Of a stretch of 64,000 nucleotides of DNA, positions 1 through 64,000 are shown piece after piece. Position numbers and translations under genes: made by a program. Positions within the stretch are counted from its first letter, which is position 1. Each line of letters begins with the position of its first letter. The stretch covers positions 1 through 64,000 of the forward strand of contig NZ_VRLT01000024.1 of assembly GCF_008017835.1 (NCBI RefSeq), given 5' to 3'. This DNA is from Mesonia sp. HuA40 (lineage in GTDB: Bacteria; Bacteroidota; Bacteroidia; Flavobacteriales; Flavobacteriaceae). Below the pieces are notes generated by a model. It saw nothing but the letters and a program-made list of their open reading frames with translations, made no database searches and was not told where the DNA came from.

Positions 1-2150
1 TAGGTCAGGGTGAAATTAGCTGGTGTTGCTTCATTGGCCAAAATGGCTGCAGATTGACTGGTTAAGTCAAAGGTCTGCACACCATTTTGCGCATCGTCAC
101 AAGCTTCTAAAGCCGGTAGGTTGGTCACTAGGTCTGGGCTAGGCAATACATTAAGGTTCACTGCAATCGTATTGTAACAACCAGCAGGGCCGTTATCTTC
201 TACTCTTGCATAAACTGTAGTAGTTACTGTACTGTAATTCATTGGTAGCGTTGCCGTTGCGTTGTCTGCATCGGCTTGTGTAGGATGGTAGGTAGTGGTT
301 ACACTTCCTGCCGCTCCACCTTCAATAGTCGCCGTTAGGCTGGCTAAAATAAAAGTTTCGCTACCGTCTAAATTTGCATCACACAATTCAAGTGGTCCCG
401 CAGGATTCACTGTTGGTGAAGCCACTACTTCTAAATCTAATTGATCTACCATAGTACAACCTGTTGTGGTGTCTTCAATCAATACATAAATAGTCTGATT
501 ATAAGGGGTTGTATTATCATAGTTATTAGCTAAAGTATTGGTATTAGCCGCATTTGCATCTGCCTGAAGCTCATAATAACTCAAGTTAAGATTAGCAAAA
601 CCAGCTGTTATTTGTGCGGTTGCTACACTTAAATCAAAAGTGGCAAGACCATCTTGTGCCCCTTGATCACAAATAGAGTACAAATTAGGCGTATTATACG
701 TTGGCAATGGATTTACTACAAGGTCAAAACTAATGGTTGCAATACAAGTATTAGCCCCCTCTACTTCAACCACAATACTTTGCGGATTGCTTATGTTGTC
801 ATAAGCAGTAAGGTTAGCACCAGGTATAGGCGTACCGCTATTATAGTCGGTTTGACTCGCATAATAAGTTAAGCTTGCACCAGCGGGATTAGCCATATTA
901 GCAGTAATTGCCGCCGCTTGTGAAGTCAAATCAAAGGTTTGAACACCGTTTTGAGCATCGTCACAAGCTTCTAAATTAGGTATAGAAGCAGGAAGATTTG
1001 GCGCATCACCGATTTCTAAATCAATGGCTACTGTATCATAACAGCCTGCACCAGAAGTGTCTTCTAAACGTGCATAAATAGTAGTAGTTGCACCACTAGC
1101 TGTATAAGGCGAATTTAAAGCAGCTGTACCGGCTTGAGCATTAGCCAAGCTTGCATGATAGGTTACTGCTAAGTTAGCTCCACCTCCAGATATGGTATTA
1201 TCCATAGCGGTTAATACAAAATCTTCGCTACCATCGCCATCATTGTCACAGGCAAAAAGCGGACCAGCAGGATTGGCTACTGGAGCAGGAGTAACATCTA
1301 AAGTTAATGGCTCTACTACATAACAACCGTTAGAAGTGTCTTCTATGTAAACGTAAATCGTTTGTTGGTTGGCAGTAGTATTGGTATAGTTTAAAGGCAA
1401 TAAATCGTTAGGGTCTTGTGCATCGGCTCCCGCTTGGGTTTCATAGAAGTCTACCGAAGTATTCGGGTTTCCTCCTATAATTTGATTTGCCGCTGCATTT
1501 AGATCAAACTGCGTAAATCCGTCTTGGGTACCTAAATCACACTCCGCTAAATTTGCAGGGGGATTGTAATTTGGTGGCGTACCTACCACTACATCAAAAG
1601 TTGTGATTTCATAACAACCTTCTGCATTCTCTACACGAGCATATACCGTCGTGGTTACTGCCGGACTATAGTTAGTTGGATTGGCAATAGGAGACAAATT
1701 ATTTTGTGCATTATTTAAATCGTCAAAATAAGTAACGCTAACCGTTATGGTCGCTTGCGCTGAAGCCGCCGCATCTTGAGTGGTTAAATCTACAGTTCCC
1801 CCACCACAAATGTTCATATTTGCGATAGTAGCTGGAACAGCAGGCACATCACCGATTAAAATATCTAAAGGCACTACATCATAACAATCGGCAATAGCTG
1901 GTATAGCATCTAAACGAATATAAACCGTGGTAGAAGTAGTCACTGTATAGTTATTTATGTTGGCTGCTGGAATCTGTGAAGGGCCAGAACCATTTAAGGC
2001 GTCGTTTTGATCTGTCCAATACGTAAAGCTAAGATCTGACGCATTCATACCATCTAATACGGCACTTTGGGTGTTAGGATCTTCTAAATCTACGCTAAAA
2101 CTAGAACCTGTAGTACCACAGAAAGAAACAGCTGGCGGACAACCGGCAGT
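1..2150 (-). repeat. Tandem protein-coding modules with a three-module super-period
   Basis: Eight modules of about 285 bp can be recognised by their Cys anchors near 2130, 1806, 1538, 1246, 962, 668, 378 and 100. The last six form two rounds of the same three module types: a DGxxxFDL type, a DGSExF type, and one with EACDDAQNGVQTFDLTSQ. The modules at 962 and 100 share this 18-residue motif exactly and nearly identical DNA, so the unit of duplication looks like about 865 bp (three modules). Confidence 0.8.
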
Positions 2151-4202
2151 AGGACAAATTTTAAAACCATTACTGATTGCTTGTACTGGATAGGTATAGG
2201 GTTGCGTACCACCACAATTATTCATCACGTACTCAGCATTACTCACAAAGTTATAAGCACCAAAACCTGCTGGAATATCAGTTTGATTAATAGTGTAGTA
2301 ATAATAACCGGTTACAGGATCTGTACTTACTGTTGAAGGTACTGGAGTGTAGACCTTATTCCCATTAGAATCAAAAATATCAAACTGCAATTCATTTAAC
2401 TGCCCACCGATAGGTGTATCATAATCAAAATATACATCTATAGGGAACTGTGGGTTCAAAGCAGGTAGCGCTGGCGCGCAATTAGGATCTTGAGGAACAT
2501 CGAATAAAGAACAAGAGGCGTACGGATCTGTTCCGTCATCCACAGGAACAATAGATAAATAACCGAAAGCTGAATCATCGCAAACTCCTGCTACATCATC
2601 TCCGGTATAAAAGTTATCTAGATAACCTGTCGCCCAGTGGCCACTTAAATCACAGTCACCAATAGTTACTTGCAATTTAGCTTTTTGCCCTTGTAACTCA
2701 CCGGTATTTAATTTGATACAAGACCAAGTACTATAAATTATAAGATCTGTTGCCCCAGGATTAGCTATATTAAATATACAATCTTCAGGATTTGACACCA
2801 CACAACGGGTTTGTACTAAATTTCCATTTTCGTCAAAAACCCGAATCGTCATAAAAGGCTGATCATCAAAAGCGTGATCGGCAGGATTCTCAAAAACCAA
2901 AGCAAAATCAAAAACAAGCACTTCGCCTGCGATAAATTCTTTTTCTAAAATACCAACGGTTCTACCTCCTCCAGTGTTATCATTCAACTTAATAGAGTTA
3001 GCAGAACAACCAAAAGGACTGGTGGTGGGAACATATACTGAATAAGGCGTCAAAACCGGTATATTATTACCAGCGGTAGCATACGAAATCGCTGCAGCTT
3101 GATCATTGGCAGGTATACTGGCTCCATTTATAAGTGTTGCTCCAGGCATATAATCCATCCCTTGACAAGCCGAAATACTACCAAAAGAATTAGAATAAAA
3201 GTCAAAACCAGCTGGATTAAAATTACCACCTTGGTCTTGGAAACCTGAATTTTCCAAACACGCACACTCTTGTTCCGTCACCGTAATGGCCAATAAGTCA
3301 CTTTCACAACCCAATACGGTTTGACTTACGTAATAGGTTTGTCCTTGAACCAAAGCCGTGCTAGTTGGAATAACTGTTGTACCCGCTGCATCTGAGTACC
3401 AAGTTAAATTTTGACCACAAATAATTAAATCTTCTACGGTGTCACCGGGCTGGGCAGGAAAACCTGCAGCCGCCCAAGTGGCCGCTGTACAAAATTCTTG
3501 CACACTGGCCGCTTCGGGAACTGGCGATTTGGAACTGATTTGCACCGGTACCAAAGCACAACCTAAACCTAAATCGGCATAGTAAATCTCGTTGAATTGC
3601 AATTGGGTATTACTCGGTAAAGCGGTGGTTCCCGCTGCATCATCATACCAAGTAATACTAGGGTAATTCCCCAAAATAGGGATATCGTTTTCTAAATCAG
3701 TTAAATCTTTTACATCTCCCCTACACAAGTCGTCATAAGTAAACCCAGTGGTAATTAAAGTAATATCAAAAGTATCTTGACCACAACCTGGTATGGTAAA
3801 GGTACCGGTATATTGGTAACTGGTATAATCTTGCGCCCCAATATCTGGGTTGGTGTTACCAGCACCACCTGCGTGCGGGTTACCGTTCCAATACACACTA
3901 GGCAATGGAGGTGAGGTTTGACCTGAGGCTCCTCCTGGATTTGGCAATGGCCCCGTTTGACCAGGAGCCACATAAATCCAATCATTATTGTTTAACGTAA
4001 AAGTTAGTGGTGCACCCACAGCATCTTCGAGTGTAATTTCCAATTCATAGGCCGGATCTACAATATAGAGTCCGGTAGCTGGATCGGCACAAAGCACAGG
4101 TGCGCTAGGATCTGTATACGCCACCGTAAGGTTAGGTGTACATTGCCCAAACGCCGCAAACCTAGCGAGTACTAACAGTAGTAGTAGGGTAATTTTCTTC
4201 AT
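1..4202 (-). CDS. Large modular T9SS-type surface adhesin, C-terminus cut by window edge
   Basis: Partial gene. The ATG is at 4202 and the frame is still in phase at base 1 (about 1400 codons seen, no stop). It starts with a signal peptide (MKKITLLLLLVLARFAAFGQ). The middle part matches the adhesin at 7314-10115 in layout: an Ig-like module, a CLENSGF block, a jelly-roll-like block with AGEVLVFDF, then Cys-rich segments. The C-terminal half seen here is a tandem array of about 95-residue modules, each opening with a Cys-Asp anchor and a FDLT-like strand and containing a TYY/TYH strand. By analogy with SprB-like proteins it is probably exported by T9SS and should end in a type B sorting domain, which lies outside the window. 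Function beyond surface adhesion is inferred. Confidence 0.85.
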   Translation of the reverse strand, partial: MKKITLLLLLVLARFAAFGQCTPNLTVAYTDPSAPVLCADPATGLYIVDPAYELEITLEDAVGAPLTFTLNNNDWIYVAPGQTGPLPNPGGASGQTSPPLPSVYWNGNPHAGGAGNTNPDIGAQDYTSYQYTGTFTIPGCGQDTFDITLITTGFTYDDLCRGDVKDLTDLENDIPILGNYPSITWYDDAAGTTALPSNTQLQFNEIYYADLGLGCALVPVQISSKSPVPEAASVQEFCTAATWAAAGFPAQPGDTVEDLIICGQNLTWYSDAAGTTVIPTSTALVQGQTYYVSQTVLGCESDLLAITVTEQECACLENSGFQDQGGNFNPAGFDFYSNSFGSISACQGMDYMPGATLINGASIPANDQAAAISYATAGNNIPVLTPYSVYVPTTSPFGCSANSIKLNDNTGGGRTVGILEKEFIAGEVLVFDFALVFENPADHAFDDQPFMTIRVFDENGNLVQTRCVVSNPEDCIFNIANPGATDLIIYSTWSCIKLNTGELQGQKAKLQVTIGDCDLSGHWATGYLDNFYTGDDVAGVCDDSAFGYLSIVPVDDGTDPYASCSLFDVPQDPNCAPALPALNPQFPIDVYFDYDTPIGGQLNELQFDIFDSNGNKVYTPVPSTVSTDPVTGYYYYTINQTDIPAGFGAYNFVSNAEYVMNNCGGTQPYTYPVQAISNGFKICPTAGCPPAVSFCGTTGSSFSVDLEDPNTQSAVLDGMNASDLSFTYWTDQNDALNGSGPSQIPAANINNYTVTTSTTVYIRLDAIPAIADCYDVVPLDILIGDVPAVPATIANMNICGGGTVDLTTQDAAASAQATITVSVTYFDDLNNAQNNLSPIANPTNYSPAVTTTVYARVENAEGCYEITTFDVVVGTPPNYNPPANLAECDLGTQDGFTQFDLNAAANQIIGGNPNTSVDFYETQAGADAQDPNDLLPLNYTNTTANQQTIYVYIEDTSNGCYVVEPLTLDVTPAPVANPAGPLFACDNDGDGSEDFVLTAMDNTISGGGANLAVTYHASLANAQAGTAALNSPYTASGATTTIYARLEDTSGAGCYDTVAIDLEIGDAPNLPASIPNLEACDDAQNGVQTFDLTSQAAAITANMANPAGASLTYYASQTDYNSGTPIPGANLTAYDNISNPQSIVVEVEGANTCIATISFDLVVNPLPTYNTPNLYSICDQGAQDGLATFDLSVATAQITAGFANLNLSYYELQADANAANTNTLANNYDNTTPYNQTIYVLIEDTTTGCTMVDQLDLEVVASPTVNPAGPLELCDANLDGSETFILASLTATIEGGAAGSVTTTYHPTQADADNATATLPMNYSTVTTTVYARVEDNGPAGCYNTIAVNLNVLPSPDLVTNLPALEACDDAQNGVQTFDLTSQSAAILANEATPANFTLT

Positions 4203-4243
4203 AAGTAATCTTTTAATCCAAGTTTTTATCTTAATGGTTACTT

Positions 4244-4289
4244 ATAAAACAACTAAGTAAGGAAAACTCCTACCTCAAAGTTGTTTTAT
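4244..4289 (-). promoter_or_regulatory. Inverted repeat in the leader of the edge adhesin gene
   Basis: An 11-bp perfect inverted repeat (ATAAAACAACT at 4244-4254, AGTTGTTTTAT at 4279-4289) encloses a smaller GTA-GGA/TCCTAC hairpin. It lies 42-87 bases upstream of the adhesin start on the minus strand, so it would be in the 5' leader or over the promoter. No clear TAnnTTTG box was found here. Role unknown. Confidence 0.35.
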
Positions 4290-4381
4290 TTATGATAATT
4301 TTTGAGTTTCGAAATTTAAACAATTTTTTGGACTTCTCTTAACAAGTATTTAACCTTTCTTTTAAAAATATGAAAACAAAA

Positions 4382-4409
4382 AAAAGCCTGTGAACAATCA
4401 CAGGCTTTT
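4382..4409 (-). terminator. Rho-independent terminator after the PD40-OmpA gene
   Basis: A perfect 12-bp stem (AAAAGCCTGTGA / TCACAGGCTTTT) with a 4-base loop lies 23 bases past the stop codon at 4432. On the minus strand it is followed by a run of T. It closes the adhesin-porP-ompA transcription unit and separates it from the edge adhesin gene. Confidence 0.9.
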
Positions 4410-4431
4410 ATGAGATTAAAAATAAGCTAAG

Positions 4432-6312
4432 CTATTCTTTAACAATCTTAAATTCAGATCTACGGTTTTCTTGGTATTGCTCTTCTGTACAAGGTGAACA
4501 TTCAACTTTTGGTTGACTCTCCCCGTAACCTTCTCCATCAATACGACTTGCATCTATACCTTGATCGATAACATATTGTACCGTACTCTTAGCTCTAGCT
4601 TGAGACAACTGTAAGTTGTAAGCTTCAGAACCGCGTTTATCGGTATGCGCACGAACAAAAATCTTTAAGCTGTCGTGTTTTTTCATAATTGCCACCAATC
4701 TGTCTAGCTCATAAGCACCTTCTTTGGTTATAGCCGACTTATCAAACTCGAAGTAGATAGGATTTAACACGATTTCTTCTTCTTGAATCATCGGTTTAAT
4801 CGGCGTAAGCTCGATAGTGATTTTCTTAGGTCCTTCTACACTCGTTACAGCAGCCGAATTACTTTCGTATTCTCCTGCATTAACTTGAACCGTATAATCT
4901 TCTTGTGAAGAAAGAACAAATTTAGCATTTCCTTTTGCGTTGGTACCGGCAGATTTAAGCTTCTCTTCTGCTTGGTTATACACCGCCACTTCTGCATTGG
5001 TAATGCTTTCGCCTGTTTCCATATTGATTACGTGTACCATAAGCTCTAGATCTCTGATGATATCTTTGAACATATAGATATTATCGTTAGCGATATTTTC
5101 TAAAACCTCGCCACGATTTGAACTTACAAAACCGTATTCTTTACTTGGGTAATAGGCAAATGCGAAATCATCTCCTTCGCTATTGATCGGTTTACCGATA
5201 TTGATTACTTGACCGTTTTCGTATTTAAAAACATCTAATCCTCCTACTCCTAAATGTCCATCACTTGAGAAGTATAAGATTCCGTTTTCATCTACAAACG
5301 GGAAACTTTCTCTACCCGAAGTATTGATTGCAGTACCCAAATTTTGAGGCGAACCAAAAGTACCGTCCTCGTTGATGCTCACTTTATATAAGTCTGATTG
5401 ACCTTCTCCTCCTGGCATATCGCTAGAGAAGTAAAGCGTACGACCATCAGGGCTAAGTGCAGTGTGACCTGTAGAATAGTTGGAGTTGTTAAAAGGCAAA
5501 GGCTGTACATCTGCCCATTCGCCTTCTAATAAAGTAGCTTTAAAAACCTTTAATTGGTTGATTCCTGTGCTATCCTTTTCGTAATCACCGTCGTAATAAT
5601 CATTACGCGTAAAATACATAGTTTGCCCGTCTGGAGTAATACTCACTGTACCTTCGTGGTACTTAGAGTTTACATCCCCTGGTATCAAACTAGCCTCTGT
5701 ATATTCACCAGCCATTTTGGTAGCCACATAAACATCTAAGGTTGGTTGCTTGTTCCACCCGTAATCTTTTCTTGATTTATTACGTGAAGAAACAAAGTAC
5801 AATTGATTATTGAACTCATAAGCTCCAAAATCTGAAAGTTCTGAGTTCAAGTTCTCTAAAGCCATCATTTCGTAAGCAGGTTGCTTGCTTAACAAATCTT
5901 GCATATAGTTAGGATTTGCCATAAAGCTACGTGCTCTACCGTCTCTTGGAAACTTTTGTGCAAAATCTTGCATAGCCTTTTGCGCTAAGTCATACTTTTT
6001 GTTGGCTTTTAGCATTTGAGCATAGTTGTAATACTCATCTGCCGAAGCATCTTCTGCAGTCTCTAGGTACAATTTATAATAACGCTCTGCTTCTTTGGTG
6101 TTGTAAAGATTGTAGTAGCTTTTGGCTAATCTCCCATACACATATGCATCTGCGTCTCCGTCTTCTACGATATCTAAATATTTGTCGGCTGCTTTTACAT
6201 ATTGCAAGCGCTCAAAATATTTGTCGGCCTTTTTGGCATCGTAATTTTGTGCAAAGCCCATGGTCATAGAACCCATAAAGCCAAGTATAAATAAATAATA
6301 TATTTTTCTCAT
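4432..6312 (-). CDS. TPR / PD40 propeller / OmpA-domain lipoprotein-like outer-membrane partner
   Basis: Periplasm-facing envelope protein, 626 residues from the ATG at 6312 (a GTG at 6324 in frame is possible but less likely, as the signal peptide MRKIYYLFILGFMGSM begins at the ATG). Order seen: signal peptide, TPR-like helices (about 25-135), WD40-like PD40 repeats with SPDGRTLYFSSD and related motifs (about 170-400), a carboxypeptidase-regulatory-like beta domain (about 430-510), and an OmpA/MotB domain (about 515-626) with the peptidoglycan-binding HTDKRGSEAYN motif. Genes of this architecture regularly follow PorP/SprF genes in Bacteroidota and are thought to tie the T9SS-exported adhesin machinery to the cell wall. 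It is the last gene of the unit starting at 10115 and is followed by a strong terminator. Confidence 0.9.
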   Translation of the reverse strand: MRKIYYLFILGFMGSMTMGFAQNYDAKKADKYFERLQYVKAADKYLDIVEDGDADAYVYGRLAKSYYNLYNTKEAERYYKLYLETAEDASADEYYNYAQMLKANKKYDLAQKAMQDFAQKFPRDGRARSFMANPNYMQDLLSKQPAYEMMALENLNSELSDFGAYEFNNQLYFVSSRNKSRKDYGWNKQPTLDVYVATKMAGEYTEASLIPGDVNSKYHEGTVSITPDGQTMYFTRNDYYDGDYEKDSTGINQLKVFKATLLEGEWADVQPLPFNNSNYSTGHTALSPDGRTLYFSSDMPGGEGQSDLYKVSINEDGTFGSPQNLGTAINTSGRESFPFVDENGILYFSSDGHLGVGGLDVFKYENGQVINIGKPINSEGDDFAFAYYPSKEYGFVSSNRGEVLENIANDNIYMFKDIIRDLELMVHVINMETGESITNAEVAVYNQAEEKLKSAGTNAKGNAKFVLSSQEDYTVQVNAGEYESNSAAVTSVEGPKKITIELTPIKPMIQEEEIVLNPIYFEFDKSAITKEGAYELDRLVAIMKKHDSLKIFVRAHTDKRGSEAYNLQLSQARAKSTVQYVIDQGIDASRIDGEGYGESQPKVECSPCTEEQYQENRRSEFKIVKE

Positions 6313-6338
6313 AATTAAATTCACTTAAGTTTTTAGCA

Positions 6339-7250
6339 TTAGAAGTAACGAGGCGATCTATAGGTTTTCTTGTTGAAGAACACATCAAATATGATGAAGG
6401 CTTCGTACGAAGGCTCATCAATATCTGAAATTGAGTTATCATATGCAAAACCAATATGCATCCAATCGGTTGCTCTAACTCCTACCAAACCACTGATAGC
6501 ATCTTCATAACGGTAAGAAGCCCCTATTTCAAAACGGTCATAGAATAAAAAGTTAGCATTCAGATCGAATGACAAAGGCGATTCAAATGAAGCCTTAACT
6601 AAGGTAGAAGGTTTAAACTTTAAGTTTTCTCCTAACTGAAAAACGTAACCTGCCGTTGCAAAGTAATGCATTTCTTCATTACCATACTCTCTCCCGTCTG
6701 GATCTGCATCAAGGTGAGTTGACTTAAGAAAGTTTGGCGCCGATAAACCGATGTAGTAATTATCTCCGTAAAGCAAAACACCGGCACCTACATTAGGGTA
6801 GGTATTGTTGATGTTACTGGCAAATGCTGGATCTGCAGTATCATCTAATTGCAGGCTATTCAAGTTAACATCGTGAAAAGTAGCTCCCGCTTTAAGACCA
6901 AAAGCCAACTTGGTAGTTGCCCCTAAGTTTAAAGTATACGAGAAATCTGCATACACGTTAGTTTCTTTTACAGGCCCTATTTCGTCTGAAATAGCCGATA
7001 GTCCTAATCCTGTTTTTTCTCCTACCGGTGAATGAGCCGAAAAAGTGAATGATTTAGGCGCACCGTCTAGACCACTCCACTGATCTCTGTACAATAAGCC
7101 TATACTCAAGTTCTCTTTTGAGCCGGCATATGCGGGGTTCACCACGTTCATATTGTACATATACTGCGTATACTGTGGATCTTGCTGCGCTTGGGCGTCA
7201 AAACCGAAAAGCGACATCCCTGCGAACAGTAAAATATATAGTTTTTTCAT
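6339..7250 (-). CDS. PorP/SprF family type IX secretion outer-membrane protein
   Basis: 303 residues starting at MKKLYILLF (ATG 7250); the frame is open 20 codons further upstream, but those overlap a hairpin and precede the signal peptide. After cleavage near AQAQQ the protein begins with the family hallmark QDPQYTQYMYNMNVVNPAYAG, followed by alternating beta strands of an outer-membrane barrel (SIGLLYRDQWSGLDGAP, AYDNSISD near the end). SprF of Flavobacterium johnsoniae is needed for secretion of the adjacent adhesin SprB; type B sorting-domain substrates depend on such partners. Here the adhesin is directly upstream (7314-10115) and the OmpA partner follows after 26 bases, so it probably serves that adhesin. 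Confidence 0.93.
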   Translation of the reverse strand: MKKLYILLFAGMSLFGFDAQAQQDPQYTQYMYNMNVVNPAYAGSKENLSIGLLYRDQWSGLDGAPKSFTFSAHSPVGEKTGLGLSAISDEIGPVKETNVYADFSYTLNLGATTKLAFGLKAGATFHDVNLNSLQLDDTADPAFASNINNTYPNVGAGVLLYGDNYYIGLSAPNFLKSTHLDADPDGREYGNEEMHYFATAGYVFQLGENLKFKPSTLVKASFESPLSFDLNANFLFYDRFEIGASYRYEDAISGLVGVRATDWMHIGFAYDNSISDIDEPSYEAFIIFDVFFNKKTYRSPRYF

Positions 7251-7272
7251 ATTTAATATTTCAAGTTTTATA

Positions 7273-7301
7273 AAGCACCCCACCCGTGGGTTGGGGTGCT
7301 T
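7273..7301 (-). promoter_or_regulatory. Intercistronic hairpin between adhesin and porP
   Basis: A 10-bp GC-rich stem (AAGCACCCCA / TGGGGTGCTT) with a 9-base loop stands between the adhesin stop (7314) and the porP ATG (7250). On the minus strand it is followed by TATAAAACTTG rather than a clean T run, so it is more likely a partial terminator or mRNA-processing and stability element than a full stop. Confidence 0.6.
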
Positions 7302-7313
7302 GCTATACAATTA

Positions 7314-10115
7314 TTAATTAGCCTCACGGTTAATGTAAATCCAACCTTTTTTAGATTTACCAAAAACAGCATCTTCTTGCTTGAATTCGATCACATAGAA
7401 ATAAGTTCCTGTTGGTAATTTATTTCCATCTTTATCTTGACCGATGAATGAATCTCTGTAATTGTTCTTTTCAAAAACAATTCTTCCATATCGGTTGAAA
7501 ACCTGCAAAGAGCTTATTCCTGTTCTGTCATCTAAGAAAGATAAATCAAAATTATCATTTTCTCCTGGTGTAGTATCAGGCGATAAACCTTCTGAAATTA
7601 CACAATTTTCATTGGCATAAAATCCTACGTTAACCATTGCTTCTCCGAAGCAATTACCTACTCCTACTTGATTTACTCTTACTTTATAAACACCTGCTTC
7701 ACTTACGTTAAGCATAGTTCCTGTTTCTCCAGTAATTTCAACATCATCTCTAAACCAAGTAAATTCAAGGCCACTAGTATCGGTGAAGTTAGAAACATCG
7801 GCCATTAATTGGTTAGAATCACCCGAACAGAAAGTAATATCGTCTCCTAACGAAACAATTGGCTGGATAGCAAGTTGTACGTTAATCATTTCGGTTACTG
7901 TACAACCCTCGTAAGTTACATCAACTGAGTAGTCTCCAGATTCGGTAACATCTATACTAGGAGTGGTTTCACCATTACTCCAAGCGTAGGTTACCTGACT
8001 CATATCCATACCCGCTGTAGTATTGTCAATAATATTAGCGGTAATCGTATAAGAAGAATTACTACAAATTTCTACCATAGGGTCTCCTAAATCTACATCA
8101 AACTCTATTACTTCTACGTTTACGGTTTCTGAAACCTCACAATCGTTATTCCATACTGTAAAAGTATATTGACCTGGCTCTGTAGCGGTATAATAACTAC
8201 CTGTATGTGGTAACTGCACACCGTCTTTGAACCATACATATCTAATATCTTCTAGATCTGCTAAGTTATCTGGTGTAGCTACAATATTTGTAGAAACCGA
8301 TGAACTAGACCCACAAACGGTTCTATCGGTATCGATATTGATTACTGGCAACGCATCCACATTTAGCTCAACTTTTACTAAGTAGTAGCAATCACTTCCG
8401 GTAACACCGTTTGGATTCCAATCTACACGAGCATAAATAACTTGCTCATAAGCAATGGTATTGTTATAAGCCGATAGGTTGGTAATTTCATTTCCACTTG
8501 CTGCAAAAGCATCTGCCTCGGTTTCGTAGTAAGTGATATCTAGATCACCTGCCGCCCAAGAAGCTTGAATTTGAGGTGTTGCTTGAGTTAGATCAAAAGT
8601 ACCGATACCTGTTCCTGTATCATCACAAACCGTGATTGGTGCAGGACATCCTGCATCTGGACAAATATCTATAGAGAATTGATCATCAATAGGCACCACT
8701 TGTGGTCGACCACAGTTTAATCCGAACTCAGCATAGGTCTCAAAATTAAAGTCTCCGTATGGCGAAGCATTTACATCTTGTGCCGTTACGGTAAAACAGA
8801 AAGTTCCGTTTACCGGATCTAATACAGGATTGGTAAGTGACCCAACCACTGTATTATTTTGTAAAATATCTAATCTGAATTCGTCAATTGTAGCAGGATT
8901 ACCTGAGCTCTGTGGTAACACATAAGTACCACAAACCTCTAATGGGAAAGGTAAAGCATCGGCAATATTAGAAGTACCACAAGCACCCGTAGTTGTGCTG
9001 GTTGCTCCAATCACACAGCCTTCATCACCATTATTACCAGAAGTTTCTAAATTATCAATCGCAACGTAACCAAAGGCAGGATCATCACAATTTGCATCTG
9101 CTTCGTCTCCTACAAACAAGTCATCTACATAAGTATACCCGAAGTGTCCTCCTAAGGTACAGTCGGTTGCTGTAAACTCAACACGTACACGTTGACCAAT
9201 TAAACCAAGTGTATTAATTTTAACACAAGACCATTCGCTAAATAAAAGATCATTTCCAGGGTCAGGTGTAAAAATACAGTCTGTAGGGATAGATATAATA
9301 CATCTGTCAGCATACAAATCGCCTGAAGCTACATCATATACTCTTACTTGGAAGTGAGGCAACTCATCGAAAGCGTGTTCATTTGAAGGATCTTCTAAAA
9401 TCATAGAAAAATTAAAAACAAACACCTCACCGGCCACAAACTCGGTTGTTGCGTGCGCTACTTGACCAGTACTGTTGCTATTCAATCTAAGTGAACGCTG
9501 AGAGTTCGGATTGTTAGGGTTGGTCGTAGGCACATTAGCCACTTGCACAGTTGGGTCTATTCCCGAAGCTACAATCGATGCATCTTGGTCACCACCTGTT
9601 ATAGTTGCAGCTCCTAAAGTGGTACCCCCACAAGTTTTATGACCAACCTGATAGGGTTGCTTATAAAAGCTATATCCGGAATAATCGGCTTGTCCATCTT
9701 GTGTTTCAAAAGTTCTGTTTTCTATACAACCACAGCCCTTGTCGTTTACCGTAACAACCAGCGGGGTACTTTCGCAACCTCCGGCTGGAGTTTGAGTTAC
9801 ATAATAAGTAGCTCCATCTACCATTTCTTCGGCTGATGGATTAGCAATTGGGTTTCCAGGAACCCCATTGTTATCATCATACCAGGTTAAATTCTCACCA
9901 GAGATAAGTAAATCGGTTAAAACATCTCCTTCAGAAACGTTAAAGCCTCCATTATTCCAGCTGGTTTGAGAACAAAAATCTTGTAAGGATTCTCCAACCG
10001 GTGGCGGGGTGGTACATTGAGCCATTGCCGAATTGATAGAGAAACCTAAAACACCAACCAATATAACCAACCAACGGGTATCTATTAGCGGTAAGTTGAG
10101 TAATTTCATATTCAT
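7314..10115 (-). CDS. T9SS type B (gliding-motility-associated C-terminal) surface adhesin
   Basis: 933-residue secreted protein. N-terminal hydrophobic signal ending SAMAQ; Ig-like module with a TWYDDNNG strand (about 35-125); a jelly-roll-like block paralogous to the edge adhesin (AGEVFVFNFSM, about 130-340); a Cys-rich segment; one copy of the about 95-residue CDD/FDLT module (about 487-590); several PKD/Ig-like domains with CS and WSNG motifs; and a C-terminal type B sorting domain from about 850 (SSLQVFNRYGRIVFEK, LPTGTYFYVIEFK, KKGWIYINR). Exported by T9SS and displayed on the surface, with the downstream PorP/SprF and OmpA genes as dedicated partners. Start ATG 10115; a second ATG at 10109 fits the local leader spacing equally well. 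Confidence 0.92.
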   Translation of the reverse strand: MNMKLLNLPLIDTRWLVILVGVLGFSINSAMAQCTTPPPVGESLQDFCSQTSWNNGGFNVSEGDVLTDLLISGENLTWYDDNNGVPGNPIANPSAEEMVDGATYYVTQTPAGGCESTPLVVTVNDKGCGCIENRTFETQDGQADYSGYSFYKQPYQVGHKTCGGTTLGAATITGGDQDASIVASGIDPTVQVANVPTTNPNNPNSQRSLRLNSNSTGQVAHATTEFVAGEVFVFNFSMILEDPSNEHAFDELPHFQVRVYDVASGDLYADRCIISIPTDCIFTPDPGNDLLFSEWSCVKINTLGLIGQRVRVEFTATDCTLGGHFGYTYVDDLFVGDEADANCDDPAFGYVAIDNLETSGNNGDEGCVIGATSTTTGACGTSNIADALPFPLEVCGTYVLPQSSGNPATIDEFRLDILQNNTVVGSLTNPVLDPVNGTFCFTVTAQDVNASPYGDFNFETYAEFGLNCGRPQVVPIDDQFSIDICPDAGCPAPITVCDDTGTGIGTFDLTQATPQIQASWAAGDLDITYYETEADAFAASGNEITNLSAYNNTIAYEQVIYARVDWNPNGVTGSDCYYLVKVELNVDALPVINIDTDRTVCGSSSSVSTNIVATPDNLADLEDIRYVWFKDGVQLPHTGSYYTATEPGQYTFTVWNNDCEVSETVNVEVIEFDVDLGDPMVEICSNSSYTITANIIDNTTAGMDMSQVTYAWSNGETTPSIDVTESGDYSVDVTYEGCTVTEMINVQLAIQPIVSLGDDITFCSGDSNQLMADVSNFTDTSGLEFTWFRDDVEITGETGTMLNVSEAGVYKVRVNQVGVGNCFGEAMVNVGFYANENCVISEGLSPDTTPGENDNFDLSFLDDRTGISSLQVFNRYGRIVFEKNNYRDSFIGQDKDGNKLPTGTYFYVIEFKQEDAVFGKSKKGWIYINREAN

Positions 10116-10133
10116 TTTATTAAAGTTTTATAA

Positions 10134-10163
10134 GAGCAAGCTCAGTAATAACTAAGCTTGCTC
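10134..10163 (-). promoter_or_regulatory. Intercistronic hairpin upstream of the type B adhesin
   Basis: A 13-bp stem with one G-U pair in RNA (arms 10134-10146 and 10151-10163, 4-base loop) lies between the stop of the 1372-residue protein and the adhesin ATG. It is followed on the minus strand by TTATAAAACTTT and then, within 18 bases of the stem, the adhesin start, so there is no room for a separate promoter after it. Confidence 0.6.
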
Positions 10164-10176
10164 ATATTTTAATTGA

Positions 10177-13100
10177 TTAATCTCTTATTATTCTAACCAT
10201 TTTAGCGGTTTGATTCGATACTACCTTCACAAAATAACTACCCGAGGCTAATGCACTAAAGTCAATTTGCGCACGGTTATTATTTACTTGCTTCACCATA
10301 ATTTGCTTACCAGAAATGTCATACACTTCTAAACGTTCCATTTCAATTTGGTTTTCGAAGTTAACCAAGCTTGAAGTTGGGTTCGGGTAAAAATTAAATC
10401 CGATAAAAGCTGGATTAGCACTACTTAAGTTATTGGTATCGAAGTTAATTGTTTCTGTATTACTTCTTACTGGGTTAGCACTATTTCCGTCACAAATCGT
10501 TGAGAACTCTAAGGTATAATCTTCATCTAGCGCTAAGTTTTGGAATATAGCGAAGTCATTACCTACGGCCACATTCTTTTGTGCTATTTGATTTGATTGG
10601 CTATCTAAAAGAATTAACTCATAATCAACCACACCATCTAACATGGCCGGCTCTGTCCAAGTTACCACTATGCCTGCGGTGGTAGAGCCTGGTTGCTTAG
10701 ATGCGCTTACTGTTACATTAGTAGCTTCTGGACACTCCATTGCCACTGTCACAGCAAGATAATCGCTTTCACAATTACCTGTAGACTGTGTTACATAGTA
10801 AGTTTGTCCATCGCTTAATGGCTCATTGATGGTTACCTGTTGGTAATCACCATTATTATCTAAAACATACCACTTCAAGTTGGTTCCTGTTACCACTAAA
10901 TCACTAATTGTTCCTGAACCTGTATAGGTTTGGTTAGCCGCTCCAGTAGGTGCAACTACCTCGGTTACATTTACTGTTATAGTATTGTTCACCGGGTTAC
11001 AACCTAAAACATCTAAGCTTGCGGTATAAGTAGTTTGCCCGTTAGTATTTCCTTTTACGTAAACCACAGAGGCTGGTGAACCATCATAAGGTAAAGTCGC
11101 TTGATCATCAAAATATAAATCGGTAGTAGGTGTCCATTCTACTTGTGCATCTAGGTAAGATCTTGCAACTGAGACATTGTCTACAGCCCAATACCATCCC
11201 CAACCGCCTACGTGTCGGAAACGTACGCGTACATCATTAGAACCTGTATAGTTAGAAAGATCGATAGTTTGCATAGCAAAATTATCTGCTGTACCTACAT
11301 CAGGAGAAGGGGTATCATACTCCTTCAACAACTGCCAAGCACCTTGATCTACAGACACTTCAACTCTAGCCGAAGTAGTTTGATTAGTCATATTACTAAA
11401 ATATCCTCTAAAGTATTGGTAGAAAGTTAATTCTGCCGAAGACACTCCTGCTAAATCGATAGAAGGTGAAACCAAACTAGCATCCAAATTAGCTCCAGGC
11501 CCTAAGTCATCTGCATTTGAAATATAGAACGAAGAATTATCGTTACTAGATATTGAACTCAAGTTTATACCATAAGGAGAACTCACTTGCACCCAATCTG
11601 AAGAATTTGGATTCAATCCAGTTACCTGAACGGTTGAATTATTTAGATTTGTCCATCCCATTGGTCCCGATTCGAAATCATAAATAATACTACCTGCTTC
11701 TAAAGCAACTACATCATTCTTACAAATATCTAGGCTTGTGGGCGCTACAGGTAAGAAGCTAACTCCTTTAGTGATAATGTCAATAGTATTTACATACTCA
11801 CAGTTGGTTACTGAATTAACAGCAGTAACGGTATAAGTGGTATTTCCGTTTGGATTAACGGTAATATTAGCACCAGTGTCGGTCTGCAATTGACCACCAC
11901 TATTCCATTCCCATGTATATACATAATCTGGGTCTGTACTAGTTACCGATAAATTCACAGGGTCACCTACACAAACTAAAGTGTTATCTGCCGTAACAGT
12001 AGTTGGAATAATGTCTTCAACAACAGCGTCAACTTGGGTTCTTGTTGTTTCACAAAGAACGGTAGGTCCTGTAATGGTCCAATTATAGAAGTAATAATAA
12101 TTACTTGAAGTTCCAAAACTTGTTCTACCCCCGGTAACTTCACCCGACTGCCCTAAAGCATATGGGAATGTTGAATTACCTGAAGTACTGTATAATAAAT
12201 TCGCATTATTGGTTTTAACCAAACGGTAAGTACCTGGATTAGTAATTTCCCAATTTAAATTCACTTTGGTTAAAGTAGGGTTATTTGAAGTACCACTATT
12301 TAATGGGACTAATGCAACATCACCTGTTGGGTTTCCACTTCCATCTTGCAATTCTAAAGCTAGATTACCTGAACCAGCAGAATATACATCTAAACTAACA
12401 ATGGTCATGGGTTGGTTTACCGTAAAATCTAGACCATAATTGGTAGAACTTGAAGTTGAAATGGTAGTAGGTCCTGGCTTGGCCTGACCGTTAATTTGAC
12501 CTTCTCCTAAAAACACTTCAGACACCCAGTAAGGAGTAGTCTGCGTTAAGTTAGGAGTGGTAAATGAACTACCCACCGCTACTACTTCTCCGCCGGTTGG
12601 CGCGTTATACCAATAAATTTTAGTAGGATCTGCTGCGGTAGCTTGTAAAGTCATTGATCCAGATTCACAAACATAAGCACTGGTTGTACTGGTAATTCCT
12701 GCTAAATCGGAATTACAATCAAACTCATCAAAAGTTACCTGCAAAGCTGGACTTTCACAAGTTCCAATATTTTGAGTCACCCAATATACGTCTTGGTCAT
12801 TTAGATTAATACTAGCCAGATTGGTAGTAATTGCAGCTCCTTGCGCACCGTTATTATCTTGGTACCAAGTTAAAGTAGCTCCTGTTATAGTAGGCTGAAC
12901 CCCTAAAGATGAATCTGAAAAATCATTCAAAGTTTGACCTGATACAAATTGTATATTACTAGCACCGTTTGGAGGCGTCCAGGTATTACAATCAAATCCT
13001 TCGATATCAAAAGTGAAAGACGCATCTAATGGCTCAAAAGTATTGTCTGTACTGGCTAGAACAAAGTAATAAGTTTCTCCTTGATTAATAAAAATACTGT

Positions 13101-14295
13101 TTACATTGATTGGTGTTCCATCATCAGAAAAACCACCTGCAACGCAGAAGTTTCCTATATCGGCACAACTTTCATATACAAACAATCCAACATTAGCGTT
13201 GGCCGGTAAATTAGTCACGTTAACCTCAAGAATATCATCCTGCGAACTTGTATATTCATAAACTACTTCATATCCGTTAAGGATAGCGGTAGCTACTCCA
13301 CAATTAGCACCTGGTGTTCCTGATTCAAAATCACCATAAACCATAGTCTGGCCAGATTGAGTATAAGGAAGATCGGCTGCAACTGGATTATTTGGGTCTG
13401 CATTAATCACTAAAGGATCATTACAGCTCGAACCAATTGCAATGGTTTGAAACTCTACTACTTCAGACCAACTGCTATCTCCATTTGTTCCTCCACAAAG
13501 GGCTCTTATGTAAACATAATAGTTAGTTGCATCCGTCAATCCTGTTAAACTAATCGAATTGTTACCGGTTACAGTAGTGTTGGTACAAAATGCAACATTC
13601 CCAGGTAAACCAGGAAGCGTACAAACAGACACTTCATATTGTGCCGCGTTTGGATTGTTTATGTCTTGCCATGAAATATCTGCACCAGTAGTTGTAATCG
13701 AAGTTTCATCGATATCTACATAAACCGGTTGAATACAAGCAAGCTCTTCATAGGCGTAAAAATCATCTATAAAAACTTGAAAGCTACCATTCAGACGGTT
13801 GGTAATTAGTTTCCAACCAAAATTTGAACCAGCCGGCAAGTTAGCCGCGGGTATAGTAAAAGAATGATTGGCACAACCCGAAGCTTGCACATCTGTTTGA
13901 TCTAAAGTTTCGTAGGTAGTCCAAGTGGTTCCACCATCTGCTGTGTACTGCAAGTCAATGGTACCAAAATTACCGGTTACCGGAGTAGTACCATTGGCGC
14001 CAGTAATTTTATAGTCAAAAGAGACTGTAATGGCTTCACCAGTGGTAACATTTGGCGACAGATAACGCACGAAAGAACTAAGTGTTGTTGCATTATTCTC
14101 TGCTTTTATGGCTTGGTTTCCTTCGCAAGCATTAGAAGTGGTCAAAATAAAAGGCGGCAGAGGAGAGAACCAACCTGGAAAGTCGGTGACCATTGAGCCG
14201 TCCTCGAAGTTTTGAGTCTCCAAGACTTGAGAATGTAAATTACTAAACGTCATAAACAAGGTAATGACGCTTAAATACAAGTATATTTTCTTCAT
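10177..14295 (-). CDS. Large T9SS type A secreted multidomain protein
   Basis: 1372 residues. Signal peptide MKKIYLYLSVITLFMTF; a jelly-roll block with FEDGSMVTDFPGW and VFIDDFYAYEE (about 24-185); a fibronectin III-like domain (about 190-285); a pre-peptidase C-terminal-like domain with LFVYESCADIGNFC (about 290-440); Ig-like modules with TWYQDNNG and IYWYNAPTGG; a PKD-like domain (about 785-885); a second jelly-roll with YDFESGPMGW and VDNVSV (about 905-1090); a late fibronectin III domain; and a type A sorting domain (FYPNPTSS, LEVYDISGKQI, SGSYFVKV) over the last 75 residues. No catalytic residues were recognised, so adhesion or matrix binding is inferred. Shares several modules with the next two upstream genes. 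Confidence 0.9.
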   Translation of the reverse strand: MKKIYLYLSVITLFMTFSNLHSQVLETQNFEDGSMVTDFPGWFSPLPPFILTTSNACEGNQAIKAENNATTLSSFVRYLSPNVTTGEAITVSFDYKITGANGTTPVTGNFGTIDLQYTADGGTTWTTYETLDQTDVQASGCANHSFTIPAANLPAGSNFGWKLITNRLNGSFQVFIDDFYAYEELACIQPVYVDIDETSITTTGADISWQDINNPNAAQYEVSVCTLPGLPGNVAFCTNTTVTGNNSISLTGLTDATNYYVYIRALCGGTNGDSSWSEVVEFQTIAIGSSCNDPLVINADPNNPVAADLPYTQSGQTMVYGDFESGTPGANCGVATAILNGYEVVYEYTSSQDDILEVNVTNLPANANVGLFVYESCADIGNFCVAGGFSDDGTPINVNSIFINQGETYYFVLASTDNTFEPLDASFTFDIEGFDCNTWTPPNGASNIQFVSGQTLNDFSDSSLGVQPTITGATLTWYQDNNGAQGAAITTNLASINLNDQDVYWVTQNIGTCESPALQVTFDEFDCNSDLAGITSTTSAYVCESGSMTLQATAADPTKIYWYNAPTGGEVVAVGSSFTTPNLTQTTPYWVSEVFLGEGQINGQAKPGPTTISTSSSTNYGLDFTVNQPMTIVSLDVYSAGSGNLALELQDGSGNPTGDVALVPLNSGTSNNPTLTKVNLNWEITNPGTYRLVKTNNANLLYSTSGNSTFPYALGQSGEVTGGRTSFGTSSNYYYFYNWTITGPTVLCETTRTQVDAVVEDIIPTTVTADNTLVCVGDPVNLSVTSTDPDYVYTWEWNSGGQLQTDTGANITVNPNGNTTYTVTAVNSVTNCEYVNTIDIITKGVSFLPVAPTSLDICKNDVVALEAGSIIYDFESGPMGWTNLNNSTVQVTGLNPNSSDWVQVSSPYGINLSSISSNDNSSFYISNADDLGPGANLDASLVSPSIDLAGVSSAELTFYQYFRGYFSNMTNQTTSARVEVSVDQGAWQLLKEYDTPSPDVGTADNFAMQTIDLSNYTGSNDVRVRFRHVGGWGWYWAVDNVSVARSYLDAQVEWTPTTDLYFDDQATLPYDGSPASVVYVKGNTNGQTTYTASLDVLGCNPVNNTITVNVTEVVAPTGAANQTYTGSGTISDLVVTGTNLKWYVLDNNGDYQQVTINEPLSDGQTYYVTQSTGNCESDYLAVTVAMECPEATNVTVSASKQPGSTTAGIVVTWTEPAMLDGVVDYELILLDSQSNQIAQKNVAVGNDFAIFQNLALDEDYTLEFSTICDGNSANPVRSNTETINFDTNNLSSANPAFIGFNFYPNPTSSLVNFENQIEMERLEVYDISGKQIMVKQVNNNRAQIDFSALASGSYFVKVVSNQTAKMVRIIRD

Positions 14296-14340
14296 ATTTA
14301 AATAAATTTAGTTGTGTTACAATAATAAGATATTTTTTAA

Positions 14341-14370
14341 CACAGAGAGCAATAAAATTCACTCTCTGTG
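14341..14370 (-). promoter_or_regulatory. Intercistronic hairpin between two type A surface-protein genes
   Basis: Perfect 9-bp stem CACAGAGAG / CTCTCTGTG with a 12-base loop, placed 14 bases after the stop of the 1970-residue gene. On the minus strand it is followed by TTAAAAAATATC, not a T run, so termination is uncertain. Confidence 0.5.
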
Positions 14371-14384
14371 CTAAAAAAATTACA

Positions 14385-17300
14385 TTAATTTTTAATTAAT
14401 TTAACAATAACCCAATTACTTCCCACTTTTACACGCATGAAGTATGGACCACTAGCTAAATTACCAACATCAAGGCGAGCTTCGTTAGCTCCTACTTTTT
14501 TACTAGCAATTTCTTCGCCTAGCAAGTTATATACGGTCAAACTTTCTATAGGTGAAGTATGCGAAACTTGTATAAAATCAACCATCGGGTTAGGGTAGTA
14601 TGACAAACCTTCTAGCACTGGGTTGGTTGTACTTAATTCTGAATGCACCGTAATTCCAAGCAATTCACTTTCACATTCATCTGTAGGCGTTTGACTAACA
14701 TAATAGGTCGTTTGGTCTACTAATGCTTCTGTGGTTGGGTCTGCTATAGGATTGAGTCCGAATGCATCGCTATACCAAGCCAAGTTAGAACCTGTAACCA
14801 CCAAGTCGCTTACCATATCTCCAGCTCTGAAGCTTTGGTTCCTGTTACCCGCTGGCATTGGTGCTTGATCAAGCACAACTACTGTAACGGCCAACCTTGA
14901 AGTACTTTCGCAAGCGTCTACGGTTTGGGTTGCATAGTAAGTTTCTCCATTCACCAAAGGAGTAGCCAATGGTAAAGGCGAGTTACTTGTATTTGAGTCA
15001 TACCATTGAATATCACTACCAGTAGCTTGCAGATCGCTCACACGCGCATCTTCACAGAAATTTTGTGTGGTCGCACCAGAAGGTACTCCTGTAGGTTGAT
15101 TATTTACGGTAACCGTTATTGCTTGTCGTGGTGATTCACATAAAACAGTTCCTGTAGTAATAGTCCAATTGTAGAAATAATAATAGTTTGAACTCGTCCC
15201 TGTCCCACTGGCGCCATTGGTAATAGAACCATACGAACCACCAGGACCGATGTCATAAGGGAAGTTATTTCCTGAAAAATCACGTATCATACTAGGACCC
15301 GACACCGCCTCTAATCTATAAGTTCCTGGTGTAATTGCGAAATTAAGATTCGCAATATAAGACGTAGGATTACTGGTTGTTCCGACTGGAAGCGTAACGG
15401 TACGGCTATCTAAAACAGTACCTGATGGGTCTTGCAACTCTATCACCGCTGGACCACCATTTCCTGAACTAAAAAGCTCTACGCTAATTAAATTGAAAGG
15501 TTGAGTGGCGTCAAAAATCAATCCATATCCACCAGAAAACGGACTTACTCCAGAGTTTCCTGTCGGGGCCACTTTCCCACTTCCTGAGCTGGCTGACTCG
15601 CCATCGATATACACTTCGGTAGCGTAGAAAGTAGTAGTATTACTCACATCTGGCGAATAATTTGGACCTACATTAATTAATTGACCAGCAGTTGCTGCAT
15701 CATACCAATAAACTTCTGAACCAACACCAGATGGGGTTGCTGTTAAGTCAACTACACCACCGGGAGCACAAATAGTAGTATCTCCTGAGGTTGTGATTCC
15801 CATTAAATTACAATCAAATTCAACTGGGGTAATGGCAAAGGTCGCACTTTCACAACCCAAGATTGTCTGGGTTACATAGTAAGTAGTACCACTTACAAGA
15901 GCTGTACTGGTCGGGATTGAAATTGTACCCGCTGCATCACTATACCAATTAAAACCAGTATTATGTACAGAACCAGTTACCTCTAAATCAGCAATCGTTT
16001 CACCTGCTATAAAATAAGGTGCTTGATCACCTTGAGGAAGATCTACGTTTGCGCAGTCTAATCCTTCAATGGTTAAAGTATAATTAGTAGAACCAGACTT
16101 AGAACTCACTACAATAAACAATTGCTCACCAGCCTGAACCAAGTAATCTTCAATACTAATTACAGAAGCTCCCTGGTTTTCTACCCCATCAATACAATTT
16201 GTTCCTACATCACCACAACTAGAGTACAGGTACATACCCGTTTCTGGATTGGTAATTCCTGACAATTCAATATTAATTATATCATCATTGGCAGGATCTG
16301 CAGTATATTGATAAATCACATCATTTCCTCCTAAATATCCTGCTCCCGGACAGTTTGAACCTGGATCTCCATCAAAATTATCACCAAAAACCGAAGTTGA
16401 ATTGGTATCCACGTAAGTTAAATCGGTATAATTCACTTGAACATCACCAGTTTGGTTGATTGTTGCTGTAACTTTTGTTCTAGGGGACTCACAAATTACT
16501 TGTCCCATCATTACTAAATAATCGTGGGTTTCTCCAAAACTACCTCCTGCATCACAAGAATCTGTAGGTGCTCCTAACCAACGTGAGGTAACGCGCATTC
16601 GTGTAACACCTCCTAAGGCATTTCCTGGAATGGTAATCGAACCACTATGAGCATTCGCTCCACTTGTTGAGGCATAAAGCATCTCTCCTGGATCTTCAAA
16701 TGAACCGTTCTGATTGGCATCTACCCAAATTTTCACGTAGTGCCCAGAATAATTATGAGTAGTTGAGAAATTATACGTTGAACCCGGCGCCATCATAGCA
16801 TGTAAACTTGGATCATTAGTAAAGTCTCCATAACCATTAGGAGAACAACCCGTGGCTAGATGATTAATACCTGCATCATTCATAATAAAGTCATTAATAT
16901 CATCACCTACACCACAATTTTTATTAGGTGGGGTACAATAACTATTAATACCTCCTGATCCTCCACCGGTCTCGGTTTTTACTTCTGCTACCCAATAATC
17001 GGTAGTGGTTGTAATCTCTGGAGTTGTAAATGAAGAACCAATTCCTACAATTTGCCCTCCAGTTGCAGCATCAAACCAATAAATATCATCACCTGTACCA
17101 CTAGCGGTTGCCGTTAAAGTCAACTTTCCTTTACAGCTAGCTGAATCATCTGTTGTTGCCGTGATAGCTAAAGTAGTACAATCTATTTCGTTTACAGTAA
17201 CTGCTGTTAATCCGCTAATACATCCATTAAAATCTTGACCTACATAGTAAGTAGTTCCATCAACCAAAACAGTCGTATCAGCAATTGGGTTATTCCCTTG

Positions 17301-20297
17301 CGGATCGCTATACCACACTAAAGTCGCATTAGGTTTTGTGGTATCTGCTTCTAAGTCGGCCAAGGTATCCCCTGCCACGTATTCTTGCGCTGGCGGAGCC
17401 GTAGGACTCGTTAAGTTATTACAATCAAAAGGTATAATATCTAAGGTGAATCCAATATGATTAACCAGCCAACTAGAAATTACAATATAATAGGTTTGGC
17501 CAGCAGTTACTTGAAAATCTTCTATAGCCATATCATCATCGCTAGGACCTGCCACCAAAGAAGCCACACAACTTGAACCTATATCGTTACAGTCTTCATA
17601 AACAAACAAACCAGCATAATATGCAGATAAATCCGAAAGTTCAATATCAACATTTTGTGTGGTAGCTGCAGTAAATTCAAACACCACTTCGTCACCATTT
17701 AAATAATTTTCGGTGGTACCACAAGTAGACCCTGGGGTTCCTTGGTACACATTCAAATAGTTTTGTGTATCTCCAGTAAAAGTATAAGGTAAGGCGTTAA
17801 CCACTAAAGGTACGTCGCAACTTGCCCCTGGCGTAAAGGTTCTAAAATCGTAAGGCCCTTCCCAAGTTCCTAGGTCTCCTCCTCCACAATCGGATTGGAT
17901 GTAAAACTCATAAGCCGTTCCTTGCGTTAATCCTGTTAAGGTGTAAGGATTATTAGTAGCCACCACGGTGGTTCCTGTGCCCTGTGTAAATCCTGGTGCA
18001 CCATACTCAATATTCCACTGCGTACCCGCTCCGTTGAAATTCAACCAAGAAATATCTACTTGGGTTAATTGCTCATTAGAAACTTCTACGTCATCAACAT
18101 CAATACACGGAGGCATTTCTAAAAACTCTACGTCATCAATTAAAATATCATTATAAAACGCACTTCCTGTACCGCTGAAGCCGGTCACTGTAAATCGAAC
18201 TTGAACGTCTCCGGTGATTGTTAAATTAGATAGACTAAATATATATCTTTTCCAATCTGCGCCAAGTAAGCTATTAATGTTAAGTAATGGATTCCAGTTA
18301 GCACCATCAAACACCTCGACATCTATAACATTAATAGCTCCGTCATTGGTATTATTACTAAAAAGGTAAAACTGAACAGCTGGTTCGGTAAGCCCTGAAA
18401 CATCAATCTTAGGACTCGTCAGGGTACTTACATCACCGTTTGAATTAGTAGAACCGTCCATCCAAGCATAATTAGTACCTCCACCGGGCGTATGATCTGG
18501 CGTATTCGCTGCAGCGTAAGCAGGACCAGTACTATATTTCCAAGCCGTATCGCCGCTTTCTGTCCAACAATTAGGCGTAGAAGATCCTGCAAAATCCTCA
18601 TTCCAAGGGGCTATGAATGTTACACAAGGTGTTGTGATTTGCAAAGGACCCACCCAGTTTCCTGGAGTACCGTTACATACATATCGAATATAAATATCAT
18701 AATCTGTAGCCGCAGAAAGCCCAGTGATCGTTTCCCCGGCAACACCATCGGTATCATTGATTATGGTACCTGATGTGTTCGGATCAAAGCCGGCAGCACC
18801 ATAAATTATATCCCAAGTTGAAACATTCCCGCCTTGTTGCCAAGTTACATCTACACTCGAGGCCGTTAAATTAGAGAAAGAAGCATTATACGGGTTGGTA
18901 CAAGCTGGCATCTCATCAAAGGTTATATCGTCAAGTAAAACATCATTATGAAAGGTACTACCTCCATTTGCTGTGCTTCCTGTGATGGTAAATCGAGCTT
19001 GTACAATTGTACCTGTGATATTTGAAGCCGAAAGGTCAATAGCCACTTCTTCCCAAGAAGGCCCTAATAAGGTGTTTAAAGTATAAGCATTCACCCAACC
19101 CGAACCGTCGTTTAGCTCAACGTCTAAAATATTTGCCGCTGCAGAATCTGTATTATCGCTAAATACATAAAAAATAAGTGCCGGATCGGTTAAAGTAGAC
19201 ACATCTATTTGTGGCGTGGTTAGCGTACTAGATTCACCATTGGTATTAGTACTACCATCGATCCAGGCATAATTGGTACCACCTCCAGCGGTATGATCTC
19301 CGGCATTAGATGCAGCATAATCTGCAGCGGTACTGTACTTCCAAGCGGTATCACCACTTTCAGACCAGCAACTAGGTGTTGAAGAAGAGGAAAAATCTTC
19401 AACCCAAGGCAAAGTTACCGCAACACACGGGGTTGCAAAACTAAGTGGTCCTAAAAAATCACTATTTACACCATTACATACGTTTCGAACATATAAATCA
19501 TATGAGGTGTTAGCACTTAATCCTGAAATGCTTTCGCCTAAGGTACCATCATTATCTATTATTGATGTTCCAGCGGTTAGCGGATCAAAACCAGGTGTAC
19601 CGTATACAATCTCCCATTGCGTAATCCCAGCTCCAGGCTGAGTCCAACTAACATCTACTCCTGTTGCCGTTAAATTATTTAAATCTATTCCGTATAAATC
19701 TGGACAAGTTGTAATTTCATCAAAGCTTACATCATCAATTAAAATATCGTTATGAAAGGTACTTCCTCCATTTGCATTTCCAATAATTTTAAACCGAGCT
19801 TGCACATTTCCTGTTACATCAACGTAATCTGCTAAATCAATTACAATTTCTTTCCAACTAGCACCAAGAAGGTAATTTTGTTGATAAGCATTTACCCAAC
19901 CCGAACCATCATTAAGGTCAACTTCTAAAATATTAACTGCAGAAGAATTGGTGTTATCTGAAAATGCATAAAAAATTAAAGCTGGACTAGTTAAAGTCGA
20001 CACATCTACATTTGGCGTTTCAAGTGTTGAAGCCTCAGCATTGGTGTTATTACTACCATCTATCCAAGCATAGTTTGTAGTACCTGAAGCCGAATGGTCT
20101 GCTACGTTTGAAGCAGCATAACCTGGCGAGGTACTATATTTCCATGCGGTATCTCCTCCTTCGACCCAGCAAGATGGCGTCGACGAGGCCGAAAAATCCT
20201 CGCTCCAAGGAGCAGTTAACCCACTACACTGCCCAAAAGACAGCCAGGAGTTTAAAAATATGACGGCAAGCGTCATTAAACAGTATTTTTTTTTCAT
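14385..20297 (-). CDS. Giant T9SS type A surface protein with three tandem jelly-roll/Fn3 units and a GEVED domain
   Basis: 1970 residues. Signal peptide ending LSFGQ. Three tandem units of about 265 residues follow, each a jelly-roll (PWSEDF...GDTAWKYST...NYAWIDGS...DDVSFDE) plus a fibronectin III domain (WEIVYGTPGFDP). Then PPC-like domains (GLFVYEDCNDIGSSC), Ig-like modules (ATLVWYSDPQGNNPI), a GEVED domain at about 1112-1266 (YCTPPNKNC, DINDFIMNDAGINHL, GGSFGETHDYLVM) and a type A sorting domain at the end (YYPNPMVDFIQVSH, LTVYNLLGEEIA, ASGPYFMRV). Probably a secreted, surface-attached adhesin; no enzyme domain was recognised. It has its own promoter box at 20339-20346 and a terminator upstream that separates it from the next gene. 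Confidence 0.92.
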   Translation of the reverse strand: MKKKYCLMTLAVIFLNSWLSFGQCSGLTAPWSEDFSASSTPSCWVEGGDTAWKYSTSPGYAASNVADHSASGTTNYAWIDGSNNTNAEASTLETPNVDVSTLTSPALIFYAFSDNTNSSAVNILEVDLNDGSGWVNAYQQNYLLGASWKEIVIDLADYVDVTGNVQARFKIIGNANGGSTFHNDILIDDVSFDEITTCPDLYGIDLNNLTATGVDVSWTQPGAGITQWEIVYGTPGFDPLTAGTSIIDNDGTLGESISGLSANTSYDLYVRNVCNGVNSDFLGPLSFATPCVAVTLPWVEDFSSSSTPSCWSESGDTAWKYSTAADYAASNAGDHTAGGGTNYAWIDGSTNTNGESSTLTTPQIDVSTLTDPALIFYVFSDNTDSAAANILDVELNDGSGWVNAYTLNTLLGPSWEEVAIDLSASNITGTIVQARFTITGSTANGGSTFHNDVLLDDITFDEMPACTNPYNASFSNLTASSVDVTWQQGGNVSTWDIIYGAAGFDPNTSGTIINDTDGVAGETITGLSAATDYDIYIRYVCNGTPGNWVGPLQITTPCVTFIAPWNEDFAGSSTPNCWTESGDTAWKYSTGPAYAAANTPDHTPGGGTNYAWMDGSTNSNGDVSTLTSPKIDVSGLTEPAVQFYLFSNNTNDGAINVIDVEVFDGANWNPLLNINSLLGADWKRYIFSLSNLTITGDVQVRFTVTGFSGTGSAFYNDILIDDVEFLEMPPCIDVDDVEVSNEQLTQVDISWLNFNGAGTQWNIEYGAPGFTQGTGTTVVATNNPYTLTGLTQGTAYEFYIQSDCGGGDLGTWEGPYDFRTFTPGASCDVPLVVNALPYTFTGDTQNYLNVYQGTPGSTCGTTENYLNGDEVVFEFTAATTQNVDIELSDLSAYYAGLFVYEDCNDIGSSCVASLVAGPSDDDMAIEDFQVTAGQTYYIVISSWLVNHIGFTLDIIPFDCNNLTSPTAPPAQEYVAGDTLADLEADTTKPNATLVWYSDPQGNNPIADTTVLVDGTTYYVGQDFNGCISGLTAVTVNEIDCTTLAITATTDDSASCKGKLTLTATASGTGDDIYWFDAATGGQIVGIGSSFTTPEITTTTDYWVAEVKTETGGGSGGINSYCTPPNKNCGVGDDINDFIMNDAGINHLATGCSPNGYGDFTNDPSLHAMMAPGSTYNFSTTHNYSGHYVKIWVDANQNGSFEDPGEMLYASTSGANAHSGSITIPGNALGGVTRMRVTSRWLGAPTDSCDAGGSFGETHDYLVMMGQVICESPRTKVTATINQTGDVQVNYTDLTYVDTNSTSVFGDNFDGDPGSNCPGAGYLGGNDVIYQYTADPANDDIINIELSGITNPETGMYLYSSCGDVGTNCIDGVENQGASVISIEDYLVQAGEQLFIVVSSKSGSTNYTLTIEGLDCANVDLPQGDQAPYFIAGETIADLEVTGSVHNTGFNWYSDAAGTISIPTSTALVSGTTYYVTQTILGCESATFAITPVEFDCNLMGITTSGDTTICAPGGVVDLTATPSGVGSEVYWYDAATAGQLINVGPNYSPDVSNTTTFYATEVYIDGESASSGSGKVAPTGNSGVSPFSGGYGLIFDATQPFNLISVELFSSGNGGPAVIELQDPSGTVLDSRTVTLPVGTTSNPTSYIANLNFAITPGTYRLEAVSGPSMIRDFSGNNFPYDIGPGGSYGSITNGASGTGTSSNYYYFYNWTITTGTVLCESPRQAITVTVNNQPTGVPSGATTQNFCEDARVSDLQATGSDIQWYDSNTSNSPLPLATPLVNGETYYATQTVDACESTSRLAVTVVVLDQAPMPAGNRNQSFRAGDMVSDLVVTGSNLAWYSDAFGLNPIADPTTEALVDQTTYYVSQTPTDECESELLGITVHSELSTTNPVLEGLSYYPNPMVDFIQVSHTSPIESLTVYNLLGEEIASKKVGANEARLDVGNLASGPYFMRVKVGSNWVIVKLIKN
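17840..20229 (-). repeat. Three tandem about 800-bp coding repeats
   Basis: Units at about 19426-20229, 18625-19425 and 17840-18624 encode near-equivalent jelly-roll plus Fn3 pairs. Landmarks recurring in each: a Cys before PWxEDF, STPxCW, GDTAWKYST, NYAW[IM]DGS, LLGxxW and NDxLxDDxxF. The DNA over GDTAWKYST and NYAW is also very similar between copies, pointing to recent tandem duplication or gene conversion. Confidence 0.85.
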
Positions 20298-20338
20298 AAA
20301 TCATTAATTTTAGGGTAGGTTATATTTAACATTATCTC

Positions 20339-20346
20339 CAAATATA
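20339..20346 (-). promoter_or_regulatory. Bacteroidota -7 box for the 1970-residue surface protein
   Basis: TATATTTG on the minus strand, a perfect TAnnTTTG, 42 bases before the ATG at 20297. The -33 region shows only a weak TTA at the expected spacing. Confidence 0.55.
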
Positions 20347-20407
20347 TGGATTTTTTAATGACTTATTAAGATTGTTTATGATAATTTTTGGTAAGTATAG
20401 TCAATAA

Positions 20408-20437
20408 AAAAGCGAGAATCATATGATTCCCGCTTTT
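20408..20437 (-). terminator. Rho-independent terminator of the 1647-residue surface protein gene
   Basis: Stem AAAAGCG / CGCTTTT, one mismatch, then GAATC / GATTC with an ATAT loop, followed on the minus strand by a T-rich run. It lies 25 bases after the stop at 20463. Confidence 0.85.
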
Positions 20438-20462
20438 ATTAATTGCGTTAAAATTAGAAGCC

Positions 20463-23400
20463 TTATTTTTTAACAAGCTTTAACATAACAGATTGTCCGT
20501 TAATCGATACTCGCATAAAATAAGGTCCGCTAGCCAAATTAGAAACCTCTAGTTTACTTTGTTGAGCATTTACCGATTGAGTCATCACTTTCTGACCTAA
20601 AAGGTTGTATATCTCAATAGTTTCAATTGGATTGCTGTGATTCACCTGAATGAAATCTTCCATTGGGTTAGGGTAATAAGACAAATCTACCAATAAAGGA
20701 TTCGAGGTACTCAATTCAGAATGAACAGTAATTTCAACCAAACCACTTTCGCATTGATTGGCAGGTGTCTGGCTTACATAGTACTTACCTTGATCAACCA
20801 GAACCTCTGCAGCAGGGTTAGTAATTTCATTAGCGCCAAAAGCATCATAGTACCATTTCAGGTTATCTCCCACTACGCTTAGATCCATAACCGTTTCTCC
20901 TGCTACAAACGACTGGTTGGTTTGAGCTGTTGGTAAGCTAGAGTTAGGCAATATACTTACCACCACTTCTAATCTAGCCGTACTTTCACAAGCATCAACT
21001 GTTTGAGTAGCATAGTAAGTAGAACCATCTACTAAAGGCATTGCATTATCTAATGGTGTAGTGTTCGTATTGCTATCATACCACTGCAAATTAACACCAC
21101 TAGCTTGCAAATCACCTACACGAGCTCCCTCACAGAATTGCTGGGTTGCATTTCCTGTTGGTACTCCTGTTGGCTGATTGTTTACGTCTATGGTAATACT
21201 CTGTCTAGGCGACTCACATAATACTTGCCCAATCATTACCGCATAGTCGTGTGTTTCTCCAAAAGAACCCTGCGGATCACAAGAATCTGTTGGTAAGCTA
21301 CCATATCTATCCATTACGCGCATTCTAGTTAATCCACTAGGAGTATTAGCAGGTAAGGTAATACTACCAGTAGTATTATTAGAACCTGAACTTGAGGCAA
21401 ATAACAGCTCTGTTGCATCATCAAATACACCGTCTTTATTTATATCAATCCAAATTTTCACATAGTTACTTGAGAAATTATGCGTAATACTAAATGGATA
21501 ATTTCCACCAGGAACCATCGCCCCTATTAAACTAGGATCGCTTGTAAAGTCACCATAACCATTAGCTGAACAACCACTTGCCAAATGAACGATATTAGCA
21601 GCTGCCATATCAAAATCATCAATATCATCGCCCGCACCACAATTATTATTAGGCGGAATACAATAAGCTACACCTGCACTTCCAGAACCTCCTTCAATGT
21701 AAACTTCTGCCGCATAAAAAGTGGTAGTTGCAGTAACATTAGCAGCAAAATTTGCTCCTACATTAACCACATTACCTCCAGTTGGAGCATCATACCAATA
21801 TACATCGGTTCCTAAACCGCTAGGCTGACCTACTAAATTTACTACCCCACCTGGCGCACATACTTTTGTTGGACCAGAAATAGTTACACCCATAGCATTA
21901 CAATCAAACTCTTCGGGGGTAACTGCTAATAAAGCCCCTTCACAACCTAAAACAGTTTGCGAAACATAATAGGTTACTCCGTCAACCATTGCTGTAGTAT
22001 CTGCAATTGGCATTGTTCCAGCCGCATCACTGTACCAGTTAAAAGAAGTTGCATATTGAGAGCCCTCTATATCTAAATCGGCTAAGGTATCACCTGACGT
22101 AAAGAAAGGAGATGCCACATCTGTAGTTGGGGCAGCAATATTATTACAATCAAGACCATTGATATTCAAAGTATAGTTAGTACTTCCGTTTTTAGAACTG
22201 ATTACAATAAAAATTTGTTCACCTGCATTCACATAGTAATCTTCAATAAGAATGCTATTAGCCCCCTCATTCACATCTCCAGCTAAACAATTGGTTCCAA
22301 CATCTCCACAACTAGAATAGATAAACATCCCTGTGAAATTATTGGTAATTCCTGTCAATTCAATATCTAATATATCATCATTATTTGGGTCTGCCGTGTA
22401 TTGGTAAACAACATCACTACCATTTAATATATCTACACCTGGGCAGTTACTTCCTGCATCACCATTGAAATTATCGCCAAAAACACTAGTAGTATTGGTA
22501 TCTGTATACGGCAGGTTGGTATAATCTAAAGATACATCTCCCGATTGATTAACGGTAGCGGTAACTTCTGTTCTAGGAGACTCACAAATAACCTCCCCTT
22601 CGATCACCTTCCAATTGTTAAAGTAATAATAGCTTGTAGAAGGACCTCCAAAGGCATATGCTCCAGTAATTGATCCTGTAGAACCAAGCGTATAAGGGAA
22701 GTTTACACCGCTAAAGCTATACATCATTGCCGGACCTGTTGCCAACAACCTGTAGTTACCAGGCGTGGCAGCTGTAAAGTTTAAAGAAAGATCAACAGGC
22801 ACAGGGTTTGAAGAAGACCCTGCAGGAATATTAATTACTTTTGACTGTAATACTGTACCGTTATCATCGGTTAGCTCAACCGTAAGCGGACCTCCGCTAC
22901 CAGAAGAATAAACACGTGTACTTAATATCGTTGTAAATTGATTAACAGTAAAAGTAAGTCCTCTTGGTGTAGATGGTGTACTCGAAAAATCATTAGGAGT
23001 AACTTTACCTTGGTCTTGGTAAGTACCACCCATAAGCATCACTTCTGATGCCCAATAAGACGTAGTTGAGGTTAACTCTTCTGTTGTAAATTGATTTCCT
23101 ACTCCAACGATTTGTCCTCCAGTAGCGGCATCGTACCAAAATACTTGAGAACCCGTTCCGCTTGGTGTAGCCGATAATTGCATAACACCCTTACAAGAAA
23201 CAGTATCGTCTATACTAGAAATAATTGCCAAAGATGTACAATCAATTTCATCAACTGTAATTGGAATTAAAGTACTCTCACAGCCGTTAAAAACTTGAGC
23301 TACATAATAGGTTGTTCCATCAACCAAAGTAGTAGTATCGGCAATCGGATTATTTCCTTGAGGATCGCTATACCATGCAAGGGTAGCTGTATTTTTTGTG

Positions 23401-25406
23401 GTATCTACTTCTAAATCCGCTAAGGTGTCTCCCGCTACAAAATCTTGGAGTGGGTCTGCTACTGGGCTGGCTAAACTGGCACAAGAAAAAGGTATAATAT
23501 CTAAGGTATAGCCAACTGTTGAAGTTAACCAACTCGATACTACTATAAAATAGTCTTGACCGGCTGTCATTTGAAAATCTTCGATTCCAAAATCATCATC
23601 GCTTGGACCAGCCACAGCGCCAGCCACACAGTTAACTCCTAAATCGCCACAGCTTTCATAAACAAAAACCCCTGCATAGTAACCTGACAAGTTGGACATT
23701 AAAATATCTACCAACTCGGTATTGGTTGCGGTATATTTATAAATAACATCGTTACCGCTTAGGTAATTTTCAGATCCAGCACCGCAATTTGTGCCGGGGG
23801 TACCCTCAAACGGATCTCCATAATTAGCGGTATCATTACTATTGTTATAAGGTAGTGCTGTAACTGCTAAATCACCAGCAGCCGAAACGTTTGCTGTTGC
23901 AGCTACACGAGGAGACTCACATTCTAAATCTGCAATAATCACTTGGTAATCGTGTGTTTCTCCGAAAGAACCACCGGCATCACAAGCAGTTGCTCCGCTG
24001 CCGAACGAGCCATATTTACCCATCACTCGCATCACTGTTGCCCCGCCAACAGATGCAGGAATCGTAATGCTTCCAGTTGTTGTACTTCCTCCGTTTGGAG
24101 AATCAAATAGCATTTCTGACGGATCGAAGTTACCGTCCATATTTAAATCGATATAAATTCTCAAATGATGGCTTGAGAAATTGTGCGTAGCACTAAAATT
24201 ATAGGTTGCACCAACCGATAAGGTACCTATCAAGCTAGAATCATTTGTGAAATCGCCATAGGCACCTGTTGAACAGCCTGAACCTAAATGATTTATTCCG
24301 GCATCATTCATAATAAAGTCATCAATATCATCTGAAGAAGTACAACCTATACTATAAGTAGGCGTACAATAGGTGGGTAAACTAGACCCTCCTGAACTCC
24401 CTCCAGAAAAAGCTACTTCCGAGGCATAATAAGTGGTGGTTTGTGTTAGGTACGGAGTAGTAAAACTAGCACCAGCACCAACAAGGTTACCACCTACCGC
24501 TGCGTCATACCAAAAAATATCGCTACCGTTACCACTAGCAGTTGCTGTCAAAACGGTACTACCTGCGCAAGTAATAGATCCATCTGTAGTTGAGCTAATC
24601 CCTAAATTCAATGGTCCGCAATCAATAGTTGTGGTACCTGAAATAGGACCCACCCAGGCAGAATCACCATTGGTACCACAATTTGCCCGCACATAAAAGT
24701 CATAAGTTGTACTATCTGTAAGTCCTGATATGGTAGTATTTGGATTTGTGTTTACCACTACAGTCGTCCCAGCACCTTGAGTAAAACCAGGAGCACCGTA
24801 TTCCACTTCCCAAGATGAAACCGTTCCTGTTTGACTCCAAGACAAATCTAAAGTTGTATTGGTCTTATTAGAAACTTGAAGATTGTTCGGTGCAATGCAA
24901 GTAGGTGCAGTTTGATAATTCACTGTAATGGTCCAGGTGTTGTCATCTACTTTATTATATTGTGTATCACATAGAGACCCTCCATAGGTTCTCCAAGCCT
25001 TCATTTCAAAAGTCAAAACATCCCCTCCATTATAAAAACCGTTTGCTATAGCGATATTGGTTCTGTTATAATTTTGAGTCCCTGCCGAGGAACCTGAGCC
25101 ATTAACAACCGCCTCTTCTATACCATTTATTGCTATTTGGGAGCGTTGCTCGCTCATCCAGCCACCAGAGGCAGCCGTCATATCGTAGGCCACGTCAAAT
25201 CCGGTTACCTGCCAAGGCCCTCCAGCAGGCAAAGTAATATCTAAAGTCGTGCTAGGCCCTGTACAACTAGCATCGTAACTGCCATAAGAAGTAGGTATAT
25301 CTCCTAAACTATAAGTAGCAGAAACCGTAGACTGCGCAGAAACGCTTGCTACGCCCAATACCACTAGGCAGAATGTTAAAAAAAAGCTTAAGTAGTTTTT
25401 TTTCAT
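20463..25406 (-). CDS. Giant T9SS type A surface protein with two GEVED domains
   Basis: 1647 residues, signal peptide ending VASVSAQ. After a unique beta-rich N-terminal domain (about 26-165) comes a fibronectin III domain (WEVEYGAPGFTQG), then repeated blocks: an Ig-like module ending IFWYDAAVGG, a first GEVED domain (about 342-492, YCTPTYSIGC to GGSFGETHDYQV), a PPC-like domain (GVFVYESCGDLGVNC), Ig-like modules, another lectin-like block, a second PPC-like domain, a second GEVED domain (about 1242-1395), two Ig-like modules and a type A sorting domain (YYPNPMEDFIQVNH, IEIYNLLGQKVM, ASGPYFMRVS). Long parts are close paralogues of the neighbouring 1970-residue protein, including the sorting domain. 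Likely a surface adhesin; ligand unknown. Confidence 0.92.
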   Translation of the reverse strand: MKKNYLSFFLTFCLVVLGVASVSAQSTVSATYSLGDIPTSYGSYDASCTGPSTTLDITLPAGGPWQVTGFDVAYDMTAASGGWMSEQRSQIAINGIEEAVVNGSGSSAGTQNYNRTNIAIANGFYNGGDVLTFEMKAWRTYGGSLCDTQYNKVDDNTWTITVNYQTAPTCIAPNNLQVSNKTNTTLDLSWSQTGTVSSWEVEYGAPGFTQGAGTTVVVNTNPNTTISGLTDSTTYDFYVRANCGTNGDSAWVGPISGTTTIDCGPLNLGISSTTDGSITCAGSTVLTATASGNGSDIFWYDAAVGGNLVGAGASFTTPYLTQTTTYYASEVAFSGGSSGGSSLPTYCTPTYSIGCTSSDDIDDFIMNDAGINHLGSGCSTGAYGDFTNDSSLIGTLSVGATYNFSATHNFSSHHLRIYIDLNMDGNFDPSEMLFDSPNGGSTTTGSITIPASVGGATVMRVMGKYGSFGSGATACDAGGSFGETHDYQVIIADLECESPRVAATANVSAAGDLAVTALPYNNSNDTANYGDPFEGTPGTNCGAGSENYLSGNDVIYKYTATNTELVDILMSNLSGYYAGVFVYESCGDLGVNCVAGAVAGPSDDDFGIEDFQMTAGQDYFIVVSSWLTSTVGYTLDIIPFSCASLASPVADPLQDFVAGDTLADLEVDTTKNTATLAWYSDPQGNNPIADTTTLVDGTTYYVAQVFNGCESTLIPITVDEIDCTSLAIISSIDDTVSCKGVMQLSATPSGTGSQVFWYDAATGGQIVGVGNQFTTEELTSTTSYWASEVMLMGGTYQDQGKVTPNDFSSTPSTPRGLTFTVNQFTTILSTRVYSSGSGGPLTVELTDDNGTVLQSKVINIPAGSSSNPVPVDLSLNFTAATPGNYRLLATGPAMMYSFSGVNFPYTLGSTGSITGAYAFGGPSTSYYYFNNWKVIEGEVICESPRTEVTATVNQSGDVSLDYTNLPYTDTNTTSVFGDNFNGDAGSNCPGVDILNGSDVVYQYTADPNNDDILDIELTGITNNFTGMFIYSSCGDVGTNCLAGDVNEGANSILIEDYYVNAGEQIFIVISSKNGSTNYTLNINGLDCNNIAAPTTDVASPFFTSGDTLADLDIEGSQYATSFNWYSDAAGTMPIADTTAMVDGVTYYVSQTVLGCEGALLAVTPEEFDCNAMGVTISGPTKVCAPGGVVNLVGQPSGLGTDVYWYDAPTGGNVVNVGANFAANVTATTTFYAAEVYIEGGSGSAGVAYCIPPNNNCGAGDDIDDFDMAAANIVHLASGCSANGYGDFTSDPSLIGAMVPGGNYPFSITHNFSSNYVKIWIDINKDGVFDDATELLFASSSGSNNTTGSITLPANTPSGLTRMRVMDRYGSLPTDSCDPQGSFGETHDYAVMIGQVLCESPRQSITIDVNNQPTGVPTGNATQQFCEGARVGDLQASGVNLQWYDSNTNTTPLDNAMPLVDGSTYYATQTVDACESTARLEVVVSILPNSSLPTAQTNQSFVAGETVMDLSVVGDNLKWYYDAFGANEITNPAAEVLVDQGKYYVSQTPANQCESGLVEITVHSELSTSNPLLVDLSYYPNPMEDFIQVNHSNPIETIEIYNLLGQKVMTQSVNAQQSKLEVSNLASGPYFMRVSINGQSVMLKLVKK

Positions 25407-25453
25407 AATTATTATTTTTGAATATGTTGATTAAATGGTTTACAAAAACTTAA

Positions 25454-25461
25454 CAAATATA
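25454..25461 (-). promoter_or_regulatory. -7 box for the 1647-residue surface protein gene
   Basis: TATATTTG on the minus strand, 48 bases before the ATG at 25406. No convincing -33 TTG was seen. Confidence 0.5.
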
Positions 25462-25579
25462 TACTTTTTAGGTTTAAATCCTAATTATGTGATAGCTTTT
25501 TAAAGCAAATAGATAGAATTTAATTTTCGTAAATAAATCTTAAAAAATTATATTTCTGCAATAGACTTACGTATTTTTC

Positions 25580-25587
25580 TATCTTTG
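25580..25587 (+). promoter_or_regulatory. -7 box of the metK promoter
   Basis: TATCTTTG, a perfect TAnnTTTG, placing the transcript start a few bases before the SAM-II-like leader. The resulting 5' leader is about 100 bases. Confidence 0.65.
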
Positions 25588-25598
25588 CTCATGTTAAA

Positions 25599-25680
25599 CA
25601 GGGAAAGATTTGACTGATTGCAACCCTTAAAAAATGCTAAAGCAGAAATTCTACTTTAGTGGCGTGACCCAAATCTTTCT
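25599..25680 (+). ncRNA. Candidate SAM-II-class riboswitch in the metK leader
   Basis: The 5' leader carries GATTTGACTGATTGCAA (25607-25623) followed by TAAAAAATGCTAAAGC (25628-25643). As remembered, the SAM-II aptamer core has a loop GAUUUnnnnnnAUUGCA closed by a short P1 and then a GAUAAAUGnnGCUAAA strand, which these match in order and spacing. P1 would be AGGG/CCCT (25600-25603 with 25624-25627). A second feature is a perfect 10-bp repeat, GAAAGATTTG (25603-25612) with CAAATCTTTC (25670-25679), which would compete with the aptamer fold and ends 15 bases before the ATG. Position in front of SAM synthetase supports feedback control. Confidence 0.65.
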
Positions 25681-25694
25681 AAATTATTTAAAAC

Positions 25695-26951
25695 ATGCCT
25701 TACTTATTTACTTCTGAAAGTGTTTCTGAAGGACATCCCGATAAAATAGCCGATCAAATTAGCGATACATTGCTAGATAATTTTCTGGCTTTTGATAATT
25801 CTTCAAAAGTTGCCTGCGAAACCATGGTAACTACCGGCCAAGTAGTTTTGGCAGGTGAAGTAAAATCAAATACCTATATAGACGTACAACAAATTGCTAG
25901 AGAAGTGATAAATGACATAGGATATACCAAAGGAGAATATCGTTTTAGCGGAGATTCTTGCGGAGTTATCTCCTTAATTCATGAACAGTCTCCCGACATC
26001 AATCAAGGAGTAGATCGAGCAACTCAAGAGGAACAAGGAGCAGGAGACCAAGGAATGATGTTTGGATATGCTACCAATGAGACTGAAAACTATATGCCTC
26101 TAGCATTAGACATCTCACACAAATTGCTTATTGAGTTGGCCAAAATCAGGAGAGAAGGGAAAGAAATGACTTATCTTAGACCCGATTCAAAAAGTCAGGT
26201 TACCATAGAATATAGCGATGAAAACGTACCTCAAAAAATTGTAGCTATTGTTTTGTCTACCCAGCACGATGAGTTTGATGAAAATGAGGCTGATATGTTA
26301 GCTACGATAAAAAAAGACATTCAAGAAATTTTAATTCCGCGCATAAAAAATCAACTTCCAGAAGGGCTTCAAGATTTATTTACAGATGATATTGTTTACC
26401 ATATTAACCCTACAGGAAAATTTGTGATTGGTGGGCCGCACGGAGATGCAGGATTAACGGGTAGAAAAATTATTGTTGACACCTACGGCGGAAAAGGCGC
26501 CCACGGTGGTGGTGCGTTCTCGGGCAAAGATCCTAGCAAGGTAGATCGAAGTGCCGCTTATGCCGCAAGACATATTGCTAAAAATTTAGTTGCCGCTGGT
26601 GTTGCCGATGAAATTTTAGTACAAGTATCCTATGCTATTGGTGTAGCAGAACCTACGTCTATTTTTGTTGACACCTACAAGAGCAGTCATTTAAACATTT
26701 CGGATGGAGAAATTGCAAAAAAGGTAGCTCAGATTTTTGATATGCGCCCTGCTGCTATAGAAAAACGTCTTGCACTACGCAACCCTATTTATAGAGAAAC
26801 CTCTGCATACGGCCATATGGGTAAGACCCCAAGAACAGTTACTAAAGTTTTTGAAAGCCCTTACTCTGGTGTGGTAAAGCACGAAGTTGAACTCTTTACT
26901 TGGGAAAAATTAGATTATGTAGATAAAATTAAAGATGTTTTTGAAATATAG
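25695..26951 (+). CDS. metK: S-adenosylmethionine synthetase
   Basis: 418-residue cytosolic enzyme making SAM from methionine and ATP. Family signatures: [12 protein letters not shown] (residues 13-24, ATP/Mg site), the [12 protein letters not shown] hexapeptide region, [20 protein letters not shown], and the phosphate-binding [19 protein letters not shown]. Length is slightly above the usual 385-400, in line with Bacteroidota members. It is monocistronic: its own promoter and riboswitch-like leader upstream and a strong terminator 20 bases after the stop. Confidence 0.98.
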
Positions 26952-26971
26952 GACGCACTTGATATATCACC

Positions 26972-27010
26972 AACCGCCCTTCTAAATCGTATTTAGAAGG
27001 GCGGTTTTTT
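26972..27010 (+). terminator. Strong rho-independent terminator of metK
   Basis: A perfect 16-bp stem (26972-26987 with 26991-27006), 3-base loop CGT, ending in six T. Confidence 0.95.
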
Positions 27011-27095
27011 AACCCTCTTGGATCTCATTTATGGAGTTCATATTTATTTAAATAACACCAAATGCATCTGAATTCTGTTGCTTAATTTTTTTTTG

Positions 27096-27103
27096 TATTC
27101 TTG
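27096..27103 (+). promoter_or_regulatory. Possible -7 box of the marC-family gene
   Basis: TATTCTTG, one mismatch to TAnnTTTG, 22 bases before the ATG, with a TTG at 27078-27080. Confidence 0.35.
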
Positions 27104-27125
27104 CAATAAAATTTAACTGGCCGTT

Positions 27126-27773
27126 ATGAGCGATTTACTTGGTTTTGGGTTATTAGCATTTACTTCTTTCTTCACCCTGATTAATCCAATAGGCACCATG
27201 CCCGTTTTTATGAGCATGACCTCTGAGCTAGATGCAGAACACCGCAATAAAACGGCGAGAAAAGCAACCATTGCTGCTTTTTTCACTATTGTAGCTTTTG
27301 CTTTTTCAGGACAACTTCTTTTTCAATTTTTCGGTATATCGGTAAATAGTTTTCGATTGGTGGGAGGGGTTATTTTCTTTCTTATGGGTATGGACATGCT
27401 TCAAGCAAGATTAGCCAGTGTAAAAGTAAAGACCAAATTAGAAAAGAAAAGTTATGTAGAAGATATTTCAATTACCCCACTGGCAATACCTATGATTTCT
27501 GGACCAGGATCAATTACCAATGCTATCATAATGATGGAAGACGCTAAAACCATTCAGTCCAAAATTGCCTTAATAGGAGCTATATTCTTGGTTTTATTAC
27601 TCACCTATTTAATATTGCTTAGTTCTTCTAAAATATTAAAAATACTAGGCAATACAGGAAAAAATGTCTTGATGCGTTTAATGGGGTTAATAGTAATGGT
27701 TATTGCAGTAGAATTTTTCTTTAGCGGACTAAAACCCATATTAATAGATATTCTCAATAGTTCGAATTTATAG
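27126..27773 (+). CDS. MarC family integral membrane protein
   Basis: 215 residues, usual length for the family, with about six membrane helices. Opening helix contains FFTLINPIGTMPVFMSMT, the conserved MarC/NAAT stretch; a second conserved patch is PLAIPMISGPGSITNAI. MarC-type proteins are inner-membrane proteins of unsettled function (some relatives in archaea move small neutral amino acids; a role in drug resistance was withdrawn for E. coli MarC). It stands alone between the metK terminator and a gene-free region. Confidence 0.9.
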   Translation: MSDLLGFGLLAFTSFFTLINPIGTMPVFMSMTSELDAEHRNKTARKATIAAFFTIVAFAFSGQLLFQFFGISVNSFRLVGGVIFFLMGMDMLQARLASVKVKTKLEKKSYVEDISITPLAIPMISGPGSITNAIIMMEDAKTIQSKIALIGAIFLVLLLTYLILLSSSKILKILGNTGKNVLMRLMGLIVMVIAVEFFFSGLKPILIDILNSSNL

Positions 27774-28287
27774 ATTTTTTCAGCTTTTTAAGCGTTAATT
27801 ACTACTTAGTAACTATAAGTTTATATAAAAAGGTGTATCCGATATTAACTAAACCACTACATATTAGCGGTAGCTCACGCTTAACTTACTATTTATAAGT
27901 AGAAATATTTACCTCTCGATCATTTGACACCTTAATAAAAGAGGTTGCTACTACTCTAATAAAAGCAAACACAAAATTAAATTGGAAAGAAAATTCAAGT
28001 CTCAGTTACGCAAGCATGTTATTAAATGGTTAATTCATTAATAAATTTAGACACAATTTTAAAAAAATAATAAAATAATGGCGAGATAATAATTGGCTCG
28101 ATTTATGATGTAGAAATTGAAAAAGTTGACTTTACTAAGTAGACTATAAAAATTTATCTAAACATAAATATTAGTGTTAATTTACTGTCCCGCGTTAAAG
28201 CGATATAAAATTATGGTTTTATATTCTTGTTTTATTTGCCATTAGCCAAAATGTTATTCAACAAGTTAAGCTAGTGGGACAGTTTTT
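27774..28287 (+). other. Gene-free 514-base interval
   Basis: No credible reading frame on either strand. The base composition is very AT-rich. It contains imperfect inverted repeats (TTAAGCGT at 27788 with ACGCTTAA at 27877; CTACTTA at 27802 with TAAGTAG at 27896) and the structured block 28184-28289 listed separately. No promoter was identified with confidence. It may be a decayed gene or mobile element, or hold an unannotated RNA. Confidence 0.5.
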
Positions 28288-28289
28288 TT
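28184..28289. repeat. Nested inverted repeats ending in a T7 run
   Basis: Outer arms ACTGTCCC (28184-28191) and GGGACAGT (28276-28283) enclose two inner hairpins: ATATAAAA/TTTTATAT (28203-28210, 28217-28224) and CTTGTT/AACAAG (28226-28231, 28260-28265). On the plus strand the last arm runs straight into seven T, which overlaps the stop codon of tex. It could be a small structured RNA with its own terminator, a bidirectional 3' end, or the terminal repeats of a vestigial element. Confidence 0.4.
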
Positions 28290-30423
28290 ACTTTTCGTTC
28301 AATTTTATTTTTTTGAGTTGTATACGCTTTCGCGGAAGATCTATCTCGAGTACTTTCACCAATATTTGTTCATGTAAGTGTACATATTCATTTACATCAC
28401 TTACAAATTCATCGGCTAGGTTAGACACGTGAATCAAGCCACTTTCCTTTATTCCTATCGATACAAAACAACCAAAATTGGTAATATTATTTACAATTCC
28501 AGGTAAACGCATACCTACTTCTAAATCGGCAATGGTTTTTATATTCTGATTAAAGCTAAAAGCCTTAGCTTTTTCTCTTATATCTCTGCCCGGTTTTTTC
28601 ATCTCTTCTCTTATGTCTTCGAGGGTTGGTAAACCAAACTTTGTTGTACAATATCGCTCTAAATCAATACTGTTTAATAAGGCATCATTGCCTATCAAAT
28701 CAACCACCTCAACCCCTTCTTCTTGCGCTATTTTTTTTACCAATTCATATTGCTCTGGGTGTACAGCAGAATCATCTAACGGATTTTCACTTTGCTTCAC
28801 TCGTAAAAACCCAGCGGCTTGTTGATAAACTTTTGCACCTAAGCGCGGAACTTTTTTAAGGTCTACTCTTTTACCAAATGCACCATGCTCGTGCCTAAAC
28901 GTCACAATATTTTCGGCTAGTTTTTCACCAATACCCGATACATGTTGCAATAAAGACTTACTCGCCGAATTTAAATTAACTCCAACCGTGTTCACGCAGT
29001 GCTCTACCACTCTATCTAAACTCCGCTGCAATTCAATTTGATTTACATCGTGTTGATATTGGCCCACACCAATTGATTTAGGATCAATTTTAACCAGTTC
29101 GGCCAAGGGGTCTTGTAGTCTTCTCCCTATAGATATTGCTCCTCTAACCGTAATATCATAATTAGGAAATTCTTCTCTAGCAATCGATGAAGCCGAATAA
29201 ATGGAAGCACCCGCCTCGCTCACCACAAAAACTTCTATAGGATGTTTAAACTGTATGCGCTTAACCAAAGCTTCGGTTTCTCGCGATGCCGTCCCATCAC
29301 CAATGGCAATTGCCTCAATTTTATAAGCCTCGCATAAAGTACTTATCTTCTTGATACTTTCTTTGTGTTGTTTTTGTGGCGGATGCGGAAAAATAGTTTC
29401 ATTATGCATTAAATCGCCTTGTTCATCTATACAAACCAGTTTACAACCTGTTCTAAAACCGGGATCTAGCGCCAAAACTCTTTTTTGCCCCAGTGGCGCA
29501 CCCAATAACAACTGTTTTAAATTTTTAGCAAAAACACTTATAGCGGTAGCATCTGCTCTTTGCTTAGCTTCTTGAAAAATTTCTTTACTCAAGCTAGGAT
29601 ACATCAAACGTTTATAAGCGTCTTTAATAACATCCTTTAAAAAAGAGGCAGTTTCTCCTTGTGTTTTTATCAATTTACTTTCAAACTTCGCTAATAAATG
29701 TTGTTCGTCTATCACCAGTTTTATTCGTATAACACCAGCCTGTTCGGCTCTTGAAATCGCTAAAAATCGATGAGATGGCAGGTTTTTCAATCGCTCTTCC
29801 CAATCAAAATAATCCTTATACTTTTGAGCGTTTTCCTCCTCCTTTTTACTGGAAATTACTCGTGCCTTTAAAAAACTAAATTCTTGCAATTGAAAACGCA
29901 AATAATTCCGTAAATCAATTCGTTCAGCTATCCACTCGGCAATGATAAACCCCGCCCCAGTGAGCGCGTCCTGACTCGTCTTTACTTGGCTCGAACAGTA
30001 AGACTTACTTAAATCACGTAGGTCTGTACGTTTTTGTACCATAATTTGTTTGGCCAGTGGTTCAAGTCCTAAAGCCTTTGCTTCATCGGCTTTGGTTTTT
30101 CGCTTTTTCTTATAAGGCAAATACAAATCTTCTAGCCTTGTTAAGTCTTGAGCCTCTTTTATTTGCTTTTTTAAGTCTGTAGTTAGCACCCCATCCGCCT
30201 CTAAGCGATTTAAAATAGATTCTCGTCGCTTTTCTAGTGTCAAATAGTCTTCTTGTGCTTTACGGATTTGCTCTAGGTCAACTTCATCTAATTGCTGGGT
30301 AAATTCTTTTCTGTACCGAGCGATAAAAGGTATGGTGGCATCTTCAGAAAAAAGTTGTAATGCTTTCTCTATACGTTGACTCTCTAGCTTAGTGTGCTGT
30401 TCTATATATTGGATTACTTGCAT
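28288..30423 (-). CDS. tex: Tex family RNA-binding transcription accessory protein
   Basis: 711 residues, within the family range. The N-terminal helical region (about 1-310) includes the Tex hallmark TIPFIARYRKE; then comes a YqgF/RNase H-like fold (VLALDPGFRTGCKLVCID, from about 314), helix-hairpin-helix motifs (LLQHVSGIGEKLAENIV, about 490-560) and a C-terminal S1 domain (GMRLPGIVNNITNFGCFVSI, about 635-707). Tex proteins bind nucleic acid and act with RNA polymerase; the family is near-universal in bacteria. Start ATG 30423. It runs convergently toward the marC gene and lacks an obvious T-run terminator of its own apart from the nested repeat just past its stop. Confidence 0.96.
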   Translation of the reverse strand: MQVIQYIEQHTKLESQRIEKALQLFSEDATIPFIARYRKEFTQQLDEVDLEQIRKAQEDYLTLEKRRESILNRLEADGVLTTDLKKQIKEAQDLTRLEDLYLPYKKKRKTKADEAKALGLEPLAKQIMVQKRTDLRDLSKSYCSSQVKTSQDALTGAGFIIAEWIAERIDLRNYLRFQLQEFSFLKARVISSKKEEENAQKYKDYFDWEERLKNLPSHRFLAISRAEQAGVIRIKLVIDEQHLLAKFESKLIKTQGETASFLKDVIKDAYKRLMYPSLSKEIFQEAKQRADATAISVFAKNLKQLLLGAPLGQKRVLALDPGFRTGCKLVCIDEQGDLMHNETIFPHPPQKQHKESIKKISTLCEAYKIEAIAIGDGTASRETEALVKRIQFKHPIEVFVVSEAGASIYSASSIAREEFPNYDITVRGAISIGRRLQDPLAELVKIDPKSIGVGQYQHDVNQIELQRSLDRVVEHCVNTVGVNLNSASKSLLQHVSGIGEKLAENIVTFRHEHGAFGKRVDLKKVPRLGAKVYQQAAGFLRVKQSENPLDDSAVHPEQYELVKKIAQEEGVEVVDLIGNDALLNSIDLERYCTTKFGLPTLEDIREEMKKPGRDIREKAKAFSFNQNIKTIADLEVGMRLPGIVNNITNFGCFVSIGIKESGLIHVSNLADEFVSDVNEYVHLHEQILVKVLEIDLPRKRIQLKKIKLNEK

Positions 30424-30562
30424 AAAAGCGAAAGTAGTAAATTATAAGCATTCTTATTTATTTAAAAAAAACGCACTTATCAAATTCTTTTTTATTCGCA
30501 ATTCTTTAACAGCGAGAGAAAAATTATTTCAATAATTTTAAACTAACTGTAAATTAAACGCT

Positions 30563-31924
30563 ATGACCTTCTTTCAAAAAATAAAACAAACGATTAATCT
30601 TTTAAAAGAGGTCGATTTAGATCAATTAACTAAAATACATGATAAAATCGATTTAAAGCAAACCCTAGCAACTTTAGGAAAATTAGATGATCGGCAAATA
30701 AAAAATATGCTCAAGTTGTTGCACCACCAGGGCAAACGCGGACAGCATCAATTACCACCTATCGATGGAGATTTTTATAATTTAGATCTCAAACTAACCG
30801 ATACTCAACGCGATTTACAACTGCGGGTACGACAATTTATGGAAAAGGAAGTTCGCCCTATTGTTAACGATTATTGGAACAAAGCAAAATTCCCTTTTGA
30901 TATCATCCCTAAATTAGGAGAATTGAATATTACGGGTATTGCCTACGAAGGTTACGGTTGCGCGGCTATGCCTTTTTTAATGGAGGGCATTATCGCCCAA
31001 GAAATTGCTCGGGTAGATGTTTCTATTTCTACTTTTTTTGGTGTACATAGCGGATTGGCTATGGGCTCAATATACCTTTGCGGAAGCGAGGCTCAAAAAC
31101 AAGAATGGTTGCCCAAAATGCAAAAATTAAAAACGATTGGAGCTTTTGGTTTAACCGAACCAAATGTAGGTTCGGCCGTTTCGCAAGGAATGGAAACCAC
31201 CTGCCGTTTTGATGGAGAGAACTGGATATTAAACGGTCAAAAAAAATGGATTGGTAATGCCACCTTTGCAGATGTTATTGTAATATGGGCAAAAGACATC
31301 GACTCAAAGCAGGTGAAAGGATTTTTGGTACGTAAAGAAAACCCTGGCTTTAAAGCCGAAAAGATGGAAGATAAGATGGCTCTGCGCATCGTGCAAAATG
31401 CCTTGATCACCTTATCCGATTGCAAAGTTCCCGAGACCGATCGTTTGCAAAAAGCTAACTCTTTTGCCGATACTGCCAAAGTCTTAAAAATGACCCGAGC
31501 GGGCGTAGCTTGGCAAGCCGTTGGCTGTGCGCGAGGGGCTTATGAAAGTGCCTTAAAGTATACTAAAAAACGTGAACAATTTAGCAAACCTATAGCCAGT
31601 TTTCAACTTGTTCAAAATCATTTGGTAGAAATGCTATCCAATTTAACCGCTATGCAAACCATGGTTTTTCGCTTGTCTGAATTACAAGACGAAGGAATTT
31701 TAACCGATGAGCACGCCTCCTTAGCCAAGGTGTTTTGCAGTTTGCGCACCCGTGATGTGGTAAGCCGCGCACGAGAAGTACTAGGCGGCAATGGAATATT
31801 GCTCGAGCATGATGTGGCACGTTTTGTAGCCGATGCCGAAGCAATTTATAGCTATGAAGGAACCAAAGAAATCAATACATTAATCGTTGGTAGAGCTATA
31901 ACAGGTTATAGTGCGTTTGTTTAA
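30563..31924 (+). CDS. Acyl-CoA dehydrogenase (glutaryl-CoA dehydrogenase-like) with N-terminal helical extension
   Basis: 453 residues. The dehydrogenase core begins near residue 75 (LTDTQRDLQLRVRQFMEKEV). FAD-binding landmarks GAFGLTEPNVGS and the tryptophan-containing NGQKKWIGNA follow, with the catalytic glutamate in YSYEGTKEIN near the C-terminus, as in the glutaryl-CoA/isovaleryl branch. It passes electrons to ETF; etfBA lies 14 kb downstream. The first about 70 residues are an additional lysine- and leucine-rich helical segment not normally present. Followed after 20 bases by a 2-hydroxyacid dehydrogenase, so probably co-transcribed. Exact substrate cannot be decided from sequence. Confidence 0.88.
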   Translation: MTFFQKIKQTINLLKEVDLDQLTKIHDKIDLKQTLATLGKLDDRQIKNMLKLLHHQGKRGQHQLPPIDGDFYNLDLKLTDTQRDLQLRVRQFMEKEVRPIVNDYWNKAKFPFDIIPKLGELNITGIAYEGYGCAAMPFLMEGIIAQEIARVDVSISTFFGVHSGLAMGSIYLCGSEAQKQEWLPKMQKLKTIGAFGLTEPNVGSAVSQGMETTCRFDGENWILNGQKKWIGNATFADVIVIWAKDIDSKQVKGFLVRKENPGFKAEKMEDKMALRIVQNALITLSDCKVPETDRLQKANSFADTAKVLKMTRAGVAWQAVGCARGAYESALKYTKKREQFSKPIASFQLVQNHLVEMLSNLTAMQTMVFRLSELQDEGILTDEHASLAKVFCSLRTRDVVSRAREVLGGNGILLEHDVARFVADAEAIYSYEGTKEINTLIVGRAITGYSAFV

Positions 31925-31944
31925 TCCATAAAAAACACCTTAAA

Positions 31945-32880
31945 ATGAATAACAAAATTGTTGTCATCGCTCCAGGAAGAAATTTAGACCAATGGGTTCA
32001 AGCCTTAAAGGATGAAAATAAGAATTTGACCATAGAAATTTATCCAAATGATACCCAGCGAGAAAAAACCGAATTTATATTAACCTGGCAGCCTCCAGCA
32101 GGAGTTTTTGACCAATACCCTAATTTAAAAGTAATCGCCTCTATGGGGGCGGGTGTACATCATATTTTTGCTCAAAACACCATAAAAGAGCATATACAAG
32201 TCACAAAAATTGAACACCCGCGTTTAGCAACCGATTTGAGTCAGTTTGTGCTATCGATTTGCTTGATGCACATTCGTGACTTATATGCTTATTTTAAGCT
32301 TCAACAAAAAAAGAAATGGAAACCTATTGCTTACAAACGCCCTAAAGATACTGTTGTAGGTATATTAGGTTTTGGAAAAATTGGTCAATCGGTGGGGGAG
32401 CTTTTGGTTAAAAATAATTTTCAGGTTTTAGGCTATTCTTCTACCGCAAAAACACACGAAAATATTACCACCTACCATTCTGAACAACAACTGCCTCAAT
32501 TTTTGCAGTCTTGTGATATCTTAGTGTGTCTTCTACCCTTAACATCTAAAACCCGTGGTATTCTCAATAGCACGCTTTTTAATCAGCTTAAGCCTGGTTG
32601 TTATTTAATAAATGTAGGACGTGGTGCGCACTTGAAAGAAAACGACTTATTAGAAGCTTTACAAAATGGACAATTATGTGGAGCCAGCATTGATGTATTT
32701 TCAGAAGAGCCTCTGCCCCAAAATCATGCTTTTTGGGAAAACGAACATATTCAAATTACACCGCATATGGCTAGTGCTACCGACCCTAAGGTGGTAAGCC
32801 AGCAAATTGTATCTAATTTAGAACGATTGCATCAAGGTAAAGCAATGAAAAACCGAATTGATCAAAATCGAGAATATTAA
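31945..32880 (+). CDS. D-isomer-specific 2-hydroxyacid dehydrogenase (glyoxylate/hydroxypyruvate reductase-like)
   Basis: 311-residue cytosolic NAD(P)H-dependent enzyme. Seen: Rossmann motif VGILGFGKIGQSVGELL (about 136-152), the catalytic Arg in INVGRGAHL, Glu in DVFSEEPLP, and His in ITPHMASAT. The spacing Arg...Glu...His fits the family; the short length and PLTSKTRGILN motif favour the GhrA-type branch reducing glyoxylate or hydroxypyruvate. In an apparent operon with the upstream acyl-CoA dehydrogenase (20-base gap). Confidence 0.88.
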   Translation: MNNKIVVIAPGRNLDQWVQALKDENKNLTIEIYPNDTQREKTEFILTWQPPAGVFDQYPNLKVIASMGAGVHHIFAQNTIKEHIQVTKIEHPRLATDLSQFVLSICLMHIRDLYAYFKLQQKKKWKPIAYKRPKDTVVGILGFGKIGQSVGELLVKNNFQVLGYSSTAKTHENITTYHSEQQLPQFLQSCDILVCLLPLTSKTRGILNSTLFNQLKPGCYLINVGRGAHLKENDLLEALQNGQLCGASIDVFSEEPLPQNHAFWENEHIQITPHMASATDPKVVSQQIVSNLERLHQGKAMKNRIDQNREY

Positions 32881-32924
32881 AAATTATGTTTTAACTTTAT
32901 AAACCTTCATAAAGAAAAGGCTTT

Positions 32925-34685
32925 ATGTATTTAACCATCACCTTTATAATAATAGGCATAGGCATCTTTCTTTTTGTGAAAGACTACTTTAGTATAGATA
33001 CTACTTCTATACTCATAATGTCTTTGTTTATTGTTTCTGGTGTACTAAACCCCGAAGAAGGTTTTGCCGGCTTTAACCATCCCGCCACTATAACCTTAGG
33101 CTGTATGTTTGTGCTTAGCGCTGCCGTGTTTAAATCGGGTATTATTAACGGATTAAGCTCAAAAATTGTAAAAATAGCGCGGGTAAACTACGTACTGGCT
33201 TTAATTGTTTTTTGCCTTACGGCGGCTGTTTTTTCTGCCTTTATAAATGATACGGCTGTGGTCGCTATGTTAATTCCTATGGCGCTAATGGTATCGCGAG
33301 AAACCGGTATTGCGCCTTCGCGTTTGCTTATTCCTATTTCATTTTCGGCTCTGTTTGGAGGCACTTGTACGCTAATAGGTACATCTACCAATATTTTGGT
33401 TAGTAGTTATGCTCAAGAATTAGGCAGTACTGGATTTAAGATGTTTGAATTTTCACTTGCGGCTTTGGGTATTACAGCAGCTGGACTCATTTATATTTTT
33501 ATCGTAGCTCCCTTGATTCTGCCTAAACGCATAAAAAAATCTGAAACCCTACAACATGAAGCCGAGGATTATATGGCAGAAATCGAAATTTTACCCAAAA
33601 ATCCAGACATCAATAAAGCTATCGGTAAAAGCTTTTTGATTAGTGATTTACAAGTGCAAATTTTAATGATAAAGCGAAACCATCTTCGGTTTTATGAGTT
33701 TAATGAAGAAACTATTTTACGAGAAGGAGACGTGCTCAAGGTACTTATGAATCCAAGCAAAACCAGTAAAATAAGAGAAAGTAAATACTATAAGTTTAGC
33801 GGTATAGGAGAAATTAGCGAAGACGATAGTGAAAAGCGCATCTTTGAGGTAATGATTCCTCACGGTTCTTCACTATCAGGAAAAACTTTAGCGAAAACCA
33901 AATTTAGAAACAACTATTATGCTTCGGTTTTGGCTATTAGGCAACGCAAAGAGACCATTACTAAAAACGTGGCTAACGTTTCTCTTAAAGAGGGAGATAT
34001 GCTGCTTATTTATACAGCACGCCATAATATACAAGCTTTAACACGCAACAAAATGCTTGTGGCTTTATCTGAATATGAAGACCGTAAAATAAATTATAAA
34101 AAGGCTATACCGGCAATTCTCATTTTAATGGGTGTAATTTTGGCCGCCGCTTTTAATATTACTTCAATACTCATAAGCGCCTTGGTAGGGAGTTTACTTA
34201 TTGTGACCACCGCTATACTTAAGCCTAATGAAGCTTATAAAGCAATAGAATGGAAAGTGATTTTTATGGTCGCCGGAGTTTTATCTATGGGTAAAGCCTT
34301 AGAAAAAACCGGTGGCTCAGAGCTAATATCTAATTTTCTTTTTGAAAATTTAGGCGGCCTACCTCCACAAATTATGTTAAGCTTCATATTTCTATTTACC
34401 TTTCTAGCAACCAATGTATTATCAAGTAAAGCTACCGCTGTGCTAATGACCCCAATTGTGATAGAGTTTGCTCAAATTTTGCAGGTAAGCGAAAAACCTT
34501 TTTTAATTGCGGTTATGTTTGCTTGTTCGCTCACCTTTATGACACCCGTAAGTTACCCTACCAACACCATGGTTTACGCTCCAGGTAATTATAAATTTAC
34601 CGATTATTTAAAAATAGGCACCCCACTTAATCTTGTTGTCTGGATTGCTGCCTCTATTATCATACCTTTGTTCTTTCCCTTTTAA
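32925..34685 (+). CDS. SLC13/DASS-type anion transporter with two TrkA-C domains
   Basis: 586-residue inner-membrane protein. Two membrane halves (about 1-200 and 395-586), with the twofold motifs AFINDTAVVAMLIPMA and LIGTSTNILVSS in the first and ATNVLSSKATAVLMTPI and TPVSYPTNTMVYAPG in the second. These are the substrate and sodium-site loops of the divalent-anion:Na+ symporter fold. The central loop holds two TrkA-C (RCK-C) domains (about 205-285 and 300-380; REGDVLKVL, KEGDMLLIYT), as in bacterial SAC1-like permeases. Substrate probably sulfate or a dicarboxylate, not resolvable here. It follows the hydroxyacid dehydrogenase by 44 bases and precedes a DUF202 gene by 12. Confidence 0.88.
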   Translation: MYLTITFIIIGIGIFLFVKDYFSIDTTSILIMSLFIVSGVLNPEEGFAGFNHPATITLGCMFVLSAAVFKSGIINGLSSKIVKIARVNYVLALIVFCLTAAVFSAFINDTAVVAMLIPMALMVSRETGIAPSRLLIPISFSALFGGTCTLIGTSTNILVSSYAQELGSTGFKMFEFSLAALGITAAGLIYIFIVAPLILPKRIKKSETLQHEAEDYMAEIEILPKNPDINKAIGKSFLISDLQVQILMIKRNHLRFYEFNEETILREGDVLKVLMNPSKTSKIRESKYYKFSGIGEISEDDSEKRIFEVMIPHGSSLSGKTLAKTKFRNNYYASVLAIRQRKETITKNVANVSLKEGDMLLIYTARHNIQALTRNKMLVALSEYEDRKINYKKAIPAILILMGVILAAAFNITSILISALVGSLLIVTTAILKPNEAYKAIEWKVIFMVAGVLSMGKALEKTGGSELISNFLFENLGGLPPQIMLSFIFLFTFLATNVLSSKATAVLMTPIVIEFAQILQVSEKPFLIAVMFACSLTFMTPVSYPTNTMVYAPGNYKFTDYLKIGTPLNLVVWIAASIIIPLFFPF

Positions 34686-34697
34686 AGTCTGACCATC

Positions 34698-35024
34698 ATG
34701 AAAAAGAGATTAAAACTACATAACCCATTTAAACCACGCATAACCGATGAGAAAAACTTGCGCGAACATTTGGCGCTTGAAAGAACCAAACTTGCCAATG
34801 AGCGCACTTTGCTTTCTTACATTAGAGCTTCCCTTTACCTACTGTTAGGCGGTATAGCCCTGCTGCAAGTAAAAGAATACACAAATTTAAAAATCATTGG
34901 GTATATCGCACTGTTTATTTGCGTGGTATTTTTATTGATTGGTATTGGCCGTTATATATCATTAGAGCGAAGACTCAACGATTTACTTTTACCTGATGAA
35001 GACGATATAGAAAAGCCAGATTGA
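34698..35024 (+). CDS. DUF202 family small membrane protein
   Basis: 108 residues. The DUF202 signature LALERTKLANERTLLSYIRA (about 29-48) precedes two membrane helices (about 50-65 and 72-92) and a short acidic tail. Function unknown; related domains occur in yeast Vtc1 and other small membrane subunits. The TGA stop overlaps the ATG of the next gene (TGATG), so translation is coupled. Confidence 0.9.
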   Translation: MKKRLKLHNPFKPRITDEKNLREHLALERTKLANERTLLSYIRASLYLLLGGIALLQVKEYTNLKIIGYIALFICVVFLLIGIGRYISLERRLNDLLLPDEDDIEKPD

Positions 35025-35365
35025 TGCAAACTTTCACCCACTACTTTTTACATTTTGGTTTTATTTTTTTCATTGCTTTTCTAATCGATAGAAATAACAT
35101 CAAGCAAAATTATTTGATTTTATTAGCTAGTATGTTAGTCGATTTAGATCACCTGCTAGCCAATCCTATTTTTGACCCTAATCGCTGTAGTATTAACTTT
35201 CATATATTACATACCTATTGGGCTTGGGGATTGTACTTTTTAGTAGCTATTTTAGCAAAAAATAAAATGATAAAAACCTTTGCAATTGGATTAAGCTTTC
35301 ATCTATTTACAGATGCTATCGACTGTTTATGGAGCTATAATTGGGATTTTAAAGTACTTTTGTAA
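35024..35365 (+). CDS. DUF6122-like small integral membrane protein
   Basis: 113 residues from the ATG at 35024, which overlaps the preceding stop; an in-frame TTG three bases earlier is less likely. Three or four membrane helices with conserved polar residues: THYFLHFGFIFF at the start, SMLVDLDHLLANPIFDP and SFHLFTDAIDCLW. The D-L-D-H-L-L and H-x-F-T-D motifs resemble membrane-bound metal-dependent hydrolase-like families. Function unknown. Stop is two bases before the next gene. Confidence 0.82.
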   Translation: MQTFTHYFLHFGFIFFIAFLIDRNNIKQNYLILLASMLVDLDHLLANPIFDPNRCSINFHILHTYWAWGLYFLVAILAKNKMIKTFAIGLSFHLFTDAIDCLWSYNWDFKVLL

Positions 35366-35366
35366 G

Positions 35367-36137
35367 ATGAAACTATTCTTATTTTTCTTTATTATTAGCG
35401 TCAATCTACTTCAAGCACAAACACAAGAAGGTACTATATTAAATACGCTTAAAGCGGATAAGTTTGTAGGAGTAGATGTATTCGGTCGGTATTATTTTAT
35501 AAAAGACCAAGTTTTTTACAAGAAAACCCAAAATGATTTAAAACAGTATACCAACCTGAATTTAGGAAATTTAAGCCTTGTTGATATCAGCAATCCGCTA
35601 CGCATTAGCTTATTTTATCAAGACTTCAACACGGTGGTCATACTAGACAATCAATTGAATCCCATTACAAAAATTAACTTTAACAATTTAACCCCTTTAC
35701 GGATTTTAAAGGCCGCTTACACCGCTCAAAACAATAGTTTATGGCTGGTAAATACTGAACAAGGTATACTCGATTTTTTTAATTTTCCACAGCAAAAAAC
35801 CTTGTACCAGTCGCCTCCTGTTTTATCAAACGAGGCTTTTCACGCTTCAAACTTAACCCACTTTTTTGAAGCTCAAGAAAATAAAATCCGGGTTTTTAAT
35901 ATCTATGGAAATATCACCCAGGAATTTTATTTTAAAGGTGCCGAGCAACTTGTGGCAACAGCCAATCATTTGTATGTTTACGCCGAAGGTAATTTCTATC
36001 GTCTCAACTTAAACTCTAATGAGGTTTTAAAACTTGATATTTATGAAAATGACGTTAAAGATTTTTATGTGAGTAAGGAAAACCTTTATATTTACAAGCA
36101 AAACAAACTAATTTATTACCAAATCAACACAAACTAA
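35367..36137 (+). CDS. Secreted beta-propeller-like protein of unknown function
   Basis: 256 residues starting at MKLFLFFFIISVNLLQAQ, a clear signal peptide (ATG 35367); an upstream in-frame Met lies within the previous gene and is rejected. The mature part is a run of short beta strands with aromatic-rich repeats (YYFIKDQVFYKKTQN, NSLWLVNTEQGILDFF, HLYVYAEGNFYRL, NLYIYKQNKLIYYQ), consistent with a small propeller. Not assigned to a named family with certainty; similar envelope genes often precede the deoxynucleoside kinase in Flavobacteriia. Three bases separate it from that gene. Confidence 0.75.
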   Translation: MKLFLFFFIISVNLLQAQTQEGTILNTLKADKFVGVDVFGRYYFIKDQVFYKKTQNDLKQYTNLNLGNLSLVDISNPLRISLFYQDFNTVVILDNQLNPITKINFNNLTPLRILKAAYTAQNNSLWLVNTEQGILDFFNFPQQKTLYQSPPVLSNEAFHASNLTHFFEAQENKIRVFNIYGNITQEFYFKGAEQLVATANHLYVYAEGNFYRLNLNSNEVLKLDIYENDVKDFYVSKENLYIYKQNKLIYYQINTN

Positions 36138-36140
36138 TCT

Positions 36141-36755
36141 ATGCACGTAGCCATAGCCGGAAATATAGGCGCGGGAAAAACAACCCTAACCAGACTCTTA
36201 GCTAAACACTTTAATTGGGAAGCGCAATTTGAAGACGTATTAGAAAATCCGTATTTAGAAGATTTCTACAATCAAATGGAGCGCTGGTCATTTAATTTAC
36301 AAGTTTATTTCTTGAACTCGCGCTTCAGACAAATATTAGATATCCGCAAAAGCGGAAAAGACATTATTCAAGATCGAACCATCTATGAAGATGCCTTTAT
36401 TTTTGCTCCCAATTTACACGCAATGGGACTTATGACCAATCGTGATTTCAACAACTATAGTTCATTATTTAACTTAATGGAGCGCGTTACTGAAGCACCA
36501 GATCTTTTGATTTATTTGCGTAGCAGTATACCCAATCTTGTTGCACAAATTCATAAACGCGGAAGAGATTATGAAAGTAGCATCTCTATTGATTATTTAA
36601 GCCGACTTAATGAACGTTATGAAGCTTGGATTGCGACTTATGACAAAGGCAATTTATTGGTTATTGATGTTGATAATATTAATTTTGTAGACAACCCTGA
36701 AGATCTTGGAGAAATTATTAATAAAATAGATGCAGAAATTAACGGACTCTTTTAA
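36141..36755 (+). CDS. Deoxynucleoside kinase
   Basis: 204-residue cytosolic nucleoside-salvage enzyme phosphorylating deoxynucleosides. P-loop GNIGAGKT at residues 7-14; the catalytic/base-binding region with VYFLNSRF; the DRTIYEDAFIF motif (ERS-like, carries the conserved Arg); and the lid arginines in HKRGRDYE. Length is typical of the bacterial dAK/dGK group. Base specificity is not determined. Sits in a tight cluster (gaps of 3 and 11 bases). Confidence 0.92.
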   Translation: MHVAIAGNIGAGKTTLTRLLAKHFNWEAQFEDVLENPYLEDFYNQMERWSFNLQVYFLNSRFRQILDIRKSGKDIIQDRTIYEDAFIFAPNLHAMGLMTNRDFNNYSSLFNLMERVTEAPDLLIYLRSSIPNLVAQIHKRGRDYESSISIDYLSRLNERYEAWIATYDKGNLLVIDVDNINFVDNPEDLGEIINKIDAEINGLF

Positions 36756-36766
36756 AAATCAGCCAT

Positions 36767-37444
36767 ATGGAATCGACAAAACTAAAAAGGCCTAAACACA
36801 AGGGCTCTCCTAAATTATTCAAGAATCCTATTTTAGAAAAATTAACGCACACCCATATTTCTTTGCCCTTGATTATCTTTTCGGTAATTTCTGCGGCACT
36901 AATATATTATGGAATTGTAGAGAAAGGGTTTGAAACCCCTACAATGGTTTTATTGTTCTTTGCAGGATTATTCTTTTTTACATTTATTGAGTATATCATG
37001 CACCGTTACTTATATCATATTCCTGCTACAAGCGAACGTAAGAAGAAAATTAGTTATACCATGCATGGTGTGCATCATGACTACCCAAAAGATAAGTCTA
37101 GGTTGGCCATGCCGCCCGTTTTAAGCTTGATTATTGCTACCGTACTCTTTATTGTGTACCGCGTGTTTTTAGGTGAATTTGTTTTTGGTTTTTTAGCTGG
37201 TTTTTTAATGGGATATGCTGCTTATCTAGCGGTACATTATTCGGTTCATGCTTTTAAGGTACCCAATAACTTTTTAAAGGTTTTATGGCACCATCACAGC
37301 ATTCATCACTACCGTGAGCCAGACCGAGCTTTTGGAGTGTCTTCTACCCTTTGGGATCATATTTTTGGCACTATGCCCAGAAAGGATATTAAGGCTAAAA
37401 GAAAACAAAAAACCAATGTTTATATAGACCCAGAAACAACCTAA
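36767..37444 (+). CDS. Fatty acid hydroxylase / sterol desaturase superfamily membrane enzyme
   Basis: 225 residues, four membrane helices, di-iron histidine boxes HRYLYH (about 81-86), HGVHHDYP, HYSVH and HHHSIHHYREPDRAFG. The order and spacing fit fatty acid 2-hydroxylases of the Scs7/FA2H type; in Bacteroidota such an enzyme could hydroxylate sphingolipid or ornithine-lipid acyl chains (inference). The last gene of the cluster beginning near 34698, with a terminator directly after. Confidence 0.88.
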   Translation: MESTKLKRPKHKGSPKLFKNPILEKLTHTHISLPLIIFSVISAALIYYGIVEKGFETPTMVLLFFAGLFFFTFIEYIMHRYLYHIPATSERKKKISYTMHGVHHDYPKDKSRLAMPPVLSLIIATVLFIVYRVFLGEFVFGFLAGFLMGYAAYLAVHYSVHAFKVPNNFLKVLWHHHSIHHYREPDRAFGVSSTLWDHIFGTMPRKDIKAKRKQKTNVYIDPETT

Positions 37445-37467
37445 TTTCATTGAGAAATTACCTTATA

Positions 37468-37502
37468 GGGCTTAATTTTATTGAATTAAGCCCATTTTTT
37501 TT
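37468..37502 (+). terminator. Terminator of the hydroxylase gene, overlapping the end of the App1-like gene
   Basis: Stem GGGCTTAATT (37468-37477) / AATTAAGCCC (37484-37493), 6-base loop, then a T run. The right arm and loop contain the last codons and stop of the convergent minus-strand gene. Confidence 0.88.
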
Positions 37503-38485
37503 GCCGCTGTAATAGCTTCTTCTCCATTTGAGAAAAAGACCACAGGAGTGGTTTTAAATTTACTTACAATACGACTGGCGAGCCTCATTTTAGATTTACT
37601 TTTTACTCGTCTTAACAGTATGGCCGTTATCCTATCAGGATATACCTGTGCTATTTCAGTGTAAATACTAGGATCATGCTCTCCACTGTCACCAATAAGA
37701 ACAAAGGTTTTATCTTGAAATGCGTTTAAGATGCGTAAAATTTCTTTTTGTTTATGCGGTTTTTCTTGGTTAAACATTTGCCGCCATAGGTTAGGAAAAT
37801 CACGTAATAACAATACCCCTTTGGGGAATTTATGAATGCGTAAAAAAACTTGTAAGTAACTATATAAATTAAATGGACTATTACTTAAATAGAAAAATGG
37901 TCGATCTACATCAGTAGATTGGGCTCGTAAAGCTTGATAAAACTTACTTGCAGAGTTAATAGGAACTCTTTCTTCTGCTAGGGTAAAAATAGAATTTTTA
38001 ATTAGCTCCCATTTAAAAAAGGAGTTCACCCCCGTATGAATAAGTGTGTCGTCTATATCACTAATAATCCCATAATCAAAATTAGAATTAGGCTGAAAAA
38101 ACCAACATTTTTTCTCTTGAGCAAGTTTTTGGTACTCGCATTGTATTTTATAAGGCAGCCATTTTGTTTGCTTTTCTTTTGCTTCTTCCCACAGCATTTG
38201 AACTTCAAAATAATAGTATCCTTCGCTATTGGTTAAACAACAAGCTACAGGTTTCCCATTAAACCAAAGCGTTACTTGAACATTTTCTACTTCATAGGTA
38301 TTAAAATTGGCAAAACTAGCTTGCCAGGCATAAGGTGAATTATCTGTTTTACTATTTCTTGGTTTATGATTTAAAACTCTTCCCGTCACCCTTAAGCCAT
38401 CCGCGAAAGCATAACCTGAAAACGACTGAATATACAAGTGATCGACTTGTTTAGACAACCGAAGAAATTTAAGAAATTGTTTCAA
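37478..38485 (-). CDS. App1-like phosphatase (DUF2183) family protein
   Basis: 335 residues. The N-terminal half (about 1-150) is a beta-rich region; the C-terminal half is the HAD-like App1 catalytic domain with DxDxT in YGIISDIDDTLIHTG (about 155-170), YLSNSPFNLY, and FVLIGDSGEHDPSIY. In yeast, App1 is a phosphatidate phosphatase; bacterial relatives share the DIDDT motif, so lipid phosphatase activity is plausible but unproven. Its final five codons lie inside a terminator serving the opposite strand. Confidence 0.85.
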   Translation of the reverse strand: MKQFLKFLRLSKQVDHLYIQSFSGYAFADGLRVTGRVLNHKPRNSKTDNSPYAWQASFANFNTYEVENVQVTLWFNGKPVACCLTNSEGYYYFEVQMLWEEAKEKQTKWLPYKIQCEYQKLAQEKKCWFFQPNSNFDYGIISDIDDTLIHTGVNSFFKWELIKNSIFTLAEERVPINSASKFYQALRAQSTDVDRPFFYLSNSPFNLYSYLQVFLRIHKFPKGVLLLRDFPNLWRQMFNQEKPHKQKEILRILNAFQDKTFVLIGDSGEHDPSIYTEIAQVYPDRITAILLRRVKSKSKMRLASRIVSKFKTTPVVFFSNGEEAITAAKKMGLIQ

Positions 38486-38515
38486 AGTAAAATATTTTAA
38501 AACGCAAATTGACGC

Positions 38516-40753
38516 CTAATTGGATTTTGTTTTTACCAAAATAATATTTTCATTTTGATTGTTCAAGTTTTTGTCTAATTGAGCCTTACGCGGCTCTTCA
38601 TGCTGCACTTCGGCAATTAGAGGTGCCAAAACTAAACCTACAAGACATGTAAGTTTAATAAGAATGTTCATACTAGGGCCAGAAGTATCTTTAAAAGGAT
38701 CGCCTACCGTGTCTCCTGTCACGGACGCTTTATGTGCATCGCTGCCTTTATACATTTTTTTACCATCAATAAGCACTCCTGCCTCAAAAGATTTTTTAGC
38801 ATTATCCCAGGCTCCACCCGCATTATTTTGAAAAATAGCCCACATTACTCCTGAAACACAAACCCCTGCCATATAACCCCCAAGCGGCTCTGCTCCCAGC
38901 CATAAACCAATAAGTATAGGGGTTATGAGTGTTAAAACCCCTGGTAAAATCATTTCTTTTAGAGCCGCTTGCGTAGATATAGCGACGCATTTTGCGTGTT
39001 CGGGTTCGGCTGTACCTTCTAAAATTCCTGGTATTTCTCTAAACTGTCTTCTCACCTCTTTTACCATCTGCATGGCCGCTTTCCCTACCGACTCCATAGC
39101 TAGTGCCGAAAAAACTACAGGCACCATACCGCCTACAAACAAAGTGGCTAAAACATCTGCTTTAAAAATATTAATACCCTGAATACCTGTAAAGGTGACA
39201 TATGCCGCAAAAAGAGCCAGGGCAGTTAAGGCAGCCGAAGCAATTGCAAAACCTTTACCTACTGCAGCAGTTGTGTTTCCTACAGAGTCTAAAATATCTG
39301 TTCTTTCTCTCACTTGTGCTGGTAATTGGCTCATTTCAGCTACTCCTCCAGCGTTATCGGCAATGGGTCCGAATGCATCGATAGCCAACTGCATAGCCGT
39401 TGTTGCCATCATTGCCGAAGCGGCTAGAGCAACACCATAGAATCCCGCAAGCGCATAAGAGCCAAAAATAGCCACCGCAAAAAGCAAAACGGAAGCAAAA
39501 GTAGATTTCATCCCAACCGCCAAACCTGCAATGATATTAGTGGCTGCGCCTGTAGAACTATTTTTCACGATACTCATAACTGGCTTTTTACCCAGGCTGG
39601 TATAATATGCCGTAACCACCGAGATAAGTGCTCCTACTGCCAGCCCAATTACTGCTGCCCAAAAAACATGCGTTGCAGGTATGCGTTGCATTCCCTTACC
39701 AAAAAACAACATTTCAAGCGTTTCGGGAAGCATCCAATCTATCAAAAACCAAGTAGCAAGTAACGTAATACCTATAGCTATCCAATTGCCACGGTCTAAA
39801 GCGGCTTGAACTTGGGGTTCTTTGGCTTTGTTGCTGTTAATTCTTACAACGAAAGTTGCTAAAATCGTGGCAAGAATACCAACCCCTGCAATTAGTAGCG
39901 GCAGTAAAATAGGCCTCATATTACCAAAATCGTCTGTAAAGCTTGTAGAGATAGACATATCTCGAATCAAATAGTTACCCAATACCATAGCCGCTAAAAC
40001 GGTAGCTACATAGCTACCAAATAAGTCGGCACCCATACCTGCCACATCTCCTACGTTATCGCCAACATTATCGGCAATTGTAGCCGGATTTCTTGGGTCA
40101 TCTTCGGGAATTCCAGCTTCAACTTTCCCAACTAAATCGGCACCTACATCGGCTGCTTTAGTATAAATACCACCGCCAACTCGTGCGAATAATGCTATAG
40201 ACTCGGCACCTAAAGAAAAACCTGCTAAGGTTTCCAAAATAAGGGTCATATCATAGTAGAAACTAATTGTATCTCCTAAAAATTGATTGATAAAAAAAAG
40301 AAATAACAAACTTAGTCCCAAGACGGCTAAGCCTGCTACCCCTAACCCCATAACTGTACCTCCATTAAACGAAATTTGTAAAGCTTTAGGCAAACTTGTT
40401 TTGGCTGCTTCGGCGGTTCTAGAATTGGCTTCTGTCGCTATACGCATTCCAATATTTCCTGCTAGTGCCGAAAAAAAAGCTCCTAAAATAAAAGCGGGAA
40501 CAATCATCCAATGAGTTGAACTTACTTGAGTGGAAACAAAAAATAAGGCCGCTGCGGCAATTATCACAAAAACAAACAATAGGCGGTACTCTGCGTGAAG
40601 AAAAGCCAAAGCTCCTGCTTTAATATTTTTAGAAATGCGCTGCATGCTTGCATCGCCTTGTGCTTGTTTCTTTACCCATATTGCTTTTATTAGCATAAAA
40701 ACAATACCTAAAACGGCGCATAAAATAGGTAGATAAAAGACCAAAGATTTCAT
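38516..40753 (-). CDS. hppA: Membrane-bound ion-translocating pyrophosphatase, K+-dependent type
   Basis: 745 residues with about 16 membrane helices. Couples PPi hydrolysis to H+ or Na+ export. The PPi/Mg site is seen in DVGADLVGKVEAGIPEDD and ATIADNVGDNVGDVAGMGAD (about 198-245), with the C-terminal partner GDTVGDPFKDTSGPS. At about 491 the motif GNTTAAVGKG has Ala where K+-independent enzymes have Lys, so potassium dependence is expected. Proton versus sodium specificity cannot be read safely by eye. The soluble pyrophosphatase is the next gene upstream on the same strand. Confidence 0.96.
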   Translation of the reverse strand: MKSLVFYLPILCAVLGIVFMLIKAIWVKKQAQGDASMQRISKNIKAGALAFLHAEYRLLFVFVIIAAAALFFVSTQVSSTHWMIVPAFILGAFFSALAGNIGMRIATEANSRTAEAAKTSLPKALQISFNGGTVMGLGVAGLAVLGLSLLFLFFINQFLGDTISFYYDMTLILETLAGFSLGAESIALFARVGGGIYTKAADVGADLVGKVEAGIPEDDPRNPATIADNVGDNVGDVAGMGADLFGSYVATVLAAMVLGNYLIRDMSISTSFTDDFGNMRPILLPLLIAGVGILATILATFVVRINSNKAKEPQVQAALDRGNWIAIGITLLATWFLIDWMLPETLEMLFFGKGMQRIPATHVFWAAVIGLAVGALISVVTAYYTSLGKKPVMSIVKNSSTGAATNIIAGLAVGMKSTFASVLLFAVAIFGSYALAGFYGVALAASAMMATTAMQLAIDAFGPIADNAGGVAEMSQLPAQVRERTDILDSVGNTTAAVGKGFAIASAALTALALFAAYVTFTGIQGINIFKADVLATLFVGGMVPVVFSALAMESVGKAAMQMVKEVRRQFREIPGILEGTAEPEHAKCVAISTQAALKEMILPGVLTLITPILIGLWLGAEPLGGYMAGVCVSGVMWAIFQNNAGGAWDNAKKSFEAGVLIDGKKMYKGSDAHKASVTGDTVGDPFKDTSGPSMNILIKLTCLVGLVLAPLIAEVQHEEPRKAQLDKNLNNQNENIILVKTKSN

Positions 40754-40809
40754 AAATTATTGATTTTTAATTTACTAAATCTAAGTTTTTCTTTTTAATT
40801 AATAACAAA

Positions 40810-40841
40810 AAAAGCAGCACTTTTTACAAAATGCTGCTTTT
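40810..40841 (-). terminator. Rho-independent terminator of ppa
   Basis: 10-bp stem AAAAGCAGCA / TGCTGCTTTT with a 12-base loop and seven T on the minus strand, 21 bases after the ppa stop. Confidence 0.92.
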
Positions 40842-40862
40842 CTAATAATTTAAAGCATATCG

Positions 40863-41372
40863 TTATTTAATACTTACTTCGGCCGTTGGCACGTCACTTT
40901 CTTTAAATCTTTCTACACATTTACGTACAATTTCTTTTGCTTCTTGAGCATCTCCCCAACCACCTACATCAACTTTCTTCTCTTCTAAATCTTTATACAC
41001 ACGGAAAAAATGCTCAATCTCTTTTATTAAGTGAGGATTTAAACCAGAAAGATCATCTACTTTATTTGCTATAGGGTCACTAACTGGGACACATATAATT
41101 TTTTCATCTGGACCTTTTTCATCGGCCATATGAAAAACACCAATAGGAGCAACTTCCATTACGCAGCCTGGAAAAGTAGGCTCGGTAACCAATACTAAAA
41201 CATCTAATGGGTCCCCGTCTAATGCTAATGTTTCAGGAACAAAACCGTAATCTGCAGGATACATCATTGATGAAAATATCATTCTGTCATAACGAATTTT
41301 CTTTAACTCAAAATCGTATTCATATTTATTTCTGCTCCCTTTTGGGATTTCAATCAATACATCAAAGGTCAT
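40863..41372 (-). CDS. ppa: Soluble inorganic pyrophosphatase, family I
   Basis: 169-residue cytosolic enzyme hydrolysing PPi. Active-site residues seen: EIPKGSRNKYEYD at the N-terminus (Glu, Lys and Arg/Tyr), YPADYGFVPET, and the metal-binding DGDPLDVLV (about 52-60), then the DEKIICVP strand. Length matches the family. Separated from hppA by its own terminator, so the two pyrophosphatases are neighbours but not a single transcript. Confidence 0.96.
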   Translation of the reverse strand: MTFDVLIEIPKGSRNKYEYDFELKKIRYDRMIFSSMMYPADYGFVPETLALDGDPLDVLVLVTEPTFPGCVMEVAPIGVFHMADEKGPDEKIICVPVSDPIANKVDDLSGLNPHLIKEIEHFFRVYKDLEEKKVDVGGWGDAQEAKEIVRKCVERFKESDVPTAEVSIK

Positions 41373-41457
41373 TTTTCGTTTATTTTAAAAATTAGATTTA
41401 TTTCAAAAAATTCAAGATTGCAAATTTAAGAAATATAACTCGTTCTGTAGTACTTTT

Positions 41458-43950
41458 TTAGAAATAAAAACCGAAGGCTCCCGTAACTCCAAAAGAGCGT
41501 GCTCCTGGGTTCTGAAAATAGTTTCCACGGAAATGAAAATCGATTCGAAAGATCTTAAAAATATTACCGATACCCGCACTCCAAGACCAGTAAGGATCTT
41601 GATCTGGAGCCAGTAAAATAGGATTAGAAGTACTGGCGTTTAAATCTCGATTGGCTTGCGATAGTGTGCCATAAACTCCTCGAACACTAATAATTTCTCT
41701 CAGGTTCCAGTCGCGCACCACAGGAATTCGGCTAAATAATCTACCGTTAAAGTTATGCTCGATGTGCAAACTCGCATATTCATCGGTTACAAACTCATAG
41801 AAATCTAGTAGTGGAAAACTGCCGTAAATAGAAAATAAGGTTTGATTCCCAGGCACCACATTAAGTAAACTCAACGGTACCTCACCATAAGTTTTACCAG
41901 TTTCTAAAGTTGTAGTTAGCTTGCCAAAGCCTCCTAACTGCCAAGGATGTCTATAATAAAACTGCAATTTCTTATAATCAAAATCGCTGAAAAGTACATC
42001 TTTTATACCCAGAGAATAATTTAAAAACAAGTCAGGATAATCCCCATCATTTACTACTATTCGTTCTACACCATAACCTGTAGTTTTACGTTTAGGGGTG
42101 TATTTTAGCATGGTTGAAAATTGGGCTTGACGTGTTTTATTTTCAATTTGTGTTCTGGCTTTATCCGTAAAGTAAGCTAAACTAAATTGATTTGATGCCG
42201 ATTCGAGCGTACGAAAAGATCCGCCAAAGCGAACATTAAAATTTTTAAAAGGCTCAAAAGAGAGTGCGGCCGTAGTTAGATTGATGTTGGTTAAACTAGT
42301 ATTGGCTCCTATTGTAATTAACGACGAAGAAGCCAAGCTACGCCCCAAAACATCATTAGTATTGGTAAGGCTCGCCCCCAGTTGTTCTACGTCTCGCCGG
42401 TTACCACCCGAAATTATAAGCCGCATTTTTTTATCAAGCAACCACTTTCCCGAAATACCATACTTAAATTTGTTATCTTTTAATCCGTAAGCTGTGTAAC
42501 CTTCGATTCGCCAAGGGTCGTTCCTACCAAAATAGGTACGCCCGCCTACACGCAATCGCAAGCCTTCAACATCATTATAGCCAAAGGTTGAAAAAATGGG
42601 ACCAAAATCAAAATTATCAAATTCAACATACCCTGAGGCCAAAATAGAACCCACATTATACAATCGCTGAAAAGCTTTTACGGTTTTAAGCGTATCTAAC
42701 ATTACATATACTTGACGCTCATCTTTGTTTAATTCTTCCAAACGATTGTTTTCCCAGAAGGTAGATTCACGATTGTAAACGTGATCGTTATAGTATTGCG
42801 GCTGGTATTTATAAAATTGTGCTCCTTTCTCTTGGTCAAAAACATACTCGTCATACAATGTGGTCCGCTTGCCATAAATGCCTCGTGATTCTTGTTTTTT
42901 ATTCAAGGAGAAGTCAGACATAAAATGATCTCTAGTAATCAAGAATACAGAATCATTCAACACCTTAAAATCTTGCTCAATATAAATTTCTTTAACCCAA
43001 TTTATATTAGCGCTTTTGGTTACCTGTAACTTGATATTTTTAATCGCCCAAGTAGTATCGTTTACCCAAAAATCACCTTTAAAAGTAAGTTCATTTTTTC
43101 TTCTAGGATAATAGACAATTTTGTAACACCACTTATTATCTACAAAGGCACTATCGGCCAAGACGTAATTATAGTTATCAATACCCGTTGTGCTTAGCGG
43201 ACTAACAAAGCTTTTATCGAAAAATTTAAGGTAATTATCATAAACATCATACTCGGCATACAAATCTTTAACAAAGGCAATTAAGGTTTGGTTATCGCTA
43301 AAACCAGAATTTTTATTGCCAAGCAAAATTTCTTTTTCTTTGTTTAATTTATTATCCCCATAAACGCGATACACGGCCTCATTTAAAAAAATTGGCAAAT
43401 AGGTTTTACCAGTTACCGCATTGGTGTCTGTTTCTTTAAAGATAAACTCCATACCTTTAAAAATTGGACTTTTAATCAAGTTGCTATCAATAGTATTTAG
43501 ATCAAATTCTTGTTTTTCGTATTTTTTGTATTGGTATTGATCAAAAAGTTTAACGCCATTTTTACGTTTATTGGCCCATATTTTACGTAAGATATCAATT
43601 GCAGGATTGTTCTTTTTTGAGGTTTTTCCTTGATAAATGACCACTTCAGATAGTGCACTGGCCTCCTCCTTTAATACTATATCTAGCTTGTAATTTACTG
43701 CGTTTTTTAGGCTTATCGATTTAGTTTCGAATCCTACGAAAGAAAACTCTACGCTCGTATAGGTGTTTTCAGATTGCAAATAAAAAGTGCCATCATCATT
43801 GGTTATGGTACCCTCACTAGAATCTGTAAAAACAACATTTACAAAGGGTATAGGCTCTCCATGTTCATCGGTTACCTTACCCCCTACTTTTGTTTGTGCA
43901 TAAGTAAAAAAAGTACACAAACAGCATATAAAAACTGTGATTTTAGACAT
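41458..43950 (-). CDS. DUF5686 / carboxypeptidase-regulatory-like outer-membrane protein
   Basis: 830 residues. Signal peptide MSKITVFICCLCTFFTYAQ; a CarboxypepD_reg-like (CarbopepD) domain at about 21-95 (GGKVTDEHGEPIPFVNVVF, DDGTFYL); then the DUF5686 region with NNPAIDILRKIWANK and a long beta-strand-rich C-terminal half ending in an aromatic (GAFGFYF), typical of outer-membrane barrels. This family is common in Bacteroidota; its function is not established. The ATG directly abuts the T-run of the pdhB terminator. Confidence 0.9.
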   Translation of the reverse strand: MSKITVFICCLCTFFTYAQTKVGGKVTDEHGEPIPFVNVVFTDSSEGTITNDDGTFYLQSENTYTSVEFSFVGFETKSISLKNAVNYKLDIVLKEEASALSEVVIYQGKTSKKNNPAIDILRKIWANKRKNGVKLFDQYQYKKYEKQEFDLNTIDSNLIKSPIFKGMEFIFKETDTNAVTGKTYLPIFLNEAVYRVYGDNKLNKEKEILLGNKNSGFSDNQTLIAFVKDLYAEYDVYDNYLKFFDKSFVSPLSTTGIDNYNYVLADSAFVDNKWCYKIVYYPRRKNELTFKGDFWVNDTTWAIKNIKLQVTKSANINWVKEIYIEQDFKVLNDSVFLITRDHFMSDFSLNKKQESRGIYGKRTTLYDEYVFDQEKGAQFYKYQPQYYNDHVYNRESTFWENNRLEELNKDERQVYVMLDTLKTVKAFQRLYNVGSILASGYVEFDNFDFGPIFSTFGYNDVEGLRLRVGGRTYFGRNDPWRIEGYTAYGLKDNKFKYGISGKWLLDKKMRLIISGGNRRDVEQLGASLTNTNDVLGRSLASSSLITIGANTSLTNINLTTAALSFEPFKNFNVRFGGSFRTLESASNQFSLAYFTDKARTQIENKTRQAQFSTMLKYTPKRKTTGYGVERIVVNDGDYPDLFLNYSLGIKDVLFSDFDYKKLQFYYRHPWQLGGFGKLTTTLETGKTYGEVPLSLLNVVPGNQTLFSIYGSFPLLDFYEFVTDEYASLHIEHNFNGRLFSRIPVVRDWNLREIISVRGVYGTLSQANRDLNASTSNPILLAPDQDPYWSWSAGIGNIFKIFRIDFHFRGNYFQNPGARSFGVTGAFGFYF

Positions 43951-43981
43951 AAAAAAACTTCATCTTTTAAAGATGAAGTTT
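43951..43981 (-). terminator. Terminator hairpin after pdhB, touching the next start codon
   Basis: 12-bp stem AAACTTCATCTT / AAGATGAAGTTT with a 3-base loop, followed on the minus strand by seven T that run directly into the ATG of the DUF5686 gene at 43950. Confidence 0.85.
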
Positions 43982-44003
43982 CAAATATAAATCTATAATT
44001 TAT

Positions 44004-44987
44004 TTAAGCGTCTTTATATAAAACTTTTTTTACTGCTTTAACAACGTCTTCACTATTTGGCAACCATTCTTTTAACAAAACTGGTGAATAAGGCGCTGGA
44101 GTATCTGCGGTATTGATTTTTAAAATGGGCGCATCTAAATAATCAAAAGCATTTTCTTGAATATGGTAGGTAATTTCTGTTGAAACATTACCAAAAGGCC
44201 AAGCTTCTTCTAGAATAACTAATCTATTGGTTTTCTTTACGGATTTGATGATTGCTTCATAATCTAAAGGGCGTACCGTTCTCAAATCGATAATCTCACA
44301 AGAAATACCATCTTTTTCTAGTTGTTCTGCAGCTTTATAAGCCTCTTTAATAATCTTTCCAAAAGATACAATGGTTACATCGTCTCCCTCTCTTTTTATA
44401 TCAGCTTTACCAATAGGAATGGTATATTCTTCTTCTGGAACTTCTCCTTTATCGCCATACATTTGCTCGCTTTCCATAAAAATAACCGGATCGTCATCGC
44501 GAATAGCCGACTTTAAAAGTCCCTTAGCATCGTAAGGATTTGAAGGAACAATAACTTTTAACCCAGGGCAATTAGCATACCAACTCTCAAAGGCCTGAGA
44601 GTGTGTTGCTGCCAATTGACCGGCCGAAGCTGTAGGCCCTCTAAAAACTATAGGGCAATTAAACTGCCCACCAGACATTTGTCTAATTTTTGCGGCATTA
44701 TTAATAATTTGATCTATACCTACCAGCGAAAAATTAAATGTCATAAATTCTATAATAGGTCTTGTACCGGTCATGGTAGAGCCTACACCAATACCACTAA
44801 AACCAGCCTCTGAGATTGGGGTATCCCAAACGCGTTCTGGCCCAAATTCATCAAGCATTCCCTTAGAAGCTTTGTATGCACCGTTGTATTCTGCTACTTC
44901 TTCCCCCATTAAATAAATGCTTTCATCATGACGCATTTCCTCACTCATAGCTTCGGCAATCGCTTCTCTGAATTGTATTGTTCTCAT
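44004..44987 (-). CDS. pdhB: Pyruvate dehydrogenase E1 component, beta subunit
   Basis: 327 residues, the usual length of a separate E1 beta. Thiamine-diphosphate side motifs are present: GEEVAEYNGAYKASKGM, the conserved Glu in DTPISEAGFSGIGVG, the EFMTFNF strand, RGPTASAGQLAATHSQ and SNPYDAKGLL. It partners an alpha subunit not present in this window to decarboxylate pyruvate (a 2-oxoacid dehydrogenase beta subunit of branched type is the alternative). Divergent from etfB. Confidence 0.93.
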   Translation of the reverse strand: MRTIQFREAIAEAMSEEMRHDESIYLMGEEVAEYNGAYKASKGMLDEFGPERVWDTPISEAGFSGIGVGSTMTGTRPIIEFMTFNFSLVGIDQIINNAAKIRQMSGGQFNCPIVFRGPTASAGQLAATHSQAFESWYANCPGLKVIVPSNPYDAKGLLKSAIRDDDPVIFMESEQMYGDKGEVPEEEYTIPIGKADIKREGDDVTIVSFGKIIKEAYKAAEQLEKDGISCEIIDLRTVRPLDYEAIIKSVKKTNRLVILEEAWPFGNVSTEITYHIQENAFDYLDAPILKINTADTPAPYSPVLLKEWLPNSEDVVKAVKKVLYKDA

Positions 44988-45076
44988 AATCTAATTACAA
45001 TTTATTTCGTGTTCTGTCTTAAAAAGCAAAAGTAGGTATATCTACGTCATAAAACTACTGCATTTTATTAAATTTT

Positions 45077-45094
45077 TACTATGCGTGCATAGTA
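45077..45094. promoter_or_regulatory. Perfect 18-bp palindrome, candidate operator of etfBA
   Basis: TACTATGC GT GCATAGTA, eight paired bases around a 2-base centre. It lies 18 bases before the -7 box at 45113, i.e. across the expected -33 region, and 56 bases before the etfB ATG; it is 90 bases from the pdhB start on the other strand. The symmetry and placement fit a dimeric repressor site. Confidence 0.55.
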
Positions 45095-45112
45095 TTTTTT
45101 ACAGTTTTTTTG

Positions 45113-45120
45113 TATATTCG
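45113..45120 (+). promoter_or_regulatory. -7 box of etfBA
   Basis: TATATTCG, one mismatch to TAnnTTTG, 29 bases before the etfB ATG. Confidence 0.5.
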
Positions 45121-45149
45121 CAACGCATAAATTAAAAAAACTTGAAAGC

Positions 45150-45896
45150 ATGAAAATTTTAGTATGCATAAGTCACGTACCTGATACTACTTCAAAGATA
45201 AATTTTACTGACAATAATTCTGCATTTGACACCAACGGAGTTCAATTTGTAATCAACCCAAATGACGAATTCGGATTGACCCGTGCCATGTGGTTCAAAG
45301 AAAAGCAAGGAGCTAGTGTAGACGTTGTAAACGTAGGCGGACCCGAAACAGAACCTACACTACGTAAGGCTTTGGCCATTGGGGCAGACAACGCCATTCG
45401 CGTAAACACCCCAGCGTTAGACGGTTACCAAGTAGCTAAAGAGCTGGCTAAAGTAGCACAAGATGGCGGTTACGATTTAATCATTGCAGGAAGAGAATCT
45501 ATCGATTATAACGGAGGTATGGTTCCCGGAATGATGGCTCAAATCTTAAAAGCTAACTTTGTAAATACTTGTGTAAGCCTTGAGATAGATGGAAACCAAG
45601 CCACAGCCATTCGAGAAATTGACGGGGGGAAAGAAACCCTAAAAACTAGTTTACCGCTGGTGATAGGAGGACAAAAAGGTCTTGTAGAAGAAAGCGATTT
45701 AAAAATACCAAATATGCGTGGTATTATGATGGCCAGAAAAAAGCCCTTAAACGTAGTTGAAGCAAGTTCTACCGAAAGCTTTACCGAAACTAAAAGCTTT
45801 GAAAAGCCAGCGCCAAAAGGAGAGGTTAAAATCATTGAAGAAGATAATCTTGACCAATTAATAGACTTATTGCATAACGAAGCAAAAGTAATATAA
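45150..45896 (+). CDS. etfB: Electron transfer flavoprotein, beta subunit
   Basis: 248 residues. Typical opening MKILVCISHVPDT with FVINPNDEFGLTRA, the DLIIAGRESIDYNGGMVPG nucleotide-binding stretch and the recognition-loop region KIPNMRGIMMARKKPL. With the alpha subunit it carries electrons from acyl-CoA dehydrogenases to the quinone pool. Followed after 36 bases by etfA; preceded by a promoter box with a palindrome. Confidence 0.97.
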   Translation: MKILVCISHVPDTTSKINFTDNNSAFDTNGVQFVINPNDEFGLTRAMWFKEKQGASVDVVNVGGPETEPTLRKALAIGADNAIRVNTPALDGYQVAKELAKVAQDGGYDLIIAGRESIDYNGGMVPGMMAQILKANFVNTCVSLEIDGNQATAIREIDGGKETLKTSLPLVIGGQKGLVEESDLKIPNMRGIMMARKKPLNVVEASSTESFTETKSFEKPAPKGEVKIIEEDNLDQLIDLLHNEAKVI

Positions 45897-45932
45897 GGCC
45901 CTGCACGATTGTTGAATTAAAAAATTAAAAAC

Positions 45933-46901
45933 ATGTCAATTTTAGTATATACCGAAACCGAAAACGGAAAATTTAAAAAAGCATCATTTGAAGCAGCCTC
46001 TTACGCTAAAGGAGTTGCCGAAAAAATGGGAACAGATGTTACTGCAGTTGCCTTTAATGCCGAAGACATAAAAGCTTTAGGCGATTATGGCGTAGCTAAA
46101 GTTTTACACATACAGAACGATAAATTAAAAACCTTTAACGCCGAAGCTTACGCGGATGCTATTGCGCAAGCCGCACAAGAAGCAGGCGCCGAAGTTGTAG
46201 TATTAGGTCAAACTGCAAATGACAAGTATCTTGCACCACTTTTAGCTGTTCAGTTAGAAGCAGGTTATGCCCCGAATGTGGTAGAATTACCTGAAACTGA
46301 AAATGGATTTACTGTAAAGCGAAGCGTTTTTACCAACAAAGCTTTTAATCATACCGCCATAACTACCGATAAAAAAATTATCGGGGTTTCTAAAAACGCC
46401 TACGGCTTAAAAGAGAGTTCGGCCACAGCCGAGGAAAGCAGTTTTTCTCCTAACTTAAAGGAAGAAGATTTTAATATTGAAGTAGCTAATGTAGACAAAG
46501 CTACCGACAAGGTTACCATTGCAGATGCCGAAGTTGTTGTGTCAGGCGGACGTGGTTTAAAGGGTCCTGAGAACTGGAACTTAATTGAAGACTTAGCCGA
46601 TGTTTTAGGCGCAGCAACAGCTTGTTCTAAACCCGTAAGTGATATGGGATGGAGACCTCACAGTGAGCACGTAGGGCAAACCGGTAAACCTGTAGCCTCT
46701 AACCTTTATATCGCAATTGGTATTTCTGGTGCAATTCAACACTTGGCAGGAGTAAGCGCTTCTAAAACTAAAGTAGTTATCAACAATGATCCAGAAGCTC
46801 CATTTTTCAAGGCAGCAGACTATGGTATTGTAGGTGATGCTTTTGAAGTTGTACCTAAGCTAACCGAAAAATTAAAAGAATTTAAAGCGAATAACGCATA
46901 A
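45933..46901 (+). CDS. etfA: Electron transfer flavoprotein, alpha subunit
   Basis: 322 residues. The C-terminal FAD domain shows VVSGGRGLKGPENWNLIEDL, PVSDMGWRPHSEHVGQTGK and YIAIGISGAIQHLAG, the ETF-alpha signature, plus the DPEAPFFKAADYGIVGD loop. N-terminal domain with MSILVYTETENGKFKK. Works with EtfB in fatty-acid and amino-acid oxidation. The operon ends with a terminator at 46932. Confidence 0.97.
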   Translation: MSILVYTETENGKFKKASFEAASYAKGVAEKMGTDVTAVAFNAEDIKALGDYGVAKVLHIQNDKLKTFNAEAYADAIAQAAQEAGAEVVVLGQTANDKYLAPLLAVQLEAGYAPNVVELPETENGFTVKRSVFTNKAFNHTAITTDKKIIGVSKNAYGLKESSATAEESSFSPNLKEEDFNIEVANVDKATDKVTIADAEVVVSGGRGLKGPENWNLIEDLADVLGAATACSKPVSDMGWRPHSEHVGQTGKPVASNLYIAIGISGAIQHLAGVSASKTKVVINNDPEAPFFKAADYGIVGDAFEVVPKLTEKLKEFKANNA

Positions 46902-46931
46902 TTTTTTATAAATTGTGCCCCTATTTAAAGG

Positions 46932-46973
46932 GCGGTCTAAATAGGTTTTTGTCCTTGTTTAGACCGCTTTTTT
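46932..46973 (+). terminator. Terminator of etfBA
   Basis: Stem GCGGTCTAAA / TTTAGACCGC with an imperfect inner helix, followed by six T. Confidence 0.9.
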
Positions 46974-47001
46974 ATTGAAAAGCATTTAAATTGCAAATTC
47001 T

Positions 47002-47634
47002 ATGAGTTTAGTGCGATTAACCATAAAAGGAATATCTTACAGCCAAACCCAAAACGGCGCATATGCTTTGCTATTAAGCGAGCTAGATGGCGAGCGTCAA
47101 TTACCTATTGTGATTGGAGCATTTGAAGCCCAGTCAATCGCCATTGCTTTAGAAAAAGATATTAAACCGCCAAGACCACTAACCCACGATTTATTCAAAA
47201 CTTTTGCAGATAGATTTGATATTCAAGTTAAACAAGTCATAATTCATAAATTGGTAGACGGGGTGTTTTACTCTAGCCTTATTTGCGAACGCGATAAAAT
47301 AGAGGAGATCATCGATGCGCGTACCAGCGACGCCATTGCACTTGCACTACGTTTTAATGCGCCTATTTTTACTTATGAAAATATTTTAGACAAAGCAGGC
47401 ATTTATTTAAAACCCGAACAGCAAACCCCAGAAGAAAAATCGACTTCTGCAGATTTTATTTTTGACGAAGATCAAGAAGACGCAGAAGAAGAACAAAGTT
47501 CTGCTTCAAAACAAAAAGGAGATTTTGCGCATAAAAGCATTCAACAGCTCGAAAAAGAATTAGAAGAAGCGGTAAAAAAAGAAGACTACGAGAAGGCAGC
47601 TAGACTGCGCGATGAGATCTCTAAAAGACAATAA
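47002..47634 (+). CDS. Bifunctional nuclease (DUF151) domain protein with C-terminal UVR motif
   Basis: 210 residues. The BFN domain (about 1-130) has LPIVIGAFEAQSIAIALE, PRPLTHDLF and DARTSDAIALALRF. An acidic linker follows and then a UvrB/UvrC-type motif at the end (EKELEEAVKKEDYEKAARLR). This two-domain form is common in Bacteroidota; nuclease activity is documented for plant BFN relatives, not for this branch. Two bases separate it from the nucleoside transporter, so they are co-transcribed. Confidence 0.9.
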   Translation: MSLVRLTIKGISYSQTQNGAYALLLSELDGERQLPIVIGAFEAQSIAIALEKDIKPPRPLTHDLFKTFADRFDIQVKQVIIHKLVDGVFYSSLICERDKIEEIIDARTSDAIALALRFNAPIFTYENILDKAGIYLKPEQQTPEEKSTSADFIFDEDQEDAEEEQSSASKQKGDFAHKSIQQLEKELEEAVKKEDYEKAARLRDEISKRQ

Positions 47635-47636
47635 CT

Positions 47637-49328
47637 ATGAAACGCCATGTTGTAATAAGCCTGCTTTTTTTCTGGGTAGGTGTACTAGGAATAAACGCCC
47701 AATCTATTGAGAAGCAATGGGAATTGCTTGCCCCCCAACAAAACGACAGCTTAGCTATTGACCGTTTAAATTTAAAAGATGGCTTATTTGAGTATCAGCA
47801 GAAAAAATTAAAAACTAGTCAGCAAGGGGATTTTCTATATCAAAACGATCTTCTTCTGCTCTTTATCCCCGAAAACAATTCAGAAAAAATCCAGAAATAT
47901 AGAGTAAAGCAACTATCTGATAGTTTACTCACCCTAAAAACAAACAATAGAGAATACACCTATATTACTCGCCAAAAAGCCAAAGAAACTGTTGTAGCAC
48001 CGCCTCAAAAAACAGCTATTCCCAGTCAAGGATTCTCTATTGAAAGTCTATGGAAAGGTCTATTAGGGATGTTCTCTTTACTAGTTATCGCCTTTCTTTT
48101 TAGCAGTAACCGTAAAGCTATAAACTGGAAAACCGTTGGCGCTGGGCTTAGTGCTCAATTGTTATTAGCCTATGGGGTTTTACAAGTAAAATGGGTTCAA
48201 GTTGCTTTTGAATTTGTTGGTGAAATATTTGTGAAAATTCTTGATTTTACAGCGGCAGGTAGTGAGTTTTTGTTGGGCGGCCTTATGGATGTTAATAGTT
48301 ATGGTTTTATTTTCTTGTTTCAAGTCTTACCAACGGTAATCTTCTTCTCGGCACTTACCTCAATTCTCTTTTATCTAGGTGTGATTCAAGTTATCGTAAA
48401 AGGATTAGCCTGGATGCTTACCAAACTATTAGGCGTTTCTGGTGCCGAAGGTTTAAGCGTTGCCGGTAATATTTTTTTAGGTCAAACCGAAGCACCTTTA
48501 ATGATTAAGGCTTATTTAGAGCGAATGACCAAATCTGAAATTCTTTTGGTGATGGTTGGTGGTATGGCTACGGTAGCTGGAGGAGTTTTAGCAGCCTACA
48601 TTGGTTTCTTAGGTGGCGATGATCCTGTTGTTCGGTTGGAGTTTGCGAAACATTTATTGGCAGCATCTGTCATGGCTGCACCTGGAGCTATTATTATATC
48701 TAAAATATTATATCCTCAGCAGGAAAAAATCAATACAAGTGTAGAAGTTTCAGAAGAGAAAATAGGAACTAATATCTTAGATGCTATCGCTAACGGAACT
48801 ACCGAAGGTCTTAAACTAGCTGCTAATGTTGGAGCTATGCTTCTTGTTTTTGTAGCACTTATTGCTATGATTAATTATGGTTTTGCTAAAATTGGAGATT
48901 GGACTTACCTTAACGGATTTTTAGCCGAAAACACCCCCTACCAAAGTTTTTCTATTGAAGCTATTTTAGGAACCGTTTTCGCTCCTCTTATGTGGTTAGT
49001 AGGTGTGGCCACCGAAGATATGATGCTTATGGGACAACTCTTAGGAATTAAACTTGCCGCAAGCGAATTTGTAGGTTACATTCAATTAGCTGAATTAAAA
49101 GATCCTGCAACAGCATTAAGCCTTACTTATGAGAAATCAATAATCATGGCCACCTATATGTTATGTGGATTTGCCAATTTTGCTTCTATTGGGATTCAAT
49201 TAGGAGGTATTGGCTCTTTAGCACCAGGACAACGTAAAACACTTTCTAAATTTGGTTTAAAAGCTGTGATTGGAGGAACGTTAGCTTCATTACTTTCAGC
49301 TACGATTGCAGGGATGATTATTGGGTAG
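47637..49328 (+). CDS. CNT family (NupC-type) nucleoside transporter with periplasmic N-terminal extension
   Basis: 563 residues. Signal peptide MKRHVVISLLFFWVGVLGINAQ, an about 115-residue extracytoplasmic segment, then the CNT membrane core from about 140. Core motifs: FLGQTEAPLMIKAYL and GGMATVAGGVLAAY (first hairpin/TM region), VGVATEDMMLMGQLLG, and CGFANFASIGIQLGGIG (second substrate loop). Imports nucleosides with Na+ or H+. The last 32 codons are part of a 96-bp sequence repeated at 54062-54157, so this C-terminus may have been supplied by the inserted cassette; the protein remains full length. Confidence 0.92.
   Translation: MKRHVVISLLFFWVGVLGINAQSIEKQWELLAPQQNDSLAIDRLNLKDGLFEYQQKKLKTSQQGDFLYQNDLLLLFIPENNSEKIQKYRVKQLSDSLLTLKTNNREYTYITRQKAKETVVAPPQKTAIPSQGFSIESLWKGLLGMFSLLVIAFLFSSNRKAINWKTVGAGLSAQLLLAYGVLQVKWVQVAFEFVGEIFVKILDFTAAGSEFLLGGLMDVNSYGFIFLFQVLPTVIFFSALTSILFYLGVIQVIVKGLAWMLTKLLGVSGAEGLSVAGNIFLGQTEAPLMIKAYLERMTKSEILLVMVGGMATVAGGVLAAYIGFLGGDDPVVRLEFAKHLLAASVMAAPGAIIISKILYPQQEKINTSVEVSEEKIGTNILDAIANGTTEGLKLAANVGAMLLVFVALIAMINYGFAKIGDWTYLNGFLAENTPYQSFSIEAILGTVFAPLMWLVGVATEDMMLMGQLLGIKLAASEFVGYIQLAELKDPATALSLTYEKSIIMATYMLCGFANFASIGIQLGGIGSLAPGQRKTLSKFGLKAVIGGTLASLLSATIAGMIIG
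49232..49327 (+). repeat. Left 96-bp direct repeat (transporter 3' end), candidate attachment site
   Basis: Covers the last 32 codons of the nucleoside transporter up to the second base of the stop. It matches 54062-54157 at 95 of 96 positions; the one difference (A49310 versus T54140) is silent in an alanine codon. The stops differ just outside (TAG here, TAA in the right copy). Confidence 0.95.
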
Positions 49329-49382
49329 GGAATTGAAGTTCAACCCGAAATTGAAAGCATTACATTTTATGGCTCATATTAA

Positions 49383-49769
49383 CTATTTTGAGCTTAACAC
49401 TTCAATACTTTTTTTCATTTCAGCAATGATAAACTCTTTATCTGCAATTCGCTGTTCATAAAGTAAGATAATTTTTTTACTCTGCTCTTTGTTTTCTTGA
49501 TAAAAATTTGCTGTTTGCTGTAAATACCCAGTTGTATTATCTTTATTAGTTTGGTTAAATTGATTATTAGGTTGAAGATTAAGAATTTCCCCTACCTCAA
49601 CATCAAGAATTTCTGCAATTTTATAAAGACGTTCTACTGTTAGTTTGGTTTTATTGCTTTCAAGTTTTGTATAAGCTACTTGACTTAAATCTAACATGTG
49701 TGCCATATATTCATGAGAGTAACCCAATTTTTTTCTAATTGTCTTAATGTTTTCTAGTATTTCAATCAT
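49383..49769 (-). CDS. XRE-family HTH regulator of the peptide cassette
   Basis: 128 residues. Helix-turn-helix of the Cro/CI type at about 7-61 (IRKKLGYSHEYMAHMLDLSQVAYTKLE, split here by its recognition helix SQVAYTKLE), with typical IAEILDVEVGEILNL. The C-terminal half is a glutamine- and lysine-rich helix likely to form a coiled coil for dimerisation. Transcribed away from the peptide gene with a 216-bp shared intergenic region holding nested palindromes, so control of the cassette, perhaps including itself, is likely. It is the only gene of the cassette on the minus strand. Confidence 0.9.
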   Translation of the reverse strand: MIEILENIKTIRKKLGYSHEYMAHMLDLSQVAYTKLESNKTKLTVERLYKIAEILDVEVGEILNLQPNNQFNQTNKDNTTGYLQQTANFYQENKEQSKKIILLYEQRIADKEFIIAEMKKSIEVLSSK

Positions 49770-49901
49770 AATCTGGTATAATTTATTATTGCAATATAAC
49801 AGTAAGCTTTCTTTATTATTAATTTTATTAATAACTATTAATTATAAAATATTTCGTAAAAATAATGTTTTCATCATTAAGGTTATTGAAAAACATTCAA
49901 A

Positions 49902-49952
49902 ATATTTAAATATTTGTCTTATCAAAATAATCGCGATTCTATTTTTTGATAA
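49902..49952. promoter_or_regulatory. Palindromes over the putative promoter of the leader-peptide gene
   Basis: Three symmetric elements: ATATTTAAATAT (49902-49913); TTATCAAAA / TTTTGATAA (49919-49927, 49944-49952); and, inside that, the 10-bp palindrome AATCGCGATT (49929-49938). A TTTG at 49913-49916 and TATTTTTTG at 49940-49948 (one extra T versus TAnnTTTG) could be the -33 and -7 boxes. The arrangement fits binding by the divergent XRE protein. Confidence 0.5.
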
Positions 49953-49985
49953 AACAAATAATGTTTAATTTTAAAAACTTAAAAA

Positions 49986-50183
49986 ATGAATTTAGAAAAT
50001 TATGGCGTTAAAGAACTGAAAGCCAAAGAAATCAATGAAACAAATGGTGGTTTATGGCAATTTGTGGCTGGAGCAATTATAGGCGGGCTTATATGGGATG
50101 GTGTAAAATGGGTTTACACACACGATGTGGAAGGTTATGGGGAATGGCTTTTGGAAACTGGCAGCCCTGGTGGAGCAAAGTAA
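49986..50183 (+). CDS. Double-glycine-leader peptide, bacteriocin-like precursor
   Basis: 65 residues. The leader MNLENYGVKELKAKEINETN ends in GG (residues 21-22), with the L, V/L and E/I positions expected for C39-processed leaders. Predicted mature peptide is 43 residues: a hydrophobic start LWQFVAGAIIGGLIWDG with a GxxxG helix-packing motif (GAIIG), then KWVYTHDVEGYGEWLLE and a flexible GSPGGAK tail. No cysteine, four tryptophans, net charge about -3. A matching C39 ABC exporter and HlyD adaptor are encoded downstream. Class II bacteriocin (lactobin/cerein-like) is the leading guess; the acidic charge and lack of a second peptide leave a signalling role open. Confidence 0.85.
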   Translation: MNLENYGVKELKAKEINETNGGLWQFVAGAIIGGLIWDGVKWVYTHDVEGYGEWLLETGSPGGAK

Positions 50184-50197
50184 TTATTTATAAACCA

Positions 50198-50225
50198 AAG
50201 CCATGATTTTTAAAAATTGTGGCTT
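50198..50225 (+). promoter_or_regulatory. Hairpin after the leader-peptide gene
   Basis: 12-pair stem with two G-U pairs (AAGCCATGATTT with AAATTGTGGCTT, loop TTAA), 14 bases past the peptide stop and lacking a strong T run. Suited to partial termination or 3' protection, giving more peptide than downstream product. Confidence 0.55.
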
Positions 50226-50245
50226 CGATTTAATTAAAAATAAAT

Positions 50246-50620
50246 TTGGTTAAGAAAAAAAAATACCTCATAATTTGTGTTTTTACAATTACTCTTGGGG
50301 TAGTGCTTACTGTTTTTTACCGCCCCTATATATACAACAACAACATCTACGATTTTGGCTTTGCAGATGTTATAGGCAGTTTAGTTTCAGTTATTGGGTT
50401 TTGTACTTTCATTTGGACTAATAAAGACTATTCTAGTAAAATAAAAAACTCCCATATTTTAATAGCCACATTTATTTATGCCATACTTTGGGAAGCTCTA
50501 GGCTATTTTGGTCTATATGGAACCTTTGACCAAAAGGATATATTAGCTTCTATTTTTAGTGGTTTTTTAACATTTGTAATTAAAACATACATAGAAAAGA
50601 AGTATTCTAATAAGAATTAA
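50246..50620 (+). CDS. Small membrane protein, candidate immunity protein
   Basis: 124 residues starting at TTG (50246). No ATG or GTG is available in this frame: an in-frame stop lies at 50231 and the protein has no internal methionine. A lysine-rich start (VKKKK) leads into four predicted membrane helices (about 7-25, 41-58, 70-90, 99-114). The ILWEALGYFGLYGTFDQKDILAS patch, taken as WE...FD..DI.A, recalls VanZ-like membrane proteins, but no family can be assigned. Between the precursor peptide and the exporter genes, where immunity genes are usually found; that role is inference from position. Confidence 0.7.
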   Translation: MVKKKKYLIICVFTITLGVVLTVFYRPYIYNNNIYDFGFADVIGSLVSVIGFCTFIWTNKDYSSKIKNSHILIATFIYAILWEALGYFGLYGTFDQKDILASIFSGFLTFVIKTYIEKKYSNKN

Positions 50621-50701
50621 AGTAAAATGTTTTAATCAAAGGAAACACTCTTTAAATAAATCTAAAAAACACTATTAGTTATTAAAAATACATAAAAGTT
50701 A

Positions 50702-50732
50702 TTGAATAAAATATATCTACCTCGTTTATTTG
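50702..50732 (+). promoter_or_regulatory. Possible promoter for the export genes
   Basis: TTG at 50702-50704, 20-base spacer, TTTATTTG at 50725-50732 (one mismatch to TAnnTTTG), 15 bases before the hlyD-like ATG. Confidence 0.35.
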
Positions 50733-50747
50733 TATTAAAAAATTTTT

Positions 50748-51884
50748 ATGAACTTTAGTTCAGACCCAATAAATAATCTTGAAAACCTTACTGCAAAAAA
50801 CAAAACTACAACGGTTTCAATATACATAATTGTGGTTCTAGCTATTGTGGTTGCTTTGGGCTTACTTCCTATTGTAGAAGTTAACGTGAGTAGCCAGGGC
50901 AGAGGTATAGTAAGAAGTCTTACAGACCCAGTCCCCATTATGGCAATAACACAAGGTAAGGTAGCTGGCGTTTTTATAAAAAATAATCAAGATGTAAAAA
51001 AGGGCGATACTCTTCTAACTATAGCTACAGAACATGTTTCTGCAGAATTAAAACTACAGGACACATTACAAACTACTATAAAAGAACAAATAGCAGACCT
51101 CCAAAAACTCACACAAGGAAATTTTACTAATCTTAAAACTGTTTTTTACAAAGGGGAGCTTCAAAAGTACAGAACAGGTTTATTTGAGTTACAAAGTAAA
51201 GTGGCTCAAGCACAAGTAAATCATGATCGCAACAAACTGCTCTTTGACAGAGATGTTATTGCTAAAGCTGAGTATGAGAATTATCTTTATAATTTACAGT
51301 TTGCTAAGGAGTCAAAACAAAATTACATGGCTACATTTAATAGTCAATGGCAAAATACAAAGCAACAACTATTAGAACGCATTAACAACATACAAGCTAC
51401 AAGTGAGCAACTAGAGATTGAGAAAAACAACTATGTAATTACTTCGCCTATAAGCGGAACGATAGAAAATTTTATTGGTTTATTACCAGGTTCATTTATA
51501 AACCCTTCACAATCGCTTGGTGTAATTTCTCCAAATCAAAACCTTATTGTTGAATGTATAGTAGCCCCAAAAGATATTGGTTTAATTAACAGAAGTCAAA
51601 AAGTACAGTTTCAGTTTGATGCCTTTAATTACAACCAATGGGGTTTGATTGAAGGTAATGTTATTGAAATTGATCAAAATGCAACAGTAAAAAACGAAGA
51701 TGTTTATTTTAAAGTACGTTGTTCATTGAACACTTTTGAACTACAATTAAACTCTGGTTATAGAACTGAAATCAGAAAAGGACTCACCGTAACAGGTCGA
51801 TTTGTAATTACACGTAGAAGTCTATTTGATTTACTTTTTGATAAAGTAGATGATTGGTTAAACCCTACTCAAATAAGTAACTAA
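50748..51884 (+). CDS. HlyD-family periplasmic adaptor of the peptide exporter
   Basis: 378 residues. One N-terminal membrane helix (about 24-44), a lipoyl-like half (VEVNVSSQGRGIVRS; AGVFIKNNQDVKKGDTLLTI), a long helical hairpin (about 95-230) and the second lipoyl half with the beta-barrel (YVITSPISGTIENFIGLLPG; LIVECIVAPKDIGLINR). Bridges the inner-membrane ABC transporter and an outer-membrane factor. Adjacent to the C39 exporter with no gap (stop then ATG). Confidence 0.93.
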   Translation: MNFSSDPINNLENLTAKNKTTTVSIYIIVVLAIVVALGLLPIVEVNVSSQGRGIVRSLTDPVPIMAITQGKVAGVFIKNNQDVKKGDTLLTIATEHVSAELKLQDTLQTTIKEQIADLQKLTQGNFTNLKTVFYKGELQKYRTGLFELQSKVAQAQVNHDRNKLLFDRDVIAKAEYENYLYNLQFAKESKQNYMATFNSQWQNTKQQLLERINNIQATSEQLEIEKNNYVITSPISGTIENFIGLLPGSFINPSQSLGVISPNQNLIVECIVAPKDIGLINRSQKVQFQFDAFNYNQWGLIEGNVIEIDQNATVKNEDVYFKVRCSLNTFELQLNSGYRTEIRKGLTVTGRFVITRRSLFDLLFDKVDDWLNPTQISN

Positions 51885-54035
51885 ATGGCTTCAATAAAAG
51901 TAAAACAACAAGACTTTAAAGACTGTGGTGCTGCTTGCTTAGCTTCTATTGGCAACCATTTTCAGGTAAAATTACCCATAGCCAGAATACGTCAATTTGC
52001 AAATACAGATAAAAGAGGTACCAATGTGTTGGGCATGATTGAAGCTGCCGAGAAAATGGGCTTTACTGCAAAGGGTGTAAAAGGTGAGGTTGATGCTCTC
52101 AATAAAATTCCATTGCCTGCTGTTGCCCATTTAATTTTAGAAAATCAATTACAACATTTTGTCGTAATATATAAATCCAGCAAGGGAAAAATAACTATAA
52201 TGGATCCCGGTAACGGTAAAATGAAATCTTACACTATAGACGAGTTTAAAAAAAAATGGAGTGGTGTTTTGATTCTTTTTGCCAAAGCTGATGACTTTAA
52301 AAGTTATGATAACAAAATTTCTCCTACAAAACGTTTTTGGAATTTAGTACAACCTCATAAATCAGTTTTAACACAAGCACTTTTTGGAGCGATTATTTTT
52401 ACCGTTCTAGGGCTTGCCATGTCTATTTATGTACAAAAAATTACAGATTATGTACTGGTTGAAGGAAACACAAACCTGCTTAATTTATTAAGCACCACAA
52501 TGATTATTATTTTGCTTTTAAGGCTATTTATTGGTTCATACAAAAGCATATTAATATTAAAAACAGGCCAACTCATTGATGCAAAACTTATATTGGGCTA
52601 TTATAAGCATTTGTTAAAATTACCGCAACGCTTTTTTGACACCATGCAAATTGGAGAAATCACTTCAAGAATTAGTGATGCTGTAAAAATAAGAGCCTTT
52701 ATTAATGATGTAGTTATAGAATTAGTTGTAAACCTTTTTATTGTTATTTTTTCATTTGTACTGATGTTTACTTTTTACTGGAAACTAGCTTTGGTTATTC
52801 TACTTGTTATTCCGTTTTATATTGTTATATACATTTTAATGAACTATTTCAATAAAAAAGTAGAACGGCGTATTATGGAAAATGGAGCTTCACTTGAAAC
52901 TCAACTTGTTGAAAGCATCACTCATGTGAGAACAGTAAAAGAATTTGGAATTGAAAATTATTCAAACTTAAAAACCGAAAACAAGTTTGTAAAATTGCTT
53001 TTTACAACTTATAAATCTGGAATGAATAGCATTTTTTCTGCAAACTCCACTCAATTCCTTGCTTCTACTTTCACGGTCATTCTTTTATGGGTAGGTTCAG
53101 GGTATGTTATTAACCAAGAACTAACACCTGGTGAATTATTTTCATTTTATGCATTAATTGGCTATTTTACTTCGCCTATCGCTTCTTTAATTAGCATGAA
53201 TAAAACTATTCAAAATGCACTCATCGCAGCAGACAGGCTTTTCGAAATTATGGATCTTGAAAGAGAAGAGTCTACAAATAAAATAATAATAGATAAAAAT
53301 GAATTAGGTGATATCCGGTTTGAAAATATAAACTTTAGATACGGCTCAAGAATTCAGGTGTTTGAAAATTTCAATGCTATCATTAAAGTTAACAAAACCA
53401 CTGCTATTGTTGGAGAAAGCGGCTGTGGAAAAACAACTTTAATTTCTTTAATTCAGAATCTATATCCTATAAAAAGTGGTAAGATATTTATTGGAAATTA
53501 TGATTTAAATTTTGTAGATAACCACTCGCTTAGAAAACATATTGGTATAATACCTCAAGAACTTAACTTGTTTTCTGGAAGCATCATTGAAAATATTGCG
53601 CTCGGAGAACCTTTTCCTGATATAAAACGAATCATTGAGCTCTCAGCCCAACTCGACATCACTTCTTTTGTAGAAAAAATGCCTAATGGTTATGACACTT
53701 TGCTTGGCGAAAATGGAGCCTTACTCTCTGGCGGACAAAAACAACGTATTGCAATAGCAAGAGCTCTATATAAAAACCCAGATATACTTATTATGGATGA
53801 AGCTACATCTGCCCTAGATACCGTATCAGAAGAGCTAGTGCAAAAGGTCATTTCAGATTTTAAAAATCAAGAAAAAACAATCATTGTTATAGCACACAGA
53901 TTAAGTACAATTCAAAATGCTGACACAATTTTAGTTATGAAAGAAGGAAAAATTGTTGAGCAAGGAAATCATATAGACTTAATCAATAAAAAAGGTAATT
54001 ATTTTAATCTTTGGAAAAAACAGACACTACATTAA
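51885..54035 (+). CDS. C39 peptidase-containing ABC exporter for double-glycine peptides
   Basis: 716 residues. N-terminal C39 peptidase (about 1-135) with catalytic Cys14 in KQQDFKDCGAACL, His in QLQHFVVIY and Asp in ITIMDPGNG; membrane domain with six helices (about 160-440); nucleotide-binding domain with Walker A GESGCGKTT, signature LSGGQKQRIAIARAL, Walker B ILIMDEATSALD and the H-loop VIAHRLST. It should cut the leader of the 65-residue peptide after GG and export the mature part. All catalytic residues are intact, so the system looks functional. Last gene of the cassette before the right direct repeat. Confidence 0.96.
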   Translation: MASIKVKQQDFKDCGAACLASIGNHFQVKLPIARIRQFANTDKRGTNVLGMIEAAEKMGFTAKGVKGEVDALNKIPLPAVAHLILENQLQHFVVIYKSSKGKITIMDPGNGKMKSYTIDEFKKKWSGVLILFAKADDFKSYDNKISPTKRFWNLVQPHKSVLTQALFGAIIFTVLGLAMSIYVQKITDYVLVEGNTNLLNLLSTTMIIILLLRLFIGSYKSILILKTGQLIDAKLILGYYKHLLKLPQRFFDTMQIGEITSRISDAVKIRAFINDVVIELVVNLFIVIFSFVLMFTFYWKLALVILLVIPFYIVIYILMNYFNKKVERRIMENGASLETQLVESITHVRTVKEFGIENYSNLKTENKFVKLLFTTYKSGMNSIFSANSTQFLASTFTVILLWVGSGYVINQELTPGELFSFYALIGYFTSPIASLISMNKTIQNALIAADRLFEIMDLEREESTNKIIIDKNELGDIRFENINFRYGSRIQVFENFNAIIKVNKTTAIVGESGCGKTTLISLIQNLYPIKSGKIFIGNYDLNFVDNHSLRKHIGIIPQELNLFSGSIIENIALGEPFPDIKRIIELSAQLDITSFVEKMPNGYDTLLGENGALLSGGQKQRIAIARALYKNPDILIMDEATSALDTVSEELVQKVISDFKNQEKTIIVIAHRLSTIQNADTILVMKEGKIVEQGNHIDLINKKGNYFNLWKKQTLH

Positions 54036-54061
54036 AAAAGCAGAACACTCATAGAATAGCT

Positions 54062-54157
54062 ACGTAAAACACTTTCTAAATTTGGTTTAAAAGCTGTGAT
54101 TGGAGGAACGTTAGCTTCATTACTTTCAGCTACGATTGCTGGGATGATTATTGGGTA
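54062..54157 (+). repeat. Right 96-bp direct repeat: orphan copy of the transporter 3' end
   Basis: Second copy of 49232-49327 at an exact offset of 4830 bases, one mismatch in 96. Here it has no upstream coding sequence and no start, ending in TAA: a C-terminal gene fragment of 32 codons. It marks the right boundary of the peptide cassette and probably the original 3' end of the chromosomal transporter gene. Confidence 0.95.
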
Positions 54158-54373
54158 AACTATGTTCCTTATCGCTTTCGCGGAATTATATAGAAGTTAA
54201 AAATTAATCTTTTATCATTCATTTTTAGCTTCTTTTTATATTTTTACCAAAAGACTTGCGTTAGGGATTGAGCGATTTGTTGAAGCTCTTTTGTTTTGTC
54301 ATCTCGAGCAGAGTCGAGAAACAAAACAAAAAGCGACTCGCGAAAGCCCGCCCGAACGCCTAAAATACTATTC
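54158..54373 (+). other. Non-coding stretch between the cassette and thyA
   Basis: No gene seen. Contains a CGCTTTCGCGGAA motif (54171-54183), similar to one inside tex at 28324, and the hairpin repeat at 54289. No strong TAnnTTTG box was found for thyA. Confidence 0.5.
54289..54331. repeat. Hairpin resembling a dispersed Flavobacteriia intergenic repeat
   Basis: Arms TTTTGTTTTGT (54289-54299) and ACAAAACAAAA (54321-54331) enclose TCTCGA / TCGAGA (54302-54307, 54314-54319). The core TCATCTCGAGCAGAGTCGAG looks like the widely scattered TCGAG-type intergenic repeats remembered from marine Flavobacteriia genomes. It may act as a bidirectional terminator before thyA. Confidence 0.6.
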
Positions 54374-55198
54374 ATGAAACAATATCACGATTTACTTCAA
54401 CACGTTTTAGAACACGGTAATGAAAAAGGAGACCGCACAGGAACAGGTACTAAAAGTGTTTTTGGCTACCAAATGCGTTTTGATTTGAGTGAAGGCTTTC
54501 CCATGGTGACCACCAAGAAGTTGCATCTAAAATCGATTGTTCATGAGCTTTTATGGTTTTTAAAAGGAGACACCAACATAAAATACTTACAAGAGAACGG
54601 AGTACGAATTTGGAATGAATGGGCAGATGAAAACGGAGATTTAGGTCCGATTTACGGTCATCAATGGCGCAATTGGAACAGCGAAGAGATTGATCAAATT
54701 AAAGATATTGTAGAGACTCTGAAGAAAAATCCTAACAGCAGAAGAATGTTAGTTTCTGCATGGAATCCTAGCGTCATGCCAGATACATCAGTCTCATTTG
54801 ATGAAAATGTGGCTAACGGAAAAGCTGCTTTACCACCTTGTCATGCCTTTTTTCAGTTTTATGTAGCCAACGGTAAATTATCTTGCCAGCTTTATCAACG
54901 AAGCGCCGATATTTTTCTTGGCGTTCCTTTTAATATTGCTTCTTATGCATTGTTTACCATGATGATGGCGCAAGTGTGCGGCTATGAAGCAGGAGATTTC
55001 ATTCATACCTTTGGTGATGCTCACATTTATAATAACCACCAAGAGCAAGTAGAATTACAGCTTTCTCGAGAGCCCAGAGAACTTCCTAAAATGGTTATTA
55101 ATCCAGAAGTGAAAGATATCTTTGGCTTTGTATTTGAAGATTTTACCTTAGAAAACTACCAACCACATCCGCATATTAAAGCTAAAGTCGCGGTTTAA
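54374..55198 (+). CDS. thyA: Thymidylate synthase
   Basis: 274 residues from [15 protein letters not shown] (ATG 54374); in-frame codons further upstream encode no conserved sequence and overlap the hairpin repeat. Converts dUMP to dTMP with methylene-tetrahydrofolate. Seen: [13 protein letters not shown], the active-site Cys in [32 protein letters not shown], and [10 protein letters not shown]. Dihydrofolate reductase, which regenerates its cofactor, is 4.4 kb downstream. Confidence 0.97.
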
Positions 55199-55209
55199 AA
55201 CCAATGATT

Positions 55210-55614
55210 ATGAAAAAATATATCTTTATTTTAACCTTAATCCTTACCTCATCGTTTGGATTTTCTCAAACTGCATCAGGTAACAAAGTATCTTCTAAAG
55301 AAGTAGCTCCCGTTTGGCCAGGGTGCGAGGAAAGTAGTCAAAAATCAAATTGCTTTAATCAAATGCTAGCCAAGCATATTCAGCAAAATTTTAAATTTCC
55401 GAAAGGTTATAGTGCCGAAGATAAAGGCACACGAGTAATTGTAAGTTTTGTAGTAGATGAGACAGGAAAAACCAAAATTCTTGAAACTACGGGCGGAAGA
55501 GAGCTTTTACAAAAAGAAGCCGAAAGAAATATTCTTGCTATTCCAAAAATGAAACCGGGTCATCTTAACGGAAAAGCTCGAGCTATAAAATATAAAGTGC
55601 CTTTTACTTTTTAA
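55210..55614 (+). CDS. TonB C-terminal-domain-like secreted protein
   Basis: 134 residues from the second in-frame ATG (55210, MKKYIFILTLILTSSFGFSQ, a clean signal peptide); the ATG at 55204 is also possible. The mature region has the Bacteroidota pattern VxPxWPGCE, then a TonB-C fold with RVIVSFVVDETGKTKIL and PKMKPGHLNGKARAIKYKVP. Such short proteins lack the N-terminal anchor and proline-rich arm of true TonB, so energy transduction is doubtful. Role unknown. Confidence 0.82.
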   Translation: MKKYIFILTLILTSSFGFSQTASGNKVSSKEVAPVWPGCEESSQKSNCFNQMLAKHIQQNFKFPKGYSAEDKGTRVIVSFVVDETGKTKILETTGGRELLQKEAERNILAIPKMKPGHLNGKARAIKYKVPFTF

Positions 55615-55821
55615 GCTTAAAGCGGATTTTTTTTACTTTTTTAAAGACCCTATCAGCTAAGTCATAAGAGGTTTGTTTTTAATATTTACTGAAATAAAAA
55701 AAATGACTTGCCTTATTTGAAAACATAGGGATTATTGCCTAATGGAGGTAAGCAAGCTTAAATTGAGCCAGTTTTAGCAAGCCCTTAACACATTAACAAC
55801 ATTTTGATTCATTTTATATCG

Positions 55822-55829
55822 TAACTTTG
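55822..55829 (+). promoter_or_regulatory. -7 box of the egtBD operon
   Basis: TAACTTTG, a perfect TAnnTTTG, 28 bases before the egtB ATG, with a TTTG at 55803-55806 slightly close for a -33 box. Confidence 0.6.
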
Positions 55830-55857
55830 AGAAAGACCTTAAAAAGACACATTTGGC

Positions 55858-57024
55858 ATGCAAAATGACGCTTTACTCCAACTCTTTAAAAACACTCGTC
55901 AACAATCTGAAAAAATTTGCAGTCCGCTTCAAGTGGAAGACTATGTCATACAGCCTGTTGAATTTGTATCTCCGCCCAAGTGGCATTTGGGTCATACCTC
56001 TTGGTTTTTCGAAGAATTTATCTTAAAAAAGCATAAACCAGATTATGAAGTTTATGATCAAGATTTCGCTTTTGTCTTTAACAGTTACTATGAGAGTGTG
56101 GGCGAAAAGGTTATCCGCACCCATCGAGGTAATTTATCGCGGCCAACCGTAGAAGAAGTGTACAACTATAGAAAATATGTGACTAATGAAATTTGCGCGT
56201 TTCTAGAACAACATGCAATAAGTAAAGATCTAGATGCTGTCTTTCAAATAGGGATACATCACGAAAAACAACACCAAGAATTACTGCTCACAGACATAAA
56301 ATATATTTTAGGTAATAATCCTTTATTACCCGCTTATGACAAGGATTTCATTGAAAACACTTCAGAAAATCAATCTCTGCAATGGTTACAAGTACCAGAA
56401 GGTTTATATAAAATAGGGCTACCCGAGACCAGTGCAGAATTTGCTTACGATAATGAGAAAGCAGAACATCGCGTTTTTTTACAAGATTTCTTCATCGCTA
56501 ATAATTTGGTTACCAATCAAGATTACCTAGCTTTTATTAATAGTGGCGGGTACCAAAACGTCCTACTCTGGCATGCCGTAGCTTGGGATTGGCTTAAAGC
56601 AGAAAAGATTACCGCCCCAGCTTATTGGCATTTAATAAATGATGAATGGTACCAATATACTTTAGCCGGTTTAAAACCCATTGATTTACAGGCTCCGCTT
56701 ACCCATATTTCTTATTATGAAGCTTTTGCCTTTGCTCAATGGAAAAACTTACGCCTACCAACCGAATTTGAATGGGAAGTAGCCCAACACCTTTTTAATT
56801 GGGGTCAGCGTTGGGAGTGGACAGAAAGTGCCTACCTACCCTATCCTAAATATAAAAAAAACGAAGGTGCCTTAGGCGAGTATAACGGTAAATTCATGGT
56901 CAACCAAAAGGTACTGCGTGGCGGCTCTATTGCCACCGCAAAAAATCATACGCGAAAAACTTATCGTAATTTCTTTCATCCTCAACTGCGCTGGCAATAT
57001 ACAGGCTTGAGACTCGCAAAATAA
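55858..57024 (+). CDS. egtB: Ergothioneine biosynthesis sulfoxide synthase, EgtB
   Basis: 388 residues. N-terminal DinB-like four-helix region (about 1-165) with the iron ligands: PPKWHLGHTSWFFEEF and the HxxxHxE motif in HHEKQHQELLLTD. C-terminal formylglycine-generating-enzyme-like fold (about 185-388) with FIANNLVTNQDYLAFI, LRLPTEFEWEVA, VLRGGS and YRNFFHPQLRWQYTGLRLA. Uses O2 and iron to join a sulfur donor to trimethylhistidine. No glutamate-cysteine ligase or amidohydrolase (EgtA/EgtC) is adjacent, so cysteine itself may be the sulfur donor (inference). 17 bases before egtD. Confidence 0.92.
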   Translation: MQNDALLQLFKNTRQQSEKICSPLQVEDYVIQPVEFVSPPKWHLGHTSWFFEEFILKKHKPDYEVYDQDFAFVFNSYYESVGEKVIRTHRGNLSRPTVEEVYNYRKYVTNEICAFLEQHAISKDLDAVFQIGIHHEKQHQELLLTDIKYILGNNPLLPAYDKDFIENTSENQSLQWLQVPEGLYKIGLPETSAEFAYDNEKAEHRVFLQDFFIANNLVTNQDYLAFINSGGYQNVLLWHAVAWDWLKAEKITAPAYWHLINDEWYQYTLAGLKPIDLQAPLTHISYYEAFAFAQWKNLRLPTEFEWEVAQHLFNWGQRWEWTESAYLPYPKYKKNEGALGEYNGKFMVNQKVLRGGSIATAKNHTRKTYRNFFHPQLRWQYTGLRLAK

Positions 57025-57041
57025 CAACATAACTAAACACT

Positions 57042-58022
57042 ATGAAAAAAACCAAAATAAAATCCTTAAAAAGCGATTTTGAAAAAGATGTTTTAAAAGG
57101 ATTAAGCAGCTATCCTAAATATCTCGACAGTAAATATATCTATGACCAAAAAGGCGATAAGTTATTTCAACAAATAATGCATATGCCCGAGTATTATTTG
57201 ACCCGCTGCGAGCATGAAATTATAAACACTCATCAAAAAGAATTATGTTCAATTTTTGACAACAAGGCAGGATTTGATTTAATTGAGCTTGGCGCAGGCG
57301 ATGGAAAAAAAACAAAAGTTATTTTAGAAGGCTTGCTTAAAGCGGATGCAAATTTCTCCTATTTACCAATTGATATTAGCCTTCATAGTTTAGAAGACTT
57401 GCAAGAGAGGTTGTTACTAGAACTCCCAGACTTGCATATAGAACCTTTACAGGGAAGTTATTTCAAAGTTTTAAAGCGCTTAAAGGGCTATATAAAACGT
57501 AAAAAAGTTCTCCTTGTTTTAGGATCAAATATTGGTAATTTAGACCATAAAAAAGCAATTCTTTTTTTGAAGAATATTCAAAAGTCTATGCAAAAAGACG
57601 ATTTGCTATTTATGGGATTTGATCAAAAAAAGGACCCTCAAGTAATACTTAATGCCTACAACGATGCTGCCGGTATTACCGCTGAATTCAATAAAAATTT
57701 ATTACACCGCATCAATAAACAGTTGGATGCAAATTTTAATGTAGATCAATTTAAACATTGGGAGACTTATAACCCAGAAACCGGTACCGCCAAAAGCTTC
57801 TTAGTTTGTCAAGAAGCACAACAAGTGCACATTAAAAAATTAGATCTTGCCGTAAATTTTGAAGCTTATGAAAGTATACATTGCGAAATAAGTCAGAAGT
57901 ATGACGATGCCACCGTAGCTTGGCTTGCAGATAAAGCTGGCTTAGAAATAGTCAATACTTTTACCGATCAACGCGCTTATTATAAAAATTATATTTTCAA
58001 GAAAAAAGCAGGATTTGCTTAA
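57042..58022 (+). CDS. egtD: L-histidine N-alpha-methyltransferase, EgtD
   Basis: 326 residues. SAM-dependent, methylates histidine three times to hercynine. Family landmarks: YDQKGDKLFQQIMHMPEYYL, DLIELGAGDGKKT (SAM site), VLGSNIGNLDH (substrate Asn), AYNDAAGITAEFNKN, LDANFNVDQFKHW, and the late IHCEISQKYD with the histidine-binding Glu. At the spot where mycobacterial EgtD has Met in IEMWL, this protein has Ser (TAKSFLV). The stop overlaps that of the convergent aminotransferase within TTAA. Confidence 0.93.
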   Translation: MKKTKIKSLKSDFEKDVLKGLSSYPKYLDSKYIYDQKGDKLFQQIMHMPEYYLTRCEHEIINTHQKELCSIFDNKAGFDLIELGAGDGKKTKVILEGLLKADANFSYLPIDISLHSLEDLQERLLLELPDLHIEPLQGSYFKVLKRLKGYIKRKKVLLVLGSNIGNLDHKKAILFLKNIQKSMQKDDLLFMGFDQKKDPQVILNAYNDAAGITAEFNKNLLHRINKQLDANFNVDQFKHWETYNPETGTAKSFLVCQEAQQVHIKKLDLAVNFEAYESIHCEISQKYDDATVAWLADKAGLEIVNTFTDQRAYYKNYIFKKKAGFA

Positions 58023-59104
58023 TAAGGTAAATTTTTAAGCGCCTTTAGCAAATAGCTTAAGTCTTGGATACTATTATAATAATGAAAACCAACACGAATA
58101 CCTTGACCACGCTGTGCACAAATAATATTTTGATTGTTTAAATAGGCTAAGTTTCTAGTATCTATTTGCAAATTAAATATGGGAGAAGAGGTGCTCTGTT
58201 TTATGATTTGATTTTCTAACAAGTTCAACTCAGCAAAGGCTGTTTTAGCGGTTCTACTGATTTGCTCAATTTTTTTGTAGATTTTTTCTTCGCCAATTTC
58301 AAAAAGGGTCTCTAAAGCAGGCGCCAATGAACCTAGCTGCATTAAATCTAAATGCCCAGGTTCTAATTTTTTATGTAGAGGTATAGCTTGCAAAGCGCTT
58401 TCTTTATCTACAGCATTTGAGCCTATAGTTTTAGGCTGCACACGCATTTCTAATCCTTTACGAAAGACAAAAAAGGCACTACCCCAACCGGCGTGCAGCC
58501 ATTTATAGGCACTAACCCCTAAAATATCTATACCTGATTCCTCAAAATTGAAAGATTCGGTACCGCAAAATTGGGTGCCGTCGGCTATAAATAGCGTTTG
58601 TGGAAAAATTTGTTTTAAGTTCTTTATAAAAGAAGCATTCAATTTTAAACCGTTTAAATACTGAATGACACTAAAGATAAATACATCGGGTTGTTCTTTT
58701 TTGAAAGCCTTAAATATAGTTTCTTCGATATCCGCTTTAAGCGCTATTTCTCGAAATTGAAAATCCCATTTTTTAACGGCTAAGGTGATTGATGGGTAAT
58801 CATTTTCTATAAACATAATTTTGCTATTCGGTGAAATACCACTCAATACCCCGTGAAATCCGAATGAAAAGTTAGGGGTAAAAGCAATATTCCCATTTTT
58901 AACTCTTAGCAAGCGTTTTAAATAATTAGTTACTTGGTTCAATTGGGAATCATAATTTTCAAAATACCTTGTCGGATGCTGCAGGTGTAAATCAAGTATA
59001 TCTTTCTTATAATTATAAACATTTTGAGGAATAAGACCCATAGCCGGGGTGTTGAGATAAACGCTATTTGAAAGCCCAGGAAAAAGTTGGTCTAAATTGT
59101 TCAT
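58019..59104 (-). CDS. Class V PLP-dependent aminotransferase-fold enzyme
   Basis: 361 residues from MNNLDQLFPGLSNSVYLNT (ATG 59104). Fold type I class V (cysteine desulfurase/kynureninase/isopenicillin-N-epimerase-like): YLNTPAMGLIP, FADGTQF-type Asp in LFIADGTQFCG, and the PLP lysine in GVSAYKWLHAGWGSAFF. No desulfurase-type active Cys loop was recognised near the C-terminus. It faces egtD tail to tail. EgtE, the C-S lyase of ergothioneine synthesis, belongs to this superfamily, so a role there is possible, but opposite strand and generic motifs make this a hypothesis. Confidence 0.82.
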   Translation of the reverse strand: MNNLDQLFPGLSNSVYLNTPAMGLIPQNVYNYKKDILDLHLQHPTRYFENYDSQLNQVTNYLKRLLRVKNGNIAFTPNFSFGFHGVLSGISPNSKIMFIENDYPSITLAVKKWDFQFREIALKADIEETIFKAFKKEQPDVFIFSVIQYLNGLKLNASFIKNLKQIFPQTLFIADGTQFCGTESFNFEESGIDILGVSAYKWLHAGWGSAFFVFRKGLEMRVQPKTIGSNAVDKESALQAIPLHKKLEPGHLDLMQLGSLAPALETLFEIGEEKIYKKIEQISRTAKTAFAELNLLENQIIKQSTSSPIFNLQIDTRNLAYLNNQNIICAQRGQGIRVGFHYYNSIQDLSYLLKALKNLPY

Positions 59105-59109
59105 GCCTC

Positions 59110-59138
59110 TTGTTTTATATAGAAAAATAGTACATTTG
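59110..59138 (+). promoter_or_regulatory. Promoter of the 2TM-folA operon
   Basis: TTG (59110-59112), 18-base spacer, TACATTTG (59131-59138), 26 bases before the ATG at 59165. Overlaps the region just upstream of the divergent aminotransferase start. Confidence 0.65.
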
Positions 59139-59164
59139 AATATAATCAAATAAATGTAAAAATT

Positions 59165-59617
59165 ATGGCTCCTTCATCGTCAAAAAAACCAAGTATCGAT
59201 CCTGAGCAAAAACAGCTTATAGAGAATGCACAACACCGCATTAAACAAAAGAAAAATTTATCACGGCATTTTGTTTTATTTCTGGCAGGCAGCATTCTTT
59301 TCATTCTCCTAAACTTAGTTCTTGGTTTTGGCAAAGAAATTAGGCTTTTTGACGTCGACTGGTTTGTTTGGGCTATTGTGCTGTGGCTTTTTATTTTATT
59401 AATTCACACTATAAATGTGTTATTGATGAGTAAGTTTATGAACAAGGATTGGGAGAATAAACAATTAGAGTTATTGGTAAGCAAGCAGAAAGAGCGCATT
59501 GCAGAGCTTCAAGAAAGAGTAGATAAGGAATATCCTTTGCCTCATTTTAAAACGAATAATCCCCATGACATTAATAAGGATGATGATTTAGATAGCATTA
59601 AACCCTATAATCAATAA
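59165..59617 (+). CDS. 2TM domain-containing membrane protein
   Basis: 150 residues. The 2TM domain (about 20-95) has the helix-loop-helix NAQHRIKQKKNLSRHFVLF then two membrane helices separated by a short extracytoplasmic stretch (FDVDWFVWAIVLW), followed by a charged coiled-coil tail (LVSKQKERIAELQERV). This domain is frequent in Flavobacteriia, alone or fused to LytTR-type regulators; function unknown. Four bases separate it from folA. Confidence 0.88.
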   Translation: MAPSSSKKPSIDPEQKQLIENAQHRIKQKKNLSRHFVLFLAGSILFILLNLVLGFGKEIRLFDVDWFVWAIVLWLFILLIHTINVLLMSKFMNKDWENKQLELLVSKQKERIAELQERVDKEYPLPHFKTNNPHDINKDDDLDSIKPYNQ

Positions 59618-59621
59618 TTTT

Positions 59622-60104
59622 ATGATTACTATGATTGCCGCAATTGGGCAGAATTTTGCTTTAGGAAAAGACAATGAGCTTCTTTGGCACCTGCCAGATG
59701 ATTTTAAAAGGTTTAAGAAAATCACCTCATATCATAATATTATAATGGGGCGAAAAACCTTTGAATCATTTCCGAAACCACTCCCTAATCGAAGACACTT
59801 GGTAATTACTCGGCAAAAAGACTATCAAAAGGAAGGTGCGGTAGTGGTGCATTCTTTAGAAGAAGCGCTAGAACAAGTTCCTAAAGAAGAAGATTGCTTT
59901 ATAATTGGAGGAGGTGAGATTTATGCTTTAGGATTAGAAAAAGCAGATCGCTTAGAGTTAACTTGGGTAAATGGCACCTTTGAAGCCGATGCTTTCTTCC
60001 CTCAATTTAATAAACAAAATTGGAGAATCACAAAACAAAAATTCCACCCGGCAGACAATAAGCATGCATATAGTTTCTCCTACACCAGTTATATAAAAAT
60101 TTAG
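59622..60104 (+). CDS. folA: Dihydrofolate reductase
   Basis: 160 residues, standard length. Reduces dihydrofolate with NADPH. Seen: MIAAIGQNFALGKDNELLWHLPDDF is the N-terminal signature (active-site Asp in LPDDF), IIMGRKTFES, LPNRRHLVITR and the NADPH-binding FIIGGGEIYAL. Functionally linked with thyA at 54374. Six bases before the next gene. Confidence 0.97.
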   Translation: MITMIAAIGQNFALGKDNELLWHLPDDFKRFKKITSYHNIIMGRKTFESFPKPLPNRRHLVITRQKDYQKEGAVVVHSLEEALEQVPKEEDCFIIGGGEIYALGLEKADRLELTWVNGTFEADAFFPQFNKQNWRITKQKFHPADNKHAYSFSYTSYIKI

Positions 60105-60110
60105 TCGTTA

Positions 60111-60956
60111 ATGTTGATCAGTCAGATTGCTATAAAAGAGCAAATAAATCTCAAAAAGCATTGCTGCATTAGCCAAAACGATAAAGCTGAGATTTATCTT
60201 ATTACCGATACCAATCAAGCAAATTTTGTACTTAAGGTATTTACTGGAGAAAACGCCCAGCATCAGTGCCAACTTGAAACCGATTCACTTCATTTTTTCG
60301 AAAGAGAGGCTGCTTTAAGCACACCGCAAGTTACACAAATAAATAAACTAGCACAGACTCACTATTTCTTGATGGAATATATGCCCAACAAAATTAAAAG
60401 TAGTGATTATTGGGAAATATTTGGTAGGCAGCTCGCTTTAACTCACTTGACAACAAATAATTTTTTCGGATTGCATTTTGATAATTATATAGGCCAGTTA
60501 AAGCAGTCGAACGCCCCGAAAAAACAAAAGGCATTCGATTTTTTTATTTACAATAGATTAGAACCACAATTTGAGTTAGCACGTAAAAAAGGATTCCATT
60601 TTAACGCTCTCGATAGTTTTTATAAAAATTTAGAGAATCTTATTTCAGATGAAAAGCCGGCTTTGATTCACGGCGATTTATGGCACGGAAATTTACTATC
60701 TGATGAAAAAGGGCGTCCTAGTGTAATTGACACCGCTTGTTGTTTTGCTCCACGCCCTATGGATTGGGCTATGATGGAGTTGTTTGGCGGATTTGATTCG
60801 TCTTGGGTAGATAGTTACCATGAAGTTTATTCCATGCCCACAAATTGGAAAAAAGATTTAGCCATTTGGCAACTTTACTTCCTTCTTGTTCATTTAAATA
60901 GTTTTGGCAAATCATACTACAATCCTTGCCAAGAAATAATAACAAAATACAGGTAA
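60111..60956 (+). CDS. Fructosamine/ketosamine-3-kinase family protein
   Basis: 281 residues with a protein-kinase-like (aminoglycoside phosphotransferase) fold. Catalytic HGDLWHGNLL near 215 and the metal-binding VIDTACCFAPRPMDWAMMELF, both hallmarks of the fructosamine kinase family, plus FLMEYM hinge and NNFFGLHFDNYIGQL. Would phosphorylate glycated amines in protein deglycation. Probably the last gene of the 2TM-folA operon. Confidence 0.9.
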   Translation: MLISQIAIKEQINLKKHCCISQNDKAEIYLITDTNQANFVLKVFTGENAQHQCQLETDSLHFFEREAALSTPQVTQINKLAQTHYFLMEYMPNKIKSSDYWEIFGRQLALTHLTTNNFFGLHFDNYIGQLKQSNAPKKQKAFDFFIYNRLEPQFELARKKGFHFNALDSFYKNLENLISDEKPALIHGDLWHGNLLSDEKGRPSVIDTACCFAPRPMDWAMMELFGGFDSSWVDSYHEVYSMPTNWKKDLAIWQLYFLLVHLNSFGKSYYNPCQEIITKYR

Positions 60957-61016
60957 ATTAACAAATAGAGTCGTTTTTTTAATAATTTTTAAACAGTAAA
61001 CTGTCGCTTTCGATTG

Positions 61017-61024
61017 TAACTTTA
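61017..61024 (+). promoter_or_regulatory. Possible -7 box of the PNPOx-family gene
   Basis: TAACTTTA, one mismatch to TAnnTTTG, 10 bases before the ATG; this implies a very short leader. Confidence 0.35.
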
Positions 61025-61034
61025 AAGAAAAAAC

Positions 61035-61535
61035 ATGAGTACTGTAAACAAAAACGATCAAGAAGCACTTGAAAAATTAAAAAATCTAACAAACTCAATA
61101 GAAACTTGCATGATGCTTACGGGATTAGATAAGCGCCCCATTCATGCTAATCCTATGACGCAAAAAAAGATTGACGAAGAAGGAAATATTTGGTTCTTAA
61201 GTCCGGGTGATAGTGAACACAATAAAAACATCACTCAATCCAGAAATACACAACTTATCTACAACGATACCCAAGCCAATACCTTTGTATCGGTTTATGG
61301 CAAAACAAAAATTGTATTGGATGATACTATTTTAAAGGACTTATACACGAGTATTTCTGATAATTGGTTTAATGGTGTAGATGATCCTAATTTAACCGCG
61401 CTTAAGTTTACGCCTACTAAAGCTTATTATTGGGATACCAAAACCAATAAATTCATTAGCTTTTTAAAAATAGCTAAAGGTAGTATAACAGGCGAGAAAC
61501 AAGATATAGGAAAAAAAGGACACCTCGACTTATAA
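61035..61535 (+). CDS. Pyridoxamine 5'-phosphate oxidase-fold (general stress protein 26-like) protein
   Basis: 166 residues forming a split-barrel flavin-binding fold. Features: ETCMMLTG, PMTQKKIDEEGNIWFLSPGDSEHNKN (substrate/flavin strand, quoted in part), NTFVSVYGKTKIV, and ALKFTPTKAYYWDTKTNK at the C-terminal strand. Resembles the stress-protein branch that binds flavins or F420 rather than true PdxH, which it lacks the motifs for. Single gene. Confidence 0.88.
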   Translation: MSTVNKNDQEALEKLKNLTNSIETCMMLTGLDKRPIHANPMTQKKIDEEGNIWFLSPGDSEHNKNITQSRNTQLIYNDTQANTFVSVYGKTKIVLDDTILKDLYTSISDNWFNGVDDPNLTALKFTPTKAYYWDTKTNKFISFLKIAKGSITGEKQDIGKKGHLDL

Positions 61536-61628
61536 GTTAGCATCTTATTAGTGGTGGCCAAAATAAGTGAAATAAGTAAATTAATGTAGTCCGATGAAAA
61601 GTTAATTTTTACAAGCTATCTTTTTTCT

Positions 61629-61636
61629 TATTTTTG
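61629..61636 (+). promoter_or_regulatory. -7 box of fabD
   Basis: TATTTTTG, a perfect TAnnTTTG, 21 bases before the ATG at 61658. It overlaps an upstream in-frame TTG, which argues against starting the protein there. Confidence 0.65.
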
Positions 61637-61657
61637 CTCCAACTAAATAACATGACT

Positions 61658-62539
61658 ATGAAAGCATATGTTTTTCCAGGACAAGGAGCTCAATATCCCG
61701 GCATGGGGTTAGATTTATATGAAAAATATCCTGAAGCACAAGATTTGTTCAACAAGGCAAATAAAATATTAGGATTTCCTATAACCGATATTATGTTTGA
61801 GGGTAGTGCTGAAGACTTAAAGCAAACCAAAGTAACACAACCGGCTATATTTTTACATTCGGTAATTATGCATAAAATTTTAGGCGAAGCAGGCCAACCA
61901 GATATGGTAGCAGGTCATTCTTTAGGGGAATTTTCTGCACTTGTAGCCAACAACACTTTGAGTTTTGAAGATGCTTTAAAGTTAGTAGCTAAGCGTGCGC
62001 AAGCAATGCAAAAAGCTTGTGAGCTCCAAGACTCTACAATGGCCGCTGTTTTAGGTTTAGAAGATGAAATGGTTGAAGCCGTTTGCGCAAATATAGAAGG
62101 AACAGTAGTTGCTGCTAACTATAATTGTCCAGGACAGATAGTTATTTCTGGAGAAACAAAAGCAGTAGAAGAGGCTTGTGCTGCACTTAAAGAAAAAGGA
62201 GCCAAACGTGCACTTTTGTTACCCGTAGGAGGCGCTTTTCACTCTCCACTTATGGAGCCCGCACGTGAAGAACTGGCTCAAGCCATAGAGGAGACACAGT
62301 TTAATACGCCTACTTGCCCGGTATACCAAAATGTAACCACCTTTGGAGTAACCAATCCAGATGAAATAAAGAAAAATTTGATTTTTCAGCTAACCGCACC
62401 GGTCAAGTGGACGCAAAGTGTTCAACAAATGATTAATGATGGAGCGACACAATTCACCGAAGTGGGACCAGGTAAAGTCTTGCAGGGGCTTATTAAAAAA
62501 GTAGATCGAAAGATGCCAACCTTCGCCGCTGAACTATAA
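61658..62539 (+). CDS. fabD: Malonyl-CoA:ACP transacylase
   Basis: 293 residues from MKAYVFPGQGAQYPGMG (ATG 61658; another ATG two codons upstream is possible). Moves malonyl groups from CoA to ACP for fatty acid synthesis. Catalytic Ser in GHSLGEFSAL (about 89), the Arg in KRAQAMQKA, the His in GGAFHSPLM, and FTEVGPGKVLQGL near the end. The rest of the fatty-acid genes are not in this window. Confidence 0.97.
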   Translation: MKAYVFPGQGAQYPGMGLDLYEKYPEAQDLFNKANKILGFPITDIMFEGSAEDLKQTKVTQPAIFLHSVIMHKILGEAGQPDMVAGHSLGEFSALVANNTLSFEDALKLVAKRAQAMQKACELQDSTMAAVLGLEDEMVEAVCANIEGTVVAANYNCPGQIVISGETKAVEEACAALKEKGAKRALLLPVGGAFHSPLMEPAREELAQAIEETQFNTPTCPVYQNVTTFGVTNPDEIKKNLIFQLTAPVKWTQSVQQMINDGATQFTEVGPGKVLQGLIKKVDRKMPTFAAEL

Positions 62540-62565
62540 AATTTTATTTTAACAATTAAAAGAAG

Positions 62566-62573
62566 TAGCTTTG
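62566..62573 (+). promoter_or_regulatory. -7 box of the partial secreted protein gene
   Basis: TAGCTTTG, a perfect TAnnTTTG, 16 bases before the ATG at 62590. Confidence 0.55.
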
Positions 62574-62589
62574 CATAAAATTAACATTT

Positions 62590-64000
62590 ATGAAAGCTAC
62601 TTTTTTCATTTTAGCCCTTTTTTGGGCCACAACAAGCTTTGCTCAATTTCAATCTCTTAAACAATTAAAAAGCGATTACCTGGCAAATGAAAAAAACGAC
62701 TACGAAGTCTTGTTCGCACACTTTAATAAAACCAAGTTTCTTCCAGGTGAAGATTTATGGCTAACCGTTTACGCTAATAGCTCTCATACGGGAACCCCTA
62801 GACAGCTTACCAGTAACGCCCTTTTAAGCATATACAATGAAGACAATCAATGTGTTCTAAACAATTATCAAATTTATATAGAAAATGGTACCGGCTCCAG
62901 TTTTGTAAAGCTAAACAAAGCTATTTTTAAACCTGGAAAATATGTAGCTGTAATTTCAACCCAATACCTTAAAAACTTCAATCCCAACTATTCTTACACC
63001 CAAGAGTTGGAAATACTTAATAACCAAAAAATTGCTGTTTCCGAACCAACAAAGACTGTTAGACCTAAAATTTTTATTCAAGATTTCCCTGAGGGAGGCC
63101 ATTTGTTAAAAAATACAGCCAATGTTGTTGCCTTAAAAGCTAATTATGAAAATGGTAAACCTGTAAAAAATTATACAGCGGTTTTAGTAAATCAAAATAA
63201 TGACACCCTGCTACGTTTTAAATCAAATCAATTTGGTACTAGTAAATTTAACTTTGTACCTCAAGCCGAACAGTTTACGGTGCACATCGAAACAGAATTT
63301 GGCGAGAGCTATTCGCACAATTTAAGCAGTGTAAAAAATATTGGAATAAACCTCACGATTAATACTATGCCGCAAAATTACACGGCTATACAAGTAAACA
63401 CTAACAAAACCTCGTATGATAAAATTAAAAATAAACCCTTTTATCTCTTGATTCATAAAGATGGAAAGCTATTTTCTCAGGAGTTTAAATTCGAAGAAGG
63501 AAGAAATAATCTAGAGATTAGAATTCCTAAAAAGGCGCTTCCTGCCGGAGTAAATACAGCTACGGTTTTTAATCATAAGTTTGAACCAATTTTAGAACGT
63601 CTCTTTTACAATAGTTTTGGAGTAAATAGAATTCCGCTTCAAGCGAAAGTTAAAGAAGATTTATTAGATAGTTTAAACGTAGAGATTTTTAGTTCAAAGC
63701 GCATAGATACTTTATCACAAATGAGTATATCTGTACTACCCATTGCCAGCGAAGCTTATGAACCTGCGCACTCAATTATCTCTGCCAATGTTTTAAAACC
63801 GTATGTTCGTGGCCATTTAGACCAACCTAGTTATTATTTTAATCCTGATATTTCGAGCCGGAAAAGAGAGTACTTAATAGATTTATTGCTATGTACTCAA
63901 GGTTGGAGAAAAATAGATTGGAATCAATTGGGCGCTAAAAATTTAAAATATGCTGCAGAAAATGGATTTACTATTAAAGGAAAAATACTCAATCACAATG
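62590..64000 (+). CDS. Large secreted protein with macroglobulin-like (MG2-type) domains, cut by window edge
   Basis: At least 470 residues, open to the right edge. Signal peptide MKATFFILALFWATTSFAQ, then FLPGEDLWLTVYANSS, an MG2-like beta sandwich opening as in Bacteroidota envelope proteins, further beta domains (FIQDFPEGGHLLKNTANVVALK, quoted here only as landmark FPEGGHLL; QFGTSKFNF) and a helical stretch with REYLIDLLLCTQGWR. This pattern resembles large outer-membrane or periplasmic proteins that end in a TonB-plug-like region, but the C-terminus is not visible. Function unknown. Confidence 0.8.
   Translation, partial: MKATFFILALFWATTSFAQFQSLKQLKSDYLANEKNDYEVLFAHFNKTKFLPGEDLWLTVYANSSHTGTPRQLTSNALLSIYNEDNQCVLNNYQIYIENGTGSSFVKLNKAIFKPGKYVAVISTQYLKNFNPNYSYTQELEILNNQKIAVSEPTKTVRPKIFIQDFPEGGHLLKNTANVVALKANYENGKPVKNYTAVLVNQNNDTLLRFKSNQFGTSKFNFVPQAEQFTVHIETEFGESYSHNLSSVKNIGINLTINTMPQNYTAIQVNTNKTSYDKIKNKPFYLLIHKDGKLFSQEFKFEEGRNNLEIRIPKKALPAGVNTATVFNHKFEPILERLFYNSFGVNRIPLQAKVKEDLLDSLNVEIFSSKRIDTLSQMSISVLPIASEAYEPAHSIISANVLKPYVRGHLDQPSYYFNPDISSRKREYLIDLLLCTQGWRKIDWNQLGAKNLKYAAENGFTIKGKILNHN

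Follow-up and report, generated by a model that had tools for sequence, protein, structure and literature searches.

Integrative elements may use the 3′ ends of genes as attachment sites, leaving the target gene rebuilt at one end and an orphan 3′ end at the other. The small cassette described here has the same geometry, but it differs from such elements by the lack of an integrase, of a constant site and of a constant polarity. Insertion with long target duplication was reported for restriction-modification genes of Helicobacter pylori (Nobusato et al. 2000, as presented in the accessible parts of PMC3031569 and PMC1643837). As portrayed there, it resembles the cassette in involving a small gene unit, long direct repeats of variable length and a single-copy empty site. 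It differs in that the cargo here consists of peptide-secretion genes with an XRE-family regulator in a member of the Bacteroidota (no restriction-modification gene was detected in the cassette by Pfam/NCBIfam domain searches), that the 3′ end of a gene is duplicated in all five XRE insertions, and that in a further insertion, in paaZ, the copy on the cargo side is foreign. In Vibrio cholerae, according to the accessible part of PMC5361080, effector-immunity modules of the T6SS are displaced and leave orphan immunity genes behind, in a manner resembling homology-facilitated illegitimate recombination. That model shares with the one proposed below a homology anchor on one side, an illegitimate joint at the other end, the downstream displacement of the old part and the homologous spread of filled loci; the displaced part belongs, however, to the competition system itself in V. 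cholerae and here to an unrelated housekeeping gene, whose end it forms. Regarding the cargo, the nearest studied peptide system found was that of the bacteroidetocins, for which the accessible part of PMC6671954 gives a four-gene region with a thiol oxidoreductase and leaders of 15–16 aa. Both systems comprise a GG-leader peptide and a peptidase-domain ABC exporter, carried by Bacteroidota on mobile DNA, whereas the cassette presents a 22-residue leader, an HlyD adaptor and an XRE regulator, unlike the bacteroidetocins as described in that part of the source. Among the titles and beginnings of abstracts listed in searches of the open-licence literature, no report was found of long target duplication or homology-facilitated illegitimate recombination in Bacteroidota or for bacteriocin cassettes.

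The window, i.e., the whole stretch of 64,000 nucleotides analyzed here, belongs to a contig of Mesonia sp. HuA40 (NZ_VRLT01000024.1; genome G000). The features of the site, in window coordinates, were the following:

47637..49328, + strand: CNT nucleoside transporter (PF01773, PF07662), 563 aa, full length, stop TAG; last ~840 bp of donor-species type
48490..55600 (ends approximate), no strand: probable imported tract, ~7.1 kb; the cassette aside, ~97% identical to G002, and 74–80% to G015/G010 in the CNT 3′ part and thyA
49232..49327, + strand: left repeat copy, the last 32 CNT codons through the TA of the stop codon
49383..49769, − strand: XRE-family regulator (PF01381), 128 aa; its subfamily (alignment A1) also occurs in similar cassettes of other genera
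49986..50183, + strand: GG-leader peptide, 65 aa, class IIb-bacteriocin-like; 22-residue leader ending in NETNGG, as read from the sequence
50246..50620, + strand: small membrane protein, 124 aa, TTG start; candidate immunity protein
50748..51884, + strand: HlyD-type periplasmic adaptor, 378 aa (PF13437; TIGR01843 below cut-off)
51885..54035, + strand: C39 peptidase/ABC peptide exporter, 716 aa (PF03412, PF00664, PF00005; TIGR01193 above cut-off)
54062..54157, + strand: right repeat copy, an orphan CNT 3′ tail with stop TAA, followed by native spacer
54374..55198, + strand: thyA, thymidylate synthase, donor-type (97.3% to G002, 74–75% to the sister species); start codon assigned by reading

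Taken together, the five genes between the repeat copies point to a bacteriocin-type peptide secretion cassette with a putative immunity membrane protein. The exporter exceeded the NCBIfam cut-off of TIGR01193 (525.7 bits, cut-off 523.85), the GG-leader peptide fell just under that of TIGR03949, the family of class IIb bacteriocins (21.4 bits, cut-off 21.5), and the 124-aa membrane protein matched no Pfam or NCBIfam family. The initial annotation had portrayed a self-contained unit without an integrase, and this was borne out, the unit being discrete and probably foreign: none of the five genes encodes an integrase, as judged from their ORFs and Pfam searches, relatives carry cassette-free sites, and the G+C content of the cassette is 30.4%, compared with 37.2% for the window. 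No tRNA gene was present in the 64-kb window, and the single match of an Rfam search near the site lay far under its gathering score. C39 exporters are also present on plasmids, at less than 60% identity.

The duplicated gene end was likewise confirmed as first described, namely two copies of the last 32 CNT codons (49232–49327 and 54062–54157) around the unit of XRE regulator, GG-leader peptide, membrane protein, HlyD adaptor and C39 exporter, with the 563-aa transporter kept at full length and the right copy reduced to a 3′ tail ending in TAA. The comparison of the copies of this 96-nt direct repeat, which has a spacing of 4830, reproduced the match at 95 of 96 positions, the sole and silent mismatch (49310, A, and 54140, T; GCA/GCT) and the end of identity inside the stop codon (TAG vs. 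TAA). The repeat is situated well within the 156-kb contig, and these two copies were the only ones retrieved when all 62 contigs of the genome (2.64 Mb) were searched at the DNA level. Pairwise comparison revealed both to be donor-type, G002 showing 6 differences to the left copy and 5 to the right copy over the 96 positions. Directly after the right copy comes ATCGCTTTCGCGGAATT, native spacer that is common to G008 and, first base excepted, to G002.

A CNT gene was found in 14 of the 15 other genomes of the genus that were compared. In three of these loci, the CNT–thyA gap is about 200 nt long and cassette-free (207 nt in G015, 208 nt in G010 and 198 nt in G011), including those of the two nearest relatives, the sister species G015 and G010; an empty site, whose absence from relatives the initial annotation had named as a ground for refutation, therefore exists in the genus. 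The remaining 11 gaps hold other genes, named by eye as outer-membrane-like, YceI/porin-like, hydrolase-like or unknown, and G002 carries another gene at this spot. No close relative of the cassette exporter was found in the 15 other genomes, the best-scoring match (33%, nearly full length) being in G012.

Identity profiles and pairwise matrices revealed that ancestry changes sharply on both sides of the insert. Left of ~48,490 and right of ~55,600, the G000 sequence is 92–98% identical to G015/G010 and 71–78% to G002. Inside these limits, the pairwise matrices gave identities to G002 of 96.9% for the CNT 3′ part, 97.3% for thyA and 97.4% for the next gene, and identities to G015 of 80.2% for the CNT 3′ part and 74.3% for thyA. 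The gene at 55204–55590 had no usable G015/G010 match in the pairwise matrices and reached ~56–70% in profile windows. Over the first 68 kb of the contig, from ~15 kb onward, no other stretch of such low identity to G010 (and to G015 where compared) is as long as this tract. The identity of G000 to G008, which is related to G002, is likewise higher within the tract (80–84%) than beyond it (70–77%), which indicates that the donor belongs to the clade of G002; since G002 itself has another gene at the spot, the donor would be a relative of it. Because the cassette lies inside a donor-species tract that extends over the final ~840 bp of CNT and through thyA and the gene after it, it most likely came in DNA of the G002 clade by homologous recombination via the shared CNT and thyA flanks, an arrival for which no integrase would be needed. 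The presumed site-specific integration into the CNT 3′ end was not borne out, considering this tract and the varying repeat length, target gene and orientation of related insertions, and an assembly error is improbable, as it would not account for the donor-species ancestry of both flanks.

Gene-end repeats were present at 5 of the 54 XRE loci examined, some of which are cut by contig ends. Besides the CNT locus, these were:

L162, uncultured Algibacter: rnc 3′ end, perfect 49-bp repeat; homologous cassette (XRE 70%, HlyD 49%, exporter 75%)
L062, genome G238: rny 3′ end and downstream DNA, 163 bp, 99.4%; XRE, a lipoprotein-like gene and another secreted-protein gene
L167, contig C22 of G000: end of the 3-hydroxyanthranilate dioxygenase gene, 174 bp, 92.5%; XRE, GG peptide, CPBP-like protein and an unnamed 386-aa protein
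L179, genome G750: end of mfd, 82% copy; XRE, a GLPGLI gene (TIGR01200) and an 887-aa gene, TonB-receptor-like by eye

In all five cases, a gene 3′ end is duplicated and no more than 55 nt separate the XRE stop from a repeat (55, 7, 47 and 19 nt, with a small overlap in L179). Across these insertions, repeats measure 49, 93, 96, 163 and 174 bp and occur in both orientations relative to the target: the full gene stands on the XRE side in the window and in L062, and on the opposite side in L162, L167 and L179, such that in L162 the full rnc abuts the exporter side and the orphan is 7 nt from the XRE stop. Neither the attachment sequence nor the polarity is constant among the CNT, rnc, rny, dioxygenase and mfd insertions, and no integrase was seen when the ORFs of the related cassettes were read. 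The duplications extend beyond the stop codon by 61 bp in rny and by 120 bp in the dioxygenase gene, with neither copy looking more foreign in either case. The dioxygenase site is a single contiguous copy in G010 and G015, from which both G000 copies are equally distant.

The 54 XRE loci (14 + 20 + 20; G604, G523, G695 and the weaker L093, L109 and L113 being outside the set) were screened by comparing the 600 bp next to the XRE stop against 12 kb from the opposite side, for the first 14, or the stretch with itself, for the later 40. Forty-nine had no counted repeat. Several loci were cut by contig ends or by an insertion-sequence-like stretch (L058, L065, L192, L197 and L205). Not counted were a 47-bp repeat of non-coding DNA beside the XRE gene (L188), a duplication of the 3′ end of the XRE gene itself (L205), a spacer element also occurring elsewhere (L200), the ends of two ORFs of ~230–250 aa (L193), a 57-bp repeat of 82% without a gene end (L174) and 20-bp matches (L060). 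Among the exporter relatives on genome contigs (the best 80 of 106, with loci having less than 200 bp on one side skipped in one scan), most lacked flanking repeats, and the rnc case of L162 and a 33-bp hutU tail in L132 were found; repeats in L088, L115, L147, L072 and others were dropped, since they were judged to be repeated or arrayed stretches. Twenty control stretches, each 20 kb long and drawn from two complete genomes of this family, showed no gene-end/orphan pair. The control repeats in L208, L210, L214, L216, L217 and L219 were judged to be arrays, within-gene repeats or intergenic, one of those in L208 touching a gene end by 13 bp and one of those in L210 touching the end of a 94-aa frame that lies within a repetitive gene. 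A protein-tail scan of 174 sequences, overlapping loci included, returned 41 rows, 16 of them from one array (L210), with a filter that missed paaZ; rnc, rny, mfd, CNT, the dioxygenase, L137, L138 and two in L161 were kept by eye, and L059/L087 (exporter tail, 15 aa), L067, L091, L115, L159, L165, L193, L202 and L203 were set aside.

Gene-end duplications also surround other cargo. The paaZ insertion, which lacks an XRE gene and has a different cargo, occurs in G010 and G000 but not in G015. Near position 31,920 of G010, identity to G015 drops from mostly 92–100% to ~55–77%, and paaZ acquires a foreign 3′ end, followed by a lipoprotein-like gene, a gene for a 302-aa membrane protein and then the native tail. 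This orphan tail is 96% identical to G015, ~40 bp of native sequence are missing, and native DNA gives way to foreign DNA ~40 bp upstream of the start of the orphan. The cargo-side copy is thus foreign and the orphan copy native, with a homologous joint on one side and a non-homologous joint on the other, whereas in the window the imported tract spans both sides. In G000, the stretch between the paaZ copies is ~0.6 kb shorter than in G010. Similarly, the end of hutU (urocanase) is duplicated in three genomes, around an exporter in L132, little in L138 and a RelE-type toxin gene in L161, and so is the end of a LacI-type regulator gene in L137. In 6 of the 11 gene-end duplications collected, or 4 of 9 when counted by gene, the identity ceases no more than 3 bp from the final base of the stop codon (hutU provides three of the six), as set against an ad hoc null model uniform from −15 to +150; the repeat ends between −15 and +120 relative to the stop codon across the collected pairs. 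In collinear stretches of G000, G010 and G015, three of the five distinct differences of at least 300 bp are the two XRE cassettes and the paaZ insertion, and the other two (905 and ~1071 bp) are without duplication.

These observations are best accommodated, with a probability of about 0.6, by the arrival of the bacteriocin-type cassette in a G002-related tract of ~7.1 kb by homologous recombination, the repeat itself resulting most likely from one-sided recombination, either already in the imported stretch or on arrival. The donor DNA would have carried a CNT 3′ end with the cassette behind it; one side would have paired with the resident CNT, and the other would have been joined to a point within the resident CNT tail, with no long homology involved. 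A full-length CNT would thereby be rebuilt before the cassette, and the last 96 bp of the resident gene would be left behind as the orphan tail, the two repeat copies being two alleles of one gene end. One-sided recombination is favored because the cargo-side copy of paaZ is foreign and because identity tends to stop at the stop codon, a limit that two alleles, each adjoined by different DNA, would be expected to show and that fits the end of identity at TAG vs. TAA in the window. On the other hand, the extension of the paaZ pattern to the window would be an analogy, given its different cargo and lack of XRE. The one base separating the copies, against 5–6 separating them from G002, implies that the donor and resident CNT alleles were very close under one-sided recombination. 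No donor genome with the gene end and the cassette but no orphan tail was found.

Further observations weigh against one-sided recombination, among them its frequency, reported in the accessible part of PMC5361080 as far lower than that of normal recombination, yet repeats flank 5 of 54 XRE loci. The rny and dioxygenase duplications, which pass the stop codon and in which neither copy looks more foreign, fit target duplication just as well, and random donor fragments would not require the proximity of the XRE stop to the repeat seen in all five cases. A tentative alternative, clearly less probable than one-sided recombination, is that the cassette was inserted directly with a long target duplication, the repeat being resident target copied by a staggered break, template switching or similar, and that the filled locus afterwards reached G000 by homologous recombination. 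The 99–100% likeness of the copies in the window, L162 and L062, which includes 61 bp of non-coding DNA in the latter, the single-copy state of the dioxygenase site in the sister species, the occurrence of either orientation and the precedent of "long and variable target duplications" (in the accessible parts of PMC3031569 and PMC1643837) would all agree with such an insertion, for which no enzyme is known and which gives no reason for the identity ending at or inside the stop codon or for the foreign cargo-side copy of paaZ. It is doubtful that the XRE subfamily is the hallmark of a genuine family of mobile cassettes in Bacteroidota, compact and free of integrases, entering the 3′ ends of housekeeping genes in either orientation by a dedicated process that duplicates 49–174 bp, with the XRE stop at one border and a cargo of peptide/exporter, peptide/CPBP or TonB-receptor-like/GLPGLI type.

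Site-specific integration at the 3′ end of CNT, mediated by a tyrosine recombinase acting in trans or since lost, appears improbable. The gene rebuilt on one side, the orphan tail with native flank on the other and the cassette-free sites of G015, G010 and G011 have the expected geometry, and G000 encodes five Phage_integrase-family proteins. None of the five, in a recombinase search limited to that family, lies in or beside either XRE cassette of G000, however, and the only one on the window contig is at 105 kb. Moreover, one fixed site and one integrase would not yield insertions into different genes with repeats of 49–174 bp in both orientations, nor repeat ends as variable relative to the stop codon as those collected, and no XRE relative was found among the plasmids (E ≤ 1e-12), phages (E ≤ 1e-10) and viral contigs searched. 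The presumed integration site is better explained as the scar of a recombination between gene ends. That the repeat arose by chance or by ordinary duplication unconnected with the cassette is very unlikely, even though gene-tail duplications surround other cargo in paaZ, hutU and the LacI-type regulator gene and the difference between 5 of 54 XRE loci and 0 of 20 controls is not significant by itself: the pairs of L162, L062, L167 and L179 all span the XRE gene, for which random placement gives a chance of ~0.005, a rough guide since the pairs were picked for spanning it.

The locus illustrates in detail how a small competition cassette can gain access to a genome with no integrase involved and afterwards pass between species through ordinary homologous recombination. 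Such an entry leaves orphan gene ends, which can easily be mistaken for integration sites. What deserves most attention is that one XRE subfamily recurs at the duplicated ends of different genes, as this makes testable whether a special process or selection acting on rare one-sided recombination is responsible.

The interval between the nucleoside transporter gene (CNT) and the thymidylate synthase gene thyA differed in gene content by species across the genus (L019-L032) and looks like a variable spot. In the window, a spacer element lies in it upstream of thyA:

Window 54258-54355: spacer element, GCGTTAGGGATT...GAACGCC

This element was also present in L200, a locus from another genus, and in two copies flanking YceI/porin-like genes in the Mesonia relative G008; a single copy was found in the 336 kb of Mesonia sp. 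HuA40 (G000) examined.

Gene-end duplications with other cargo were observed at paaZ, in G000 and its sister species G010, and at hutU (urocanase, TIGR01228).

G010, contig C7 30619-34644 (L255): paaZ insertion
G000, contig C61 about 147.4-150 kb, beyond the window: paaZ insertion

In both species, paaZ had a foreign 3′ end followed by extra genes, the native tail being left as an orphan, and the G000 insert was ~0.6 kb shorter than that of G010. Duplicated hutU 3′ ends were found in three genomes recorded as Cecembia, Aquiflexum and Indibacter (L132, L138, L161), with differing cargo that included a RelE-type toxin gene at one of them; the hutU 3′ end is possibly a recurrent entry point.

Small membrane proteins accompanied the GG peptides at two loci:

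Window 50246-50620: small membrane protein
L161 5371-5748: small membrane protein

They resembled each other by eye (YRP...DFG.AD) and are candidate immunity proteins; Pfam and NCBIfam gave no name for the window's protein.

Regarding the XRE subfamily, GLPGLI-type and TonB-receptor-like genes adjoined the regulator in L188 and L179, constituting a second cargo type, with the GLPGLI assignment backed by a profile in L179 only; a perfect 47-bp repeat also adjoined XRE in L188. In L192, L197, L065 and L205, the XRE gene lay near a contig end, as if a nearby repeat had broken the assembly. G000 itself carried a second cassette:

G000, contig C22 106.6-109.9 kb (L167 9571-12913): XRE/GG-peptide cassette

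There, the end of the 3-hydroxyanthranilate dioxygenase gene was duplicated (174 bp). This cassette had no exporter of its own, and its peptide might be served by the window's exporter.
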